Shown here: piece by piece, positions 1 through 64,000 of the stretch
Layout: each line of letters opens with the position of its first letter
Position numbering within the stretch: the stretch's first letter is position 1
From: Paenibacillus sp. OVF10
GTDB taxonomy: Bacteria > Bacillota > Bacilli > Paenibacillales > Paenibacillaceae
Direction: 5' to 3'
Length of the DNA: 64,000 nucleotides
Assembly: GCA_022836915.1 (NCBI GenBank)
Contig: CP094668.1
Span: 1,178,001-1,242,000, forward strand
Notes under the pieces: generated by a model
Told to the model about the DNA's origin: nothing
Database searches by the model: none
What the model saw: only the letters and a program-made list of their open reading frames with translations
Made by a program: the position numbers and the translations under genes

Positions 1-2
1 TT

Positions 3-1373
3 CTGTCCTATTGTATCTACGTTTTTTTCACAGCTTACCTTTTATTTTTGGTTCCGTCTCCATCTACTATTGAAAATACGGATTTGCAAAAATCGGTAAC
101 AGAGGGAAGTACAACAGATCGCGTATTGCTCTTAGAGGACGGCTTTCAATCCGGTCAGGTGAGAATCCAGACCATTCGAGAGGCGAAAACAAGCATCGAC
201 GTGGCTTATTACTCTATCCAAAAAGGAAAAACATCTCAACTCATTTTTGCTGCTTTATTCGATGCAGCTGATCGGGGTGTTCATGTTCGAATCATTTTAG
301 ACGGGATTTTTCACAGCATGCGTGGAGAATTGCGTGATATTCCAGATGCCGTTGCAGCTCACCCCAATGTGGAGTTAAGGTATTATGAACCACTCCACAT
401 ATTTATGCCATGGACATGGCATAACCGTCTGCATGACAAGATCCTTCTTGTCGACAACACATATGGCATCATTGGCGGCCAAAATATTGGTGATAAATAC
501 ATGTCATTGCAACCCCCAAAAGACTATGTATTCGATCGGGATGTCCTTGTTTACAATCCAAATCATAATATAAACAGCACGGTTGTTGAAATGAAAAAAT
601 ATATAGATCGGTTATGGAACCATCCATTCACCAAACCAGAAAAACATGCCAAACGTCAGCATCATGCAAAGGGGTTAAAAGAGCTGGCTCGGCTGGCTCA
701 GTTATATAGAAAAGCTCGGACTCAGAGCGATCCTTTTGTTAAAGTGTTGCCGAAGGAATGGGCTAAAGAAACTCTTCATTCCGACCACGTCGCTTTCATT
801 CACAATCCAATTAAAAGGCTGTATAAAGACCCGATCATGTGGAGAGCATTTGTTCATTTCGCCAATCAAGCAAAGTCGAAAGTGTACTTTCAGACGCCAT
901 ATGCCATTCCTACCAAGAAAATGATGAAAGCCGTACATCTGTCGATGAATCCAGAAACAGAATGGATCATGCTAACCAATTCAATCCAGCAGACCCCTAA
1001 CCCTTTGGCTTTCGCGGGATACTTAAGCTCTAAGAAACGGTTACTTGACACCAGTCTGGCCATCTATGAATACCAAGGCCCTTATTCCATACACGGCAAA
1101 TCATTTGTCATGGATGATTACCTCAGCATGGTTGGTTCGTATAACCTTGATCCCAGATCCGTCTTTCTAAATACCGAATCTGCTGTGGTCATTTCTGGTT
1201 CTGCATTCGCCAACCAACTAACAGAGGCTATGGATATCAAACGTGCACATAGTACGCGTGTGAATAAAGGTGAGGATACAGCAGAATCTACGAATCAGAA
1301 AGGCTCTGTTTTCAAACGAATGGCAATCACAGCTTTATCCAAACTGTCTTTTCTCTGGAAATTTATGTTGTAG
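3..1373 (+). CDS. Phospholipase D / cardiolipin synthase-like protein (5' end outside window)
   Basis: Phosphatidyl-transfer or phosphodiesterase enzyme of the PLD superfamily. Two HKD motifs are visible, counted from the first in-window TTG at 48: HDKILLVD near residue 129 and HGKSFVMD near residue 349. Each is followed by the usual Gly-rich strand (GGQNIGD; GSYNLDP). The frame is open from position 3, and the residues before the TTG are hydrophobic, like a membrane anchor, so the true start lies upstream of the window. The layout resembles ClsC/YmdC-type proteins more than the classical two-TM ClsA, but the exact substrate is not decided by the sequence. Confidence 0.85.
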   Translation: MSYCIYVFFTAYLLFLVPSPSTIENTDLQKSVTEGSTTDRVLLLEDGFQSGQVRIQTIREAKTSIDVAYYSIQKGKTSQLIFAALFDAADRGVHVRIILDGIFHSMRGELRDIPDAVAAHPNVELRYYEPLHIFMPWTWHNRLHDKILLVDNTYGIIGGQNIGDKYMSLQPPKDYVFDRDVLVYNPNHNINSTVVEMKKYIDRLWNHPFTKPEKHAKRQHHAKGLKELARLAQLYRKARTQSDPFVKVLPKEWAKETLHSDHVAFIHNPIKRLYKDPIMWRAFVHFANQAKSKVYFQTPYAIPTKKMMKAVHLSMNPETEWIMLTNSIQQTPNPLAFAGYLSSKKRLLDTSLAIYEYQGPYSIHGKSFVMDDYLSMVGSYNLDPRSVFLNTESAVVISGSAFANQLTEAMDIKRAHSTRVNKGEDTAESTNQKGSVFKRMAITALSKLSFLWKFML

Positions 1374-1524
1374 GAAAGAAAAGAACAATATTCCTTATTG
1401 AATTAATCCCGCACATGACCAGCTAATAGATATAGCTACGTTCATAAATTTTAATTTGGACACAGAATGTTCACTTATGTGGAGGGTTTCCTCATCTCTA
1501 TAATTACGAAGGTAAACAGAGAGG

Positions 1525-2034
1525 ATGAGAGAATTGCCAACAAGCAAGAAGGAACAAATTATTTTCGGATTAATGATGTGTACAGGAATGGTCTTGGTCA
1601 TGATGTTCTTCAATCTATGGCACAGTGGGTTACTCGGCAAAATGTCCCCGCTTGAGATACTGCTTCAATTCATATTATGTTTTGTCATCGCGTTTCTGGT
1701 GGAGTCTTTCATTGTTGGCCCTGTGGCGAGAAAGATTGCATTTTCTATGCCCTTCGACAAGTCCAATAAGATTCTAGGTGTGCTGGCTATGTCATTTTTT
1801 ATGGTGATTGGTATGGTTCTGATCATGTCTTTGTATGGAATGATCTCGGCATATCTCGCTGATCAATTAAGTGGGTCATCCGTACTCCGTACGTATCTCC
1901 ATACAATCGCTCGTAACTTCAGCCTGGCGCTTCCATATCAATTGATCATTTTGGGACCACTCGTACGATATGTATTCGGTAAATTCATCAAGGATAACGG
2001 GCCCGTAATGCCTGTCGTTAACAAAAGTGTGTGA
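1525..2034 (+). CDS. DUF2798 family integral membrane protein
   Basis: 169-residue membrane protein of unknown function. Four hydrophobic segments (about residues 12-32, 43-63, 85-107 and 130-150) form two similar halves, each with a pattern like E.FIVGPVARK or ILGPLVRYVFGK, as in the DUF2798 family where a TM-TM-x-P-x-x-R unit is repeated. The ATG at 1525 follows AGAGAGG very closely; a TTG at 1534 would have better spacing, so the start may be 3 codons later. It stands alone, followed by a hairpin at 2091-2112. No function is inferred. Confidence 0.7.
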   Translation: MRELPTSKKEQIIFGLMMCTGMVLVMMFFNLWHSGLLGKMSPLEILLQFILCFVIAFLVESFIVGPVARKIAFSMPFDKSNKILGVLAMSFFMVIGMVLIMSLYGMISAYLADQLSGSSVLRTYLHTIARNFSLALPYQLIILGPLVRYVFGKFIKDNGPVMPVVNKSV

Positions 2035-2090
2035 TTCGGTTGGCCATAAGTATTTCCTGGGCAATCTTGTGCAAAAGAATAGATATTATT

Positions 2091-2112
2091 CTCACCTTTA
2101 ATGAAAGGTGAG
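2091..2112 (+). terminator. Hairpin after the DUF2798 gene
   Basis: CTCACCTTT-AATG-AAAGGTGAG forms a perfect 9-bp stem 57 bp after the stop codon. There is no T-run on the + strand, so termination is uncertain. Confidence 0.4.
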
Positions 2113-2154
2113 AGAGAGGCAAAAATAGGGCACTTGCCACGATGATTACAGCGC

Positions 2155-2346
2155 TAACGAATCGAGTACACCTTATTAGTCCAGTTTTTAGGGAATAAAA
2201 AATCTAACGAATCTCAGCGGCGTTATTATGCAAAAAACCTCCAACGAGACCTTGAATTTGAGATAATTATCTATAATAACGTCTCTAGGATTCGTTAGAT
2301 TTCAAACATGCAGAAATGGAGGAAATAGCGTGTGCTAGGTTCGTTA
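2155..2346. repeat. Palindromic intergenic repeat, family 1 (TAACGAA element), full copy
   Basis: TAACGAA occurs at 2155-2161 and 2205-2211 (50 bp apart), and its reverse complement TTCGTTA at 2291-2297 and 2340-2346 (49 bp apart). The element therefore has two direct motifs in the left arm and two inverted ones in the right arm. The same architecture, with shared flanking bases such as ATAGCGTGT before the last motif, recurs at 53308-53500, and a half copy lies at 39314-39370. It fills most of the 420-bp gap between the DUF2798 and MFS genes. No open frame of note lies inside. Confidence 0.75.
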
Positions 2347-2363
2347 CAACAGAGTAACGCTAC

Positions 2364-2402
2364 AAAAAAATGTCCACCGTCAGGTCATGACAGTAGACAT
2401 TT
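2364..2402 (-). terminator. Terminator of the MFS gene
   Basis: On the - strand, AAATGTCTACTGTCA pairs with TGACGGTGGACATTT (one mismatch) and is followed by a run of seven T. It lies about 55 bp after the MFS stop codon. Confidence 0.8.
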
Positions 2403-2455
2403 CAATCTCAATAATAGGTAATTCTAATTCTCAGGACTGCAACGACACATAACTG

Positions 2456-3691
2456 TTAAGTCGCTGGATCGACCACATGTTTGTTCTGCCATTGATACGT
2501 GATCACGCTAATGACAAGCAGGCCAACTGCAAAGATCGCAAGCATCCATGCAGACTGATTAACTGCCAGATGATCAAGACTCCATCCCGTAGTCAAAGGC
2601 AGAATGGCACCGCCAACTCCACCTGAGGCAATCAAAATGCTGGGTGTGGATTCTTCTGTTCCGGGCAGCAGTTTACTGGCGAAGACAAGGGCAATGGAAA
2701 AAATACCTGACATCGCAAGTCCAAGCAGCAAGATGATGAGAAATGCAGACCAGATTTGGTTTGTAAATGGAAATACCATTAACAAAAGAACAGATGCAAG
2801 ACAACTGTACAGGACATAGACGCGGTATTGGAATTTCTCTGCGATATACCCGGCGAAGAGTCGTCCCACGGACATGGCAATCCAGAAACAGGTGACACTA
2901 AGCGCTGCTCCGGCTTCCTTCATGTTCATTTTCTCAATCAGAATCGCTGGCATGAAGTTCGCAAGACTCATCTCTGTGCCAACATATAGGAAGAAGAAGA
3001 GGACGAATAATACCAGAAGAGTTCTGTTACGGCCACGATAGGTTGGACTGGATGTACTTGCAGATGCGGGATGCATCTCACCCGATGTCCCAGCAGTGTG
3101 GGCATGTACTGAACCGTTATTAGAACTACGTCGCTCCAGAAACTTATCGAGTTCACCGAATGATCCTTTTGCCCAGAAAACAAAGGTCAGCGCGGCGCAG
3201 ATCGCAACAACGAGAAAAGAAAGGCGCCAGTATCCGGCAGCAATCAGACCGCTGGCAATGAGCGGCATGACCATCGCTCCGATCCCAAATAACACTTCCA
3301 GTCGACTCATGGCAACGGCTGTATTGTCTTTAATTGCAGCGATGATAATGGTGCCAATAACAGCTTCAACCATTCCGAATCCAAAGCCGGCAGCGGGTGC
3401 GATGACGAACATCCAGCCCCATGGTGGCAACAGCATGTAGGATAATTCGGCAATACAGAGTAAAGCTGTGGCGATTAACAGGCCCCCACGTTTACCAAAG
3501 CGTCTGTTCAGCCATGGAGATAACAATACACCACCGAGGAATCCGGCAAATTGAGCGAAGATCAGCGTCCCGCCCTGACTATAATCTTTGCCGTAATGTT
3601 CAAGTGCAACCGGCAGAATGGAACCGAGCACAACGTGGGCAAGTCCAATCAGGAAATAGGAAAGACATCCGATCCAAAGTAATTTTTTCAT
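2456..3691 (-). CDS. MFS transporter
   Basis: 411-residue major facilitator with about 12 membrane segments, split 6+6 by a hydrophilic loop (about residues 185-225, rich in His/Ser/Thr). The loop-2 signature between TM2 and TM3 is present as NRRFGKRGG (about residues 62-70). The start is well supported by AAGGAG seven bases before the ATG. The N-terminal half resembles FucP/YfkF-type sugar or drug transporters, but the substrate cannot be read from sequence. Monocistronic, with its own terminator at 2364-2402, and divergent from the serS leader. Confidence 0.85.
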   Translation of the reverse strand: MKKLLWIGCLSYFLIGLAHVVLGSILPVALEHYGKDYSQGGTLIFAQFAGFLGGVLLSPWLNRRFGKRGGLLIATALLCIAELSYMLLPPWGWMFVIAPAAGFGFGMVEAVIGTIIIAAIKDNTAVAMSRLEVLFGIGAMVMPLIASGLIAAGYWRLSFLVVAICAALTFVFWAKGSFGELDKFLERRSSNNGSVHAHTAGTSGEMHPASASTSSPTYRGRNRTLLVLFVLFFFLYVGTEMSLANFMPAILIEKMNMKEAGAALSVTCFWIAMSVGRLFAGYIAEKFQYRVYVLYSCLASVLLLMVFPFTNQIWSAFLIILLLGLAMSGIFSIALVFASKLLPGTEESTPSILIASGGVGGAILPLTTGWSLDHLAVNQSAWMLAIFAVGLLVISVITYQWQNKHVVDPAT

Positions 3692-3812
3692 AAAGAACTC
3701 CTTCTACTTATATACATAATTGACGATCACAATAAAGCGCAATCTTGAAGACAAAGTCTATCATAACAGGACGTGTTAAGTTGTGCCATGAATTCCTGAT
3801 CGATACAAAAGG

Positions 3813-3842
3813 TTGCAATTTGGTCCGGCGTTCATATATACT
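3813..3842 (+). promoter_or_regulatory. Candidate sigma-A promoter for serS
   Basis: TTGCAA at 3813-3818 and TATACT at 3837-3842 with an 18-bp spacer. Transcription would begin near 3849, giving a leader of about 230 nt that contains the T-box elements. Confidence 0.5.
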
Positions 3843-3848
3843 GAGACA

Positions 3849-4047
3849 CAACAATTACAGATCGGACCATGCCGTTGAAGAGAATCCAACTCGGAGGCGT
3901 TTTCGCCAGGGGAGCGATATTTCCCAAGTTAACCGGAACCGCCCGTTATCGCGGACCAAGAGGCTGGAAGCAGGATATCCTGATTCAGCAAGTTGGGTGG
4001 CACCGCGAGCAGAGCGCTCCTCGTCCCAAGGGATGAGGGCGCTCTTT
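3849..4047 (+). promoter_or_regulatory. T-box leader (tRNA-Ser sensing, from gene context) with terminator
   Basis: The hallmark T-box sequence TGGGTGGCACCGCGAG lies at 3994-4009. Immediately after it, 4011-4047 forms a strong terminator: AGAGCGCTCCTC pairs with GATGAGGGCGCTCT and is followed by a T-rich tract. Uncharged tRNA would pair with the T-box bulge and favour the antiterminator, so that the gene is read when seryl-tRNA is short. Stem I lies roughly at 3850-3970, but I could not assign the specifier codon with certainty; serine is inferred from the gene downstream. Confidence 0.88.
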
Positions 4048-4077
4048 GTATTTTTACAGCCAAAGGAGACGGTGACC

Positions 4078-5375
4078 ATGTTAGAAATGAAATGGATTCG
4101 GGCACATGCAGAAGAGGTTCAGGCAGCAGCAGACGGGAAAAAATCAAGATCAACATTCGCACATTGTTAGAGCGTGATGAAGAACGTAGAACACTTTTGC
4201 AGGAAATGGAAGAAGGTCGCAGATTGCGCAATACGTTATCTGCAGACATTGGCAGACTCATGCAAGCTGGGAATCGGGAACAGGCAGAGTGTTTGCGGGC
4301 CCAGGTGAAACAGATCAATGAACAGTTGGAATACGTGGAAGCGAAGCTTGCCCCTGTGCAGGAGGAAGTAACCAAGCTGCAATGGCTGGTACCCAATATC
4401 GTATCCCCGGATACCCCGAAAGGCACGTCGGATGCGGATAATGTGGAGCTGCGACGTGTGGGAGAGGTGCCAACGTTCGAGTATAACACCAAAGATCACG
4501 TGGAGCTTGGGGAGTTGCATGATCTGATCGATATTCCTCGTGGAGTTAAGATTGGCGGTACGCGAAGCTATGTATTGAAAGGTGCGGGCCTGTTATTGCA
4601 TCGGGCAGTACAGCAACTTGCGCTTGATCTGCTGCTAAAGCACGGGTTTACACCGATGGAGGTACCGCTGATGGTCAGGGAGGATGCGCTGGTGAACACC
4701 GGATTCTTCCCAACCGGTCGAGATCAGGTCTATGAACTCGAAGGGGAGAACAAGTGGCTGGTGGGAACTTCTGAAGTGCCGCTGGTGTCGTATTATGCGG
4801 ATGAGATTGTCGATGTTAAGGATCCGGTGAAGCTGGCTGCGGTATCGACGTGTTTCCGCAGTGAAGTTGGCTCCGGCGGACGGGATGTACGCGGATTGTA
4901 TCGTGTGCACCAATTTGCCAAAGTTGAGCAGGTGATTCTCTGTGCCCCTGATGCGGAAGAATCGGAGCGCATGTTGCAAGAGATTACAGGACACGCTGAA
5001 AAATTGCTGCAATTATTGGAACTGCCGTATCGTGTTGTCGCTGTATGTACCGGGGATATGTCGCAGAAAACGTACAAACAGTATGACATCGAGACCTGGA
5101 TGCCAAGCCGCGGTGCATATGGAGAAACGCATTCGTCGTCGAATCTGCATGATTTCCAGGCTCGCCGTTCAAATATTCGTTGCCTCGATGCCGAAGGCAA
5201 GTTGGCCTACTGTCACACGCTCAATAATACGGCGGTGGCATCGCCGCGTATCCTGATTCCGTTGCTTGAGAATCATCAGCAGGAGGATGGAAGCATTCAC
5301 ATTCCGCCAGCCCTGCGGCCCTACATGGGCGGGGCCGAGAGCTTGATTTTGCCAGAGCAGGATGAAGTGAAGTAG
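4078..5375 (+). CDS. serS: Seryl-tRNA synthetase (frame broken by one missing A)
   Basis: Charges tRNA-Ser with serine in the cytoplasm. The N-terminal coiled-coil arm (about residues 30-100) and class II catalytic core are visible: motif 2 FRSEVGSGGRDVRGLYR and motif 3 with PYMGG near the C-terminus, plus the serine-binding segment VGTSEVPL. ATG 4078 has AAGGAG about ten bases upstream and sits just after the T-box terminator. The first ~21 codons are in one frame and the rest in another; one extra A in the run at 4138-4143 joins them into a 432-residue protein of normal SerRS length. For a synthetase this is most likely a sequencing error. A second serS elsewhere cannot be excluded. Confidence 0.93.
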
Positions 5376-5413
5376 AGAGGTTAGGTAACGCTCTAGGAAG
5401 TGAAGAATCAGCA

Positions 5414-5439
5414 AAGGAACCCCTTGACAGGGGTTCCTT
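5414..5439. terminator. Terminator after serS
   Basis: AAGGAACCCC-TTGACA-GGGGTTCCTT is a perfect stem-loop between the convergent serS and nucleotidyltransferase genes. The following T-tract is short. Confidence 0.75.
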
Positions 5440-6057
5440 CTAATTAAACATATGATCTGTTACCCACTGGTACTCTTGTTCAAGTCGAGCTGCCAATTTG
5501 GGATCTTCTTCGGCTGCAACTTTTCTCATGTATGTTAAATCAATCGTATCAAATTGACTGTAAATCAGGTAACGTGCCCACTCCAAGCTTCGGGCATCTG
5601 TCCAGTACTCGGAGGCTCTCAATCGATCCAAAATAAGGTCGTCTATTCCAATTACGTAACAGTAGCCTTCAGGTGTTAATAATTTGATAATCTTGTCTTT
5701 TGAACCTTCCAGTGTATCAGAAGGTATTTCGATAGGGATGTCCATTTCGGAGACATAATAATGTCTTCCTTCGTGAACGAAACCCAGATGATCAAATAAA
5801 CTTCGGGCCAAATCATCTCTGATCATGACCAGATCAACATCAGCTGTCTTGTAACTTCCAGAAGTGTATAGTTCAACAGCATGTCCTCCAACAATAATGG
5901 CTGGATCTGCATCTAAATCATCAAGAATAGGAGTAATAATACCCATCACATAGAACTCTTTTAAATCACTTTTGGTCACATCAGCTGCAAGTTCCTTCAA
6001 TTTTTGTTTAGCCCATTTAATTCTTTCCTGCATTTCTGGTGTTTGAATACGTTCCAT
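5440..6057 (-). CDS. Nucleotidyltransferase-fold protein
   Basis: 205-residue soluble protein with a pol-beta-type nucleotidyltransferase signature near residues 54-80: IIVGGHAVELYTSG followed by KTADVDLVM. This is the GG...T.DVDL pattern seen in AbiEii-like and kanamycin-nucleotidyltransferase-like proteins; the two acidic residues are in DVDL. A later acidic segment (DIPIEI, about residue 117) could give the third carboxylate. It lies 16 bp after the small gene at 6074-6277 and is probably co-transcribed with it. Family members include antitoxin/toxin nucleotidyltransferases and antibiotic-modifying enzymes; the sequence does not choose between them. Confidence 0.7.
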   Translation of the reverse strand: MERIQTPEMQERIKWAKQKLKELAADVTKSDLKEFYVMGIITPILDDLDADPAIIVGGHAVELYTSGSYKTADVDLVMIRDDLARSLFDHLGFVHEGRHYYVSEMDIPIEIPSDTLEGSKDKIIKLLTPEGYCYVIGIDDLILDRLRASEYWTDARSLEWARYLIYSQFDTIDLTYMRKVAAEEDPKLAARLEQEYQWVTDHMFN

Positions 6058-6073
6058 GGTTCACCTATATTCT

Positions 6074-6277
6074 TTAACGCAGCTTCCATTCACGCTCGTT
6101 AATGATTTCAATTTGTCCAGATTCAAGGGCTTTTTTGAAACGATTGCGGGCTGTTTTCATCAATAGAACCATTTCGTCTTCAGGACGAATCTTGGTGGAT
6201 GTCGAAGTGACTATAGCTTTCATACGTTTACGGTTATTTTTAGGTGAAACCATATCAAGCAAATTCTTTTCGATCAT
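6074..6277 (-). CDS. Small protein upstream of the nucleotidyltransferase
   Basis: 67-residue basic protein, unrecognised. It starts MIEKNLLDMV and ends with NEREWKLR; the central part (KIRPEDEMVLLMKTARNRF) is likely helical. ATG 6277 was chosen because a purine-rich GGGGTGGGG precedes it and because the likely -10 box (TATAAT on the - strand, + positions 6335-6340) would place the longer 89-residue start before or at the transcription start. The 16-bp gap to the downstream nucleotidyltransferase suggests an operon, as in two-gene toxin-antitoxin-like modules, but no known antitoxin motif is seen. Confidence 0.5.
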   Translation of the reverse strand: MIEKNLLDMVSPKNNRKRMKAIVTSTSTKIRPEDEMVLLMKTARNRFKKALESGQIEIINEREWKLR

Positions 6278-6334
6278 ACATACCCCACCCCCATCTTTTA
6301 GGTTTATTAAAACAGTATTACGCGGCCTTCCCAT

Positions 6335-6365
6335 ATTATACAATGAAAATCATGAATTGTTCCAA
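6335..6365 (-). promoter_or_regulatory. Candidate promoter of the small protein / nucleotidyltransferase pair
   Basis: Reading the - strand, TTGGAA is followed 19 bp later by TATAAT (reverse complement at 6335-6340) with a TG near the extended -10 position. It points toward the gene pair. Confidence 0.45.
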
Positions 6366-6457
6366 GACTCCCACTTACGAAATTCAACTTTATGCAATTC
6401 GTATCCGATATAATATAATAGAAGTAAAATATTGGATTATGGGAGATGGAGATAGAA

Positions 6458-7563
6458 ATGAGTAGAATCAAACTGGCGCTTCGAGGCACACTTGCTCTAA
6501 TTATGACATTAACAATACTGGTCCCTTCGTTGGCCTTGGCGGCTACTGGTGACGTGAAGTCGATTGAAATAACCAATAGCAGCCCGCAGAAGATGAGTGT
6601 TTCGAAACAGCTGCGCTTCAGGTGATGGCAACGGTAGAAGGTTTTGATAACAAGCAGGATGTTACCGAGGGCGTGACTTGGTCCACCAGTAATGCAGCGG
6701 TTGCGACGATGGTGAAAGGCAAAGTCAAGGCTGTAGCCGCAGGCGAAGCAACCATTTTTGCAGAGGTAGACGGGGCTAAAGCCCAGTTGGTTGTCCAGGT
6801 GCAGGAGAAAATCAAAAGCATCAAAGCTTCACCGAAATCCTACAGTTTCGTTAAAGGCAGTGAAAGTACACTTCCCAAAGTAAGCATTGTACGGGCGAAC
6901 GGCAAGGAAGAAGATGTGACGTCCGAGATTGTGTGGTCCGTATCCACTTCTTCGGCTGTGCTGGAAAACGGTAAAATCAAAGGCGTTACACCCGGCAGAG
7001 TATTGCTGCAGGGTAAATACGGAACAACGATCGTGAAAGTCCCTGTTGCTGTGACGGATGAGATTACCAAAGTCGAGGTTACACCTGCCTCAATGCAGCT
7101 GAACATCAAGAAGTCCAAAGCGTTGAAGGTGATCGGCACCTACGCAAACGGCAAAACGATTAACCTTTCGAAACAAGTGATATGGACCTCTTCCAATACA
7201 AATGTAGCTATCGTGAAAAATGGAGCAGTCAAGACGCTGACAGAAGGACAAGCCACCTTGACAGGAACTTATCAAAATCAGACAATAAAGGCAGAGGTTA
7301 CCGTTGTACCTTTACTCAAAAAGCTGATTACTGGCCAGAAAAAACTGGTCTTGTCTCCGCAGGGAAGTACAACGCTGAGTGTGATGGCCCAGTATGATAC
7401 GGGCAAGACCACTGTTGTGACCAATAGTGCGGTATGGAGCAGCACAAAGCCGGGCGTAGCGACAGTAACAAATGGCAAGATTGTGGCTGTAGGCAAAGGT
7501 AAAACGTCCATAACGGCCAAGTGGGGCAACAAAAAAGTGACGATCCCTGTTACGGTAAAATAA
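6458..7563 (+). CDS. Secreted protein with Big_2-like immunoglobulin repeats (frame broken by one missing base)
   Basis: Starts MSRIKLALRG with a Sec signal peptide (hydrophobic core about residues 10-27, cleavage near ALA-AT). The rest is about four repeats of the bacterial Ig-like (Big_2) type, each with a pattern like VWSTSN..VATV..GKVKAVAAGEATI. ATG 6458 has a GGAGATGGAG ribosome binding site. The signal peptide is in a different frame from the repeats. Restoring one G near 6604 (TCGAAAC to TCGGAAAC) joins them as ...SVSETAALQVMA..., giving 368 residues. No anchor (SLH, LPXTG) is visible. Likely an extracellular scaffold or adhesion module; the function is unknown. Confidence 0.8.
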
Positions 7564-7946
7564 ATCTTCATATAATGAAGTGCTTTGCATCAATTCAAAG
7601 ATAAAATCAGTACATGACACGTTAAAATCATCAATATCATCAATGTAACAGACAACTAGGGGCGTAGACATACGCTCCTTTTTGGATATATAGAAATATG
7701 TATCTGGAATGTCTTCTGCTAGAACAACAATATAACTGGATTGGATGGGATGAATATGAAAGCTTCGATTATAAGCTCAGACTCTAACTCTAGTGATCTG
7801 GCTTACCTGAAATATCTTCTTTTATCCCTAAGTTCCACACTTACATTTCAACGGAGTACTACGATTGAGCGCATGAAGCAACGCACCTATGGAAAATACA
7901 GAGAAGGTTACCATTTAAAATGTCATGGTGAAGAGGAGGTGCCTGA
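7564..7946 (+). other. 383-bp gap with one doubtful small ORF
   Basis: A 69-codon frame (7741-7950) ends in an ATGA overlap with the GrpB gene, and GAAGAGGAGGTG within it serves as the GrpB ribosome binding site. Its product (Ser/Leu-rich N-terminus, basic C-terminus) is not recognised and it has no clear ribosome binding site of its own, so I do not call it a gene. Nothing else stands out. Confidence 0.4.
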
Positions 7947-8498
7947 ATGAAAGATCCAATGCAACCAGAGAACTGGCCTGCCTGGGCGACAGAGTCGGTA
8001 GAGATTGCTCCGGCCAACCCCAACTGGGACGCACAGGCTCAGGAAGAAATCCGGCAACTCAAACGTCTTCTACAGCAGTTTAATATCCATCAATTCGAAC
8101 ATATCGGAAGCACGTCCATTCCAGGGTTACCCGCCAAACCCATTATTGATCTGATGGCAGAGGTACAGTCATGGGACGACATGGATATAATTGCCGATCA
8201 GCTGAATCCGGCGGGCTGGAATTACGTTCCGCCTGAACTGGATGGACGGGAGTACAGACGATTCTGCGTCAGGGTTAAGGATGGAAAGAGAGCTGTACAC
8301 CTTCATCTAATGCGCCCGGGAGAAGAACGCTGGGATCGTCAAATTCAGTTTCGGGATGTGCTGAGAAAACGCCCAGATCTGGTGGAAGCTTACGCCGTCC
8401 TGAAGACGAAGCTTGCTGATGAGAACAAGGAAGATAGGGAATCGTATACCGCTGCCAAAACGCAATTTATTTTACAAGTGCTTGATGAAGGCGTGTGA
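7947..8498 (+). CDS. GrpB family protein (nucleotidyltransferase fold)
   Basis: 183 residues of the GrpB/UPF0157 family, a pol-beta-like nucleotidyltransferase fold. Signature residues are seen in IEIAPANPNWDAQAQEE-type N-terminus, then HIGSTSIPGLPAKPIIDLM (about residues 50-68), where GSTS and D are the metal/nucleotide site, and HLHLMRPG near residue 118. Preceded by GAGGAGG eight bases before the ATG. Members of this family are often fused or adjacent to dephospho-CoA kinase or acetyltransferases; their substrate is unknown. First of a string of tightly spaced small genes. Confidence 0.88.
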   Translation: MKDPMQPENWPAWATESVEIAPANPNWDAQAQEEIRQLKRLLQQFNIHQFEHIGSTSIPGLPAKPIIDLMAEVQSWDDMDIIADQLNPAGWNYVPPELDGREYRRFCVRVKDGKRAVHLHLMRPGEERWDRQIQFRDVLRKRPDLVEAYAVLKTKLADENKEDRESYTAAKTQFILQVLDEGV

Positions 8499-8502
8499 TT
8501 GA

Positions 8503-8910
8503 TTGAAAAGCGTACTTATCAGAGACAGGCTGATCTATTTCTTCGCAGTCATGATGACCATGGCGGCAGGACTCGCATCCAGACACTTTGGTGAACGAAT
8601 GCCGGGTTGGGTACATGAACATTTCGGGGATGCATTATGGGCGGGCATGATTTATTTCGGAGTACGCATGGTGTGGCCTCATCGCAGCTTGGTATGGGCG
8701 ATGTGTTTGAGCTGCGTATTCAGCTGGATGATTGAGTTCTCGCAGTTGATTCAGACGGCTTGGCTAATTGAGATACGCTCAACCGTATTAGGTGCTCTTA
8801 TTCTGGGACATGGTTTTCTGTTAATCGATCTGATTCGATATTCGGTCGGTATTCTGTGCATGGTTATGATAGATCGTTATTTCCTGAGAAATAAGATGGC
8901 TGGATCATGA
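8503..8910 (+). CDS. DUF2809 family membrane protein
   Basis: 135-residue membrane protein, five hydrophobic segments. The family-typical GLASR.F near residue 22 and the polar pattern EFSQL....WL..IR.T (about residues 77-92) identify DUF2809. Starts with TTG only 4 bp after the GrpB stop, so it is likely translationally coupled. Function unknown. Confidence 0.75.
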   Translation: MKSVLIRDRLIYFFAVMMTMAAGLASRHFGERMPGWVHEHFGDALWAGMIYFGVRMVWPHRSLVWAMCLSCVFSWMIEFSQLIQTAWLIEIRSTVLGALILGHGFLLIDLIRYSVGILCMVMIDRYFLRNKMAGS

Positions 8911-8938
8911 AATCAAGTGAATCATGGAGGTGTGCTGA

Positions 8939-9494
8939 ATGAATGTAGAAAAACTTTTTGCCGAATCGCCGGAATTCGAAACACAGCGGTTAAAGCTGAG
9001 ACGCCTTGCCATGGATGATCTCGATGAATATTATGCATTTGCCTCTGATCCGCGAGTGAGTCAGCAAAGCTTGTGGAACTGTCATGAGACGGTGGAGGAT
9101 TCAATTCAATATATTCAGCGGGTACTGGATAATTATGAACGGAAAACGGTACATATCTGGGCTTTTGTCCTGAAGGAAACAGGGACCTTGATCGGGAGGG
9201 GTGGCGTCTTTCATCTCAACGAACCCATGCAGAGTGCTGAACTGGGATACGCGATAGCCAGCAGTCAATGGGGTAAGGGGCTTGCAGCAGAAGCGATGCA
9301 ACCTATCGTGGATTATTGCTTTCGGGAACTGGACTGCAATCGGTTGGGGGAAATGTAATGCAGGCAACATAGGCTCTGCACGCGTAATGGAGAAGCTGGG
9401 CATGTCGTACGAAGGTTTGTTACGCAAACAGTTGAAGATCAAAGGTGTATTTACGGATCAAAAAGTGTACTCCCGTATCCGGGATGATCTATAA
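8939..9494 (+). CDS. GNAT family N-acetyltransferase, RimJ-like (frame broken by one extra base)
   Basis: Acetyl-CoA-dependent acetyltransferase of the RimJ/RimL (Acetyltransf_3) type. Start motif FETQRLKLRRL and the acetyl-CoA loop SSQWGKGLAAEA (about residues 110-121) are visible; the C-terminal NAGNIGSARVMEKLGM segment is in another frame. Removing one G from the run at 9346-9350 gives NRLGKCNAGNIGSA and a normal 184-residue enzyme. This is the only break in the window that needs a base removed rather than added. ATG 8939 is preceded by ATGGAGGTG. The substrate is unknown. Confidence 0.85.
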
Positions 9495-9545
9495 TACTTC
9501 CAATGACACATAGGGTACATCGCAGAAATTGAAGGAGGCGGAACC

Positions 9546-9875
9546 ATGATCTATAGTATTATTTCCCGTTCGTTGTGGGAGCAAGTGTCAAAGGGGAGTG
9601 AGTATGCACCAGATAGCCTGGAGACGGACGGATTCATTCATTGTTCCACCAAGGAACAGATCCCATGGGTAGCCGGGCAATATTATGCAGGCCGCACGGA
9701 TCTATTATTACTTAGTATTGATGAGAAGGCGTTAAAGCCAGAGTTGGTGTATGAGGATCTCTACGAATTGAATGAACTATATCCACATATCTATGGAGAG
9801 CTCAATCTGGATGCGGTTCGCAAAGTCATTCCATTTGAACCGAATGCAGACGGCACATTCTCATTTCCTGAATAA
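9546..9875 (+). CDS. DUF952 family protein
   Basis: 109 residues. The DUF952 signature is clear: DGFIHCST near residue 28, followed by a middle part with LLLLSID and the ending PHIYGELNLDAV. GAAGGAGG precedes the ATG. Small cytoplasmic protein; some relatives are fused to GNAT or glutathione-S-transferase-like domains, but no activity is established. Confidence 0.88.
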   Translation: MIYSIISRSLWEQVSKGSEYAPDSLETDGFIHCSTKEQIPWVAGQYYAGRTDLLLLSIDEKALKPELVYEDLYELNELYPHIYGELNLDAVRKVIPFEPNADGTFSFPE

Positions 9876-9945
9876 AAATAACATGTGATGCTTCTGTTTG
9901 GACGTGATCAGGGGACAACATACTTTTCCGAAGGGTGGTTAACGG

Positions 9946-10536
9946 ATGGATATGAATCAGGTTTTTCTGGAGACAGCCGAGAAACAATTCCTGTATTACA
10001 AGCAGCTCGGGGAAAAAGCCATGGCACAACTGGAGTCCGAGCAATTGTTTCAATCCTGGAATGAAGACGCGAACAGCATTGCGGTAATCGTAAAACATTT
10101 ATGGGGCAATATGCTGTCCCGTTGGACGGATGTACTGACAACAGATGGTGAGAAACCGTGGCGTGAGCGAGATGCAGAATTCGTGAATGAACTTACATCC
10201 CGGGAAGAGTTGCTCGCTAAATGGGAAGAAGGCTGGACATGCCTACTCGAAGCCATTCGTTCGTTTACCCCGGAACAATTGTCTCATATCATATACATTC
10301 GAAATGAAGGTCATACCGTCATGGAGGCAATTATTCGGCAATTGGCGCATTATCCGTATCATGTCGGGCAGATTGTATTTGCCGCGAAAATGCTTAAAGA
10401 AACAGCTTGGGACAGTCTCTCCATTCCGAGAAACGGGTCTTCTCAATATAATGGCGGCAAATTTGCCAAGCCGAAGGCACGCAAACATTTTACAGAAGAT
10501 GAACTTCATATAGAAAAAGGTGAGGAACAACAATGA
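9946..10536 (+). CDS. DUF1572 (DinB-like) protein
   Basis: 196 residues of the DinB/YfiT-like four-helix fold, DUF1572 subgroup. The likely metal-binding histidines are in VIVKHLWGNM (about residue 49) and LAHYPYHVGQIVF (about residue 143). GAAGGGTGG precedes the ATG. Related proteins act as metal-dependent thiol (bacillithiol) transferases; that role here is an inference from fold only. It overlaps the next gene by 4 bp (ATGA). Confidence 0.85.
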   Translation: MDMNQVFLETAEKQFLYYKQLGEKAMAQLESEQLFQSWNEDANSIAVIVKHLWGNMLSRWTDVLTTDGEKPWRERDAEFVNELTSREELLAKWEEGWTCLLEAIRSFTPEQLSHIIYIRNEGHTVMEAIIRQLAHYPYHVGQIVFAAKMLKETAWDSLSIPRNGSSQYNGGKFAKPKARKHFTEDELHIEKGEEQQ

Positions 10537-11138
10537 CTCAAATTGCATTGATTCGCCATGGAAGCACAGCGTGGAATAAGGAAAAACGTTCGCAGGGGCA
10601 GACGGATAACCCGCTGGATCAGGATGGCAGGGAACAGGCCGTTTTACTTGCTGCGAGACTAGCCGAAGAATCCTGGGATGCCATCTATGCAAGTGACTTG
10701 GAGCGTGCAAGTGAGACGGCTCGCATCATTGGTGATCGCTTGGGTATTCAAGAGATTCATCTGGACCCTAGACTTCGCGAGATGGGCGGAGGACAGGTCG
10801 AAGGAACGACGGAAGAGGAACGGTTAGCCAAGTGGGGAGTGGACTGGAGTACTCTGGATCTGGGACGTGAGCTTGCAGATGCAGGGACTGTTCGAGGCAG
10901 TGCGGTGCTTGAAGATATTGTACAGCAGCACCCCGATGGAAGAGTGATCGTTGTCAGTCACGGAGCCGTTCTGCGGAATACACTGCGAGGTCTGGTGCCT
11001 GAGCTTGATGTCAGCGTGAAGCTGTCCAACACATCCATTACCCGGATTGCCAAGAAAGATGATACGTGGCAATGCGAACTGTACAATTGCAGTGTGCATT
11101 TGAATTCGCCCAGGAGTCTTAATAGATGGATGCTCTGA
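10533..11138 (+). CDS. Histidine phosphatase family protein
   Basis: 201-residue phosphoglycerate-mutase-like phosphatase. The catalytic RHG motif is in IALIRHGSTAWN (residues 4-15), and the second catalytic His in VVSHGAVLRN (about residue 147). Starts in an ATGA overlap with the DUF1572 gene after AAAGGTGAGG. The C-terminal residues after VHLN do not look like the family: one extra G near 11101 would give ...VHLEFAQES and a stop just before the next ATG, so a further single-base error is possible. Relatives include CobC and YhfR-type phosphatases; the substrate is not known. Confidence 0.85.
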   Translation: MTQIALIRHGSTAWNKEKRSQGQTDNPLDQDGREQAVLLAARLAEESWDAIYASDLERASETARIIGDRLGIQEIHLDPRLREMGGGQVEGTTEEERLAKWGVDWSTLDLGRELADAGTVRGSAVLEDIVQQHPDGRVIVVSHGAVLRNTLRGLVPELDVSVKLSNTSITRIAKKDDTWQCELYNCSVHLNSPRSLNRWML

Positions 11139-11959
11139 CGTTAAAACAAAAATTACAGCATATTCAGTCGTCTAATCATTCCATTGATCATGAAGAACAG
11201 CCTTACGAATTGGCACTGCATATGATGCAGCATCTTGGTAGTACTGACCCTGTCCTGCGGGATGAATTGATCTATGTTACGTTTGCAACATGGATTGGAC
11301 AGGGTGTATTTTCGGAAGATCAGCTAAGGCATGTGTTACAGTTGGCGCTGGACGATCAGCACCTGTTCTATGGGATCGGAGAGCAGGGAGCGGATAGTGT
11401 GTTTACGCGGACGTTCTCCGTATTGTTACTGCCTCCAATTCTGAATGTGGATCGTCAGCGACCTTTCCTGGACAAAGAGGATATCGCAGGAATTCATCAT
11501 CGGTTGACTACATATCTGGAACGTGAAAAAGATGTTCGCGGCTACGCCGATAATAAGGGCTGGGCGCATGCCCCTGCACACGCGGCGGATGCGGTTGAAG
11601 ACTTGGCACAATCGCCATATCTGGAGCGAGCGGATCTGCTGGAACTTCTGCATGCACTCGCTGTAAAAATAACGGAATCAAGTGTGGTTTACATCCATGA
11701 TGAAGATCAGCGAATAGCACATGCTGTAATTACCATTCTGCGTCGCAATCTGTTGGAGCAAAAGGATATTACCGTATGGATCGATTCCCTTCATCAAGGA
11801 GATCAGGCGGTGAACAGATCACTTCTGGAAAACAGTCATAGGAGCCTGAATGTGCGTCTGTTTTTGCAGACACTGTATCTCGCGATACGTACAGAAGAAG
11901 ACGAGCCTTTTTCGTTGGTTCGTTCACTGGTATTGCAGGCATTGGAGAGAGATAAATAA
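11126..11959 (+). CDS. DUF2785 family protein
   Basis: 277-residue soluble, mainly helical protein. The family signature is seen in the middle: DVRGYADNKGWAHAPAHAADA (split here as DVRGYADNKGW, about residues 136-146, and AHAPAHAADA directly after), followed by HALAVKI. CAGGAG lies nine bases before the ATG. The start overlaps the end of the phosphatase frame by 13 bp. Function unknown. Confidence 0.82.
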   Translation: MDALTLKQKLQHIQSSNHSIDHEEQPYELALHMMQHLGSTDPVLRDELIYVTFATWIGQGVFSEDQLRHVLQLALDDQHLFYGIGEQGADSVFTRTFSVLLLPPILNVDRQRPFLDKEDIAGIHHRLTTYLEREKDVRGYADNKGWAHAPAHAADAVEDLAQSPYLERADLLELLHALAVKITESSVVYIHDEDQRIAHAVITILRRNLLEQKDITVWIDSLHQGDQAVNRSLLENSHRSLNVRLFLQTLYLAIRTEEDEPFSLVRSLVLQALERDK

Positions 11960-11997
11960 CGATACGCTAAACGTGTGGACAAAAGGGGAGATGGCGC

Positions 11998-12714
11998 ATG
12001 ACCAAATTGACGTATGCATGGACGGAAGAGATCTTATCTCCGCTGGGTGAGACAGCAGTTATCATTCAGTGCGGAGATCAATTGTCTGACGCGGTGCAAC
12101 GCAGAGTGATGTCTGTATGTGCTTTGCTGGAAAAATGCACTCTGTCAGCCATGATCGAATGGGTGCCTTCATATACGTCCGTTACAGTATTTTATGATCC
12201 GTTCATCTCCCCGTACCCCGAGTTATGCCGTATTCTGCTTCAGCAGTTGAATCAAATGAAGGAATCCGTCCAAGACAAACCCAGAACGGTCACGATTCCC
12301 GTATGTTATGGTGGCGAGTGGGGGCCTGATCTGGACTACGTTGCCAGTGAACATGGACTGACCCCAGAAGACGTTATTGCGATTCATACATCCGGGAATT
12401 ATCTCGTACATATGATTGGATTTGCACCGGGTTTTCCTTATCTCGGCGGGTTGTCTGAACAGATTGCTACGCCCAGACGGGCAACGCCAAGGCTTCGGGT
12501 TGAGGCGGGCACAGTAGGTATTGGTGGCAAACAGACGGGAATCTATCCAGTGGACACACCCGGAGGATGGCAATGTATTGGACAAACGCCACTCCGGTTG
12601 TTTCGGCCGGATGAGAACGTACCGAGTTTGCTGGCAGCAGGTGATCGGGTTCGATTTGAACAGATTACGATGCAGGACTATCTGGCGTTGAAGCGGAAGG
12701 AGGGCGAACGATGA
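11998..12714 (+). CDS. pxpB: 5-oxoprolinase subunit PxpB
   Basis: 238 residues; KipI-like subunit of the prokaryotic ATP-dependent 5-oxoprolinase PxpABC, which opens 5-oxo-L-proline (pyroglutamate) to glutamate in the cytosol. Diagnostic segments are IPVCYGGEWGPDLDYVA, IGFAPGFPYLGGL (about residues 139-151) and GGWQCIGQTPL. GGGAGATGG precedes the ATG. It overlaps pxpC by 4 bp (ATGA), so the two are translated together. The older name KipI (kinase A inhibitor) belongs to the B. subtilis homologue; the complete trio here favours the 5-oxoprolinase reading. Confidence 0.93.
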   Translation: MTKLTYAWTEEILSPLGETAVIIQCGDQLSDAVQRRVMSVCALLEKCTLSAMIEWVPSYTSVTVFYDPFISPYPELCRILLQQLNQMKESVQDKPRTVTIPVCYGGEWGPDLDYVASEHGLTPEDVIAIHTSGNYLVHMIGFAPGFPYLGGLSEQIATPRRATPRLRVEAGTVGIGGKQTGIYPVDTPGGWQCIGQTPLRLFRPDENVPSLLAAGDRVRFEQITMQDYLALKRKEGER

Positions 12715-13745
12715 GTATCGAAGTGATTCGCCCTGGTCTGATATCTACCGTTCAGGATGAAGGCAGAACCGGCTATCGCCGGTATGGTATTCATCCTGGC
12801 GGGGTCATGGACACCTTTGCAGCCAGAGCAGCCAATATGCTTGTGGCCAACTCCCGACATGCGGCAGTGCTTGAGATGACGATGACGGGGCCAGAGCTTC
12901 GATTTCAGGAGAGCCAGCTTATCTCATTATGTGGGGCCGATCTGACGGCAACGGTGGATCATCTGCCTGTACCTTTGTGGCGTCCTGTGCTGGTGCGGGC
13001 TGGAAGTGTACTGAAGTTTGGCCCATGTCGTCATGGCTTGCGCAGTTATCTGGCGATTGCGGGTGGAATAGCTGTGCCTGAAGTGATGGGCAGTCGAAGC
13101 ACAGACCTCAAGACAGGTCTTGGCGGTATGGATGGGCGAGCCTTACGCGTGGGGGATCTGTTATCCATAGGTGAACCTTCTGGTGAAGCGCAAGGTTGGA
13201 TGCAGCGTATGGAGCAGCAGGTAAAGGAGAGTGAGCGGGACCACCGAATATTGGCGCCTGCGTGGCTTTTATCTGAACGGGAAAGACCTGACTATTATGG
13301 GCAACCTGTTATTCGTGTGATGGAGAGCAAGGATAGTTCGCTGTTCAGCCAAGAAAGTCTGGGACAATTCTATGCCGAAAAATACGTGATCACTTCACAA
13401 TCCGATCGGATGGGCTATCGCTTGCAAGGCTCCAGACTGGAGCTGGATCAGGCCCTGGATCGGCTGTCAGAAGCCGTTACCTATGGCACAGTGCAGGTGC
13501 CACCTGATGGCCAGCCCATCATCTTGATGGCGGACCATCAGACGATTGGAGGTTATCCTGTCATTGCACAGGTAGCTCGGGTGGATATACCTATCCTGGC
13601 TCAGGCTAGGCCAGGAACCCAAATTTCTTTTAAACAGATTACGCATGATCAAGCCGGACAGTTGTATATGGAACAGGAAATCAATATGCAGCTCATGGAT
13701 AAGCTGATACGCAGAAGAATGGCTGGAATGGAGGGCACTCAATGA
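12711..13745 (+). CDS. pxpC: 5-oxoprolinase subunit PxpC
   Basis: 344 residues; biotin-dependent-carboxylase-like (KipA/AHS2) subunit. N-terminal [17 protein letters not shown] and [14 protein letters not shown] are typical of the family, as are [13 protein letters not shown] (about residues 109-121) and the C-terminal [18 protein letters not shown] (about 263-280). PxpB and PxpC together phosphorylate and process the substrate opened by PxpA. Overlaps pxpA by 4 bp. Confidence 0.94.
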
Positions 13746-14515
13746 ATACCTCGAAAACCTTGGATATCAATTGTGATCTGGGCGAAAGTTATGGTATATA
13801 TCGCACTCTGTCGGACGAAGCCATTCTACCCTTGATTACATCAGCCAATATTGCCTGCGGGTTTCATGCAGGAGACCCGGCTACAATGCGGCTGACGGTG
13901 GAGAGGGCATTGGAGCATCAGGTTGCGGTTGGAGCCCACCCCGGGTTGCCGGATTTGCAAGGGTTTGGCAGAAGACGTATGGACATTACCCCACGGGAAG
14001 CATATGACATGGTGGTATATCAGATCGGTGCGCTGGATGCCTTTGTCCGTGCAAGCGGAGGGCGAATGCATCACGTAAAACCGCACGGTGCTTTATACAA
14101 TATGGCCGCAGAAGATGCGAAGCTTGCTGAAGCCATCGCCGAGGCGATCTATCAAGTAAAGCCTGACCTGTATTTGTATGGTCTGGCGGGCAGTGAGTTG
14201 ATTCACGCTGCGGATCGCATCGGTATGCGCAGTGTGAGCGAGGTGTTTGCAGATCGAACCTATGGGGCGGATGGTAAGCTAACCTCTCGAAGCCAAGCAG
14301 GAGCTGTCATTGAAGAGTCGGGACAAGCGATTGCTCAAGTACTCCAGATGGTGAAAGACGGCGTGGTTGTATCCACGGATGGTACGTTGGTTCCCATTAA
14401 GGCAGAGACTGTCTGTATCCACGGTGACGGAGCGAATGCTCTGGCATTTGCTCAAGAGGTTCGTCGTGTGCTGGAATCGGAAGGCATTAAGTTATCCGTG
14501 CATACAACAGAATGA
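13742..14515 (+). CDS. pxpA: 5-oxoprolinase subunit PxpA (LamB/YcsF)
   Basis: 257 residues, metal-dependent-hydrolase-like LamB/YcsF family. The N-terminal [11 protein letters not shown] (about residues 8-18), [12 protein letters not shown] (about 35-46), [15 protein letters not shown] and [11 protein letters not shown] carry the conserved Asp/His/Glu residues. Last gene of the pxpBCA operon; all three overlap by 4 bp. No terminator is obvious in the 77 bp before the NUDIX gene. Confidence 0.95.
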
Positions 14516-14592
14516 TACGCCTGTTCAGTAGAACATTAGTAGTATCAGATTGTTCGGATTGAACTTTGAAATTTTGGAATGACAAGGAGTGA

Positions 14593-15060
14593 ATGAACAG
14601 AATGAAACCCATACGCAACTCGGCGAAAGCTGTCATTGTGCAGAATGGACAATTGCTGGTCATCCGGCTGGAAGATCAATATGGTACTGCTTATGTGTTC
14701 CCAGGTGGAGGACAGGAGAAAGGTGAAGAACTCAAGGATGCGGTCGCGCGCGAATGTCTGGAGGAGATTGGTCAGGCCGTGAACGTGGGAGAGCTGTTAC
14801 ATATCCGGGAGTATATCGGAAAAAATCATGAATTCGCCGAGTGGGATGCAGACATCCACCAGGTTGAATTTTATTTTGCGTGCAGCCTGATAGATCCGGA
14901 GGCAACCGTTTTTGAAGGCTCCAATCCAGACGACCACCAAGTCGCTGTGGAATGGATTGCACTTGAAGAGCTGTCCCAAATTCGTTTATATCCAAAAACA
15001 ATTGGCGAATTGCTGCTTAAATCGGATTCTTCATCAATCTATCTTGGAGATCTGAATTAA
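14593..15060 (+). CDS. NUDIX hydrolase
   Basis: 155 residues. The Nudix box GX5EX7REUXEEXGU is present as GGGQEKGEELKDAVARECLEE followed by IG, starting near residue 38. It would hydrolyse a nucleoside diphosphate linked to another group; the substrate is not predictable. AAGGAG is only 3 bases before ATG 14593 and 12 before ATG 14602 (MKPIRNSAK), so the start is uncertain by three codons. Confidence 0.9.
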   Translation: MNRMKPIRNSAKAVIVQNGQLLVIRLEDQYGTAYVFPGGGQEKGEELKDAVARECLEEIGQAVNVGELLHIREYIGKNHEFAEWDADIHQVEFYFACSLIDPEATVFEGSNPDDHQVAVEWIALEELSQIRLYPKTIGELLLKSDSSSIYLGDLN

Positions 15061-15335
15061 AAAGATCCTAGGAACAATACGGGATAATCCCTTTATGTAA
15101 ACATTTTAATAATCAGCTTTGCCGATTTTGTCACGTTTGCGTACAGGTTTAAGGGATTCACCATAGGTGAGGTGGGTACACTATAAGTACAGGCTTATTA
15201 CAGAGTTGCATTAAGCTGTCTCTAGTTATAAGCGATTAATGAACTGTCATTAAACAAAAAGAGATAGTAACAATTACACTTCTCTTTGTACTTTTATTAA
15301 TCAACCTTAATTGGGAGAACGGTAGACGTAGTGGA
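15061..15335. other. Gap with no gene
   Basis: AT-rich. CAAAAAGAGA at about 15257 can pair with TCTCTTTG at about 15280 ahead of a short T-rich stretch, possibly ending upstream transcripts. Nothing else is recognised. Confidence 0.4.
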
Positions 15336-15650
15336 GGGGACGGAATCGATTCTGAGGAAGCGAAGTGTTCGCATGTATCTTGGATTTTCAATCATATATC
15401 CTTTGGAATTAAGCATTCACACGATAACGGAGAGGACAGAAGAAACCTGAAAAAGCGAAGCGCTCGCCTTTATCACCGGATTTTCCCTTTAGAAAAAGGG
15501 AATCAAAAAATCTGGGGATAACAGCGATTGGAAGGTTGTTCTGTCATCGTAGTGCCAGTGTGAATCGGTTTTAATCCAATGCATATGAGGAAGAGATCAG
15601 GATCATTGAGAGATAACAGCGATCCAAAGAACGATCCGTACCCGAAACGG
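15336..15650. repeat. Palindromic intergenic repeat, family 2 (GCGAAGCG element)
   Basis: The inner palindrome has left arm GCGAAGCGCTCGCCTTTATC (from 15455, followed by ACCGGAT) and right arm ATCTGGGGATAACAGCGATT (15510-15529), with a hairpin CCCTTT-AGAA-AAAGGG (15485-15500) at its centre. An outer, degraded left arm (GGAATCGATTCTGAGGAAGC to about 15385) and outer right arm (AGAGATAACAGCGATCC, about 15608-15624, then CCGTACCCGAAACGG) flank it. The same sequence family is at 24118-24234. Non-coding. Confidence 0.72.
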
Positions 15651-15703
15651 CCGCCTACAAGAGTCCTTCCAATATACCTCCAAAACCGAAAGGAGCACTT
15701 CCC

Positions 15704-16120
15704 ATGAACCAGACTGAATTGGAACAAAACATTGTAAAAGCATTGGAAAACAACCCTTTTTGCAGCTTCTCCACTGTGGAGAATGGTAAACCGAAATCTC
15801 GCTATATGGCGCTTTTCAACGATGGACTGAACATTCATCTGGCAACGAACCGCCGTACACACAAAGTAGAGGAACTGGAGAATAATCCGAATGTTAGCCT
15901 GCTACTTGGTTACGAGGCTGGTGGTTCCAAGGAAGTAGTTGAGATTGAAGGAACCTGTGAAGTGACAAAGAACGAAGGTTTGCGTGAGCAAGTGTGGAAC
16001 GATGAACTGAAGGCGTGGTTCGATGGACCTAATGATCCGAACTATGTCATTCTGGACATCACCCCGACTCGTATTGAATACACAGGGAAAGATCATGAGC
16101 ATCATGTGTGGGAACAATAA
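15704..16120 (+). CDS. Pyridoxamine 5'-phosphate oxidase-like (split-barrel flavin) protein
   Basis: 138 residues of the PNPOx-like split beta-barrel, general-stress-protein-26-like group. Pattern CSFSTVENGKPKSRYMALF (about residues 20-38), LATNRRTHKVEELENNPNVSLL and the WF pair near residue 106 match the family. AAAGGAG ten bases upstream of the ATG. Probably binds FMN or a related cofactor; the true substrate is unknown. Its terminator is at 16187-16219. Confidence 0.85.
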   Translation: MNQTELEQNIVKALENNPFCSFSTVENGKPKSRYMALFNDGLNIHLATNRRTHKVEELENNPNVSLLLGYEAGGSKEVVEIEGTCEVTKNEGLREQVWNDELKAWFDGPNDPNYVILDITPTRIEYTGKDHEHHVWEQ

Positions 16121-16186
16121 TCCGAATATGAACATAACCTCTGCAAAGTAGCGTCCTTATGCGAAAATACGCGCAGAGTTTAATCC

Positions 16187-16219
16187 AACCGTGAAAGCCA
16201 TTAAGGTTTCACGGTTTTT
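16187..16219 (+). terminator. Terminator of the PNPOx-like gene
   Basis: AACCGTGAAA and TTTCACGGTT form a 10-bp perfect stem followed by TTT. Confidence 0.85.
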
Positions 16220-16597
16220 GGCATGGATGAATAAAGCTGAATTGGATATACATGTAAGACACATGTAATATACGTATTTTAAAGATAATAAGCACTATAT
16301 ACCTACTAAAATGTTGAAAAAATTGTCGAAATAACGCATGATAATGTAAACTCGCCTAGGTATGTGCGTGTAATGTAAAAAATAATGCTTTTCAATGGCT
16401 GAACATTGCGTTATGATTTGGAATGTAAACGACAAGCACAGACATAAATAGATGTTCATGTGAGATAAACTTACCTGAAATTCCGATGCATGTCATCAGA
16501 GCGTCAGTACGCACAACCCATGAAATCTATCTTTTTTCTGCGCTCTTCGTTTGCCCATTAATGCATGATTCAATGTACATAACCGGGAGGGGTTATT
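16220..16597 (+). other. AT-rich upstream region of the nucleotidase gene
   Basis: No open frame of note. TGTAAA occurs three times but not with the 11-bp spacing of a PhoP box. It must hold the promoter of the gene at 16598; I could not single one out. Confidence 0.35.
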
Positions 16598-18845
16598 TTG
16601 AAAACGAGTAAAAAAGTATTATCAAGCCTGACTGCCGCTTTGGTTGCATTAAACGTGCTTGCGGTGTTTCCGGTACCTGTATCGGCTGCGGATGCTGCCA
16701 AAGTTAAACTGCGGATCATGGAAACCACAGACATTCATACCAATCTGGTTAACTATGACTACTATTCCGACAAAGAGACAGACCAGTATGGACTTGCCAA
16801 AACAGCTACACTGATTAAGAAAGCCCGTGACGAGGCGAAGAACAGCCTGCTGTTTGATAACGGGGATCTGATTCAGGGGAATCCGCTGGGAGACTACTCT
16901 GCGAAAATTGATCCACTGAAAAAGGGTGAGACTCACCCTGTATATAAAGCGATGAATCTGCTCGATTATGATGCAGGTAACATCGGTAACCATGAATTCA
17001 ACTATGGTCTGGATTTCTTGGACATGACGCTGGAGGGAGCAAACTTCCCTTACATTAATGCCAATGTCTATGTAGACGATGGTGATGATGATGAGACAAA
17101 TGACAAGAATTACTTCACGCCGTATGAGATTTTGGATAAAAAAGTAACGGATGAGACTGGCAAAGAACATACGATCAAAGTGGGTGTGATCGGATTTGTG
17201 CCGCCTCAAATTATGCAGTGGGATAGCGCTAACCTTGAAGGTAAAGTAATCGCCAAGGATATTATTGCTACCGCGAAAAATTCATTCCAAAAATGAAGGC
17301 TGAAGGTGCCGACATTATTGTAGCTATTCCTCACTCCGGATTTGAGGAAATTCCTCAAACGGATCTGATGGAGAACTCCGTACTGTATCTGAGCCAAGTT
17401 GAAGGCATTAATGCCATTCTATTTGGACATGCCCACAAAGTGTTCCCAAGTGCTGATTTTGCCGGCAAAAAGGGGTAGACCTGGAGAAGGGCACCATTAA
17501 TGGCGTTCCTGCGGTTGAGCCAGGGTTCTGGGGTGATCACCTGGGGATTATTGATCTGGATCTAGAACAAGTGGATGGCAAATGGAAAGTGGTCGATTCC
17601 AAAACGGAAGCACGCCCAATCTATGACACAGCCAACAAAAAACCATTAGTAGAGGCTGATCAGGACATCATTGATGCGGTTCATGAAGAGCATGAAGGTA
17701 CATTGGAGTATGTTCGTGGTCCGGTGGGCGAAACGACTGCACCTATTAACAGCTTCTTCGCTCTGGTTCAGGATGATCCATCCATTCAGATCGTAACGAA
17801 TGCACAGAAATGGTATGTCGAAAAACATATGCAAGGTACGGAATATGAGAAAATCCCTGTATTGTCAGCAGGTGCACCATTCAAAGCCGGTGGACGTTCA
17901 GGCGCTTCGTATTACACGAATATCCCTAAAGGCACCATTGCGATCAAAAACGTTGCTGACCTGTACGTATATCCAAATACGGTACATGCTGTAATGGTTA
18001 ACGGCGCAGAACTGAAAGAATGGCTGGAATGGTCTGCAGGCCAGTTCAACCAGATCGACCCGGCTAAAGGTGGACAACAACAACTGATCAACAATGACTT
18101 CCCAACGTATAACTTCGATGTTATTGATGGTGTAACGTATCAGATTGATGTGACGCAACCAGCCAAATACGATAGCAAAGCTACGATCGTTAATGCATCC
18201 GCAAGCCGGATCAAGGACCTGAGCTTTAACGGAAAACCGGTTGACCCAGCTCAAAAATTCATTGTAGCGACAAATAACTACCGTGCTTCTTCATCCAAAC
18301 TGGCTAACCCGGACGGCAAACGGATCGTTCTGGCTGCACCGGATGAGAACCGTCAAGTGATCATCGACTACATCCGTGAGAATAAAACGATTAATCCGGC
18401 AGCGGACGGCAACTGGTCCCTGGCACCAATCAAACCATCTGCGGGTGTAACCGCAGCAGCACTGAATGATCTTGAAGTTGTGTTTGCTTCTTCCCCGGAT
18501 GCGAAAGGTCTGGTTGAAGCGAACCCGGCGATGTCATTCATCGGTACAAACAATGAAGGTTTTGCAGAGTATGGCTTGAAACTGACAGGTGAAGCAACGA
18601 CAACACCTGAAACAGGTACGGAGCCAGCTCCAACGCCTAAACCAACGCCAACACCGACGCCTAAGCCACAACCTGAGAAACCGGCAACCAACAACAAGGT
18701 TGTATATGTCGTGAAAAAAGGGGATAACCTGTACCGCATTGGTTTGAAATATGGTGTGGACTGGCGCAAACTTGCGACAGCTAACAAAATCTCAAATGTG
18801 CATAACCTGAAAGTTGGACAGAAAATCGTGATTCCCGCTTCTTAA
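16598..18845 (+). CDS. CpdB-like 2',3'-cyclic-nucleotide phosphodiesterase / nucleotidase with LysM (two frame breaks)
   Basis: Exported metallophosphoesterase that releases phosphate from nucleotides. Signal peptide residues 1-30 (cleavage near VSAADA). Metallophosphatase motifs: [35 protein letters not shown] and FGHAHK; the 5'-nucleotidase C-terminal domain follows. It ends in a Pro/Thr-rich linker and a LysM domain ([20 protein letters not shown]), which should hold it to peptidoglycan. Two breaks: one missing A in the run at 17276-17280 (restores [14 protein letters not shown]) and one missing G at 17472-17475 (restores [11 protein letters not shown]). Corrected length is 749 residues. 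TTG 16598 follows GGGAGGGG. Monocistronic, with terminator 18865-18897. Confidence 0.88.
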
Positions 18846-18864
18846 AGTTTAATAAGTGGTGAGG

Positions 18865-18897
18865 AGACCGACAGTCATCAGACTGTCGGTCTTTTTT
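18865..18897 (+). terminator. Terminator of the nucleotidase gene
   Basis: AGACCGACAGTC-ATCA-GACTGTCGGTCT stem followed by T6. Confidence 0.95.
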
Positions 18898-19056
18898 CTG
18901 CAAATTTGAATATATTTGTTCCAAGAACCGTCATACAGGAAGTCATTAAAACAGTAGAGATTAATTTTAAGACCCATGATATAATATTTACAAACTTTGG
19001 GTATATACAAGTGAACATTAATGGACATGGAATCTAAATTGGCAAGGGGGTCCTAC

Positions 19057-20114
19057 ATGAATTGCAGTGGCTGCAGTCCAATCTATCCTATAGAGGGCCA
19101 AGGTACCTTGTACTTGCGTCCCATTTCCCCGCTTTGCTGGAAGCGCTACAAACGCCGGGAAGACTTATCGAGACGTCGGATGACATGATGTGGATGCATT
19201 TTTCAAATCTGGAGACGGTTCAGAGCTTAATTGAAAAGATCGGCGAAATTGATCCGACATTACGTGATTCCCTAACTGTTCAGATTATGCCTATATACGA
19301 ACAGGCTAATGAAGAAAGCTGGATTAGTCTAACCATGCAGGAGTCCCGTTTCAAACATGCGGAGCTTGTTTCCATTATTCTGGAGCATCAATTCAGCAGT
19401 CATATGCAACCCATCGTTGATGCATCGGAGCAGATTATCGGATATGAGTTTTTGCTTCGTCCTGCTGAGAATGGAAAATCCTTCAGTTCCTATGAATTAT
19501 TTGAAGTTGCGCGTGAGACCGGACTACATTCTTTTCTGGATCGATTGGCGCGTATTACTGCTATTGAGACCAGTGCCCTTTTTCTGCCGCATGGTGTCAA
19601 ACGCTTCGTAAATTTCCTGCCTTCCTCCATATATAATCCCGAATATTGTCTGACACATACGTTTGAAGCGATTGAACGCCTTTCGCTGGACCCTAAAGAT
19701 TTTGTGTTTGAAGTCGTGGAAACAGAGCAGATTCAGCATATGCCCATCTTACAGCAAATATTTGAGGTATATCGTTCCCGTGGAATGTCGGTTGCACTGG
19801 ATGATGTGGGTGCCGGATATTCGACAATAGAGTTGATGAATCGGTTAGAACCGGATTTTGTCAAAATAGATCGAAGTCTTATTGACCGTTGTGATCAGGA
19901 TTCGACCAAACAACAGCAAATTCTTCATATTGTTGAGATGTCGAGTCGATTTGGAGGGCAAGTCCTTGCCGAGGGGATCGAACGGATGGAAGAGTTTGAA
20001 TTCTGTCGTTCCATAGGTATTGAGCTTGCCCAGGGCTACTATTTTGGTAAACCCTCGGCACAACCGCCAGGCGGCCCGTACTCCAATACTTCATCTAATT
20101 CATGGAATAATTAG
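19057..20114 (+). CDS. EAL-domain protein with Cys-rich N-terminus (frame broken by one missing C)
   Basis: Putative cyclic-di-GMP phosphodiesterase or binding protein. Starts MNCSGCSPIYPIEGQGTLYL at ATG 19057 (AAGGGGG upstream). The main part is in another frame; one extra C in the run at 19127-19130 joins them (RPISPALLEAL), giving 352 residues. EAL-domain elements: YEFLLRP (EFL instead of EAL, about residue 131), FVNFLP, VFEVVET, LDDVGAGYS, FVKIDRSLI and LAEGIERMEEF. The catalytic Glu, Asn, Asp and Lys are kept although the motif is divergent. The paired Cys near the N-terminus recall metal-binding sensors. No GGDEF and no membrane segment. Monocistronic. Confidence 0.82.
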
Positions 20115-20129
20115 TAACCTGTACCTTGT

Positions 20130-20159
20130 ACAAGTCGCTTCTGATCAGAGGTGGCTTGT
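20130..20159 (+). terminator. Possible terminator of the EAL gene
   Basis: ACAAG and CTTGT arms enclose a self-complementary CTGATCAG; followed by TT only. Weak. Confidence 0.35.
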
Positions 20160-20287
20160 TTGGCGTGCCTGCACATTTTTCTCTCAAATAAAAACCCTCA
20201 TTTAGCCGATATATAAGATAAGCCTTTTAGATTGATCCATACATACAAAGAAAGAGGGCATTTTTACATTTTGAGGGGGAGAAAGAC

Positions 20288-22374
20288 ATGAGTGAAACTC
20301 AGGATAATAAACCAATGAAAGCAGCGAAACCTGCCAAACCAAAACATAATCAAAATAAAAAGAAGAAAAAGAAAGGTTTTGTCTGGAATATAAGGAACAA
20401 ACTATTGGTCTCCTTCCTGGCCGTTCTACTCCTGCCAAGTTTGGCAATCGGCTTGATCACACTAACGATGGCTGAAGATGGCATACAAGAACAATTAGTG
20501 GATAGTGCCATGCAAAGTGTGAGCACTGCCAATACCATTGTAGAAAGCCAAGTGAATTACAAGATTCATGACATTAACTATTTCGCGGATGCCCTTGATC
20601 CGAGCCTGATCAAAGGGGAGAACGATAGTCCTGAGCTTCAGGTGAAGCTGGAGCAATACCTGGGCTTGCATCCCGATGCCATGAATATTTTTGTAGGAAC
20701 AACAGATGGAGTCATGGTTCGAGGTAAACCAACAGCGAGCAGCACACGGGGAGATGCATATGATCCTAGGGAGCGGGAGTGGTACAAACTAGCGATGGAC
20801 AAGCCAGGTACAGCTGTTGTATCAGCTGTGTCTGTTAATACCGATGGTGTTGCAGTTGTATTTATCTCCAAAACATTAAAGGATCAATCCGGTGTTATCG
20901 GTTTATCTCTGGACCTGACAGACCTGCAAGAGCAGGCATCCATTAAGGTAGGTAAAGAAGGCTACGTTATTATTATGGATGCAAACAAAAACTATGTCGT
21001 ATCCCCTGTAGCAGATGCAGGTACGCCGGAAACGAGTGGCTTGCTGGATGAGATGTATGAAGGTCCAGAAGGTCAATTCGATTATGTGTTCAACGATCAA
21101 CCGAAGATGATGATTTTTTCAACAAATGAAGCAACAGGCTGGAAAATTGCCGGCACGATGTTCAAGAGTGAAATAACTAATGCAAGTAAGGATATCCGCA
21201 TGGTCACATTTATTGTTATTCTGGCGGCTACGTTCCTTACACTCCTCTTTATTATCTGGTTTACACGCTCCATGCTGCGTCCAATTAAACGACTGCAGGA
21301 ATCAGCCAGAGCTGTAAGTAAAGGTGACTTGACCGTGAAAATGGAAACAGGACGTAAAGATGAAGTCGGAGAACTTGCGAAGTATTTTGAACGAATGGTC
21401 GATAACCTGCGGATGATGATTCTGGGCGTACAGGAAACGACAGAGCAGGTATCTGCTTCTTCTCAAGAGTTGTCTGCCAGTGCAGAACAAACCACCAAAG
21501 CGATTGAACATTCAACACAGGCCATTCAGGAACTGGCTGAAGGTGCAGAGCAGCAGGTAAACAGCGTGAAAGACGGATCGGGACAGATGAGCCGAATGGC
21601 AGAAGATGTTCGAATGATGTCGGAGCGTGTGCAATCGATTACGGCCAATATGCGGCATACGTCCGGAGCGGCTTCTTCTGGGAATGAGGCAGCAGGACAG
21701 GCTGTGGAGCAGATGAACAGTATTCAGGAAACGGTGGAGCAGCTGGGAACGGTGGTTCAATCTCTGAATGCCCGTTCCGTTGAGATTGGTAGCATGGTTG
21801 ATGTCATTGCATCCATCTCCAAACAAACGAACTTGCTCGCATTAAATGCTTCTATTGAGGCAGCAAGAGCGGGGATGCGGGTCGTGGGTTTGCAGTTGTA
21901 GCCGGTGAGGTACGCAAACTGGCAGAGGAATCCGGAAGTTCGGCAGCGCAGATTGGTGAGGTGGTTCATAATATCCGTCAGGACATGGATGCCGCTCTAA
22001 TCGCCATGAATGCGGCTCAGACTCGGGTAGGAGAAGGAATTCAGGCCGTGAATACGTCAGGACAATCCTTTGCTCAGATTCGGGAGGCGGTGGAAGATGC
22101 TGTTCATACATTGGATGACTTGTCCGCAACAACGAAGCAACTGGAGAGTGGTGCATCCCACGTTGCCAAGGCGATGAGTGATATTTCGAATGTGACCCAG
22201 GAATCGGCTGCAAATACAGAATCCGTGTCTGCATCTTCGCAAGAACAACTGGCATCGGTAGAAGAGATTGCATCATCCTCGGCACATCTGAATAGCATGG
22301 CGGAACAATTACAAGGACTGCTTGGCATGTTCAAGATGGTAGAGGATACACCGAAAGATAAGGGCAAAGAGTAA
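20288..22374 (+). CDS. Methyl-accepting chemotaxis protein (frame broken by one missing G)
   Basis: Transmembrane chemoreceptor signalling to CheA/CheW. Basic Lys-rich N-terminal tail, TM1 about residues 40-60, a dCache-type sensor (motif DPREREWYKLA, GLSLDLTDLQ), TM2 near residue 305, HAMP to about 375, then the cytoplasmic signalling domain. The hairpin tip is IASISKQTNLLALNASIEAARAG (given here in two parts: IASISKQTNLLALN and ASIEAARAG). The frame breaks there: one more G at 21871-21874 restores GDAGRGFAVVAGEVRKLAEE. Corrected length 695 residues. GAGGGGGAG precedes the ATG. Ligand unknown. Confidence 0.93.
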
Positions 22375-22560
22375 ATCCTAGTATTTTAACACCACAATTT
22401 ACCACACATTTTATAATAGAAGAAAATAAAGATAGACAATGTTCCTGTAGCCCTGTATAAATATATCGTCTGGTTATTCCGCGCATATAGCGGTGTAATC
22501 TAACAATATAAGATTGAATTAACGAATAATATATTGATACAGGGTACAGCAGGAGGCTTT

Positions 22561-23853
22561 ATGGTATACGTAGCAATACTGATTTTTGTAGTGACAATCA
22601 CCTTGGTAATCTGGCAACCTCGTGGGTTGGGCATCGGTTGGACAGCCTCAGGTGGGGCATTACTTGCCCTGTTGTGCGGAGTCGTCAGCTTGAACGATGC
22701 CTCGGATGTGGCATCCATTGTATGGAATGCAACGCTGGCCTTTGTCGGCATTATTATGATTTCTCTCATTCTCGATGAGACGGGTTTCTTCGAATGGGCT
22801 GCCCTTCATATGGCAAGGCTGGCTGGAGGAGACGGTCGCAGACTATTCTTCTACTCCATTCTGTTGGGAGCGGCGGTGTCTGCCTTGTTCGCAAATGACG
22901 GTGCCGCGCTAATTCTGACGCCAATTGTGCTGGCAATGGTGCGTGCATTGAAGTTTGATGAGCGTATGGTGCTGGCTTTTGTGATGGCGAGCGGGTTTAT
23001 CGCGGATACCACATCATTACCGCTGGTCGTCAGCAATCTGGTTAACATTGTATCGGCCGATTTCTTTGGCATTACATTTGTGGAGTATGCGGTACGCATG
23101 GTTGTGCCCAATCTGTTCTCAATCGTAGCGAGTACGGGGATGTTGTTTTTGTTCTATCGCAAAAGCATACCTCTTCGCTATGATATTTTTGCAGCGCGTG
23201 ATCCGAAGGAAGCAATACGTGATCCGCGGATGTTTCGAATCGCTTGGTTCATGCTTGGGCTGTTACTCGTGGCCTATGCATCCAGTGAGTTTCTGCCGAT
23301 TCCCGTGTCGGTTATCGTTGGCTCCGTTGCGCTGCTGTTCGCTTTATTGGCACGCAAGAGCGAGGCTGTTGATCTGAAACGGGTAATCAAGGAAGCACCT
23401 TGGTCGATTGTGGTGTTCTCGGTGGGCATGTATATCGTCGTATATGGACTGCGTAATGCAGGGTTAACGGATCATCTGAGCCGCTGGCTGGATGCCATAG
23501 CAGAGCATGGTCTGCTGGCTGCTTCGCTCGGGATGGGCATCATCGCTGCTGTATTATCATCGGTGATGAACAACCTGCCGACCGTGTTGATTAACCTGCT
23601 AGCCATCCAGGGCGCGCATACCGAAGGTATTATTCAGGAAGCATTGATCTATGCCAATGTCATTGGTTCCGACCTGGGTCCCAAAATGACCCCGATTGGA
23701 TCTCTTGCCACATTGCTGTGGCTGCATGTGTTATCCCGCAAAGGTGTGAAGATTACATGGGGGTATTATTTCAAGGCAGGCATCATCCTGACCATTCCGA
23801 CATTGTTAATTACCCTAGCCGGGTTGGCATTGTGGTTATGGATTCTGGGTTAG
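22561..23853 (+). CDS. arsB: ArsB-like arsenical efflux permease
   Basis: 430-residue membrane protein of the ArsB/NhaD ion-transporter superfamily, with about 12 hydrophobic segments. Typical elements: [16 protein letters not shown] (about residues 100-115), [19 protein letters not shown] and the C-terminal [11 protein letters not shown] and [26 protein letters not shown] 22561 is preceded by AGGAGG. It would expel arsenite/antimonite by proton exchange or together with ArsA, which is not in the window; no arsR or arsC is adjacent either. It stands just before the phosphate-uptake genes. Confidence 0.88.
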
Positions 23854-23905
23854 TAAAATTAGATTTACATTAAGCATTAATAAGATAGTCTATTGTAATG
23901 TAAAA

Positions 23906-23953
23906 GGCTGCTCTCACAGCTGGTGCTAAGCACTGGCAGCGAGGCAGTTTTTT
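23906..23953 (+). terminator. Terminator after arsB
   Basis: A stem with CTGC/GCAG and GTGCT-AAG-CAC elements ends in a run of seven T. Confidence 0.7.
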
Positions 23954-24024
23954 TCTGCTTTTGTACCTTCTATAGAAGAAACAGATTTTCTTTCTCTATT
24001 AAAGAATCAACAAAGAATTTACAC

Positions 24025-24058
24025 AAGGCCAGCCTTTTATAGGGCTGGCCTTCTTTTT
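24025..24058 (+). terminator. Second strong hairpin between arsB and pstS
   Basis: AAGGCCAGCC and GGCTGGCCTT, perfect 10-bp stem, followed by CTTTTT. Confidence 0.8.
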
Positions 24059-24117
24059 GCCATCTCCCAGGAAGGAGATTGAAATGCCTGAGATCCAACG
24101 AGCGCTGACACAGCGAA

Positions 24118-24234
24118 GGGAACGGAACGATTGTGGAAAAGCGAAGCGTTCGCCTTTATCCCCGGATGTATTCCTTGGAAAAAGTAAATCATATAAATCC
24201 GGGGATAACAGCGATTGAAACAACGTCCGTTCCC
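24118..24234. repeat. Palindromic intergenic repeat, family 2, second copy
   Basis: Outer arms GGGAACGGAACGATTGT (24118-24134) and ACAACGTCCGTTCCC (24220-24234) are near-complementary; inner arms ATCCCCGGAT (24158-24167) and ATCCGGGGAT (24197-24206) are perfectly so. The left side carries GCGAAGCGTTCGCCTTTATC and the right side GGGGATAACAGCGATTG, as in the copy at 15336-15650. It lies in the 563-bp gap between arsB and pstS. Confidence 0.78.
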
Positions 24235-24293
24235 GAAGCGACCTCTTCAGGGCTTGATTAAATCCCAGATATTTCAATATACAGCCGATATTT

Positions 24294-24310
24294 TTAACAT
24301 TGCGTTTACA
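24294..24310 (+). promoter_or_regulatory. PhoP-type box upstream of pstS
   Basis: TTAACA (24294-24299) and TTTACA (24305-24310) are direct repeats exactly 11 bp apart, the spacing of PhoP-binding sites in Bacillales. A possible -10 (TACAAT, 24342-24347) lies 31 bp downstream, so the box would sit about 45-60 bp before the transcription start. Only two of the usual four repeats are clear. Implies induction of pst at low phosphate. Confidence 0.6.
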
Positions 24311-24417
24311 AAACACTGATTTTAAGATGACATACCTAAACTACAATGAGTAAAGAGTTGATGGTGAACAAACAAATTCACAAAACGCCATCACTACATT
24401 GGGGAGGAAAACAAAAC

Positions 24418-25344
24418 ATGTTTAAAAAGTTGCCGTTTATTTTGATGACCTTAACGTTCGTACTGGTTCTCGCAGCATGCGGATCGAAAAATGACGCTGG
24501 TACAGAGGGTGCCGCAAGCAATGGATCAGGAGAAGCTGCTACTGAGCTTAGCGGTAACATTCTGGCAGTCGGATCGACAGCATTGCTACCTCTGGTAGAA
24601 CAAGCTGGACAGAAATTTATGGCAGTTGATGAATATAAGAACGTAACGGTTCAAGTTCAAGGTGGCGGTAGTGGTACTGGTTTGACACAAGTATCTGACG
24701 GACAAGCTACAATCGGTAACTCTGATGTATTTGCAGAAGAGAAACTGGAGGACGAAGCCAAAGTAAAAGAATTGGTTGACCATCAAGTAGCAGTAGTAGC
24801 TATGGCGCCAGTTAGCAACAAAGATGCAGGGGTAGAAGATTTGACGAAGCAACAACTGATCGACATCTTCTCCGGTAAAGTAACGAACTGGAAAGACGTT
24901 GGTGGTGCGGATCAAGCAATCGTTATTGTAAACCGTCCAAGTAGTTCAGGTACTCGTGCAACTTTCGAGAAGTATGCATTGGGTGCAAAAATGGATGATA
25001 TCCAAGGTTCGATTCAAGAAGATTCTTCTGGTAACGTAAAAAAACTGGTAGCTGAAACGCCAGGTGCTATTGGTTACCTTGCCTTGTCTTACTTGGATGA
25101 CAGCTTGCAAGTGTTGAAATACGAAGGTGTAGAAGCAACAGTTGAGAACGTAGAAGCAGGAACTTATCCAGTATGGGCTTACGAGCACATGTACACAAAA
25201 GGTGAGCCTGATGCAGCAACAAAAGCATTCTTGGACTACATCTTGAGTGACGAAATTCAACAAAACGACGTGACAGAACTTGGATACATTCCAATGTCAG
25301 GTATGAAAGTAAAACGCGATGCAGCAGGTAATGTGGTTGAGTAA
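24418..25344 (+). CDS. pstS: Phosphate ABC transporter substrate-binding lipoprotein PstS
   Basis: 308 residues; binds inorganic phosphate outside the membrane and delivers it to PstCA. The signal peptide ends in a lipobox LVLAAC-GS (Cys about residue 18). Phosphate-binding parts: VGSTALLPL, GGGSGTGLTQV, IGNSDVFAEE and NRPSSSGTRATFE. ATG 24418 was chosen for GGGGAGG nine bases upstream and because it starts the signal peptide. First gene of pst, behind the PhoP box; a 10-bp hairpin follows it. Confidence 0.95.
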   Translation: MFKKLPFILMTLTFVLVLAACGSKNDAGTEGAASNGSGEAATELSGNILAVGSTALLPLVEQAGQKFMAVDEYKNVTVQVQGGGSGTGLTQVSDGQATIGNSDVFAEEKLEDEAKVKELVDHQVAVVAMAPVSNKDAGVEDLTKQQLIDIFSGKVTNWKDVGGADQAIVIVNRPSSSGTRATFEKYALGAKMDDIQGSIQEDSSGNVKKLVAETPGAIGYLALSYLDDSLQVLKYEGVEATVENVEAGTYPVWAYEHMYTKGEPDAATKAFLDYILSDEIQQNDVTELGYIPMSGMKVKRDAAGNVVE

Positions 25345-25367
25345 TCTTTGAACTTGCGCATACAGCG

Positions 25368-25396
25368 AAAGAGGCGGACTTAGGTCCCGCCTCTTT
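25368..25396 (+). terminator. Intercistronic hairpin pstS-pstC
   Basis: AAAGAGGCGG and CCGCCTCTTT form a perfect 10-bp stem with a 9-nt loop and no T-run beyond the stem. Such hairpins can stabilise the pstS transcript or partly terminate it, giving more PstS than permease. Confidence 0.7.
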
Positions 25397-25485
25397 ACGC
25401 GGTTTGCTCTAAAATAATCCCATATTTTGCATTAATTCTACTATAGAAGGATGGTTGTTATGGAACAGACCGAAGGGGAACGGTA

Positions 25486-26393
25486 ATGAATAACAAGTTG
25501 AAACCGCGCCGGCCCTTAAAAGAGAAACATTATTGGGAAGAGTGGACGGGACGGATCTATACGTCGATTTGTGTCGTTTTCCTGATCGTTGTCATGTTTT
25601 CCATTGTTTATTTTGTAGCGTCCAAGGGACTATCGACATTTTTCCAAAATGGAATAAGCATAAGTGAATTTCTTGGTGGGAAAACGTGGAATCCAACTGG
25701 AGAGCCTGCGTTCTACGGGGCATTGCCGTTCATCACAGGTTCTTTCATTACAACCTTGCTTGCAGCATTGATCGCAAGTCCGCTTGGCCTGTGTGCAGCA
25801 CTCTTCATGACAGAGATTGTACCGGGTAAAGGGAAAAAATCTTGCAGCCTGCGATTGAGCTCTTGTCCGGAATTCCATCCGTTGTGTACGGATTTATCGG
25901 TCTGAGTGTCATCGTACCTTTGTTGCGCAGTATCTTCGGTGGAACAGGCGTCGGGATTGCAGCCGGATGTCTTGTTCTCGCGGTAATGATACTTCCTACG
26001 GTGACAAGTATTATGGCAGATGCCTTGTCCGCGTTGCCAAAAGGATTGCGAGAATCCTCCTACGCACTGGGTGCCACTCGCTGGCAAACCATCTACCGTG
26101 TCATTATTCCAACGACTTTGCCAGCTTTGTTGACAGGTGTCGTATTGGGGATGGCCCGTGCTTTTGGTGAGGCTCTTGCTGTGCAGATGGTTATCGGTAA
26201 TGCACCGCATGTTCCAACATCCTTGCTCGAATCCGCTTCAACATTAACAAGTGTAATTACACTCAGCATGGGTAACACCACGATGGGTTCTGTTCATAAC
26301 AATGCACTGTGGAGTATGGCGCTTGTCCTGTTGGTGATGACATTTGTCTTCGTCATTCTGGTTCGCCTGCTTGAAAGGAGAAACCGGGTATGA
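25486..26393 (+). CDS. pstC: Phosphate ABC transporter permease PstC (frame broken by one missing A)
   Basis: Membrane subunit of the phosphate importer. Cytoplasmic N-terminus, TM1 near residue 27, then GALPFITGSFITTLLAALIA (20 residues) and the permease core. The frame breaks in the A-run at 25834-25839; one more A gives PGKGKKILQPAIELLSGIPSVVYG and a normal 302-residue protein. The EAA loop ESSYALGATRWQTI is intact in the second part. GAAGGGGAA precedes the ATG. It overlaps pstA by 4 bp (ATGA). Confidence 0.93.
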
Positions 26394-27283
26394 AAATGAA
26401 GGCAAAGACGGTAGATAAAATTGCAACATCCGTTATCGTTGTACTGGCCCTGTTCATTGTTATTCTATTGCTCGGTCTGCTTGGCTTTATCATGTATAGA
26501 GGCATTGGGCATATTAGCTGGAACTTCCTGACAAGCGCACCACAGTTGCTTAAGGGTGGCGGCGGGATTGGTCCACAGCTCTTCAACTCCGTATTCTTGC
26601 TTGTCCTGACCTTGATTGTTACCATTCCACTCGGATGGGGCGGCGGAATTTACATGGCGGAGTACGCCAAACCAGGCAAGATTACCAGCTTCATTCGTCT
26701 GGTCGTTGAAGTATTGTCATCATTCCCATCCATCGTTATCGGTTTGTTTGGTCTCTTATTGCTTGTAAATACATTTGGTCTTGGTTTCTCCCTGATCTCA
26801 GGTGCCTTGGCTCTGGCGATCTTTAACTTGCCACTGATGGTACGGACAACGGAACAGGCCTTCCGGGCCGTTCCGAAGGAACAGAAGGAAGCAGGTCTGG
26901 CGCTTGGACTGTCCAAGTGGAAGATTATTACTTCGATTCTGCTACCTGTGGCATTGCCGAGTTTGATTACGGGTACGATCCTGGCTTCCGGCCGGATCTT
27001 CGGTGAAGCAGCAGCGCTGATGTTCACCGCAGGTATGAGTAGTCCACCATTGGACTTTACAGATTGGAATCCGACGAGTCCAAGATCACCGCTTAATCCT
27101 TTCCGTCCGGCAGAGACACTTGCTGTCCATATCTGGAAAGTGAATAGTGAAGGTATTGGGCCAGATTCCAAAGAAGTGGCAGCAGGGGCGTCCGCCGTGC
27201 TTGTCATTCTCGTGCTGGCGTTCAATCTAAGTGCACGCTGGATCGGTCGGGTTGTATTCCGCCGCATGACAGCTTCGAAATAA
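26390..27283 (+). CDS. pstA: Phosphate ABC transporter permease PstA
   Basis: 297 residues; second membrane subunit. Six hydrophobic segments, with the EAA loop KEAGLALGLSKWKIIT (about residues 166-181) and a PstA-typical stretch PLGWGGGIYMAEYAKPGK. AAAGGAGAAACCGGGT precedes the ATG that overlaps pstC. Twelve bp before pstB. Confidence 0.95.
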   Translation: MKMKAKTVDKIATSVIVVLALFIVILLLGLLGFIMYRGIGHISWNFLTSAPQLLKGGGGIGPQLFNSVFLLVLTLIVTIPLGWGGGIYMAEYAKPGKITSFIRLVVEVLSSFPSIVIGLFGLLLLVNTFGLGFSLISGALALAIFNLPLMVRTTEQAFRAVPKEQKEAGLALGLSKWKIITSILLPVALPSLITGTILASGRIFGEAAALMFTAGMSSPPLDFTDWNPTSPRSPLNPFRPAETLAVHIWKVNSEGIGPDSKEVAAGASAVLVILVLAFNLSARWIGRVVFRRMTASK

Positions 27284-27295
27284 GGAGGAACCAAC

Positions 27296-28050
27296 ATGGC
27301 CATACCTTTTGGTACGGAACAGTTAAGCATATATTATGGACATTTCCAGGCAGTCAAGCAGATTAGCCTGACGTTTCCTGAAGCAAGCGTAACGGCTCTT
27401 ATTGGGCCGTCTGGGTGTGGTAAATCCACGTTCCTCCGGTCGCTGAACCGGATGAACGACGAGATTGCCGGTTCCCGTACAGAGGGACATATCTGGATGG
27501 ACGGTAACGATCTGAATGAGCCTGGAACCGATGTAATCAAGCTTCGCCAGAAGATTGGCATGGTGTGGCAGAAGCCGAATCCTTTTCATAAGTCCATCTA
27601 CAACAATATCGCGTTTGGCCCCGCTACCGCGGTACGAAGAGTAAGAAGGCACTGGATGAAATTGTGGAAAAAAGCTTGCGTCGTGCTGCGCTCTGGGACG
27701 AAGTGAAAGACAGGCTGAACGAGTCAGCTCTGTCTCTCTCGGGTGGACAACAGCAGCGTCTGTGTATCGCCCGCGCCCTGTCTGTTGATCCGCAGATTCT
27801 GCTGCTCGACGAGCCTGCATCTGCACTTGACCCGGTATCTACGGGTAAAGTTGAAGAGTTGATTACCGAGCTCAAGAAGGAGCTGCGGATTGTTATTGTT
27901 ACCCATAACATGCAGCAGGCGGCGCGCATCTCGGATTATACAGCTTATTTCTATCTGGGAAGCATGGTTGAGCACGGGGATACAGAGCATATTTTCACGA
28001 ACCCGGACAATCGTCTGACGCAAGAATACATTATGGGTCGTTTCGGTTAA
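27296..28050 (+). CDS. pstB: Phosphate ABC transporter ATPase PstB (frame broken by one missing C)
   Basis: ATP-binding subunit. Walker [10 protein letters not shown] (about residues 40-48), Q-loop, signature [15 protein letters not shown] and Walker [14 protein letters not shown] are all present, but the two halves are in different frames. One extra C in the run at 27619-27622 restores [19 protein letters not shown] and gives 251 residues, the usual PstB size. AAGGAGG precedes the ATG. Last gene of pstSCAB; no phoU follows. Terminator at 28114-28156. Confidence 0.94.
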
Positions 28051-28113
28051 TTGGATCATGGAGTGTAACATAGAGCAATAGACAGAGAGATTAAGAAATA
28101 ATAGAGACAAAAG

Positions 28114-28156
28114 AAAGCACAATGCCTGGACGGTTGTTCGGGGGTTGTGCTTTTTT
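28114..28156 (+). terminator. Terminator of the pst operon
   Basis: AAAGCACAA pairs with TTGTGCTTT around a 24-nt loop, followed by more T. Confidence 0.85.
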
Positions 28157-28234
28157 AATTTATAATTTTAGTGGGATTTTCTGTATGCGGGATAAACATT
28201 ATGCTACGATATTTAGTGTGAAGAGAACGTTTAC

Positions 28235-29266
28235 ATGACTTCGAAGGAGATGTTGATAATCACTACGAATCAGATGTCTTACGACCATATGGCAGCTCAG
28301 ATTATACAGAACTACACTATTGAGAAACCTGTCGTTTCATATATTCGCCACAATGAGAATCTGACATATCATGTCGTCGATGAAGCAAGCGGGAAGAAGT
28401 ATCTGTTACGTATCCATCAAGCCGCATATACAAGTATGACAGGCATTCAGCATACGCTTCCTGCGCTGAAGGCAGAGATGAACCTGCTTCATGAGTTAAA
28501 TGCAACGACGGAATTGCGCGTGCAGCATCCGGTACGGAATGTATCGGGAGACTGGGTCACGGTATGGAAAAGTGAAGCGGGTAAAGAAATCTGCTGTACA
28601 GTACTGGAGTGGATTGAGGGAAGGGACATCCAGCAGGGAGAACGCCTGACAACAGAGCAGATCTATGATCTTGGGGCACAACTGCAGATGCTTCATCAAT
28701 ATGGGCGTGAGCAGAATCAGACAGATCGAACAAAGGTGCGGCCGGCATATGGCAACATCCATGAGAACTTGGTCATGCTAGGGCAGCTAGAGGAAGGCGT
28801 CCGACTGGGGATTTTTACAACGGAAGACTTCGACCTGCTTCGTGAGACGTTTGAGAACATTAATGAACAGTTAGAAACATACCCGCAGCACGCAGGAACA
28901 TGGGGGATCATTCATGGGGATATTACTCGCAACAATCTGCTGATAACGGATCAGGGCATATCTATGATTGATTTTTGTCTATACGGGTATGGGTACTATC
29001 TTTTTGATGCTGGAGGAGCAGCACTTATGTTCAACCGGGAGGAACGAGATATATTCTTATCCGGTTATACCAAACAGATCGCACCACTGACGGATCGTGA
29101 TATCCGATTAATGGAAGGATTCATGTTGATTTTTACACTGGGTTATTATGCCTTTCAGATGGCGAATGAGTCGAGGCACGAATGGATGAAAGATCGCATG
29201 CCGAAGCTATGCAGCAAGTATTGCAGACCTTATGTACAGAACGAGAGCATATTTTATGAACTGTGA
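28235..29266 (+). CDS. Aminoglycoside phosphotransferase (APH)-like kinase
   Basis: 343-residue protein of the APH/choline kinase/homoserine kinase II superfamily. The catalytic loop is HGDITRNNLL (about residues 227-236; Asp and Asn as in the HGDxxxxN motif) and the metal-binding Asp is in ISMIDFCLYGYGYYLFD. An ATP-site Lys is likely in KKYLLRIHQ (about residue 50). The start is uncertain: ATG 28235 has only a weak ribosome binding site, and ATG 28274 is another option. Such proteins in Bacillales phosphorylate small alcohols and sugars or antibiotics; no substrate can be assigned. Confidence 0.8.
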   Translation: MTSKEMLIITTNQMSYDHMAAQIIQNYTIEKPVVSYIRHNENLTYHVVDEASGKKYLLRIHQAAYTSMTGIQHTLPALKAEMNLLHELNATTELRVQHPVRNVSGDWVTVWKSEAGKEICCTVLEWIEGRDIQQGERLTTEQIYDLGAQLQMLHQYGREQNQTDRTKVRPAYGNIHENLVMLGQLEEGVRLGIFTTEDFDLLRETFENINEQLETYPQHAGTWGIIHGDITRNNLLITDQGISMIDFCLYGYGYYLFDAGGAALMFNREERDIFLSGYTKQIAPLTDRDIRLMEGFMLIFTLGYYAFQMANESRHEWMKDRMPKLCSKYCRPYVQNESIFYEL

Positions 29267-29624
29267 TTTATAATCCAGATGTGCAGACTCGGATGGGTTA
29301 GTGAGCAGTGTGGATCAAAGATTATGGTTGCCTGAATACCCGAACGGTTTCATGGACAATATCATAAATAATAGTAAGCACATCATTGATTGAAGTAGAA
29401 CGAAATGAGCTGTTTAAAAGATCTTTTTAACGTATTAATGTAATGAAAGCTGACAAAATATTCTGGTTATCATCGCTTCAATAGGAAATGAAGGAAATAC
29501 ACCCAAAGAAATCGTTAAGTTTGTTGACACTGATCTTCCGGTCGATTAATCTTAATGAAGAAGAAATTAATGACTTCCATGACTGTTCTGACATAAGCTC
29601 AGAATGGTTCCATATAGCGGATGA
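29267..29624. other. Gap with no recognised gene
   Basis: About 360 bp, AT-rich. Short open frames on both strands have no ribosome binding sites or family resemblance. Should include the promoter for the riboswitch transcript. Confidence 0.4.
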
Positions 29625-29892
29625 TAACGAGCGGGAGAGACCTGGGTTAGCCGAGCACAATGGCTAGTATTCAGGCACCGAAGGAGCAAGCTGCTGCGCA
29701 CCCGGCGCAGTGGTTAATCTCTCAGGTAAATGTACCATCGTTGGACGCAACTCTGGAGAGTGCGCGAACTGCGCCACCCAAGGGGTATATGATCAGTGGG
29801 ACCGGTGAACTTGTCTGTAATCGCAGGCAATGCACCTTGTCGTGAGACACTGCTGATCGTGAAACTCTCAGGTATCGAGGACAGAGAGAGGG
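29625..29892 (+). promoter_or_regulatory. Tandem glycine riboswitch
   Basis: Two consecutive aptamers. The first starts GCGGGAGAGACC (29631) and contains GGCACCGAAGGAGCAAG, then AATCTCTCAGGTAAA; the linker continues into CTCTGGAGAG. The second contains GCAATGCACC and ends GAAACTCTCAGGTATCGAGG-ACAGAGAG. These are the conserved GAGAG/CTCTCAGG elements of glycine aptamers. The last stem overlaps the 5' arm of the terminator at 29877-29918, so glycine binding can switch transcription of sdaAB-sdaAA, most likely on. Confidence 0.9.
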
Positions 29893-29918
29893 CCTGAGGC
29901 CTTCTTCTGTCCTTTTTT
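29877..29918 (+). terminator. Terminator in the glycine riboswitch expression platform
   Basis: AGGACAGA...GGCC-TGA-GGCC...TCTGTCCT followed by T-run; the 5' arm is shared with the closing stem of the second aptamer. Confidence 0.88.
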
Positions 29919-29998
29919 GATGTCATCATTCAGTAAATAAGGAACAATATGGATTAGATTCTGGATGGAAATGACGAATACAATTGGAGGGTTATAAA

Positions 29999-30688
29999 GT
30001 GCGATTTAAAGATGTTTTCTCAATTATTGGTCCGTCCATGACAGGGCCTTCAAGTTCACATACAGCTGGAGCGGCAAGGTTAGGGAGAATTGCTCGTCAG
30101 TGGCTTGGATGTACGCCAGAACGTGCCCGGCTGACGTTATATGGTTCATTCGCTGACACGTATCAGGGGCACGGAACAGATCTGGCACTGATCGGCGGTC
30201 TTTTGGACTATGTCACAGACGATCCACGTATCCCGGATGCAGAGCAATACGCAGAGGAAGCAGGCATGGAGGTTGAGTTTTATACAAGTGGCCTGCCTGC
30301 TCCTCATCCAAATACGGTCAAAATTGAGTTATGGCATGGAGAACGTGCCTGCTCCTTAATCGGTGCATCCATTGGTGGTGGCAGTGTATCGGTGCATGCG
30401 ATGAATGATTTTCGTGTTCAGATTAGTGGTGAGTTTCCAACACTTGTTCTGCGACATGTGGACAAAGCAGGGGTGCTTGCATCTGTAACGTCCACGATCA
30501 GTTCATCCGGGGTTAACATCGGGTATATGCAGGTGGACCGGAAAGCCCGTGATGGCGAAGCGCTTACCGCGATGGAAATGGATGGTGTGCCTAATCCCGA
30601 TATGCTCAGGCGTCTAAGGGAGCTGGACCATGTGCTGGACATTCGTGTTATCGATTTGAAGAGAGGAGTTGATTCGGATGCGGTTTAA
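29999..30688 (+). CDS. sdaAB: L-serine dehydratase, beta subunit
   Basis: 229 residues; small subunit of the [4Fe-4S] L-serine ammonia-lyase that turns serine into pyruvate and ammonia. N-terminal FKDVFSIIGPSMTGPSSSHT (20 residues, ~3-22) is the family signature; a C-terminal ACT domain (about residues 150-220: VLRHVDKAGVLASVT) probably binds the amino acid. Start GTG 29999 has GGAGG seven bases upstream. It overlaps sdaAA by 11 bp and is under the glycine riboswitch. Confidence 0.94.
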   Translation: MRFKDVFSIIGPSMTGPSSSHTAGAARLGRIARQWLGCTPERARLTLYGSFADTYQGHGTDLALIGGLLDYVTDDPRIPDAEQYAEEAGMEVEFYTSGLPAPHPNTVKIELWHGERACSLIGASIGGGSVSVHAMNDFRVQISGEFPTLVLRHVDKAGVLASVTSTISSSGVNIGYMQVDRKARDGEALTAMEMDGVPNPDMLRRLRELDHVLDIRVIDLKRGVDSDAV

Positions 30689-31655
30689 ACATTTGCACGA
30701 ACTGAATACGATCTGTACAGCAGAATCCAAAACCATTGCTCAGCTGATGATCGAGGAGCAGGTTCAGGAGACCAATACACCGGAAGCGGATGTTGTGAAA
30801 CAGATGTCTGAATATTATCAGGTGATGAAGGAAGCGGTACGCAAAGGGTTAACGGAAGATACGACATCACGCAGTGGGTTAACGGGTGGAGACGGTAAAA
30901 AAATGGCCGAGTACATTCGCAAGGGTGAGACTTGCTCAGGAGATGCTTCCGCACTTGCCATGGCGTATGCCCTGTGTGTATCTGAAGTGAATGCCTCCAT
31001 GGGTCGGATCGTGGCAACACCAACAGCCGGTTCCTGCGGCATCATCCCCGGTGTTTTTATTAGCTCACAGGAGCGTTTTGGCTGGACGGACGAACATTTG
31101 GTGAACGGGTTGTTCTGTGCGGGAGCGATTGGTTATGTTATTGCCAACAATTCATTTATCTCCGGGGCCGAGGGTGGCTGTCAGGCGGAAGTGGGTTCCG
31201 CGATCGGCATGGCTGCGGGTGCCATGGTTGAACTGCGTGGAGGTACACCGGAACAGGTCGTTCATGCCGTTGGTTTGGCGTTAAAAAATACACTGGGCCT
31301 TATCTGCGATCCGGTCGCAGGCCTTGTTGAAATCCCGTGCATCGTCCGTAATGGACTGGGTGCGGTTACGGCGCTGGCTGCGGCTGACATGGCCCTGGCC
31401 GGAGTGCGTAGTGCCATTCCGTCAGACGAAGTCATCGACGTCATGCTGGAAGTAGGCAGTGCGATGCCGAGCCGCCATCGGGAGACAGCCCAGGGCGGAC
31501 TGGCCCAGACACCAACCGGCCGCAAAATGATGCAAAAGCTGGCTAAACCAAAGGCAAAGCGTGCCGAGCCTGAGCAGGAGTCGAAGCCAGCGGATTCTGA
31601 CACAACTACAAGTGGGGTGGACAATGCTCAAGTGGACAAGGATACTCAGGTTTAA
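30678..31655 (+). CDS. sdaAA: L-serine dehydratase, alpha subunit
   Basis: 325 residues; catalytic subunit holding the Fe-S cluster. Conserved pieces are SGLTGGDGKKM, GRIVATPTAGSCGIIPG (about residues 111-127), GAEGGCQAEVGSA and ICDPVAGLVEIPC; the Cys residues in AGSCG, GGCQ and LICDP are the usual cluster ligands. ATG 30678 was preferred over TTG 30669 because GAGAGGAG is at the right distance. The C-terminal 35 residues (Lys/Glu/Ser/Thr-rich) are a variable tail. Confidence 0.95.
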   Translation: MRFKHLHELNTICTAESKTIAQLMIEEQVQETNTPEADVVKQMSEYYQVMKEAVRKGLTEDTTSRSGLTGGDGKKMAEYIRKGETCSGDASALAMAYALCVSEVNASMGRIVATPTAGSCGIIPGVFISSQERFGWTDEHLVNGLFCAGAIGYVIANNSFISGAEGGCQAEVGSAIGMAAGAMVELRGGTPEQVVHAVGLALKNTLGLICDPVAGLVEIPCIVRNGLGAVTALAAADMALAGVRSAIPSDEVIDVMLEVGSAMPSRHRETAQGGLAQTPTGRKMMQKLAKPKAKRAEPEQESKPADSDTTTSGVDNAQVDKDTQV

Positions 31656-31723
31656 GCTGAACCGGGACCACCGATATATAAATCAGTGACATTATTATGT
31701 ATAACGGCGAATACAAAAATACA

Positions 31724-31773
31724 AAAACAAGCGTCCGCGAACCCGAATCCGGGTTATGCAGGACGCTTGTTTT
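31724..31773. terminator. Bidirectional terminator sdaAA / GH13
   Basis: AAAACAAGCGTCC and GGACGCTTGTTTT form a perfect 13-bp stem with a nested ACCCG/CGGGT hairpin; A-run and T-run serve both strands. Confidence 0.9.
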
Positions 31774-31831
31774 ATGCTGCCAGATGAAGCGAAGTTAGGA
31801 TACTTATATCAGATGAATGTGTATTATGACT

Positions 31832-33591
31832 CTAGTTCTGGCTCACAGCCGTACTCAGTACGGCATATCCATACGCAGGCAGTTCAATGGCGAGTACGCC
31901 ATCTTCCTTGGCGGTACGATGGTTTCCGCCGAATAACTCGGTCCATTCTTCGTCACCGGCCTCCAGCTCGACAATAGCCGTCTCTTCTGATCGATTGAAC
32001 AGAACCAGAATGCGTTCCTCCTCATTTTGCCGCTCAAATACCAGTTGGCTGCCATCGGGACGAGCCTGCAGGAAACGAACGGTGCCTTCTGCACGCAGGG
32101 CAGGATGAGCATGACGCAGGGAGATTAGTTTCTGATAAAAGTCGAGCAGCTCCCGGTCCTGCTTCGCTTCGTCCCATTCCATGCATTTACGGCAGCCCGG
32201 ATCATGTTCGCCGTCCATGCCAATCTCGTCTCCGTAATAGATGCACGGAGCACCCATGTAACTGAACTGGAATAACGCAGCCAGCTTCATCTTGCGTTGG
32301 TCGCCTTCACACAACGTGAGCAGCCGTGGGGTATCGTGGCTGTCCAGCAAGTTGAACGCCACTTCGCTGGCCTGAAGCGGATAACGGGATAACTGTCGTC
32401 CGATGGAGTTCGCGAACTGTTCTGCGTGCATTGTATTTTTCACAAAGAAAGCATTTACGGCATCGGTAAACGGATAGTTCATGGACGCATCGAACTGGTC
32501 GCCTTGCAGCCAGGCAGAGGACTCATTCCATACTTCGCCCAGAATATAGGCATCCGGATTAGCCGCTTTGACTACACGGCGGAAATCACGCCAGAATGCA
32601 TCATCCACTTCGTCTGCCACATCCAGCCGCCATCCGTCCGCACCCACTTCCTTGATCCAGTACTCGGCAACCTCCAGCAGATAGGCCTTAACCTCGGCAT
32701 TCTCCGTATTCAGCTTTGGCATATGCGCTTCGAATCCGAAGGTCTCATACGTAGGAATGCCGTCCTTCACGTCCAGCGGGTATTCATGTACATGGAACCA
32801 GTCCTTATATTTGGATTGTTCTCCGTTCTTCTGCACATCCACAAACGGCGCAAATGTCTTCCCGGAATGGTTAAACACAGCATCCAGAAGTACACGAATT
32901 CCACGTGCATGGCATAGCTCGACCAGTCGTTTCACGGTATCTTCGTCACCAAAGTGCCGGTCTACCCGCAGGTAGTCCTCAGTATCGTATTTGTGATTGG
33001 TGGTGGCTTCGAAGATGGGTGTGAAGTAGATCGCATTAATGCCAAGATCGCTGATGTAATCCAGATGGTCGATCACGCCCTGAAGGTCACCGCCGAAGAA
33101 ATTGAAAGGTGTTGGCTCGCCACCCCACGGCTCTACCTTTTCCGGACTAATATCCGGGTTGCCGTTGGCGAATCGTTCGGGAAAAATCTGATAGAACACC
33201 GCATCCTTAACCCATGCAGGGGTGTGAATACAGCTCCGGCATGAATATAAGGGAACTGGAACATACGACCCGGATCGTCCGGCTCTTCTTCCTGGAAGTC
33301 CGTCTCGGTCATCCAGATCTGTTCTTCGCCGCTTTTGAGCAGAAAAGAGTATTTGAGTCGGTGGTAGGGAGGTTTCACTTCACCCTCGTAGTAATCGAAC
33401 ATGGAGTCAGAGGTGAACTTGGTTAGGGGAACCAGCGCTTTGGTTGCATCCCACGCATATTTATCCCCGGTCAGGGCATGTACCTCGGTCAGATCATTCT
33501 TTTTGGCACGCAAACGCAGATGGATTGTATCTTGGTCATAGGCATAGGCCCAGTTTCGTTTCGGTTGATGATAGATGGCTTCCAGCAGCAT
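31832..33591 (-). CDS. GH13 alpha-glycosidase, neopullulanase / cyclomaltodextrinase type (frame broken by one missing base)
   Basis: Cytoplasmic (no signal peptide) enzyme that cleaves maltodextrins, cyclodextrins or pullulan. An N-terminal CBM34-like domain (residues 1-130) is followed by the TIM barrel: [21 protein letters not shown] (region I), WRLDVADEV (region II, nucleophile Asp), LGEVWNES (acid Glu) and LLDSHDTPR (region IV). The N-terminal part is in another frame; one more G in the + strand run at 33219-33222 restores [14 protein letters not shown] and a 586-residue enzyme, the normal size. The ATG at 33591 follows GGGAGG on the - strand. Confidence 0.93.
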
Positions 33592-33819
33592 AATGAATTT
33601 CCTCCCGTCAGGTGTGGATATAGTATGTACTTGGTAGACTTGATTAATATGACATTCCCCACGTTAATGAATACGCTATAATTAGAATGTGTGGTAACGT
33701 AAAGGACTTTAACATTGTTTCAACAAGACATGAATCCATATGTTATAGACATCTTTTACCATGATGATGCTCAGATATATCATTAACCCAATGGGGGCAG
33801 AAAGGAAACGAATATTCGG

Positions 33820-34502
33820 ATGAAAACCAAACTGTTATATATTGAAGATGATACGGAAATTGCGACTTGGGTCAGAGCCGATCTGGAGGAGCGCGGTTAT
33901 GAGGTGGTATGGCTCGGCAGTGGTGAAGGTGCAGCGGAGGCTGCTGTCGGTTGCTCACTCATTATTCTGGATGTCATGCTGCCTGGGCTGGATGGATTTA
34001 CGGTGGGACAGCGACTGAAAAAGAACATCCCGCCGTGCCCATTGTCATGCTCTCGGCCAGAACGTCCATTGACGACAAGTTGCACGGTCTTGATTTTGCC
34101 GATGACTATGTGACCAAACCATTTCACCCCGATGAACTGGCTGCCCGGATTGAAGTACAACTGCGTAAGGCAGGAACGGCGGTATCCACGGATGCTGCCC
34201 TGAAGCTGGATCATCTCTCCATCTATGAGAAGGACAACCGGATCGTCAATGAGGAGACGGGAGATGAGATTATTTTATCGGGAAAACAGTTCCACATCTT
34301 CGCCTACCTGCTACGACATATGGGCATGATTCGAACCAAAGAGCAGATCTATGAAGCCGTCTGGAACGAGCCCTATCTGGATGGGGACAAGACTTTAATG
34401 GTACATATTCGGCATCTACGCGAAAAGCTGGAGCTTGATCCGGCCAATCCTGTAGTTATTCAGACGGTCCGTGGTGTGGGATATCGTGTGAAGAAGCCAT
34501 GA
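33820..34502 (+). CDS. OmpR/PhoB-type response regulator (frame broken by one missing A)
   Basis: 227 residues after correction. Receiver: acidic pair EDD (residues 7-9), phosphorylated Asp in LIILDVMLPGLDGF (about 51), conserved Thr/Ser region MLSAR and Lys in YVTKPFHPDEL. C-terminal winged helix with GKQFHIFAYLLRHMG and HIRHLREKLE. The receiver breaks at the A-run 34018-34022; one more A gives RLKKEHPAVPIVMLSARTS. Start ATG with GAAAGGAAACG upstream. It overlaps the kinase by 4 bp and probably controls the ABC transporter genes 36129-38492. Confidence 0.92.
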
Positions 34503-36048
34503 TTCGGTGGTTCAGAGAACGGAAGATCATGAAGGGAGAACGAAGTATGGATCAAAAGCAATCCGGGCGGCGCAAGCTTCGCTTTGGGCGGTCCTTGATG
34601 TCCAGATACATCCTACTGATCTTGGCGGCTGTATTATTTGTGCCCGTTGTCCTTCCGATCATATCCGTTATATATATTGTCGTAGTGAATAACACGAATA
34701 CGAACCGCGACGCGCCTTACGGTGATGTTACCCGGATCAGTAACCTCTGGTCACGTGAAGCGAAGAACCTGGATGGTGCTTCGGATGAAGAGATTAAGGC
34801 CCGGTTGGAGCAATTACATGGCTCGTATCCCAAATCTTCCATGTATCGTGTGAATGTGAGCGGTGAGACCCTCTTTATTCTCGGTGGTGAAGATGTAACG
34901 CTTCTGAAATCCACGTCGCCGGATGGCAGAACAGACACGACATTGAGATGGTCACTGGATTCCGGGCAAACGACAGAGACTCATATTCCATCCTTATGGA
35001 ATGTAAACAATACGGTGCAATTCATGAAAGAAGCCTCCTTTCGCGATCCACTGACCGTAGTTGCATATATTGGCGGAGCTGAGCAGGACAAAGGACAGGG
35101 ATTCATGATCATTGAAGTGCCGCGGTCACTTCTGCAAATGAATCAGAGTAACTGGCCGATGGAACTCTTGTATCTTGGTATCGTAATGACCCTCATCTTT
35201 CTGATCTTCATCATTATGTCGATTCTCTTCTTCGCACGCATTCGCAAACGACTTATTCGTTTGCAGACGGCCATGATGACCACCGGCAAGGAAGGCCTCC
35301 CGCTTCCGGTAGATATCCGCCGGTCAGACGAGATTGGTCAACTGGAAGAATCCTTCAATCAGATGGTGCATCAACTGTCCGACAGCCGCCACCGTGAACG
35401 CGAGGAAGAACAATTGCGCAAACGTCTCATTGCGGGGCTTTCCCATGATCTGCGTACCCCGCTAACGGTGATTCGTGGACATATGCATGCTTTGCACAAG
35501 GAAGAGCTGAGCGAGCAAGGTGACCGTTCATTACATCGCATGGAAGCAAAGATGGAGGACCTTGGGGGCTCATTGACAACATGTTATCCTACAATTTGCT
35601 CACGAGTGGGAAGTATACACTGAAGCTGGAAGAGAAAGATATACTGCGGATCGTCAGGGAAACGGCGGCCGCCTGGTACCCGGTCTGGGAGAAAGAGCAA
35701 TTTGAGATTGATATTGACCTGCCAGAGGAACCGTTGATCTGGCATATGGATGAACAGGGCATGCGCCGTATTCTTGATAATTTGTTCCAAAACGTGATCC
35801 GTCATGCCGCCAGCGGGAAATATATTGGTATATCAACTCAGGAGATTCAGGGTGAGACGGCCGTCGTTATTCAGGATCGGGGTCCGGGAATGCAACCGAA
35901 TTCCGACACAAAAGGCACAGGTCTAGGCTTATCCATTGTAGACCTGTTGATTCGTGAGATGGGTCTGCGCAAGCGGGTAGACAGTTCCGATACGGGTGTC
36001 CAGACATATATCTACAGTGGTAAGGGAAGCAACAAACCGCTGAAATAA
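34499..36048 (+). CDS. Sensor histidine kinase (frame broken by one missing G)
   Basis: Membrane sensor partner of the preceding regulator. TM1 about residues 37-60, an extracytoplasmic domain of ~160 residues, TM2 about 225-247, HAMP, dimerisation/phospho-acceptor LSHDLRTPLTVIRGH, then N box (LDNLFQNVIRHA), G1 (DRGPGM) and G2 (GTGLGLSIV). One more G in the run at 35564-35568 restores EDLGGLIDNMLSYN. ATG 34499 overlaps the regulator stop (ATGA; 516 residues), but ATG 34547 (500 residues) has the better ribosome binding site AAGGGAGA. The large outside domain suggests direct sensing, perhaps of a peptide antibiotic. Confidence 0.9.
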
Positions 36049-36128
36049 CTTTTTTAAACTAAACTTAAACTGGAGACTACCTTGGCTTTAACCTTGGAAG
36101 GTTACGATAGTTCCGAGGTGATCATACA

Positions 36129-37043
36129 GTGAGTGAAAATATTATTCAAACGGCGAATTTATGGAAAACATACCGGGACCGTGCAGCGGTCCGTGAACTT
36201 GATCTGCATATTAAAAAGGGAGATATCTACGGCTTCCTCGGTCCCAACGGTGCCGGCAAAACAACAACGATTCGCATGCTTCTCGGCTTGATTAAACCAA
36301 CCAAAGGTGTGATCCGTATCTTCGACAAGGATATCCGCAAGGATCGCATGGATATTTTGCGGCGTGTGGGTTCCTTGGTCGAATACCCGTCCTATTACGG
36401 ACATCTGAACGCAGTAGAGAATCTGGAAACTTTGCGCCGCATCATCAATGTACCAAAATCAAGAATTGCTGAAGTGCTGTCCATTGTAGATCTGACCAAG
36501 GATGCCAAACGTTCAGTGAAGGGATATTCCCTTGGGATGAAGCAACGTCTGGGTATTGCCAGCGCTTTGCTGGGTGAACCGGAATTGCTGATTCTGGACG
36601 AACCAACGAATGGTCTTGATCCTGCCGGTATTCAGGAGATTCGGGAACTGATCAAACGCATGCCTCTGGAACATGGCATTACCGTTCTGGTTTCCAGCCA
36701 CTTGCTGAGTGAAGTCGAACAGATGGCAAGTCGCGTTGGTATTATCCGTGAAGGCAAGATGGTGCTTCAGGATACCATCGCAAGTCTGCATAGTCAGACG
36801 GGTAGCTCTATCCGGTTAACGGTTTCCGAGCCGGAAGAGGCTATGAAGCTGGCGAGAGAACAGGGACAATTTGGTCAGCAACAAGGTTCTGCGTTAACGT
36901 TCCCTTATATGGATAACAGTTCAGTGGCACTGCTTGTGCGCCGATTAATTGAGCAGGATCATGATGTGTATCGTGTAGAGGAACAGCGTCAGTCGCTGGA
37001 AGATCTGTTCATGCGGGTCATTGGCGAGGGGGCTTCCATATGA
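36129..37043 (+). CDS. Lantibiotic-protection-type ABC transporter, ATPase
   Basis: 304 residues. Walker A GPNGAGKTTT (about residues 36-45), signature YSLGMKQRLGIASALL, Walker B LLILDEPTNGLDP and H-loop SSHLLSEVEQ. The domain order and length match the NukF/MutF/EpiF/SpaF group of ATPases for lantibiotic immunity or bacitracin-type export. Start GTG 36129 with GAGGTGATC upstream; 80 bp after the kinase gene, and overlapping the next gene by 4 bp. Confidence 0.9.
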   Translation: MSENIIQTANLWKTYRDRAAVRELDLHIKKGDIYGFLGPNGAGKTTTIRMLLGLIKPTKGVIRIFDKDIRKDRMDILRRVGSLVEYPSYYGHLNAVENLETLRRIINVPKSRIAEVLSIVDLTKDAKRSVKGYSLGMKQRLGIASALLGEPELLILDEPTNGLDPAGIQEIRELIKRMPLEHGITVLVSSHLLSEVEQMASRVGIIREGKMVLQDTIASLHSQTGSSIRLTVSEPEEAMKLAREQGQFGQQQGSALTFPYMDNSSVALLVRRLIEQDHDVYRVEEQRQSLEDLFMRVIGEGASI

Positions 37044-37756
37044 CCGGGCGTGCATTATCATCAGACTGGCTCAAGATTCGGGGGAAAGGGATCTGGTTTC
37101 TTGTCTTTCTGGCCCCTCTTGGATTAACAGCGATGCAGGCGCTTAATTTTGGCTTACGGCTGGACTATCTGAAAGAGCAGTATGCAGATAACCTGTGGGG
37201 CGGATTGCTGGGCAATGTGGTGGTCTTTGTGCCCTTGTCTCTGATGCTGGGAGCAACCATTCTTAGCTCCATGATCGCTAATGTTGAGCATGAACAGGGA
37301 TCATGGAAACAGCTGCTCGCGATGCCGATTCCCAGACCAGCCGTGTATTTAGCCAAGTTCCTGCTTGCTTGTGTGCTGCTGGTGATCTCCTGCCTGCTGT
37401 TAACCGCAGGAATTGTGGGTCTGGGTCTGATCCTCGGATTCCATGCCAGCGAAATACCTTGGACACATGCGATCAAGCTGGGGCTATTGCCTTTGGCTGG
37501 TGCACTTCCCGTGTTGTCACTGGAGTTGTGGCTCACGATGGTTAACAAGAATCAGGCACTTCCCGTCACCCTGGGCATCGTTCTCGCGATAACGGGCATG
37601 TTCGCACTCAGTATCTCACCGAACTTTCCACTCGCTTGGGCACAGATGGCCTGGAATGGACCCAATCCATATCTGTATGCAGGCATGGGGGCAGGTCTAG
37701 GGTTATTGATTCTGTTGCTGGGTATGGTGCACTTTAGCCGGAAGGATGTGGCCTGA
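37040..37756 (+). CDS. Lantibiotic immunity ABC transporter permease, MutE/EpiE type
   Basis: 238 residues with six hydrophobic segments. The N-terminal SSDWLKIRGKGIWFLVFLAP and the segment VEHEQGSWKQLLAMPIPRPAVYLAKF (given here as VEHEQGSWKQLL followed by AMPIPRP) are typical of this permease family. Forms the membrane part with the next gene. ATGA overlap with the ATPase gene. Confidence 0.85.
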   Translation: MTGRALSSDWLKIRGKGIWFLVFLAPLGLTAMQALNFGLRLDYLKEQYADNLWGGLLGNVVVFVPLSLMLGATILSSMIANVEHEQGSWKQLLAMPIPRPAVYLAKFLLACVLLVISCLLLTAGIVGLGLILGFHASEIPWTHAIKLGLLPLAGALPVLSLELWLTMVNKNQALPVTLGIVLAITGMFALSISPNFPLAWAQMAWNGPNPYLYAGMGAGLGLLILLLGMVHFSRKDVA

Positions 37757-37757
37757 C

Positions 37758-38492
37758 ATGAGCTTTGCGACAACTTACTTCCGAATTTTGTCCGCTGAAC
37801 GATTGAAAATGGGCAAGTCCCCCATATGGCTTCTGATTCTGCTGAGTCCACTCATTGCGCTGCTCATCGGACTGTTGTCTACTCCATCGGGAAATTGGCA
37901 GGTATTGATGAACACGATGGTTTTCCTGCACGGATTGTTATTATTACCGATGCTGACTGGCGTGTTTACGTCCTTTGTCTGCCGTTTTGAACATGCAGGT
38001 GGAGGGTGGAAGCAGATGCTGGTTTTACCGCTCACACGTTCAGGCGTATATGCAGGTAAACTGACGATTGTGCTCATGCTTCTGGCGGGTACACAAGTAT
38101 TATTGCTGATGTCCATTCTGCTGGCAGGCATGATTCACGGCATTACGATACCTGTACCTTGGGGATTCTTGGCGAGCAAACTGCTGCTTGGGTTGCTAGC
38201 TTGTGTACCCTTGGCTGCCCTGCAGATGTTCGTTTCATTGGCGTGGAGCAGCTTTGCCGCACCGCTCGCACTGAATTTTGCACTGACCATACCGAATATT
38301 CTCATTGTAAACTCGGCGACATATGGGCCGTATTATCCATGGGCACAACCGATGATTCTGATGACACCCGTGGACGGCGCAGGTTTCGGAGCCTACAACG
38401 TGCCACTGATGACGATGCTGGCGGTTGTTGGAGGCAGTGCTGTTATTTTTATTGGAATCGGCATGATGTATTTTGCGAAAAAAGAAATATGA
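37758..38492 (+). CDS. Lantibiotic immunity ABC transporter permease, MutG type
   Basis: 244 residues, six hydrophobic segments, distant paralogue of the preceding permease (FEHAGGGWKQMLVLPLTRSG aligns with VEHEQGSWKQLLAMPIPRPA). ATG 37758 starts one base after the previous stop. Last gene of the unit, followed by a terminator. No lantibiotic precursor, LanM or LanBC gene is nearby, so the system probably defends against foreign peptides rather than a self-made one. Confidence 0.85.
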   Translation: MSFATTYFRILSAERLKMGKSPIWLLILLSPLIALLIGLLSTPSGNWQVLMNTMVFLHGLLLLPMLTGVFTSFVCRFEHAGGGWKQMLVLPLTRSGVYAGKLTIVLMLLAGTQVLLLMSILLAGMIHGITIPVPWGFLASKLLLGLLACVPLAALQMFVSLAWSSFAAPLALNFALTIPNILIVNSATYGPYYPWAQPMILMTPVDGAGFGAYNVPLMTMLAVVGGSAVIFIGIGMMYFAKKEI

Positions 38493-38524
38493 ATAATCCG
38501 TTACACATTTGGTTATCGTAGATC

Positions 38525-38586
38525 AAAATCCTCTTTAAGCAAAACATGCAAAGCTCTATTGTATGTATGCTTCAGGAGGATTTTTT
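38525..38586 (+). terminator. Terminator of the ABC transporter unit
   Basis: AAAATCCTC pairs with GAGGATTTT around an inner GCA..ACAT/ATGT..GC stem; six T follow. Confidence 0.8.
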
Positions 38587-39147
38587 CTAATGTCTGACCC
38601 ACCCATCATGAATGGTCAACTCCCGAATGATTTTGGCTGGTGCCCCGGCTACAAGTGTATTTTCGGGTACATCTTTGGTCACCGTGCTTCCTGCTGCCAC
38701 AACTGCATTTCTGCCAATGGTCACTCCGGGCAAAATAAGCGCGCCTGTACCAATCCAGGCATTATCTTGAATCACAATCCGCTTGGCAGTCTGGCTCCCG
38801 TCATCCAGAGAGTCAATCCGGTGATAGGCACTGTCGAATATGCTAGTTCGAGGACCAATCATGACGTTATTGCCGATGGTCACTTCAACGTTAGCGGCAA
38901 TCCCGACTCCTGCATTAATCATGACGTCATCGCCAATCGTTAATCGCGCGCCTTTGACTACGGTTAACTGGGTTCCCCATGGTTTGCCTATAATGTTAAG
39001 CCGTTTTCCCACCTGCAAGTCACCCAATCTATTCAGATAAACCTTACCCCTGATTCGTGGCAGCAGGCCCATAGAGGGCTGGATTTTACCAAAGATGGCC
39101 AAGCCTCTTAGTTTACCGTAAGCAATTTTAACTCTGTTGGGCAGCAT
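38587..39147 (-). CDS. Hexapeptide-repeat acyltransferase (WbbJ/LbetaH type)
   Basis: 186 residues. A left-handed beta-helix is indicated by repeated [LIV]G-x4 units: IGDDVMINAGVGI, IGNNVMIGPRTSI, then IQDNAWIGTGALILPGVTIG and RNAVVAAGSTVTKDVP. The catalytic His is likely in SAYHRID (about residue 109). Such enzymes O- or N-acetylate sugars with acetyl-CoA, for capsule, spore coat or small molecules. On the - strand, GAGAGGACGGATG gives the ribosome binding site. It stands alone. Confidence 0.85.
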   Translation of the reverse strand: MLPNRVKIAYGKLRGLAIFGKIQPSMGLLPRIRGKVYLNRLGDLQVGKRLNIIGKPWGTQLTVVKGARLTIGDDVMINAGVGIAANVEVTIGNNVMIGPRTSIFDSAYHRIDSLDDGSQTAKRIVIQDNAWIGTGALILPGVTIGRNAVVAAGSTVTKDVPENTLVAGAPAKIIRELTIHDGWVRH

Positions 39148-39313
39148 GATTCATCCGTCCTCTCCGTAGTTGAAAATCGTTTTTTTAACGATTATAGCCT
39201 TTTTGATACAAATTGTATCGTTGATTTTATATCCAGGCATCGCAAGAGCAGATGATCTCTTTCCTTGAGAAGATTTTGCTTTAGGCGGGGGCAGGTTTAT
39301 CCTCTCAACTCCC

Positions 39314-39370
39314 TAACGAATCTAAGGAGTCTTATTCAAGGATTTGAAGTGATCTCAGAAATCTAAGAAA
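39314..39370. repeat. Half copy of the family 1 (TAACGAA) repeat
   Basis: TAACGAA at 39314-39320 and the degenerate TAAGAAA exactly 50 bp further at 39364-39370. GTCTTATT between them is shared with the copy at 53308. The inverted right arm was not found here. It sits in a 290-bp stretch (39148-39434) without genes. Confidence 0.6.
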
Positions 39371-39434
39371 CCTGAGACATGTTATATCCAATGAAACGAC
39401 CGTTTGCAGCGTTTATGACAGGAGATTATGGGGA

Positions 39435-39656
39435 TTAACGTGTCTGATGTTCTTTAAAATTTAAAAGGCCACATGGACACCAAATAAGATGTCCTGAGTT
39501 CTTTAGAAAATCGTTTAGCCATTCGCCAGAATCAGCTGACTTGGAATTGAACTTCAAGCTTGTTAGAGGCTTACATTGATTCTTGTATAACTTGTCTTTC
39601 CTTGAAGACGTCTCCTGCGTAAAATCAAAATTTCCAAGTATTACATCACACATCAT
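39435..39656 (-). CDS. Possible small protein or gene remnant
   Basis: 73 codons, unrecognised. The C-terminal part (SGEWLNDFLKNSGHLIWCPC, then GLLNFKEHQ) has the look of real coding sequence, with a CPC pair that could bind metal. No convincing ribosome binding site is seen before ATG 39656, and a longer open frame runs to 39884 over the start of the kinase gene. May be a decayed gene. Confidence 0.3.
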   Translation of the reverse strand: MMCDVILGNFDFTQETSSRKDKLYKNQCKPLTSLKFNSKSADSGEWLNDFLKNSGHLIWCPCGLLNFKEHQTR

Positions 39657-39824
39657 GTGAATTGGATCATAGATTGTAAGCAAAATGAGACGAGAATCTG
39701 GTAAAATAAAAAAGCTGTTTCTAGGCTGGCTTACGTGGTTATTCGAGGGTAGGCCCATTTCTGTAAGGGATAATCCATCCCTGTTGTTAGATGAAGATAT
39801 TGGCTGAGAAAAGAGGGGTAAGCC

Positions 39825-42532
39825 TTGGATATTAATAAAACGGAAACCCTGAAGCGCATTATTTCTGAGGGAAGTTCTTACCAATCACTGTTTTTTAACC
39901 ATCCGGATGCCATTTATGTGATGGACATCCAAGGAAACTATATTGATGCTAATCCCTCGGTAGAGCGGATATCAGGGTATACACTGGATGACTTGATTCG
40001 TATGAATCAGAGTGAGATCTGTCCTCCAGACAGTGAAAATTCACGGAAAGAATATATTAAAGAAGTGCTGGCTGGACGTTCAGTCAGTAATTCCATTACT
40101 TTTTATCATAAAGATGGTTCCCTGAAACAGGCAGAGATCACGTATGTGCCTATAACGGAGGGAAACGAAGTTGTAGGAATCTATGGTATTGCCAAAGATG
40201 TTACCGATATCCTGGAAGTGCAACGTGAGCTTAAGGAGGCACAGGAGAAATATCAGGTGCTGGCTGACCATGCGCAAGATCTGATTACGACTTGTTCTGC
40301 GGATGGAGAGTTGTTATATGTCTCCCCTTCCGTGTACGCCTTGCTCGGTTATAAGCCGGAGGAAGTCACGGGCAAGTCCTTCAAGGATTATTGTTATCCG
40401 GGAGACTATCCGGACCCTATGGATCTTTCCAAGATCGGCAATGGCTGCAAGATGCGTGTGTTGCACAAGAAGGGACACTATATCTGGATGGAGACATTGG
40501 CGAAACCTGTGGCTGGAGAGCGTGGCAAGAGTGTCCAGATTGTAAGCATCAGCAGGGATATTACCCAGCATAAGGATGCGGACAGACGTCTTCGGGAAAG
40601 CCGTCAGCGATACAGATCGTTGTTCGAACATAACCCGGCAGCTGTGTATTCATTGAATCTGGAAGGTAAATACAGCGCAGTGAACAGCAAACTGGTGCAA
40701 ATGCTGGATATTCCGCGTAATAAGCTTATTGGCCAATCTTTTTATCCAATCTGGATAAATGCGAAGTGCAATACGGCAAACATTATTTTGAAATGGTGAA
40801 GCAAGGCGAACCGCAATATTATGAGACACGAATCGTCAATTCAAGTGGTCGAAAGATTGAAGTATCTGTTACGAATGTGCCCATTATTGTGGATAAGGAA
40901 ATGGTAGGCGTCTATGGGATCGTGTCCGATATTACCGAGCGCAAGGAATATACGGAACGGATTCAGGAGCTTAGCAAGCAACATGAGCTGATTCTCAACA
41001 CGGTTACGGAAGGAATATTTGGTTTGGATGCGGATGGAATCACCATGTTTATGAACCCTGCAGCAGCTTCGATGTTCGGTTATGAGGCGAAAGAATTCAT
41101 TGGCAAAAACTCACATCCAATCATCCATCACACCCGTGCAGACGGAAGTCATTTGCCACAAGAAGAGTGCCCGATCCACATGACCGTGTTGGATGGACAG
41201 AGACGTTCGATCAAGGAAGATGTGTTCTGGCGTAAAGATGGCAGCAGCTTTCTGGTGCAGTATCAGGTGACGCCGATTATTGAACAGGGACAGATTCAGG
41301 GTGCTGTGGTTGTGTTTAATGATGTGACTGGCGAACGTGAAATTGTACGTGCCAAAGAAACAGCTGAGCTGGCAGCTCAGGCCAAGTCAGAATTTCTGTC
41401 GATGGTTAGCCATGAGATCCGGACACCGATGAACGGGATCGTGGGGATGACAGAATTGTTGATCGGTACCGATTTATCGGAAGAACAGCGTGAATATGCC
41501 GAGATTATTCGAGACAGCGGCGATGCTCTGCTGAACATCCTTAATGATATTTTGGACTTCAGTAAGCTGGAATCCGGAAAAATGGCACTGGCTTATGAAC
41601 CATTTGCATTACGCAAGATGCTGGAACAGGTTGCCGAGCTGTTTAAACCGCGTGCAGATGAGAAACATCTGGAGATCAGATATCGCCTCAATCCAAGCAT
41701 CCCTGAGTTCATGGTCGGTGACGCTATACGTATCCGGCAGATTCTGGTGAACTTGGTTGGCAATGCGCTCAAGTTCACAGATCAGGGAAGCATTGATGTT
41801 AACGTGGATATTATCAAGGGCAGAAAGCCTGAAGACAGCGTTCTTGATTTTGCGGTGCAAGATACGGGAATTGGCATCCCGGCTGACAAGCTGGATCAGT
41901 TGTTTCAGTCCTTCTCTCAACTACACCCGGTGATTAACCGGAAGTATGGTGGTACCGGACTGGGACTGGTCATCTCCAAGCGACTCGTGGAGATCATGGG
42001 AGGCAGCATCAGTGTCGAGAGTATAGAAGGGGAGGGCTCAACCTTCCGGTTTGCTGTTCCTGCGGCGAGTGTAGATGCTTCAGCAGAACAGACAGCAAGT
42101 CAATTCCATCATGATCGTACACGTCAGAGTGATAAGGTCGCCATGCGTATTCTGGTGGCGGAGGATCATCCGGTGAACCGGAAGATTTTGCGAGAATATC
42201 TGGAGAAGCTCGGATACCAGGCAGATGTGTGTACTAATGGCGTGGAGGCAATTGATGCCATCTCTCAGAATGCTTATGATATTGTCCTGATGGATATTCA
42301 TATGCCTGTGATGGATGGACTGAAGGCGACAGACCTGTTACACCGCCTAATTCCACAGGATCGCATACCTCCAATCATCGCAGTTACAGGCAATGCCAAA
42401 CGCGAAGATAAGGAAGCTTGTCTGGAGATTGGTATGCGTGACTTCATTAGCAAACCGGTTATGCTGAGTGAGTTGAAGCGGGTGTTACAGCAATGGGGGC
42501 CAAGGGACGAACCTCAACTTGCGCCAAATTGA
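39825..42532 (+). CDS. Multi-PAS hybrid sensor histidine kinase (frame broken by one missing T)
   Basis: About 902 residues after correction. Four PAS-type sensor domains (near residues 15-130, 145-255, 265-385 and 390-510), no membrane segment, then phospho-acceptor MVSHEIRTPMNGIVGMTELL (~residue 527), HATPase boxes (ILVNLVGNALKF, DTGIGIP, GTGLGL) and a C-terminal receiver with VAEDHPVNRK and the Asp in IVLMDIHMPVMDG. The two parts join with one more T in the run at 40739-40743 (GQSFLSNLDKCEVQYG). TTG start with GAGGGG upstream. A cytoplasmic sensor, possibly of redox state or ligands; output partner unknown. Confidence 0.9.
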
Positions 42533-42543
42533 ACAACTACTCA

Positions 42544-42658
42544 AATCAATTTCATAACTCACTAAAATAGATTTCTGTAACTAAATATAGACAAAATGAA
42601 CCGTTTTTATCTATATCTAGCCTTGATTGAAGCAGCTGAAGGTATTATGAAATTGATT
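42544..42658. repeat. 115-bp element with 14-bp terminal inverted repeats (long form)
   Basis: AATCAATTTCATAA (42544-42557) and TTATGAAATTGATT (42645-42658) are perfect inverted repeats. Inside, CTAAATATAGA and TCTATATCTAG form a second stem. A 41-bp short form with the same ends lies at 44223-44263. Non-coding; MITE-like in structure but no target duplication was identified. Confidence 0.65.
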
Positions 42659-42685
42659 CATCTGGCTGTGAAAAATAATAAACGT

Positions 42686-42731
42686 AAACACGCCAATAAT
42701 CCTCCACTGATGGAGTGTTATTGGCGTGTTT
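42686..42731. terminator. Bidirectional terminator hybrid kinase / ldh
   Basis: AAACACGCCAATAA and TTATTGGCGTGTTT, perfect 14-bp stem between convergent genes, with a smaller CTCCA/TGGAG stem inside. Confidence 0.9.
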
Positions 42732-42792
42732 GCGTTGGCAGGCTTTTGAAGTTGAGCCGAAGCATACAAAAGTGGAGTAGTATACAAATGGC

Positions 42793-43746
42793 TTATACCA
42801 GTGTCAGACGATTGATGTTACCAGATAGGATTTCACAGGAATTGTTGAATTTCTCACGTTCCGTTGCATCCAGATTCAATTCGATAATCTCCTGAATGCC
42901 ATTGCCACCGATGATTGCAGGAACACCGACGCAGACGTTGTGTTGCTCGTACTCTCCGTCCAGAATAGCCGATACGGCGATGATCTTGTGTTCGTCATTG
43001 AGGATGGAACGAGTGATGTGCGCGAGGGCATTGCCGATTCCGAATTGGGTAGAACCTTTACGGGTAAAGATTTCCCAACCGGCATCCTTCGTTTTGCGTG
43101 CAATATCGTCCAGATCCAGATGTTTGAAGCGCTCCTTGTGCTGATCCATGATGTGCATAATCGGTTTGCCACCGATGGTCACATGAGACCAGGCTACGAA
43201 CTGGGATTCTCCATGCTCCCCGAGGGCATAACCGTGCACACTGCGTGGATCGATGGAGAAGACTTCAGACAGCAGCGTTTTAAGCCTTGAAGAGTCAATG
43301 GACGTTCCTGTGCCGATGACATGCTCACGCGGCAGACCAGATAATTTCCATACCATATAAGTTACTATGTCAACCGGATTGGCAGCGACGACAAAAATCC
43401 CGTTAAATCCACTTTTCATGATCGGGACCACGATGTCTTTAGCAATCGATTCCGCTTCCTCCAGAATATCCAGCCGTGTCTGTCCTGGCTTGGGATTCGC
43501 TCCGGCAGTTAAGACAATAACATCCATATTGCCACAATCCGCGTACGTGCCTGCATATACCTTGGTGCGGTTATGTGTGAAGTCCATACAATGGGAAAAA
43601 TCCAATGCCTGTGCTACAGCACGGTCATACGTCCGGTCCACCATCATAATTTCCCTGCATATCGATTGATTAATCATGGAATACGCACAACTCGAACCGA
43701 CAAGACCCGCCCCGATCACCGCTACTTTGCCTGATTTGCCTAACAC
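42793..43746 (-). CDS. ldh: L-lactate dehydrogenase
   Basis: 317 residues. Reduces pyruvate to L-lactate with NADH in the cytosol. Rossmann motif [10 protein letters not shown] (about residues 10-19), NAD-binding [13 protein letters not shown] with the substrate Arg loop, and the catalytic His in [16 protein letters not shown]. Start GTG 43746. Neighbour of the hybrid kinase, convergent with it. B. subtilis-type Ldh is redox-controlled by Rex, but I found no clear Rex site here. Confidence 0.95.
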
Positions 43747-43926
43747 TGCCGTTCAGCCCCCATTTAGATTGATATTTATCCGTTACTAATGCGTCCTATG
43801 TTAAGTATAGTCCTTTATTTTATGCTGGAATGTACTTCTACGTTACATAAGATAACACATGGAAAAGCTGTGCAGCAATGATATCCGCTATCGCGGGAGC
43901 GTATTGGAGTAACGGAGTTAACAAAA

Positions 43927-43955
43927 TTGACATGAATAATTCCTAATCATATGAT
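43927..43955 (+). promoter_or_regulatory. Strong sigma-A promoter upstream of the RacA-like gene
   Basis: TTGACA (43927-43932), 17-bp spacer, TATGAT (43950-43955). It would start a transcript of about 330 nt before the gene at 44294, passing through the short inverted-repeat element at 44223-44263. Confidence 0.7.
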
Positions 43956-44019
43956 TTGACGGCGTTTGCAACTGTGTCATTCGACATGACAGCATTCATG
44001 CTCATTGTCGGAATGGGGG

Positions 44020-44268
44020 TTATTTGTGCGGATCATATACCTGACAAAACTTCTTAGGAATCCGCAGAAACAGAACAAAACCGCCAAAGGGATCTGCCGA
44101 GAAGCTGACGAATACATACGGACAAGCAAAAGATAAGCCATACTTGATCCATGAGACAGGTTGCCCCGATCCGATGACGGTTCCAAAAAAGGAACGCTGA
44201 AGCCATAATGTTTTTATCCAAGAATCAATTTCATAACTCACTAAAGGTATTATGAAATTGGTTCCCAA
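44020..44268 (-). CDS. Possible small membrane protein or remnant
   Basis: 82 codons, unrecognised. The C-terminal 60 residues look like coding sequence (SFFGTVIGSGQPVSWIKYG, then FACPYVFVSF and LRIPKKFCQVYDP). The first ~17 codons are formed by the short inverted-repeat element at 44223-44263, so the element may have replaced the true start. It also faces the promoter at 43927. No ribosome binding site is evident. Confidence 0.3.
   Translation of the reverse strand: MGTNFIIPLVSYEIDSWIKTLWLQRSFFGTVIGSGQPVSWIKYGLSFACPYVFVSFSADPFGGFVLFLRIPKKFCQVYDPHK
44223..44263. repeat. 41-bp short form of the inverted-repeat element
   Basis: AATCAATTTCATAA (44223-44236) and TTATGAAATTGGTT (44250-44263) with ACTCACTAAA and GGTA between them, exactly the two ends of the 115-bp element at 42544-42658 with its centre missing. 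Confidence 0.65.
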
Positions 44269-44293
44269 AAGACTTCATTCCGGGAGGGAATTA

Positions 44294-44980
44294 ATGATGA
44301 TTGAAGAAGCAGGAGCAACGACGGAAACGGCCAAGAGCCTGGGCATAGGTGCCAGTACTCTTCGTAAATATGCGGCGGCACTGGAAGAACAGGGATACCG
44401 GTTCGAACGGTCCGCCAACAAATCCAGACTATTCAAGTCCGACGACATCGAGTGCATTGAACGCCTGATGACTGAACTCCGAGAGCATAATCTGCCCCTG
44501 GCTGATGCTGTGGTGACTGTATTGGCTCCAGAAGTACCTGTAGCTGCAGTAGAAGTAGATGTACCGGTGATGGGGATTGAAGGTCTGTCAGAGACGGAAT
44601 GTGCAGCAACATCAATGTCATCCGTATTCCCTGAAGAACCTGAAATAATGGGTAATCTGAGATCCTATGAAGGTCTGGGGCAACTGGTAAGTGAGGTGAC
44701 TTATGGTGCTGTAGAACAACAGCAGGATGATCGGGTACAGTTGCTGCAACAGCGGGTCGATGAACTGGAGCTGACCCTTCAGCATCTGGCGGAGACACAT
44801 ATGGCGCTCCAGGAACAGATGGAGAAACAGCGCCTGTGGATGAACGAGAAGCTGGAGGAAGAGCGAGATCGCGAACTCGTGACCAACTTGCGCAGCTTCC
44901 AGGGAAGAAAACGCAAACCAAAAGGAGTATCCCTGCGTATGTTGTTCGGGTTCCTACCCAAGAAGCATAAGGAAGCTTGA
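44294..44980 (+). CDS. RacA-like / MerR-type HTH protein with coiled coil
   Basis: 228 residues. N-terminal winged-helix of MerR/RacA type (TTETAKSLGIGASTLRKYAA, about residues 7-26, then SRLFKSDDIECIERL), an acidic Val/Ala-rich linker (about 75-150), a coiled coil (QLLQQRVDELELTLQHLAET, about 150-169 onward) and a basic tail FQGRKRKPKG. Start ATG 44294 chosen for GGGAGGG seven bases upstream. RacA-type proteins bind DNA and the pole or divisome; that role here is inferred from layout only. Followed by a kinase gene. Confidence 0.7.
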   Translation: MMIEEAGATTETAKSLGIGASTLRKYAAALEEQGYRFERSANKSRLFKSDDIECIERLMTELREHNLPLADAVVTVLAPEVPVAAVEVDVPVMGIEGLSETECAATSMSSVFPEEPEIMGNLRSYEGLGQLVSEVTYGAVEQQQDDRVQLLQQRVDELELTLQHLAETHMALQEQMEKQRLWMNEKLEEERDRELVTNLRSFQGRKRKPKGVSLRMLFGFLPKKHKEA

Positions 44981-45115
44981 ATGACAGGCTCTTGCTCATC
45001 GTGATTTTGCATTATGGGCCTGATATAATAAGCTCCATACAACATGAAGACTGGCAGCGGACTGCTCAGTATAGATAAAGACTGAGTGGATCAGGAAGCT
45101 GGCGTGGGAGGATCT

Positions 45116-45937
45116 GTGGAGCTGCGACGAAGTTGGCAAAGATTGCTCGGACTATGGACGGATCGTCCTCGGCGGGAAGGCACGACCATTGCTGAGCGTT
45201 ATACAATAAAGGAATTGCTGGGTATGGGGAGCTATGGGCTGACATACCTGTGTACAGATGACCAGAATGGCAGGGAAGTGGCGTTGAAGGAGTCCAAACC
45301 TAGCAAGGGCAGACTCTCTGCGCACCTGTTGGAGCGGGAGGCGGACGTGATGAGGCGTCTGCATCATCCGGCGATCCCTGATCTATTGGATGTGTTCACA
45401 TCCGGGAGACGAAGTTATATCGTTACCGAGTATATTCGTGGACAGACGCTGGAAGATTGCATATTTGAGCAAGGTCTTCGATATACGGAGCGGGAATGTC
45501 TGGAATTGGCAGGACAACTGCTGGTTCCGGTGGCTCATGTGCATGAGCAGGGATATATTCATGGAGATGTGCGGATTCCCAATGTTATTTTACGTGAAGG
45601 GGCGGTACATCTAATTGACTTTGGCCTGGCGAGACGCTTGGGGGAGCCGTTGTTGCCGGAGCTGAAGCGACGTATGCGTGAAGTCCCTGAGCCTGAAGAT
45701 GAGCGGGCTACACCGGATCATGATTTGCAGGATATCGGCCACTTTCTTCTCTTCATGCTGTATTCGGCTTATGAGCCAGAGAAGGGCCGTGAACCCGCCA
45801 GCTGGCAGGAGGAACTTAAGCTTACGCCGGAATTGCACCAGATGCTGGAGCGACTCCTTGGACTCCGTCCAGGTTATGAGGGTGGGGCGACAGAGTTACA
45901 GGCGGAGATTGCGAATGTGTTGCTGAAATTACAATGA
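45116..45937 (+). CDS. Serine/threonine protein kinase-like protein
   Basis: 273 residues; a single Hanks-type kinase domain without PASTA repeats or membrane segment. Gly-loop LGMGSYGLTYL, ATP Lys in VALKES, alpha-C Glu in LLEREADVMRRL, catalytic loop HGDVRIPNVI (Arg at the usual Lys position of HRDxKxxN) and DFGLA. Start GTG 45116 has GGGAGG just upstream; GTG 45086 is also possible but lacks a site. 135 bp after the RacA-like gene and likely in the same unit. The substituted Lys may lower activity. Confidence 0.85.
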   Translation: MELRRSWQRLLGLWTDRPRREGTTIAERYTIKELLGMGSYGLTYLCTDDQNGREVALKESKPSKGRLSAHLLEREADVMRRLHHPAIPDLLDVFTSGRRSYIVTEYIRGQTLEDCIFEQGLRYTERECLELAGQLLVPVAHVHEQGYIHGDVRIPNVILREGAVHLIDFGLARRLGEPLLPELKRRMREVPEPEDERATPDHDLQDIGHFLLFMLYSAYEPEKGREPASWQEELKLTPELHQMLERLLGLRPGYEGGATELQAEIANVLLKLQ

Positions 45938-46028
45938 AATAAGCTCTGTAGGTGGACCTATATTTGTTATCCGTGACCTCTTCGTATGATATCTATAGGG
46001 GTCTTTTTCCTTTTTGCTATATAGAAAC

Positions 46029-46083
46029 AAATAAAGGGGTGTTCTGCTGGCCGTAAGTACGGCTAGCGAACACCCCTTTATTA
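46029..46083. terminator. Bidirectional terminator kinase / small protein
   Basis: AATAAAGGGGTGTTC and GAACACCCCTTTATT with a nested GCCGTA/TACGGC stem between convergent genes. Confidence 0.9.
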
Positions 46084-46154
46084 CATATTCATTTATTGTA
46101 GCGTCTAATAAGCTGGCACGATCATTGCTCTTTAAAAGCAGTCGTGAGAGCAGC

Positions 46155-46364
46155 TTAGCTGGAGCTGTATTTTCTGCTTTTGTAATACCCGGAGCCACTG
46201 CGGCTGTCCCGGTATTTCACATCTGAAGAAGAATAGCGCTTGTAGGAACGCTTGCCTGAAGAACTGCTGTGACGTTTATAGGAGCGCCTGTCCGAGGAGC
46301 TGTAACGTTTGCGGTGAGATGAAGATTTGGAATCGATAAGTTTGCCGATAATCTTTTTGAACAT
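46155..46364 (-). CDS. Ser/Arg/Tyr-rich small basic protein
   Basis: 69 residues, unrecognised family. Starts MFKKIIGKLIDSKSSSHRKR; the rest is low-complexity with repeated YSSSD, SYKR and HSSSS units and no acidic core. On the - strand, AAAGGGTGAAAGCTC gives a plausible ribosome binding site. The sequence is like nucleic-acid-binding or spore-coat-associated low-complexity proteins and would be a natural kinase substrate; both are guesses. Divergent from map. Confidence 0.6.
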   Translation of the reverse strand: MFKKIIGKLIDSKSSSHRKRYSSSDRRSYKRHSSSSGKRSYKRYSSSDVKYRDSRSGSGYYKSRKYSSS

Positions 46365-46571
46365 GAGCTTTCACCCTTTCGACTTCAACTGTTTTAAGCA
46401 TATACGTGGCTAGATCAGAAGGGGTTTCGATTTTTTCATGGATAATTGTATTCATTGGATAGGAGCTTGGCGTATAATAGGATGTTGCTGATTGCACGGA
46501 ATTTTTTATTTTGAGTGTTTAGCGTTACAATAGAGGACAGGATTAGATTTTAACGGACAGGAGTAGTTATT

Positions 46572-47318
46572 ATGATTACATTGAAGACCAAAGAACAGAT
46601 TGAATATATGAAAAAAGCCGGAGAAATTCTCGCCGCATGCCATAGAGAAATTGCAAAGATGATTCGTCCAGGCATTACGACACAGGAGATCGACCAGTTT
46701 GCAGAAGCTTTTATGAAGAAAAATGGCGCTACGCCGGAACAAAAGGGATATAACGGATACCAATATGCGACATGTGCGTCGGTTAATGATGTGATCTGTC
46801 ACGGGTTTCCGGGAAAATATGCACTGAAAGACGGCGATATCGTTACAATCGACATGGTGGTTAATCTAAATGGCTGGCTGGCGGATTCGGCTTGGTCATA
46901 TGCTGTAGGTGAAGTGACTCCGGAAGCACAACATCTGCTGGATGTAACCAAAAACTCTCTGTACAAAGGCATTGAACTTGCCGTGGTGGGCAACCGGATC
47001 GGAGATATCTCCAATGCGATTCAAGTCTATGCAGAAGGTGAAGGCCTATCGGTTGTGCGTGAGTTTATTGGACACGGCATTGGTGAGAAGATGCATGAGG
47101 AACCACAAGTCCCTCACTACGGTCCGCCTCATCGGGGTCCGCGTCTCAAGGAAGGCATGGTTATTACGATCGAACCAATGCTGAATATTGGTACGTTCCG
47201 AAGTAAGCTGGATTCAGATGGATGGACTGCTCGTACTATGGATGGAAGTCTGTCTGCCCAGTATGAACATACGATTGCGATTACGGCGGATGGTCCAGTG
47301 ATTTTGACAGCACAATAA
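46572..47318 (+). CDS. map: Methionine aminopeptidase, type I
   Basis: 248 residues. Removes N-terminal Met from new proteins. Metal ligands are in TIDMVVNLNGWLADSAW (two Asp), GHGIGEKMHEEP (His) and the two Glu in ITIEPML and AQYEHT. GGAGTAG precedes the ATG at 46572. The HGIGEKMHEEPQVPHYG signature has Cys-free type Ia layout. Alone in its unit, not in the ribosomal-protein cluster where many Bacillales keep a first map; probably a second copy. Confidence 0.95.
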   Translation: MITLKTKEQIEYMKKAGEILAACHREIAKMIRPGITTQEIDQFAEAFMKKNGATPEQKGYNGYQYATCASVNDVICHGFPGKYALKDGDIVTIDMVVNLNGWLADSAWSYAVGEVTPEAQHLLDVTKNSLYKGIELAVVGNRIGDISNAIQVYAEGEGLSVVREFIGHGIGEKMHEEPQVPHYGPPHRGPRLKEGMVITIEPMLNIGTFRSKLDSDGWTARTMDGSLSAQYEHTIAITADGPVILTAQ

Positions 47319-47492
47319 TAGCCAAAAGCAGCTACAATGTGACGATATTTGCATATTTCAAGGCGGCCCACGTTTGTGATCCGCCTGTTTCGGTTTAAAC
47401 TATTAAGAAGTGATAACACAGAGCCAGTGGTAAGTGATCTCAGCTGACAAGGGTTAACCTTGCGTCCACTTGGCAACAAGGAGGTAATTTTG

Positions 47493-48506
47493 GTGTCTTT
47501 AAATAAACAGATCGTACTTGCGTCTCGTCCCGAAGGTGCCCCTTCCAAAGAGAATTTCAACTTCATTGATGCACCTCTTCCTGAACCGGAAGCTGGGCAA
47601 GTTCTGGTACGTACATTATATTTGTCGGTCGATCCGTACATGCGGGGCCGCATGAAAGATACAAAGTCCTATGCTGCACCGTACGCGTTAAATGAAGTGA
47701 TCATGGGTGGAGCCATTGGGCAGGTTGTAGAATCTTCGGAACCCAATCTGCGCAAAGGAGATCTCGTATCCGGTATGTGGGGCTGGCAGCAATATGCCGC
47801 AGTGAATACGGGGGATCTGTCGCTGATCGATACGGAAGAAGCACCAATCACCGCTTACCTGGGTGCGCTAGGCCTGACGGGTCTGACGGCTTATTTTGGT
47901 ATGGAGGACATCGGCAAACCGAAGGACGGCGAAACGGTCGTTGTATCGGGAGCAGCCGGAGCGGTAGGCATGATTGCAGGTCAGATTGGTAAAATTGTGG
48001 GAGCACGCGTGGTTGGTATTGCAGGCTCTGATGAGAAATGCGCTTATTTGAAAGAAAAGCTGGGCTTCGACGTGGTGTTGAACTACAAGAAGGAGCAGGA
48101 TATGTCAGCGGCCATTGAACGGGCTTGCCCGGATGGTGTAGATGTCTACTTTGACAATGTGGGCGGTGACATCTCGGATGCAGTCTTGCGCCACATCAAT
48201 CGGAATGCACGTATTCCGTTATGCGGTCAGATCTCATCCTATAATCTGGAGAAACCGGATATAGGCATGCGTCCACAGACGTTGCTGTTAACAAATACAG
48301 CATTAATGAAAGGTTTCCTGCTGGGTGACTATACGAAATCCTTCAAAGAAGGCCGCGCCAAGTTGGCGAAATGGATCCAGGAAGGTCATATCCAGTATGA
48401 AGAAAACATTGTGGACGGCTTCGAACAGACGCCGGAAGCATTCATGGGCCTCTTCTCGGGAGATAATCTGGGCAAGCAGCTGGTTAAGGTTGCAGATCCT
48501 GAATAG
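47493..48506 (+). CDS. NADP-dependent oxidoreductase (MDR, leukotriene B4 dehydrogenase-like)
   Basis: 337 residues, zinc-free medium-chain reductase of the curcumin reductase/YfmJ group. Substrate-side SVDPYMRGRM (about residues 46-55), nucleotide-binding VVSGAAGAVGMIAGQIGKI, and DGVDVYFDNVGG. Reduces alkenals/enones with NADPH. GTG 47493 chosen because AAGGAGG is eight bases upstream. Ends with a bidirectional terminator. Confidence 0.92.
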   Translation: MSLNKQIVLASRPEGAPSKENFNFIDAPLPEPEAGQVLVRTLYLSVDPYMRGRMKDTKSYAAPYALNEVIMGGAIGQVVESSEPNLRKGDLVSGMWGWQQYAAVNTGDLSLIDTEEAPITAYLGALGLTGLTAYFGMEDIGKPKDGETVVVSGAAGAVGMIAGQIGKIVGARVVGIAGSDEKCAYLKEKLGFDVVLNYKKEQDMSAAIERACPDGVDVYFDNVGGDISDAVLRHINRNARIPLCGQISSYNLEKPDIGMRPQTLLLTNTALMKGFLLGDYTKSFKEGRAKLAKWIQEGHIQYEENIVDGFEQTPEAFMGLFSGDNLGKQLVKVADPE

Positions 48507-48545
48507 ATATTGAATGGTTTACATGTACAAATTAGGTTGAAAACG

Positions 48546-48592
48546 AAAAGACACGTTCTGCACACCGAGGGTGCAGCAGAACGTGTCTTTTT
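48546..48592. terminator. Bidirectional terminator MDR / ccdC
   Basis: AAAAGACACGTTCTGC and GCAGAACGTGTCTTTT, perfect 16-bp stem with T/A-runs on both strands. Confidence 0.95.
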
Positions 48593-48626
48593 ATCTGTAA
48601 ATCTGTGCTTGGTCTATGTAGGGTGA

Positions 48627-49112
48627 CTAGTGTTCGGCGACCAGCACTTCTTTGTAGTGTTTGTACATATATACACGCCAGCGTACAATCATGCCAAAAG
48701 CCAGCAGGAAAAACAATCCGCCCGTTTGCGGAATACTTACATATCGCTGGATGACTTCATGCAGGATCAGGCGTACGGCCAACAATCCAAGCAAGATAAA
48801 AGCAAAGCTGCGAGAACGTGTGGCAAAAATTTCCTCACCTACTCGTTCAAACCGTGTACTGCGAATGAGGGGATAGGAAAAGAGGAACCAGCCCACCAGA
48901 AACGCAATGAATGCCCAGAGTAGAGGAACATGAGTCTCAGGTACAACAAACATGAGAAATCCTGTGCTCATGCCGAGCGGAGGAATAAGGATTTTACGAA
49001 TAGTCACCGGTCTGTGACTGGCTTTCATGCGGATGAAGATGGCAAGCAGTGCCATGACAAGCATGCCCACGGTTGCTCCGATTTGCAGGTAGTACGGACT
49101 AATTTGAGCCAC
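48627..49112 (-). CDS. ccdC: CcdC family membrane protein
   Basis: 161 residues with five hydrophobic segments. RKILIPPLGMSTGFLMFV (about residues 31-48), YPLIRSTRFE and RVYMYKHYKE near the end are typical of CcdC (YneN-region) proteins associated with cytochrome c maturation in Bacillus. GTG 49112 chosen over the longer frame (to 49256) because GAGGGAG is seven bases upstream and the length then fits the family. ccdA and ccdB are not adjacent; the function of ccdC itself is unproven. Confidence 0.85.
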   Translation of the reverse strand: MAQISPYYLQIGATVGMLVMALLAIFIRMKASHRPVTIRKILIPPLGMSTGFLMFVVPETHVPLLWAFIAFLVGWFLFSYPLIRSTRFERVGEEIFATRSRSFAFILLGLLAVRLILHEVIQRYVSIPQTGGLFFLLAFGMIVRWRVYMYKHYKEVLVAEH

Positions 49113-49389
49113 GTAGAACTCCCTCTTTCTGGAATAATATGTTATCCGGAGATCCGGAACCCAGTACGAATTGCCGGAATTTTCAGTTCCTATTATATCA
49201 CAAACGCAGAAAGCCGATAGAAAGCTTAGTGTATCATATACCCGATATGTATTCACAGGGTGTATTTGAAAATTTTGTATTATTGTGCCCGTTGTAAGGC
49301 CGTTTATTCGATTAAGGGGAAATCATGCAATGATTGGACAACAATGGATGTATATCAAGCTTATCGGCTCACATCATAGAGGGTGGCTT

Positions 49390-50484
49390 ATGGGTAATAC
49401 AGATTGGTTAGTACATGTGGTCAGCCTTGTGTGTGCAAGTGTACTAGCTTTTTTGCTGGTTATCTACGGTTACATCTTATGGATGAAATATAGCAGTAGG
49501 CGCAGGGAAAAGGTTAAGACAGCACTGATGCAGGAATTACTTTCCGAAGATTCGGTGTTACAGCGGTATTTGGGCCAAGGAGAAGTAAAAGTAGACTTAT
49601 TGAATATGAGTGGAGATCAACAGAGCGTTTTGCAGCAGCTGTTATTGCAACGGCTTGCTCAAGGTCCGGTAGAGCACGAGACTCTGCGAATTCGTCTGTT
49701 ATCCTGGCAAGTCTTTGGAAGTTCATACCGGTCGGTTCTGAAGACGGGAAAGTGGAGTGAACGGGTTAACACGTTGTTATATATTGAACAGTTTCATATG
49801 ATAGAGCTTCTGCCCAGGTTAGAGGATATGCTGCGGGTTACTTCCTGTACGCCGCTTGAACGCTTCATCATTTTGCGCATATATGCCCGAACCGGTTATT
49901 TCAGAATCGTGAAGGAATTGTTGCGTGAGCAATATGTATGGTCCGATTCGCAGTATCTGCAGATTCTGCTGTTGCTTACCGATTCATCCTGGACTCGTCT
50001 GAAGGATCATTTCAAGGATGTACCTTATCAGGTCCAGTGTAATATCGTCCATGCCATTCGTATTCGGGATGACCAGACGGAGGGTGCTGTTGTTCTACTG
50101 GAGAAGCTCATTCTTGGAGAGGATGCGCTGCTGCGTACCCTCGCTTATCAGGCATTGGCTCAAGTGGGCAGAGGGCGTGAAGAGTTGCTGAAGGGGCTAT
50201 TGCTGGTATGGAACGAATCTGGTGAGGAAAGGCAACGCTCGGAAAGACTAACAGTGACCCGGCTTATGGGTACTGTTCATGCGGATGCTTTTATTCCTAG
50301 ACTGAAGATAATGATGGGTGATCCTTCTTTTCAGATCCGACAGGAAGCGGCGAATTCTCTTGCCCGGTACGAGCAGGGACTTGAAGAACTCCGGGAAACG
50401 GCTGTAAACCATCCGGATAAATATGCAAGGCAGATAGCGGAGGAAACGCTGGAAAGGATGCAGTATGGACGAAAGATGGATTGA
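49390..50484 (+). CDS. Membrane-anchored HEAT-repeat protein
   Basis: 364 residues. One N-terminal membrane helix (about residues 4-28), then helical repeats of HEAT type; the clearest are VVLLEKLILGEDALLRTLAY, ERLTVTRLMGTVHADAFIPR and PSFQIRQEAANSLARYEQG near the C-terminus. ATG 49390 was chosen for GAGGGTGG upstream. It overlaps the glycosyltransferase-like gene by 20 bp, so the proteins probably act together, with HEAT repeats as a cytoplasmic docking surface. Confidence 0.78.
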   Translation: MGNTDWLVHVVSLVCASVLAFLLVIYGYILWMKYSSRRREKVKTALMQELLSEDSVLQRYLGQGEVKVDLLNMSGDQQSVLQQLLLQRLAQGPVEHETLRIRLLSWQVFGSSYRSVLKTGKWSERVNTLLYIEQFHMIELLPRLEDMLRVTSCTPLERFIILRIYARTGYFRIVKELLREQYVWSDSQYLQILLLLTDSSWTRLKDHFKDVPYQVQCNIVHAIRIRDDQTEGAVVLLEKLILGEDALLRTLAYQALAQVGRGREELLKGLLLVWNESGEERQRSERLTVTRLMGTVHADAFIPRLKIMMGDPSFQIRQEAANSLARYEQGLEELRETAVNHPDKYARQIAEETLERMQYGRKMD

Positions 50485-51906
50485 GATGTTGCAGAGTTTT
50501 GTTTTGGCATGTTACGAGGGGGTATTTATCTATCTGGTGTTAGCGATTGTGATGTGCAGTGTTCTGGTAGTTGCTGCCGCTCGCACATTGATTCGCCAGA
50601 GGGATCTGGACCCGCTGCAATATCATGTGATGTTGGATGAAGAACTGGCTCCTGCGGTATCCCTGCTTGTCCCGATGCGTAATAGTGAGAATACGATCAT
50701 ACAGCGAATTAATTGTCTGCTGGATATTCAGTATGCACGCTATGAGGTTATTATCATTAATGATGGATCAGAGGATCGAACAATGCCACGGTTAATAGAA
50801 ACCTATGATCTAATGCCCATTCGGAGTAAAGTTCATTATTCGGGACTCGGCCAGGAGACGGCTCAGGTTAAATGTGTCTACCAATCCAGGTTGCATCATC
50901 GTCTGATTGTGATCGACAAGGAATATGGAGGACGAATGGACTCCCTGAATGCAGGCCTGAATATCTCGCAATATCCTTATATCGCCTCTGTTGGACCCTG
51001 GACAGTTCTGGAACGGGATGCATTGGTGAAGATTATGAAACCCGTTATGGATGCTCTCCCAGGAGAAGAGGTCGTTGCTTGTAGTGGACGATTAGATCTC
51101 ATGGCCCCCAGAAATACGGATCATACAGATTTAACGGATAACAGCACAAGACTTACGGGCAGTACGTTGTATGTAATGCAGACCATTGAATACGTGCGTG
51201 CTTTTTGATTAGTGGTGGGGGACTTGTTCGTTACAACATTAATGTGCTTTTATTTACGGCCCAAGTATTCGGTGTATTCAAAAAGAACCGGGTGTTGGAA
51301 GTTGGGGGTTACAAGCGCGACGACCAGGTCGCTCACATGGAACTGGTGATGCGGTTACAGAAACATATGAAGCAGATCCGGGAACATGGCCGTATTATAT
51401 ATATTCCCGATCCGATCTGCAGGGTAGAAGTACCCGGTACATGGCGTCAGCTGTGCAGACAGCGTATCGGTTGGCACATGCAGCTTGCAAGCAGTCTATG
51501 GACTCAGCGGAGCATGATCTTTAATCCGGCCTATGGCTGGATGGGGATGGTATCCATCCCTTATTTTATTCTGATCGAATTGTTGGGGCCTGTGATGGAA
51601 CTGGGAGCGATTTTGCTGTTCATTGCAGGCATAGGGCTACAGTTGGTGGATATCAACCTATGCATCATTCTCGCTTTGCTGCTCACGCTCTATGGTTCAC
51701 TGTTGTCCGCTGGTATGGTAATGTTCGAAGTATGGTGTTCACGCAAAGCGTACACGTCCAGAGCAGTGACGCGTCTGTTATTGTATGCTTGTTCGGAGAC
51801 GTTCTGGTTCAGACCGCTGAACAATATATTCCGTATGTTTGGCATTTTGCAGGCTATGGGATTGCGGAAGGCAGAGGAAAAGGACAGCAGACATGGATTA
51901 GGGTAA
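50465..51906 (+). CDS. Degenerate GT2 glycosyltransferase-like membrane protein (frame broken by one missing T)
   Basis: 480 residues after adding one T in the run at 51202-51206 (EYVRAFLISGGG). N-terminal TM (about 14-38), GT-A domain with LLVPMRNSENTI, VIIINDGSEDRT and GGRMDSLNAGLNISQYPY, and C-terminal TMs. It aligns well with processive GT2 enzymes, but catalytic residues are missing: where the DAD of the DxD motif belongs there is ASVGPWTVLERDA, the ED before MELV is AHMELV, and QxxRW is QRIGW. So it is likely inactive as a transferase and may scaffold or transport. Starts inside the end of the HEAT gene. Confidence 0.82.
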
Positions 51907-51960
51907 TCTAACGACCGATCCTGACAATACCTTGGAACAGAGCAAGGAGGAATACGCTTT

Positions 51961-53090
51961 ATGAAAAAAGTTACAGGCCAGCCACGATGTGGACGCTGGC
52001 TTGTTTTACAGTGGTATCGGTGGTGCTGGTTGTCCCCTGGATTATGTGGCAATCTCAGGCCCCTGTTCCACTGAACATTATGATTATTGACAAGAGCAGA
52101 CCGGACTTGTCCTATCAGGGGCACAAGGGATTGGTCTGGCTTTTGAATCAACAGAAGATTGTACAGCACACAGGGGAATACTACTCGTATGAAGAGGATT
52201 ATTACGGCTATGATCTTCAGGACGGGCTTCCACGAATGAAACAAATGCTGCCTGATGAGGTGACAGACACGGATCTGATCTATTTGACGGCGAATCGCAG
52301 TAGTCTGTCTGCACAGAAGAGTGCAGGGAAACAAGGCGGAATCTATGAAGGATTAACGATATATGATGTGCAGAAGATCCGCGAGGCTGCGTATAAAGGG
52401 GTAACGATTGTCGCCGAATACAGTGCCTTGGCAAATACGGCTTCGAAGATGACCAGGGAGCAACTGTATCCCAGTTTGGGAGTGAACAGCAGTGGATGGC
52501 AAGGGAAAACGGTATCTAATCTGCAAAGTATAGAAGAAGTCCCCCGGTGGGTTCGGGCGAATTATGAGCAGCGGGAGAAGAAGAAATGGTCATATTCCGG
52601 AGCGGGTATGCTGCTGATACATATGGATGGACAGGTCATGGTACTGGAGAAAGGTCCGGATGTGAAGACAGGCAATATACAGATTGCATTTACACCGGAA
52701 GGCAGCGATTGGAGCGGTATAACCCAGGATATACATTACAATGGCTGGTTCGATATCATTGTGCCGCAACAGAAGAATTCCATACTGGCCTGGTATAAGA
52801 CGGATTTGACGAAGGCAGGCGAGCAGAAACTGGGGAATGCAGGAATACCCGCGGAGTTTGCTGCACTTGTCCGCTACGATGACTATAATCGATCGTATTA
52901 CATGGCAGGGTCATTTGGTGAGATGAAGCATTATTCCTTCTGGCGCCGAATCCGGGGATGGGAGGTCGTCCGGTCCAAGCTTACGCCAGATCAGAAAGAT
53001 ATCCCTGACATGTTCTACTGGAAGGTGTACGTGCCAGTGATGAAGCATATTTTGAATGAAGTGCAGGATGGACGGCAGCAATGGCCATAG
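51961..53090 (+). CDS. Signal-anchored extracytoplasmic protein of unknown function (frame broken by one missing A)
   Basis: 376 residues after adding one A in the run at 51964-51969 (MKKSYRPATMWTLACF). ATG 51961 has AAGGAGG upstream. TM helix about residues 10-30, the rest outside. Segments such as LNIMIIDKSRPD, TDLIYLTANRSS and GIYEGLTIYDVQKIREAAYK then GVTIVAEYSALA suggest an alpha/beta (glutamine-amidotransferase-like or Rossmann-like) fold. No catalytic triad or deacetylase motif is visible. 54 bp after the pseudo-glycosyltransferase, so probably part of the same unit. Not recognised. Confidence 0.72.
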
Positions 53091-53307
53091 GGTGGTTGTA
53101 AAGAAAAACGTTCGGATGGAGAGCAGGTAGTGAAAGGCCGTTCTTCTGGAGTGAGGACCGGGAGATGTACATATTAGAGAAGCGCGTAGATGTGAGGGGC
53201 AGGAGTTTTGAGCGGAGCACGATATGTATCAGGCGGAAATTGAATTGCAATGTGTAATGCGATGCCGCTATGGCATCATGAACTGAAGTAACATATGTAG
53301 CAGACTC

Positions 53308-53500
53308 TAACGAACTTAGCACGTCTTATTCGGCCTAATTTGCTACGTTGGTAGATCTAACGAATCACAGACACGTTAAATGACGGAATATGCTCATTTT
53401 GCCTGTCCTACTGCCAGTTTTCTGCGAAATAGGATGTGTGGAGTTCGTTAGATTTTTCTATCCACTCTAATTGGCGTTATAGCGTGTCCTGGGTTCGTTA
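53308..53500. repeat. Palindromic intergenic repeat, family 1 (TAACGAA element), full copy
   Basis: TAACGAA at 53308-53314 and 53358-53364, TTCGTTA at 53444-53450 and 53494-53500; both pairs are exactly 50 bp apart. ATAGCGTGTCCTGGGTTCGTTA at the right end (in two parts, ATAGCGTGTCC and TGGGTTCGTTA) matches the copy at 2155-2346. It fills the 490-bp gap after the operon 49390-53090; nothing coding is seen in the gap. Confidence 0.8.
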
Positions 53501-53530
53501 GATTTTGGCAAGAAGGTGGAACAGCAACGT

Positions 53531-53563
53531 AAAAAGGACTGCAGAGGATCTGCAGTCCTTTTT
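53531..53563. terminator. Bidirectional terminator before the tetR gene
   Basis: AAAAAGGACTGCAGA-GGA-TCTGCAGTCCTTTTT, perfect 15-bp stem. Confidence 0.92.
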
Positions 53564-53583
53564 CATGATACAACCCGTGCGTA

Positions 53584-54156
53584 CTAGTTTTCGTGAAGAT
53601 GCCGGAGTCCGTGCAGGAAGGCGGATACGGTCAGACGCAGACTTTCGTCCGGATCAAAGTTCATGCCGAAGCCGCCCTGTGCCTCAATGGAGGCAAATCC
53701 ATGGCAGAGGCTGCGTAAACCACGAACGGCGTGCAATGCTTCCGCTTCGGTGAGCGGGTAGGGCTGCAAGCTGTGCAGCAGCAACTCCAGCGTGGCTGTG
53801 CTGGCCGCGGCGAGCTGTGGCTCCTCGCGGTCCGGGGCATGAAATGAGGCTTCGTACAGCCCGGGGTGCTCGCGGACGAAGCCAATGTATGCCGCAGCGA
53901 TGGCCTGGATGGCATCGTCGCCTGTGCGGTCAGCGATAGCCTCGGTTAATGCGCGGCTGAGCTGTTGTACGGACATCAGCGCCATTTCCTGGCGAAGCCC
54001 GGGAAGTCCGCTGATGTGGTTGTAGAGCGACGGCGAGCGCACATCCAGCCGCTGTGCCAACGCGGCGAGTGTCAGCGCCTGAAAGCCGTCGCTGTCAGCA
54101 AGCTGGGCCGCGGCACTGAGCAGAGCGCCGCGATCCAGCCCTTGCCGGGGGCTCAT
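53584..54156 (-). CDS. TetR family transcriptional regulator
   Basis: 190 residues. N-terminal HTH: DRGALLSAAAQLADSDGFQA, LTLAALAQRLDVRSPSLYNH, then the C-terminal TetR/WHG-type ligand domain. ATG 54156 probably overlaps the stop of the upstream metallo-beta-lactamase gene as ATGA. The gene is visibly richer in GC than its neighbours. It likely represses its own operon through the paired ACTAAT-N3-ATTAGT sites at 54902-54937. Confidence 0.88.
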   Translation of the reverse strand: MSPRQGLDRGALLSAAAQLADSDGFQALTLAALAQRLDVRSPSLYNHISGLPGLRQEMALMSVQQLSRALTEAIADRTGDDAIQAIAAAYIGFVREHPGLYEASFHAPDREEPQLAAASTATLELLLHSLQPYPLTEAEALHAVRGLRSLCHGFASIEAQGGFGMNFDPDESLRLTVSAFLHGLRHLHEN

Positions 54157-54883
54157 AGTTGCCCCCGGCAAGATCAAACCGCTGCTGTGCATCAGCGGTT
54201 GCCGCGCGCATGGCGGCCGCGGGCTGGCGCAGCATCCGTCCGTGGCCTACAGCCAGCACGGACGGTTCCAGCTCCGCCAGACGCTTCGCGCTGGCCAGAG
54301 CCGCTTCGCGGTTCCACGTCGCCAGCGCGGGGAACGGGAAGAGCGGGCGCACGCGGCCGGATACGGCAAGGCCGCCTTGCAGCTGGTACGCGTCGCCAGC
54401 GATGAGCACGCGGCTGCGCGTATTCATGAAGGCCATATGCCCCGGCGTATGGCCTGGTGAGGCAATGGCGACCAGTGACCCAATATGATCACCGTCATCC
54501 AGCAAGTGGTTTGGCTGGGTGCGCACCGCTTTGGGCTTAGGCACCCCGCCGCGTACCGGAGTTTGTGGCTCACCGGGAAGAAGGGAAGTATCACCCGCCA
54601 ATAGCCGGGCATCCCGTCTGGAGATGAAAACCTCGGCTTGGGGCAGTGCCTCTTTGAGACGATCCAATGCACCAATATGGTCGCTATGCGCGTGAGTCAG
54701 AATGATCTTGGTAATGGGCTTTCCAAGGGACTGGGCAGTTGCCAAAATCCCCTTAAAACTGAACGGTATTCCGGCATCAATCAGGGTTAATCCATCTTCC
54801 TCTTCGACCAGGTATACGTTCACAGGGAAGAGTCTTGGAAAAAACGTAACTTGAACGACATCATATTCTCGGGTAATGCGCAT
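54095..54883 (-). CDS. Metallo-beta-lactamase-fold hydrolase
   Basis: Cytoplasmic MBL-fold enzyme. Metal-binding motif THAHSDHIG (about residues 63-71), later His in GHTPGHMAF, Asp in VLIAGDAYQ and the final His in AVGHGR. AAGGAGGG precedes the ATG. The open frame is 262 codons, but its last 20 run over the tetR gene in another frame; one more base in the C-run at 54162-54166 would give ...FDLAGGQL and a stop at 54153, in ATGA overlap with tetR (243 residues). Relatives include glyoxalase II-like and quorum-quenching lactonases; no substrate assigned. Confidence 0.88.
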   Translation of the reverse strand: MRITREYDVVQVTFFPRLFPVNVYLVEEEDGLTLIDAGIPFSFKGILATAQSLGKPITKIILTHAHSDHIGALDRLKEALPQAEVFISRRDARLLAGDTSLLPGEPQTPVRGGVPKPKAVRTQPNHLLDDGDHIGSLVAIASPGHTPGHMAFMNTRSRVLIAGDAYQLQGGLAVSGRVRPLFPFPALATWNREAALASAKRLAELEPSVLAVGHGRMLRQPAAAMRAATADAQQRFDLAGGNYEPPARAGSRRSAQCRGPAC

Positions 54884-54901
54884 CGTTGAACCCTCCTTAA
54901 A

Positions 54902-54937
54902 ACTAATGGTATTAGTATAATAACTAATGTCATTAGT
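54902..54937. promoter_or_regulatory. Tandem TetR operator with overlapping promoter
   Basis: Two identical palindromes ACTAAT-N3-ATTAGT at 54902-54916 and 54923-54937, centres 21 bp (two helical turns) apart. On the - strand a promoter TTGCTA-17 bp-TATTAT overlaps them: the upstream palindrome fills the spacer and the other lies just after the -10. It drives the MBL-tetR unit, so autorepression is expected. Confidence 0.8.
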
Positions 54938-55221
54938 TTTAGCAATACATGTCGTTCATTTTATTCAAATAAAAAAATTTAAAATAATGATGCACTTTAC
55001 AAAAAAGCGTTTTCAAATTGAAGATTACCGATTATAATAATCACGTAAGCCCTTTCATATGTCTATCTTATTGGAGCCCTTCGCGTAGCGAAAGGCTCAC
55101 TTTTTTGTTCTTTTTGGATTAAATGGAAGACGGGATGTTAATCCTAGCTTAATTGTGTTGATGAGCTGTAAGTATTGGTATAACAGGAAAAATTACGTTT
55201 GATCTCCATGCTGGGTGAAAG
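54938..55221. other. Gap between divergent units
   Basis: AT-rich. A hairpin GGAGCCCTTCGCG-TAGCG-AAAGGCTC followed by ACTTTTTTG (about 55072-55105) looks like a terminator on the + strand. No gene was recognised. Confidence 0.45.
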
Positions 55222-55259
55222 TTGACAAACATAACTGTTATTCATATAATGACAGTTAT
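55222..55259 (+). promoter_or_regulatory. Consensus promoter with Rrf2-type operator
   Basis: TTGACA (55222-55227), 17-bp spacer, TATAAT (55245-55250): a perfect sigma-A promoter. The inverted repeat ATAACTGT (55231-55238) and ACAGTTAT (55252-55259) brackets the -10, so a bound regulator would block RNA polymerase; autoregulation by the Rrf2 protein is likely. Confidence 0.8.
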
Positions 55260-55311
55260 ACTTACCTTGAGTTGGAGTTCATCGGTGTTGTAAGCCGGGA
55301 AGGAGTAAGTT

Positions 55312-55776
55312 ATGAACAGCGAATTTACCATAGCGGTGCATTGTCTTGTTTTTCTGTCGATGAGAGATGAGTGTATGGCCAATAGTGAAGATTTGTCCCA
55401 GAGTGTGGGTACACACCCGGCCAGAGTCCGTAAGGTACTTAGTGTTCTGCGCAAGCATGGTTACCTGACGACCAAGGAAGGTGCTCATGGTGGGTACTTG
55501 CTTAGCCGTCCAAGTGAAGAGATCAAGCTGGGAGAATTGTACAGACTGGTAGCTGGTGGTTCACTCGGTCCCAACTGGTGCTCAGGGGAGTCCGGTTCAT
55601 CGTGCGTGGTATCTTCCAATATGCAAGATGTGATGGGGAACATATATAACGGAGGCGAAGAGGCGCTCAGCGCTTATTTTGACCGTATATCCATTCAAGA
55701 TGTGAAAGAGCGCATAGGTCATGGGGAAGCGATAACCTTGTCGCTAAATGGATTGCCTGCAAAGGAGAAGTCCTGA
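55312..55776 (+). CDS. Rrf2 family transcriptional regulator
   Basis: 154 residues. Winged HTH: MNSEFTIAVHCLVFLS, THPARVRKVLSVLRKHGYLT, KEGAHGGYLLSRP. Two Cys (about residues 86 and 94: NWCSGESGSSC) in the region where some Rrf2 proteins hold an Fe-S cluster; three Cys are not present, so it is closer to YwnA-type members. GAAGGAG precedes the ATG. A nitroreductase gene follows after about 260 bp and may be its target. Confidence 0.9.
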   Translation: MNSEFTIAVHCLVFLSMRDECMANSEDLSQSVGTHPARVRKVLSVLRKHGYLTTKEGAHGGYLLSRPSEEIKLGELYRLVAGGSLGPNWCSGESGSSCVVSSNMQDVMGNIYNGGEEALSAYFDRISIQDVKERIGHGEAITLSLNGLPAKEKS

Positions 55777-56039
55777 CGGAGTCCACAACGAATGGTCCTT
55801 CATGACATGGCCTTGGTTTAGTCAGGCATGGTTGGACAAGTTATGGCATTGGCGTGTGCTCCGGTGAAAGATCCATTGATGTTCTCAGGCGATTCCGGGC
55901 ATAACGTGAACACAGATGGGGAGAGATCGTCTGCGCTGATGTTATTTTCGGAAGGCAAATCCTTGGTAGAGTATACTTCAAGATCACCTTGCGAAAGTAA
56001 AAGAAGTATAAACAAATTAGATTCTGGGGAGTGGAACAC

Positions 56040-56665
56040 ATGTCAGGCATTGAAAAAATGAAACACTTCGCGTTATTAGCGAACGCCATGCTGTCAAAAA
56101 GTACGAAAAAGGATTTGAATTGCCTGAAGCTGATCTCAATGCGATTCTGACAGCAGCTGCGGAAGCACCATCTTCATGGAACCTGCAACACTGGAGATTC
56201 CTCGTGATTGAATCCGAAGCAGACAAAGCGAAATTGCTGCCAGTTGCTTACGGTCAAAGTCAGATCGTGGAAAGTTCAGTTACGATTGCTGTTCTTGGAG
56301 ATTTGGAAGCAAACCGTAACACCGTAATCTACGATCAAGCTGTTGAAGCAGGCGCACTGACTGCTGAGGTTCGTGACGCATTGGTTGGACAGATCAACGG
56401 TGCTTACCAAAGCCCGCAGATCGCTCGCGATGAAGCGATCCGCAATGCATCTTTTGCTTCCCAAAATATTATGCTTGCTGCACGCTCCCTGGGTTACGAT
56501 ACATGTCCAATCGGTGGATATAATCCACAAAAACTGATCGAAACATTCAACATTCCTGCACGATTTGTGCCTACGTTGTTGATTACTGTAGGTAAAGCTG
56601 CACAGCCAGCTCGCCCGTCAGGACGTTTACCGTTGTCTGAGGTTGTTGTTAAAGGTTCTTTCTAA
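56040..56665 (+). CDS. Nitroreductase family protein (frame broken by one missing A)
   Basis: 208 residues after correction; FMN-dependent NAD(P)H oxidoreductase, YdgI/YodC-like. ATG 56040 follows GGGGAGTG. One more A in the run at 56053-56058 gives MSGIEKNETLRVISERHAVK and continues into KYEKGFELPEADL. FMN-binding parts: ERHAVKKYE, AAEAPSSWNLQHWRF and YDTCPIGGYNPQKL. Likely detoxifies quinones or nitro compounds; next to an Rrf2 regulator. Confidence 0.9.
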
Positions 56666-56715
56666 GTTAGAAAGTTAAATCTGATGATTTTGCATCAGTG
56701 ATATAAGTATAATAC

Positions 56716-56756
56716 AAACAGCCGCACTTTCCTGTTGAGGGAAGGTGCGGCTGTTT
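56716..56756 (+). terminator. Terminator of the nitroreductase gene
   Basis: AAACAGCCGCAC and GTGCGGCTGTTT form a perfect 12-bp stem with a nested TTCC/GGAA pair. Confidence 0.85.
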
Positions 56757-56851
56757 GGCATATTGAGGTTGTATGGAAAAGTCCACTAACGGTGACTCCA
56801 ATCGAGCGGATTCACCACTCAAGTGAGTTCTTAGCTCCTACCATGAAATGA

Positions 56852-57534
56852 TTACTTCTCAGGTGTTTCCGGGATTTGTGGTGCATGGAACGATTCCATG
56901 TACTCGATTGCGTTAAACATCATCACTGCTGCTTCAGCGCGAGTAATCGTTTGTTTGGGATTGAAGTTTCCGTCGGCATCCAGTTCATTGATTTTGAGAA
57001 CGAGTGAACGCTGAATGGCACCTTGATACTCTGGCGTAAGTTCCTGTTCGTCGGTAATGTCCACAGGTTTGATATTAATCATCGGCAGACCGCCTTTGGC
57101 CTCGATGCCTTGCATCAGGAACAGTGTGAATTGTTCACGAGTAAGCGGTTTGGACGGATCGATATCCTGTGACATCTGAATGCCATTATATTGTGCGCGG
57201 ATAAATGCATCACTGTACCAAACGCCATCTTTTACATGAGAGAAGTGGTCACTTGGTAGCGGCTGTTTGATAAAACGGATCGTGTCCAGATTCAGATTCA
57301 GTCCGTCCGCAATCAGTTGAATACCCTGAGCGGTATTTAACTCCAGTTCAGGTTTGAACAAGCTGTCACTCACACCTTTGATGAATCCATCCTGATGGAG
57401 AGATTCGATTTTGTCTGCTCCTGCGATACCTTGAATATCCGTGAATTGGGCCTGCGCAGCGTTGATCGGGCCTGCACTTAGAGACAGCGTGAGCAGAGCT
57501 CCCGCAGTTAATGTAGCTAGTATATTTTTTTCAT
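56852..57534 (-). CDS. S-layer homology (SLH) domain protein (probable missing base near the start)
   Basis: 227 residues if one more T is added to the + strand run at 57525-57531, giving MKKNILATLTAGALL; as read, the frame runs to GTG 57550 without a good ribosome binding site. Signal peptide 1-28 (cleavage near NAAQA). Three SLH-like units: FTDIQGIAGADKIESLHQDG then FIKGVSDSLFKPE; VWYSDAFIRAQYNGI; and DGNFNPKQTITRAEAAVMMF. SLH domains bind pyruvylated secondary cell-wall polymer. No other domain is present, so it may be a wall-anchored structural or assembly protein. Confidence 0.85.
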
Positions 57535-57679
57535 GATAGGTTCGCCTCACTTTTCCAGGGAAGATCCCTTTATATAAAAGTTATTTGCCCCTATAGACGA
57601 CCCTTCTGTTCAAAAGGTTGCTGCAATTTTCCAACTGAATTCATAATCATTTAGAAAGGGCTAAGTGAAGGCACTGCCT

Positions 57680-58540
57680 CTAACCTTTGGATTTATTTCG
57701 ATAATCTGTGGGTGAACGTCCCATCATTTTGCTGAACAGACGGGAGAAGTAGTACGGGTCTTTGAATCCAAGCTCGGAACTGATCTGCTTCACGGTCCAA
57801 TCGGTAAAATCCAGATAGCGGCAGGAATGCTGAATCTTAAGCCGTAGGAAATAATCGATGGGCGAATGCCCCGTAGCTTGCTTGAATAACTGAGAGTAAT
57901 GAGGGACAGACAGTCGCGCGTGAGACGCCAGTTCCTTGAGGGTGATTCCATTCTCCAGGTGCTCCAGCATATATTGAACGGATTGTTCAGCCGCACGTTT
58001 GCTGCTCACGATCCCACCATCTGTTCCTGTCGTCTCCGGTCCATAAGCGAGCATACCAAGCATATAACCGATAATCTGGGAGGCATACGTCATCGTCTGC
58101 ATGGAGTAACCTGTCTCTAGCGCGCCGTAACATTCATGAAAAAGCTCAAGCCATTTTTGAGCCTTGGCCGGTGGCATGGTAGTAATATGATGAGTTAACA
58201 ATGGTTCTATGTAGGATAAAACGTGTTCCCCGCGCAGATGAATCCAGAAGATGCTCCATGGTTCAGCTGTGTTGGCACCATACACATGAGGAACATGTGC
58301 AGGCAATATGACAAGGTTTCCCGGGCGGACATCATATGTCTTGCTGCCATCCATCGTATACCAGCCTGTACCTTGGGCACAGTACATCAGAATGTGTGAC
58401 TCACAACCACCGGGACGGTCTCGGTAATGATGCTCCGCTTCGTGAAAATAACCGATATCGGTAACATATAGTCCGGACGTGACTGGATAAGCTGCGGTTT
58501 CTTGCAGCAGTGAGTCTGGAAGCACAATGAGTTTTTGCAT
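57680..58540 (-). CDS. AraC family transcriptional regulator
   Basis: 286 residues. N-terminal cupin-like sensor (GLYVTDIGYFHEAEHHYRDR, then GNLVILPAHVPHVYG) and C-terminal double HTH (ITLKELASHARLSVPHYSQL, FKQATGHSPIDYF, and LGFKDPYYFSRLFSKMMG). ATG 58540 (MQKLIVLPDS) is chosen from family length; the frame is open back to 58627 and ATG 58591 is an alternative. Divergent from the lactonase gene. AraC proteins of this type in Paenibacillus often control sugar-use genes; the inducer is unknown. Confidence 0.88.
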   Translation of the reverse strand: MQKLIVLPDSLLQETAAYPVTSGLYVTDIGYFHEAEHHYRDRPGGCESHILMYCAQGTGWYTMDGSKTYDVRPGNLVILPAHVPHVYGANTAEPWSIFWIHLRGEHVLSYIEPLLTHHITTMPPAKAQKWLELFHECYGALETGYSMQTMTYASQIIGYMLGMLAYGPETTGTDGGIVSSKRAAEQSVQYMLEHLENGITLKELASHARLSVPHYSQLFKQATGHSPIDYFLRLKIQHSCRYLDFTDWTVKQISSELGFKDPYYFSRLFSKMMGRSPTDYRNKSKG

Positions 58541-58774
58541 ACGAAATCCGTCAGATTTACGCTGTAGGGGTGGTCTGTTGTTAGGTCTCATACTTTGTAT
58601 TATGGTGAGAGGGGATAAGGGAGTCAATGACGGATATGAGAGCGCTCACCGGGGTTGTTATCGATTTAGAAAGCCACGTTACAGGAAGTGAAGCAGTTGC
58701 CTGTGAATTGGGTAAGTACATATCAGTGGGAAGAATCAGAACAGTGAATATACAGGATAAGGGAGAGATTAGAT

Positions 58775-59830
58775 ATGGAACCAGTCACAACTCAGGAAAC
58801 ACTTTTCTATACAGGTACGTATGCGTCAGCGGATGAACCAGGAATATTCCTATGTGCGTTGAATGCGGATACAGGAGAGATGCGAATCGTCAATCACATG
58901 GATGGCGTGGATAATCCGTCTTATCTGGCACTATGCCCGGATGGAAACTGTCTGTATGTGGCGAGTGAGACGGACGAGGGAGAGGTGTTGGTTTATCGCA
59001 GAGATGCGGCAACGAGGGAGCTGCACTTGATGGATCGAAAACAGACCAGAGGGGCTTCTCCATGTTATGTGTCTGTCTCCACGGATGGTCAGTGGGTGTT
59101 CTCATCCAACTATAGCAGCGGCAGTGTCAATGTATTTCCTGTTGGCGATCAGGGGACGCTTGGTGAGATGAGTGCATGGGTGGAGCACACGGGAAGTGGA
59201 ATCAACGAAGAACGCCAGGAAGGGCCGCATGCACACTCCATTCAACCAGATCCTTCCGGGCAGTATGCTGTCGTATGTGACCTCGGTCTGGATCAGATCA
59301 TTGTGTATCGGTTGGAAGAGGGACGTCTGGTTACCCATCGTGAGATGGATCAGCCACCGGGCGCAGGGCCAAGACATCTTGTGTTCCATCCCAACTCGAA
59401 GTGGGCTTATGTGATCAACGAATTGGACAACACGGTCACGGCATTCCTGTACGATGAGCGCAGAGGGGAGTTCACTACGGTGCAGCACATTTCCACACTT
59501 CCAGAAGGGCATAAAGGAGAGGGTACGGCTGCAGATATTCGTGTATCTCCATGTGGACGTTTCCTGTATGCATCCAATCGGGGAGATGACAGCATCGTAC
59601 TCTATCATATTGATCAGGAGAGCGGCGAGTTGGAAGCCGTAGAGTGGACATCCACGATTGGGCAGACACCACGTAACTTTAATATTTTGCCAGGCGGGCT
59701 TCTGGTCGTGGCGAATCAGGACAGCAATAACCTCGTAGGTTTCCAGATCAGCGAAGAAGACGGACGTCTGACGCATAACGGGTTCAAGCTGGAACTGCCT
59801 CGTCCGGTATGTATTGCGCCTGTAGTATAA
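58775..59830 (+). CDS. Lactonase family protein (6-phosphogluconolactonase, beta-propeller type)
   Basis: 351 residues of the YbhE/Pgl seven-bladed propeller family. YTGTYASADEPGIFLC at the N-terminus, DNPSYLALCPDG, GPHAHSIQPDPSG (conserved His/Asp), GAGPRHLVFHPN and RVSPCGRFLYASNRGDDSI. It would open 6-phosphogluconolactone in the pentose phosphate path or a related sugar lactone. ATG 58775 follows AAGGGAGAG. Terminator at 59883-59926. Confidence 0.9.
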   Translation: MEPVTTQETLFYTGTYASADEPGIFLCALNADTGEMRIVNHMDGVDNPSYLALCPDGNCLYVASETDEGEVLVYRRDAATRELHLMDRKQTRGASPCYVSVSTDGQWVFSSNYSSGSVNVFPVGDQGTLGEMSAWVEHTGSGINEERQEGPHAHSIQPDPSGQYAVVCDLGLDQIIVYRLEEGRLVTHREMDQPPGAGPRHLVFHPNSKWAYVINELDNTVTAFLYDERRGEFTTVQHISTLPEGHKGEGTAADIRVSPCGRFLYASNRGDDSIVLYHIDQESGELEAVEWTSTIGQTPRNFNILPGGLLVVANQDSNNLVGFQISEEDGRLTHNGFKLELPRPVCIAPVV

Positions 59831-59882
59831 GATGTAATACGGTGAAGTGAAAGTGGAATATTACATCTGAAAAGTGGTCTAT

Positions 59883-59926
59883 AAGCTGTGAAATCATGGA
59901 GAAACACATGGTTTTACAGCTTTTTT
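59883..59926 (+). terminator. Terminator of the lactonase gene
   Basis: AAGCTGTGAAATCATG and CATGGTTTTACAGCTT (one mismatch), followed by T6. Confidence 0.9.
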
Positions 59927-60113
59927 AGGCTAACATGGGAATCGTCCCATATCCGTGAGTCAGTTGATTGCGATTCCAGTCGACTGAAGCAATTCGAAGA
60001 ACGGGCAACGGCTAGCCGAAGGAGAAATCCTTTGGCGTTTTTCATATGCCAACCATCCAATTACTAAATTAGACCTATAGATGGAATTATATGTTTAATT
60101 TAAAATAAATGTA

Positions 60114-60127
60114 TTAAAGCGCTTACA
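60114..60127 (+). promoter_or_regulatory. cre-like site upstream of the rhamnogalacturonan lyase gene
   Basis: TTAAAGCGCTTACA matches the CcpA cre consensus TGWAARCGYTWNCA except at the second base; the core is palindromic. 60 bp before the start codon, so carbon catabolite repression (or a LacI-family regulator) is likely. The surrounding gap 59927-60187 has no gene. Confidence 0.6.
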
Positions 60128-60187
60128 TAAAAAGATGGCGCTACAAGGGCATCGGGCTTACCAATACAATTGGGGAGGCAATTGTTT

Positions 60188-62064
60188 ATGGGGAATCGAT
60201 CATCATTGTGGAAGCGCACATTACGTACAGCGGGAGTATCTCTGCTGAGTTCCGCGCTACTGGTTACTTCGCTTGGATTGGGCAACACGCCGGTAACACA
60301 TGCAGCAGGTGCAAGACAGATGGAATATCTGGATCGTGGTGTGGTGGCTGTGAAGACCGGGACAGGTGTGTTTGTCAGCTGGCGGCTTCTGGGAACGGAA
60401 GGATCGAATGTATCGTTTAATGTCTATCGGGATGGAACCAAGGTGAACGCTACGCCCATAACAAACAGCACCAACCTTCAGGATGCAAGCGGGACAAGCA
60501 GTTCCAAATACACGGTTCGCGCTGTAGTGAGTGGAACGGAGCAGGCTGCTTCAGCAGCAGCGAGCGTATGGGGCAACAATTATCTGTCCGTACCGCTTAG
60601 TGTACCCGCAGGTGGGACAACGCCTGATGGAGTAGCCTACACTTACAGTGCCAACGATGCCAGTGCAGGTGACCTGGATGGTGATGGTGAGTATGAATTG
60701 ATCGTGAAGTGGGACCCTTCCAACTCCAAGGATAACTCCCAGAGTGGTTATACCGGGGAAGTGTTTATCGATGCCTACAAATTAAATGGAACACGCCTCT
60801 GGCGAATTAGTCTGGGCAAAAATATCCGTGCCGGCGCTCACTACACCCAGTTCATGGTGTATGATCTCGACGGTGACGGTAAAGCCGAGGTTGCGATGAA
60901 AACAGCCGATGGCACCAAGGATGGCACCGGCGTGGTCATCGGTGATGCCAGCAAGGATTACCGCAATTCCAGCGGTTATGTATTATCTGGCCCCGAATTC
61001 CTGACGGTTTTCAATGGGCAGACCGGCAAAGCACTCTCCACGGTGAACTACGAACCGGCGCGCGGCAATGTGTCCGACTGGGGAGATAACTACGGCAACC
61101 GGGTGGACCGATTCCTTGCTGCCATTGCTTATCTGGATGGAGAGCGCCCAAGTCTGGTCATGGCGCGTGGGTATTATACGCGCACAGTGCTGGTGGCTTA
61201 TAACTGGCGGAATGGACAGCTAACCAAACAATGGACGTTTGATTCCAATACCTCAGGTAACTCGGGTTATGCCGGGCAGGGCAATCATAATCTAAGTGTG
61301 GCGGACGTGGATGGAGATGGGAAAGACGAGATCGTTTATGGTGCCATGGCGGTGGACGATAACGGCAAAGGATTGTACACGACAGGACTTCATCATGGCG
61401 ACGCTATGCATCTGAGTGATCTGGACCCGGACCGCCCTGGACTTGAGGTATTTCAGGTCCATGAGACACCGTCCAATGCCGGAGTGGAATTCCGTGATGC
61501 AGGTACAGGCCAGTTAATCTGGGAGTCAAAACAACAAAGGATATTGGACGCGGCATGGCGGCAGATATCGATCCGAGATATAAAGGTGCCGAAGTATGGG
61601 CAGACGGCAGTCTGTACACAGCCAAAGGGCAAAAACTCGGGACAACCCTGCCTTCCTCCACGAATTTTGGAATCTGGTGGGATGGTGATCTGCTCCGCGA
61701 ACTGCTGGACAGCAACCGAATCGACAAGTGGAATTATGCCAACAGCACAACGATGAACCTGCTCACCGCATCCGGCGTTTCTTCGAACAACGGAACCAAG
61801 TCTACGCCGAATCTGCAGGCCGACCTGTTCGGGGACTGGAGAGAGGAAGTGGTATGGCGGACCAATGACAGCTCAGCGCTGCGGATCTATACCACAACAG
61901 CAGTTACGGACAAACGCATCTATACGCTGATGCATGATCCGGTGTACCGTCTTGGCGTCGCTTGGCAAAATGTAGCCTACAATCAACCGCCACACACCGG
62001 CTTTTATCTGGGGGAAGGCATGAACACACCACCGGTACCCAATATCCGGTATGCGGGCAGATGA
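60188..62064 (+). CDS. Rhamnogalacturonan lyase, PL11 (YesW/YesX) family (frame broken by one missing A)
   Basis: 625 residues after correction. Secreted pectin enzyme cleaving rhamnogalacturonan I by beta-elimination. Signal peptide about 1-40 (cleavage near THAAG). Core: MEYLDRGVVAVKTGTGVFVS (RQMEYLDRG start), then repeated calcium-binding DLDGDGEYELIVKWDPS, DLDGDGKAEVAMKTADGT and DVDGDGKDEIVYGAMA. One more A in the run at 61528-61531 gives WESKTTKDIGRGMAADIDPR. ATG 60188 with GGGGAGG nine bases upstream. No CBM visible. Monocistronic, terminator 62138-62173. Confidence 0.93.
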
Positions 62065-62137
62065 GGAATGGACAAGATGTGACCGTCCAATTCTGTGTAT
62101 GTTTACAATAGCCAGCGAAGCAAAGGATTTGCTGAAG

Positions 62138-62173
62138 GGAACAACGGACGATGGTTCGTTGTTCCTCTTTTTT
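62138..62173 (+). terminator. Terminator of the rhamnogalacturonan lyase gene
   Basis: GGAACAACG and CGTTGTTCC, perfect stem, followed by TCTTTTTT. Confidence 0.88.
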
Positions 62174-62212
62174 GCCAATAGCCCAGAAATACGGTAAAAA
62201 TCGGAAAAAACG

Positions 62213-62241
62213 TTTGACAGGTATATAGACTGCCTTTATTA
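62213..62241 (+). promoter_or_regulatory. Promoter of the sulfate-uptake operon
   Basis: TTGACA (62213-62218), 17-bp spacer, TATTAT (62236-62241). Just downstream, ACTTACTAAACAGGTAGGAA (62250-62269) contains an imperfect inverted repeat (TTACT/GGTAG region) near the expected transcription start, where a sulfur regulator such as CymR could bind; that is a guess. Confidence 0.7.
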
Positions 62242-62362
62242 TACGTATATAACTTACTAAACAGGTAGGAATAATAAAAATGAATCTGTTTTCATTGTGA
62301 AAACGGTCATTTTACAGACAGATGCAACCATGCAACCTGAACAGAATAACGTTCTCACCGTA

Positions 62363-62474
62363 TAGACGGAGGAACACCGCAGCGCATCCTTTCCGGATGA
62401 AAGCATACACGGCCTAGGGCCGGCATGACTTTATGGGGAGAAGTGCGCGGGGGTTCCTCCGTCTTCTTGTTTTT
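62363..62474 (+). promoter_or_regulatory. Unassigned structured leader ending in a terminator, upstream of sbp
   Basis: AGACGGAGGAAC (62363-62374) is perfectly complementary to GTTCCTCCGTCT (62452-62463), which is followed by TCTTGTTTTTT. The 77 nt enclosed contain two hairpins, CATCC/GGATG (62384-62398) and CGGCC-TAG-GGCCG (62409-62421), and purine-rich joining segments. The leader runs from about 62249 to the start codon at 62545. The layout is that of an attenuator or riboswitch; it does not match the S-box, T-box, TPP, FMN, cobalamin or glycine signatures I know. Confidence 0.65.
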
Positions 62475-62544
62475 TACGGGGCGTTCGATCCTGTTCAGCC
62501 GGCCTGAGGTAGTCATGCAGATCTATATCGGGGGAGTATTATTC

Positions 62545-63622
62545 ATGAAAAAGAGAATTCATAAGGGTATTTTGGTTGGTCTGGCACTGGTATTAACAGG
62601 AGTTCTGGCAGCATGCGGATCGGATAGCGGCGGGTCCAGTGCGGCAGGAACATCGGGGGAGCGGAAGGCGGCACAGAAGGGCCCAAGGCCATCGAACTGC
62701 TGAATGTTTCCTATGATCCAACGCGGGAACTCTATGAACAATATAACAAAGCGTTTGCGGCGCATTGGTTGAAAGAGAAAGGCCAGGAAGTGACCATCAA
62801 GCAATCCCATGGGGGATCGGGCAAACAGAGTCGTTCTGTTATTGACGGACTGGATGCAGACGTGGTGACGCTGGCATTGGGATACGATATTGATGCGATT
62901 GAAGATAAAGGTCTGATTAACGAAGGTTGGCAGGATAAATACGAGCATAACAGCGCTCCGTATACCTCTACGATTGTATTCCTTGTGCGTAAGGGTAATC
63001 CAAAAGGCATCAAGGACTGGGATGATCTGATCAAAGGGGATACGCAAGTCATCACACCGAATCCCAAAACGTCCGGCGGGGCGCGCTGGAACTATCTGGC
63101 GGCATGGGGATATGCCCTTAAGCATAATAACAATGATGAAGAGAAAGCGAAGGAATTTGTTGGTGAATTGTTCAAACATGCGCCTGTGCTGGATTCGGGT
63201 GCTCGCGGGTCTACGACAACGTTTGTTGAACGTGGCATTGGGGATGTGCTTCTTGCTTGGGAAAATGAAGCTTTCCTATCGGTAAAAGAGTTGGGTCCGG
63301 ACAAATTCGATATTGTCGTGCCTTCGGTTAGTATCTTGGCTGAACCACCCGTTGCAATTGTGGACAAAAATGCAGACAAAAAGGAAGCCGCGACGTGGCG
63401 GATGCCTATCTGAAATATTTGTACAGTGAAGAGGGACAGACGATTGCGGCTGAAAATTATTACCGCCCAACGCTGGACAGCGTGGAGGAAAAATTCAAGG
63501 ATCAGTTCCCGGCGCTTGAACTGTTCACGTTGAAAGATGTGTTCGGCACATGGCGGGATACTCAGGCCAAACATTTCAATGACGGTGGTATCTTCGACCA
63601 GATTTATGTTCCAGGCAGCTAA
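62545..63622 (+). CDS. sbp: Sulfate ABC transporter substrate-binding lipoprotein (two frame breaks)
   Basis: 359 residues after correction. Lipobox VLAAC-GS (Cys about residue 22). Sulfate-binding protein signatures: [45 protein letters not shown] and [20 protein letters not shown]. Breaks: one missing G in the run at 62655-62659 (restores [17 protein letters not shown]) and one missing G at 63383-63384 (restores [20 protein letters not shown]). ATG 62545 has GGGGGAG upstream. Binds sulfate (or thiosulfate) outside the cell; operon with cysT. Confidence 0.93.
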
Positions 63623-63709
63623 GGTTGCTCTGTTCAATGACCACCCGATCAATCGCGCTGTAAGCGGCCAACCAGCCTTACCGGCTGAAGGCAGAGAGGA
63701 TGAACGTGC

Positions 63710-64000
63710 ATGAGCAAGGTGATGGTGGCGCGGAGACGCACATTGCCGGGATTTGGATTAACGATGGGTTACAGTGTGTTCTACCTGAGCCTGGTTGTAC
63801 TTATTCCACTGGCTGCGCTGTTGTTTAACTCAACAGGGCTGACGTGGGCAACCATGATTGAGGTTGCGACCAATCCCAGGGTGCTGGCCTCCTTCCAGGT
63901 CAGCTTTCTGACCGCAGGTGCAGCGGCCCTGATTGATCTCGTGCTGGGGTTACTCCTGGCATGGGTGCTTGTTCGGTATGAGTTTCCTGGCAAAAGGCTG
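63710..64000 (+). CDS. cysT: Sulfate ABC transporter permease CysT (3' end outside window)
   Basis: First 97 residues only. MSKVMVARRRTLPGFGLTMG followed by YSVFYLSLVVLIPLAALLFN (TM1), then SFLTAGAAALIDLVLGLLLAW (21st residue omitted here: SFLTAGAAALIDLVLGLLLA) and VLVRYEFPGKR. These match the start of CysT/CysU. ATG 63710 has GAGAGGA ten bases upstream; an ATG at 63700 is in another frame. cysW and cysA are expected beyond the window. Confidence 0.92.
   Translation, partial: MSKVMVARRRTLPGFGLTMGYSVFYLSLVVLIPLAALLFNSTGLTWATMIEVATNPRVLASFQVSFLTAGAAALIDLVLGLLLAWVLVRYEFPGKRL

Follow-up and report, generated by a model that had tools for sequence, protein, structure and literature searches.

The leader of the sbp operon in Paenibacillus sp. 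OVF10 probably (at a rough probability of 0.6) acts as a transcription attenuator, in which a small hairpin, P0 (read-through), competes with an intrinsic terminator (stop) behind a CymR-like control of initiation, and in which the deciding factor would act on P0. The two-state anatomy is supported by sequence comparison and by calculated folding energies; that the balance between the two states is regulated is what we infer. We rate the leader as a new RNA element, but one whose kind, the attenuator, is known, with a riboswitch as the alternative reading. The likelihoods assigned to this explanation and to its rivals overlap, because the riboswitch and the four-segment readings considered below share the attenuator anatomy.

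Results

Anatomy of the sbp leader

In the window, i.e. the whole stretch of 64,000 nucleotides that was analysed, the leader and its gene comprise the following features:

62214-62242, + strand: sigma-70-type promoter, TTGACA-17-TATTAT, 11 of 12 consensus matches
62256-62276, + strand: CymR-like operator ACTAAACAGGTAGGAATAATA, overlapping bases 1 to ~25 of the transcript, whose start is predicted from the -10 box
62351-62375, + strand: P0 hairpin, proposed antiterminator, GUUCU(CA)CCGU-AUAG-ACGG(A)GGAAC
62364-62375, + strand: 5′ arm of the terminator helix P1, common to the P0 hairpin
62403-62429 (about), + strand: P2, helix inside the terminator
62453-62464, + strand: 3′ arm of the terminator helix P1, forming 12 bp with the 5′ arm without mismatch
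62464-62475, + strand: U-tract TTCTTGTTTTTT of the intrinsic terminator, read from the sequence
62545-63622, + strand: sbp, sulfate/thiosulfate ABC transporter substrate-binding protein; its frame is interrupted in the present assembly

Much of what the original prediction had claimed for this locus is borne out. The near-consensus promoter has the expected spacer of 17 bases, and a promoter with 10-11 of 12 matches precedes the leader in all 68 rows listed (the window genome and 67 relatives). The perfect 12-bp helix does run into the U-tract. A sulfate-uptake gene lies downstream as stated, since the sbp orthologue at locus L002 scores above the cut-offs of the NCBIfam models NF008022 and TIGR00971 (sulfate) and NF008106 (thiosulfate CysP). 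In most of the relatives listed sbp is a single reading frame. In the window both sbp and its upstream neighbour, a gene for a lyase-like secreted protein (60170-62064; named by eye), are split over several frames; since the completeness of the assembly is 89%, these breaks look like sequencing indels. A strong terminator-like hairpin of 13 pairs followed by a T run (62137-62166, + strand) lies 3′ of the lyase-like gene.

The terminator helix and the helix embedded in it

The stretch 62355-62480 has a minimum free energy of -60.4 kcal/mol, as against -38.34 ± 3.65 kcal/mol for 200 dinucleotide shuffles, none of which was as good (z = -6.04); for the longer stretch 62255-62560 none of 100 shuffles was as good (z = -5.43). 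The multibranch region with two hairpins that had been predicted is one possible fold, but the minimum-energy fold of 62355-62480 is one extended arm, and only the second hairpin, P2, is conserved. A CAUCC..GGAUG hairpin is restricted to close relatives, as seen by eye on the alignments.

For comparison between species 83 leaders were extracted, not including L060, which has a run of N, and L069, whose match lies in unrelated sequence; L081, L083 and L084 gave no P0 match. Alignment A1 holds 42 of the 83 leaders, and A2 holds 30 rows of A1, omitting the outliers L046, L048, L062 and L067 as well as eight rows near to kept ones. Judged from the alignments, P1 and P2 covary across species. On A2, 89.5% of the cells of the P1 plus P2 structure are paired (82.0 ± 0.7% in shuffles), and its covariation score is 0.289 (0.168 ± 0.011), a value reached by none of 500 shuffles; when the structure is slid by 1-3 columns, the paired fraction falls to 39-54%. 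Changes on both sides occur in seven of the eight P2 pairs and in five of the 14 P1 pairs, but the two outer P2 pairs are paired in only 65% of cases. RNAalifold, run on A1, recovered P0 and a portion of P2 and missed the P1 terminator helix.

The P2 consensus across species is GC[AGAC]A[CGG..CCG][GUUU]GAC. The window has GC[AUAC]A[CGGCC..GGCCG][GCAU]GAC, in which the inner block has an A-C mismatch at its third pair. Both halves of the P2 core are found, by a loose match, at 68 of 80 loci, and in some members that keep P0 and P1 the P2 helix is different or derived. A further helix flanks the terminator in the window:

62337-62344 (CUGAACAG) with 62491-62498 (CUGUUCAG), + strand: lineage-specific 8-bp flanking helix, its 3′ side lying beyond the terminator

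It takes the form ACUAAACAGG/CCUGUUUAGU in some other species, and as a general feature it was rejected, because it is missing from many members (rows up to L059).

Conservation and distribution

A Blast search with the 221-nt leader found matches at E ≤ 0.001 in 48 of 75 genomes of the genus; family-wide, the weaker matches mostly cover just the first ~35 bases of the leader. A covariance search was run with a model, R1, built from the 30 chosen A2 rows. At E ≤ 0.01 it found the element in 199 of 394 genomes of the family (the genomes of the 30 rows being counted among them), in four of 19 genera and in 72 of the 75 genomes of the genus. The three missed within the genus are G019, G029 and G065: G029 has a distant sbp homologue only, and two of the three have diverged forms recognizable by eye (L338, L340). 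Each genome has one R1 match save G194, whose second match is on the opposite strand at the same place, and 40 genomes searched again with laxer filters gave one place each. In G140 (L355), a genome of an element-bearing genus, neither operator nor P0 is seen.

The exact pattern GTTCTNRCCGTANNNACGGAGGAAC matched 83 stretches in a collection of one genome each of 84,980 species. Among the 80 matches listed, all are titled Paenibacillus, Fontibacillus or Paenibacillaceae, sbp follows within 1.6 kb in all 80, and an operator-like site lies upstream in 79. The lack of conservation upstream of orthologous sbp genes that would have spoken against the original prediction was thus not observed. A set of 33 matches in viral_contigs to a pattern of 15 specified bases was set aside as probably due to chance.

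Nor did the leader match a catalogued family. In the whole window Rfam 15 matches only two glycine aptamers elsewhere; in 61900-62700 at E ≤ 5 the sole hit was a chance match to caiA (18.6 bits, gathering threshold 55.5), and 14 related loci gave no match at E ≤ 1. S-box/SAM-I, T-box, thiS/HMP-PP and every other Rfam family were therefore rejected for the leader in the window and at the 14 related loci. The absence of an S-box, as originally claimed, agrees with the lack of any SAM-family match in the window, in 61900-62700 and at these loci. The two glycine aptamers form a tandem riboswitch pair at 29622-29886 on the + strand (RF00504, 51.8 and 33.2 bits).

P0 as a predicted alternative to the terminator

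P0, which does not figure in the original prediction, pairs 62351-62361 with 62366-62375, so that the 3′ arm of P0 is the 5′ arm of the terminator. Sequence comparison and energy calculation support P0 and P1 as mutually exclusive folds. As computed for the growing transcript of the window, P0 still stands complete when the RNA has reached 62452, is in part displaced by 62458, and has given way to the terminator by 62464. The same calculation was made for 121 distinct main-type leaders, namely those from L001-L228 with the main P0 pattern, the operator and a terminator arm, diverged members being excluded. P0 is present in 107 of the folds ahead of the last arm (in the other 14 it is not the predicted fold), and the terminator in all 121 complete folds. 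With medians of -7.4 kcal/mol for P0 and -46.2 kcal/mol for the P1 domain, the complete RNA favours the terminator widely. The calculated energy landscape is that of an attenuator with the terminator as its final state.

Because of this wide preference, P0 might be no more than a step in folding, with termination taking place constitutively: the leader, a terminator with a conserved hairpin, would then lower basal expression, and CymR at the operator would do all the regulation. The terminator being the predicted minimum-energy state of every full leader, and the apparent CymR-like operator overlapping the start site, agree with such a scheme. We nevertheless consider it decidedly unlikely, as it leaves unexplained the 12 near-invariant bases just 5′ of the 5′ arm of the terminator (GUUCUNRCCGUA), the conserved P2 core and the joint arm changes in diverged species.

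These joint changes are also what bears on the pairing of P0. Its consensus is GUUCU(CA)CCGU-ANNR-ACGG(A)GGAAC, and all nine pairs are possible in all 30 rows of A2; eight of the nine never vary, so that covariation is absent in the main set. In the diverged leader L147, which has an apical stem CCAC..GUGG and the terminator 3′ arm UUUCUCCA, all three arms are altered jointly. L127 and others, a group from the same genus, have the terminator 3′ arm UUCUCCGC; here P0 can be built on GCC..GGC, and L142/L143 show GCU..AGC in place of the GCC..GGC of their sisters. A third alignment, A3, contains one row per distinct 14-mer, L148, L342, L344 and L346 falling outside the extraction pattern. Its 25 distinct apical stems comprise 100 cells, of which 99 are paired and 12 are changed on both sides (4.1 ± 1.3 in shuffles), but ten of the rows were picked by the pattern CCGG-N4-CCGG, which has the pairing built in, and without these ten rows changes on both sides are found in L147 alone. 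By eye, P0 is weak or lost in the diverged leaders L124, L266, L268 and L270-L272. P0 is thus well conserved, but the evidence for its pairing is less firm than for P1 and P2.

The anatomy nevertheless has the parts of an attenuator: a terminator hairpin with a U-tract precedes the gene, and a conserved hairpin, if one with thin covariation, excludes it. Of the original prediction, the conserved leader linked to sbp, its form of a controlled terminator and the label of attenuator are supported.

A refinement of this explanation, not exclusive with it, would be a four-segment attenuator of the trp type without a leader peptide, with sensing done by the 5′ end of the RNA. The candidate first segment lies in the operator:

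62264-62272, + strand: possible segment 1, GGUAGGAAU, which could pair with the P0 5′ arm (weak)

Pairing of segment 1 with GUUCUNACC (segment 2) would free segment 3 for the terminator. In full-length folds segment 2 pairs upstream with at least five bases in 115 of the 121 leaders, each pair of the register being present in 92-98 of them, and at least seven pairs form in 108 of 121 as against 253 of 605 with shuffled upstream parts. Moreover, CCUACC is the exact partner of GGUAGG in the diverged leaders L147, L265, L267-L269, L271 and L340. Yet shuffled upstream parts still reach at least five pairs in 435 of 605 cases, a high background beside the 115 of 121, for which reason we hold the four-segment scheme to be unlikely. 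Segment 1, in addition, hardly varies, and it is a weak candidate because 31 of 40 operator-bearing leaders of other genera keep its GG, many of them without an obvious partner. Attenuation of the trp type mediated by ribosomes on a leader peptide was rejected, as the 121 leaders have no conserved leader peptide. Counting ATG starts only, 64 of them contain an open reading frame of four or more codons (49 with a Shine-Dalgarno-like 4-mer), and the commonest peptides are unrelated.

A CymR-like operator at the predicted start site

ACTAAACAGGTAGGAATAAT or a close variant starts about 8-14 bases past the -10 box in the 68 rows listed. Together with a preceding CATAAC it resembles the CymR site of Bacillus subtilis cysK, CATAATACCAATACAAATAGTCGGAAATTGAGGT, as printed in an excerpt of PMC11487621, and from this similarity we take 62256-62276 to be a CymR-like operator. 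An excerpt of PMC3828012 names cysK, ssu, mccAB and tcyP as CymR targets; the operator sequence is not given in PMC2869319. As far as the excerpts of PMC11487621 and PMC3828012 go, the B. subtilis operators are alike in presenting a site of the type CATAA..CCAA..GGAA over the start of a sulfur-gene promoter; the sbp operator differs in having an RNA attenuator downstream, and CymR binding to it is a prediction. The operator was not noted in the original prediction, and its likeness to the cysK site makes it doubtful that CymR control is absent here.

In the window genome the sbp site is the sole one within three mismatches of the full operator pattern. Of 11 similar sites examined elsewhere, three lie at sulfur-type genes. 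Genome G226 has one before cysK (above the NCBIfam cut-off) and another before a binding protein whose best match, below the cut-off, is a cystine binding protein; in G122 a similar site lies beside a symporter gene of the sodium:dicarboxylate family. TcyP belongs to this same family. Counts with a relaxed operator pattern were below those of the reversed-pattern control in all four genomes counted, and a site within two mismatches was found at only three of 30 cysK-homologue loci.

The window genome contains five Rrf2 genes above the Pfam cut-off. One of them (L334) adjoins a cysteine-desulfurase-like gene (named by eye), the neighbourhood that cymR has in B. subtilis. An Rrf2-family regulator gene (PF02082, 88.5 bits) lies at 55309-55773 on the + strand, ~7 kb upstream of sbp.

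Leaders of sbp orthologues in other genera

Elsewhere in the family the sbp orthologues mostly have a promoter and operator followed by a small hairpin like CCGG-ANNA-CCGG, and most lack a terminator. These counts refer to 42 leaders (L341-L354 and L376-L403), the set omitting L338-L340 and L355 (element-bearing genera), L356-L361 (distant homologues) and the second copies L362, L404 and L405. An operator-like site (within seven mismatches of 21) occurs in 40 of the 42, and a CCG..CGG hairpin at most 60 nt after the operator in 34 of the 42, compared with 239 of 4200 shuffles of nearby 60-base stretches. Since the other genera mostly keep the operator and a P0-like hairpin without a terminator, P0 may be the older part; operator and hairpin may predate the terminator, or the terminator may have been lost repeatedly. 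By eye, the 5′ arm of a terminator overlaps the CCGG hairpin in L351 and L400 as well, with different arm sequences, which suggests that the overlap design is older or arose twice.

The CCGG-N4-CCGG of these genera is palindromic DNA near the predicted start site, and P0 might accordingly be a DNA dyad, i.e. a second operator, rather than an RNA hairpin. We regard this as very improbable: the loop varies in length (4, 5, 7 or 9 bases) while the stem is kept, the distance between operator and P0 varies by ~70 bases in Paenibacillus, and P0 contains an invariant U-G pair in all 30 rows.

Sequestration of the Shine-Dalgarno sequence by ACACC in the other genera was not supported either; on inspection by eye L341, L342 and L376 agree with it and most leaders do not. 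Many ribosome-binding sites in L341-L403 have the form AGGGGUG(U), an impression that is biased, because the rows were listed with a pattern for that form. On two contigs, G305:C11 (L344, L362) and G315:C1 (L345), two divergent sbp homologues lie 0.7-0.8 kb apart, the second copy in each genome having a TAA within the row of its open frame.

Discussion

We propose that the sbp operon leader places two controls in series, a CymR-like operator and then a transcription attenuator. The operator over the predicted start would, by similarity, repress initiation when cysteine is plentiful. In the emerging RNA the 5′ part would fold first into P0; once the last arm is made, it would strip off the 3′ half of P0 and close the intrinsic terminator around P2, and transcription would stop before sbp. 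Read-through would require that P0 is kept folded, or P1 kept open, during a short decision time. Termination would be regulated, sulfur starvation favouring read-through, by a factor that acts on P0. For this factor we favour a trans-acting RNA-binding protein that holds P0, since P0 is the most widely shared part, persists where P2 is replaced and has a counterpart in genera without the terminator; the main rival is a directly sensed metabolite.

The RAT hairpins bound by the BglG/LicT/SacY antiterminators follow the same logic. They are imperfect hairpins, some 25-30 nt long, with a 3′ arm that overlaps the 5′ arm of a terminator, and P0 is built alike; the sbp leader differs from them in sequence and in regulon, concerning sulfate rather than sugar uptake. 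In Firmicutes S-box (SAM-I) leaders also control sulfur genes by transcription attenuation, but the sbp leader has a different anatomy and no Rfam match.

If a metabolite were the signal, P2, with or without P0, would bind a sulfur compound (sulfate, sulfide, cysteine, OAS, APS or PAPS being candidates) and shift the balance between P0 and the terminator. We treat such a riboswitch as the main, though less likely, alternative. With P0 as the only sensor the P2 core would stay unexplained, and P2, unlike plain terminators, is a covarying helix in which unpaired or bulged positions (GC, A59, GAC) are conserved. The strict linkage to sbp at the 80 loci examined also fits a riboswitch, and there is a precedent for a terminator-embedded aptamer: judging from an excerpt of PMC6478431, the HMP-PP (thiS motif) riboswitch carries a conserved RNA inside an otherwise classic terminator, has an alternative fold that excludes the terminator, and keeps the tip of the terminator hairpin common to both states, which shows by analogy that compact terminator-embedded designs exist. 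The sbp leader differs from that RNA, as far as the excerpt describes it, in its sequence and in having its excluding hairpin 5′ of the terminator; it gives no Rfam match and is linked to sbp. Against a metabolite sensor, P2 is replaced, by eye, with P0 and terminator kept, in L126, L129, L130, L133, L135, L137, L140 and L144, and the exact-pattern matches listed all come from one bacterial family. The element is, moreover, found before one gene only, for which reason a ligand cannot be read from the gene context. That the leader represents a new riboswitch class, so far confined to Paenibacillaceae, in which P2 and/or P0 would directly detect sulfate, or a product of the first steps of its assimilation, and regulate the import of sulfate via a terminator-embedded aptamer, appears doubtful, though possible.

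In open-licence papers we found no report of a sulfate, cysteine or sulfide riboswitch and none on Paenibacillus sbp leaders. A word search (Paenibacillus, sulfate, sbp) in excerpts of PMC11109978, PMC8632094, PMC6429828 and PMC7266159 returned no such motif; one of these excerpts mentions a candidate, unrelated to this leader, that lies upstream of genes for STAS proteins in Streptomyces. According to an excerpt of PMC5670726, a Paenibacillus transcriptome has been screened against Rfam.

With the attenuator as the preferred reading, an uncatalogued leader RNA tied to one gene joins the mechanisms that control sulfur assimilation in Paenibacillus, a large genus found in soil and on plants, where it appears to be stacked on a CymR-like control of initiation. 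If a protein is the signal, there would be a new RNA-binding regulator of sulfur uptake to discover; if it is a metabolite, the leader would define a new class of riboswitch. Since the same family shows the hairpin with and without the terminator, it may reveal how an older hairpin comes to be incorporated into an attenuator.
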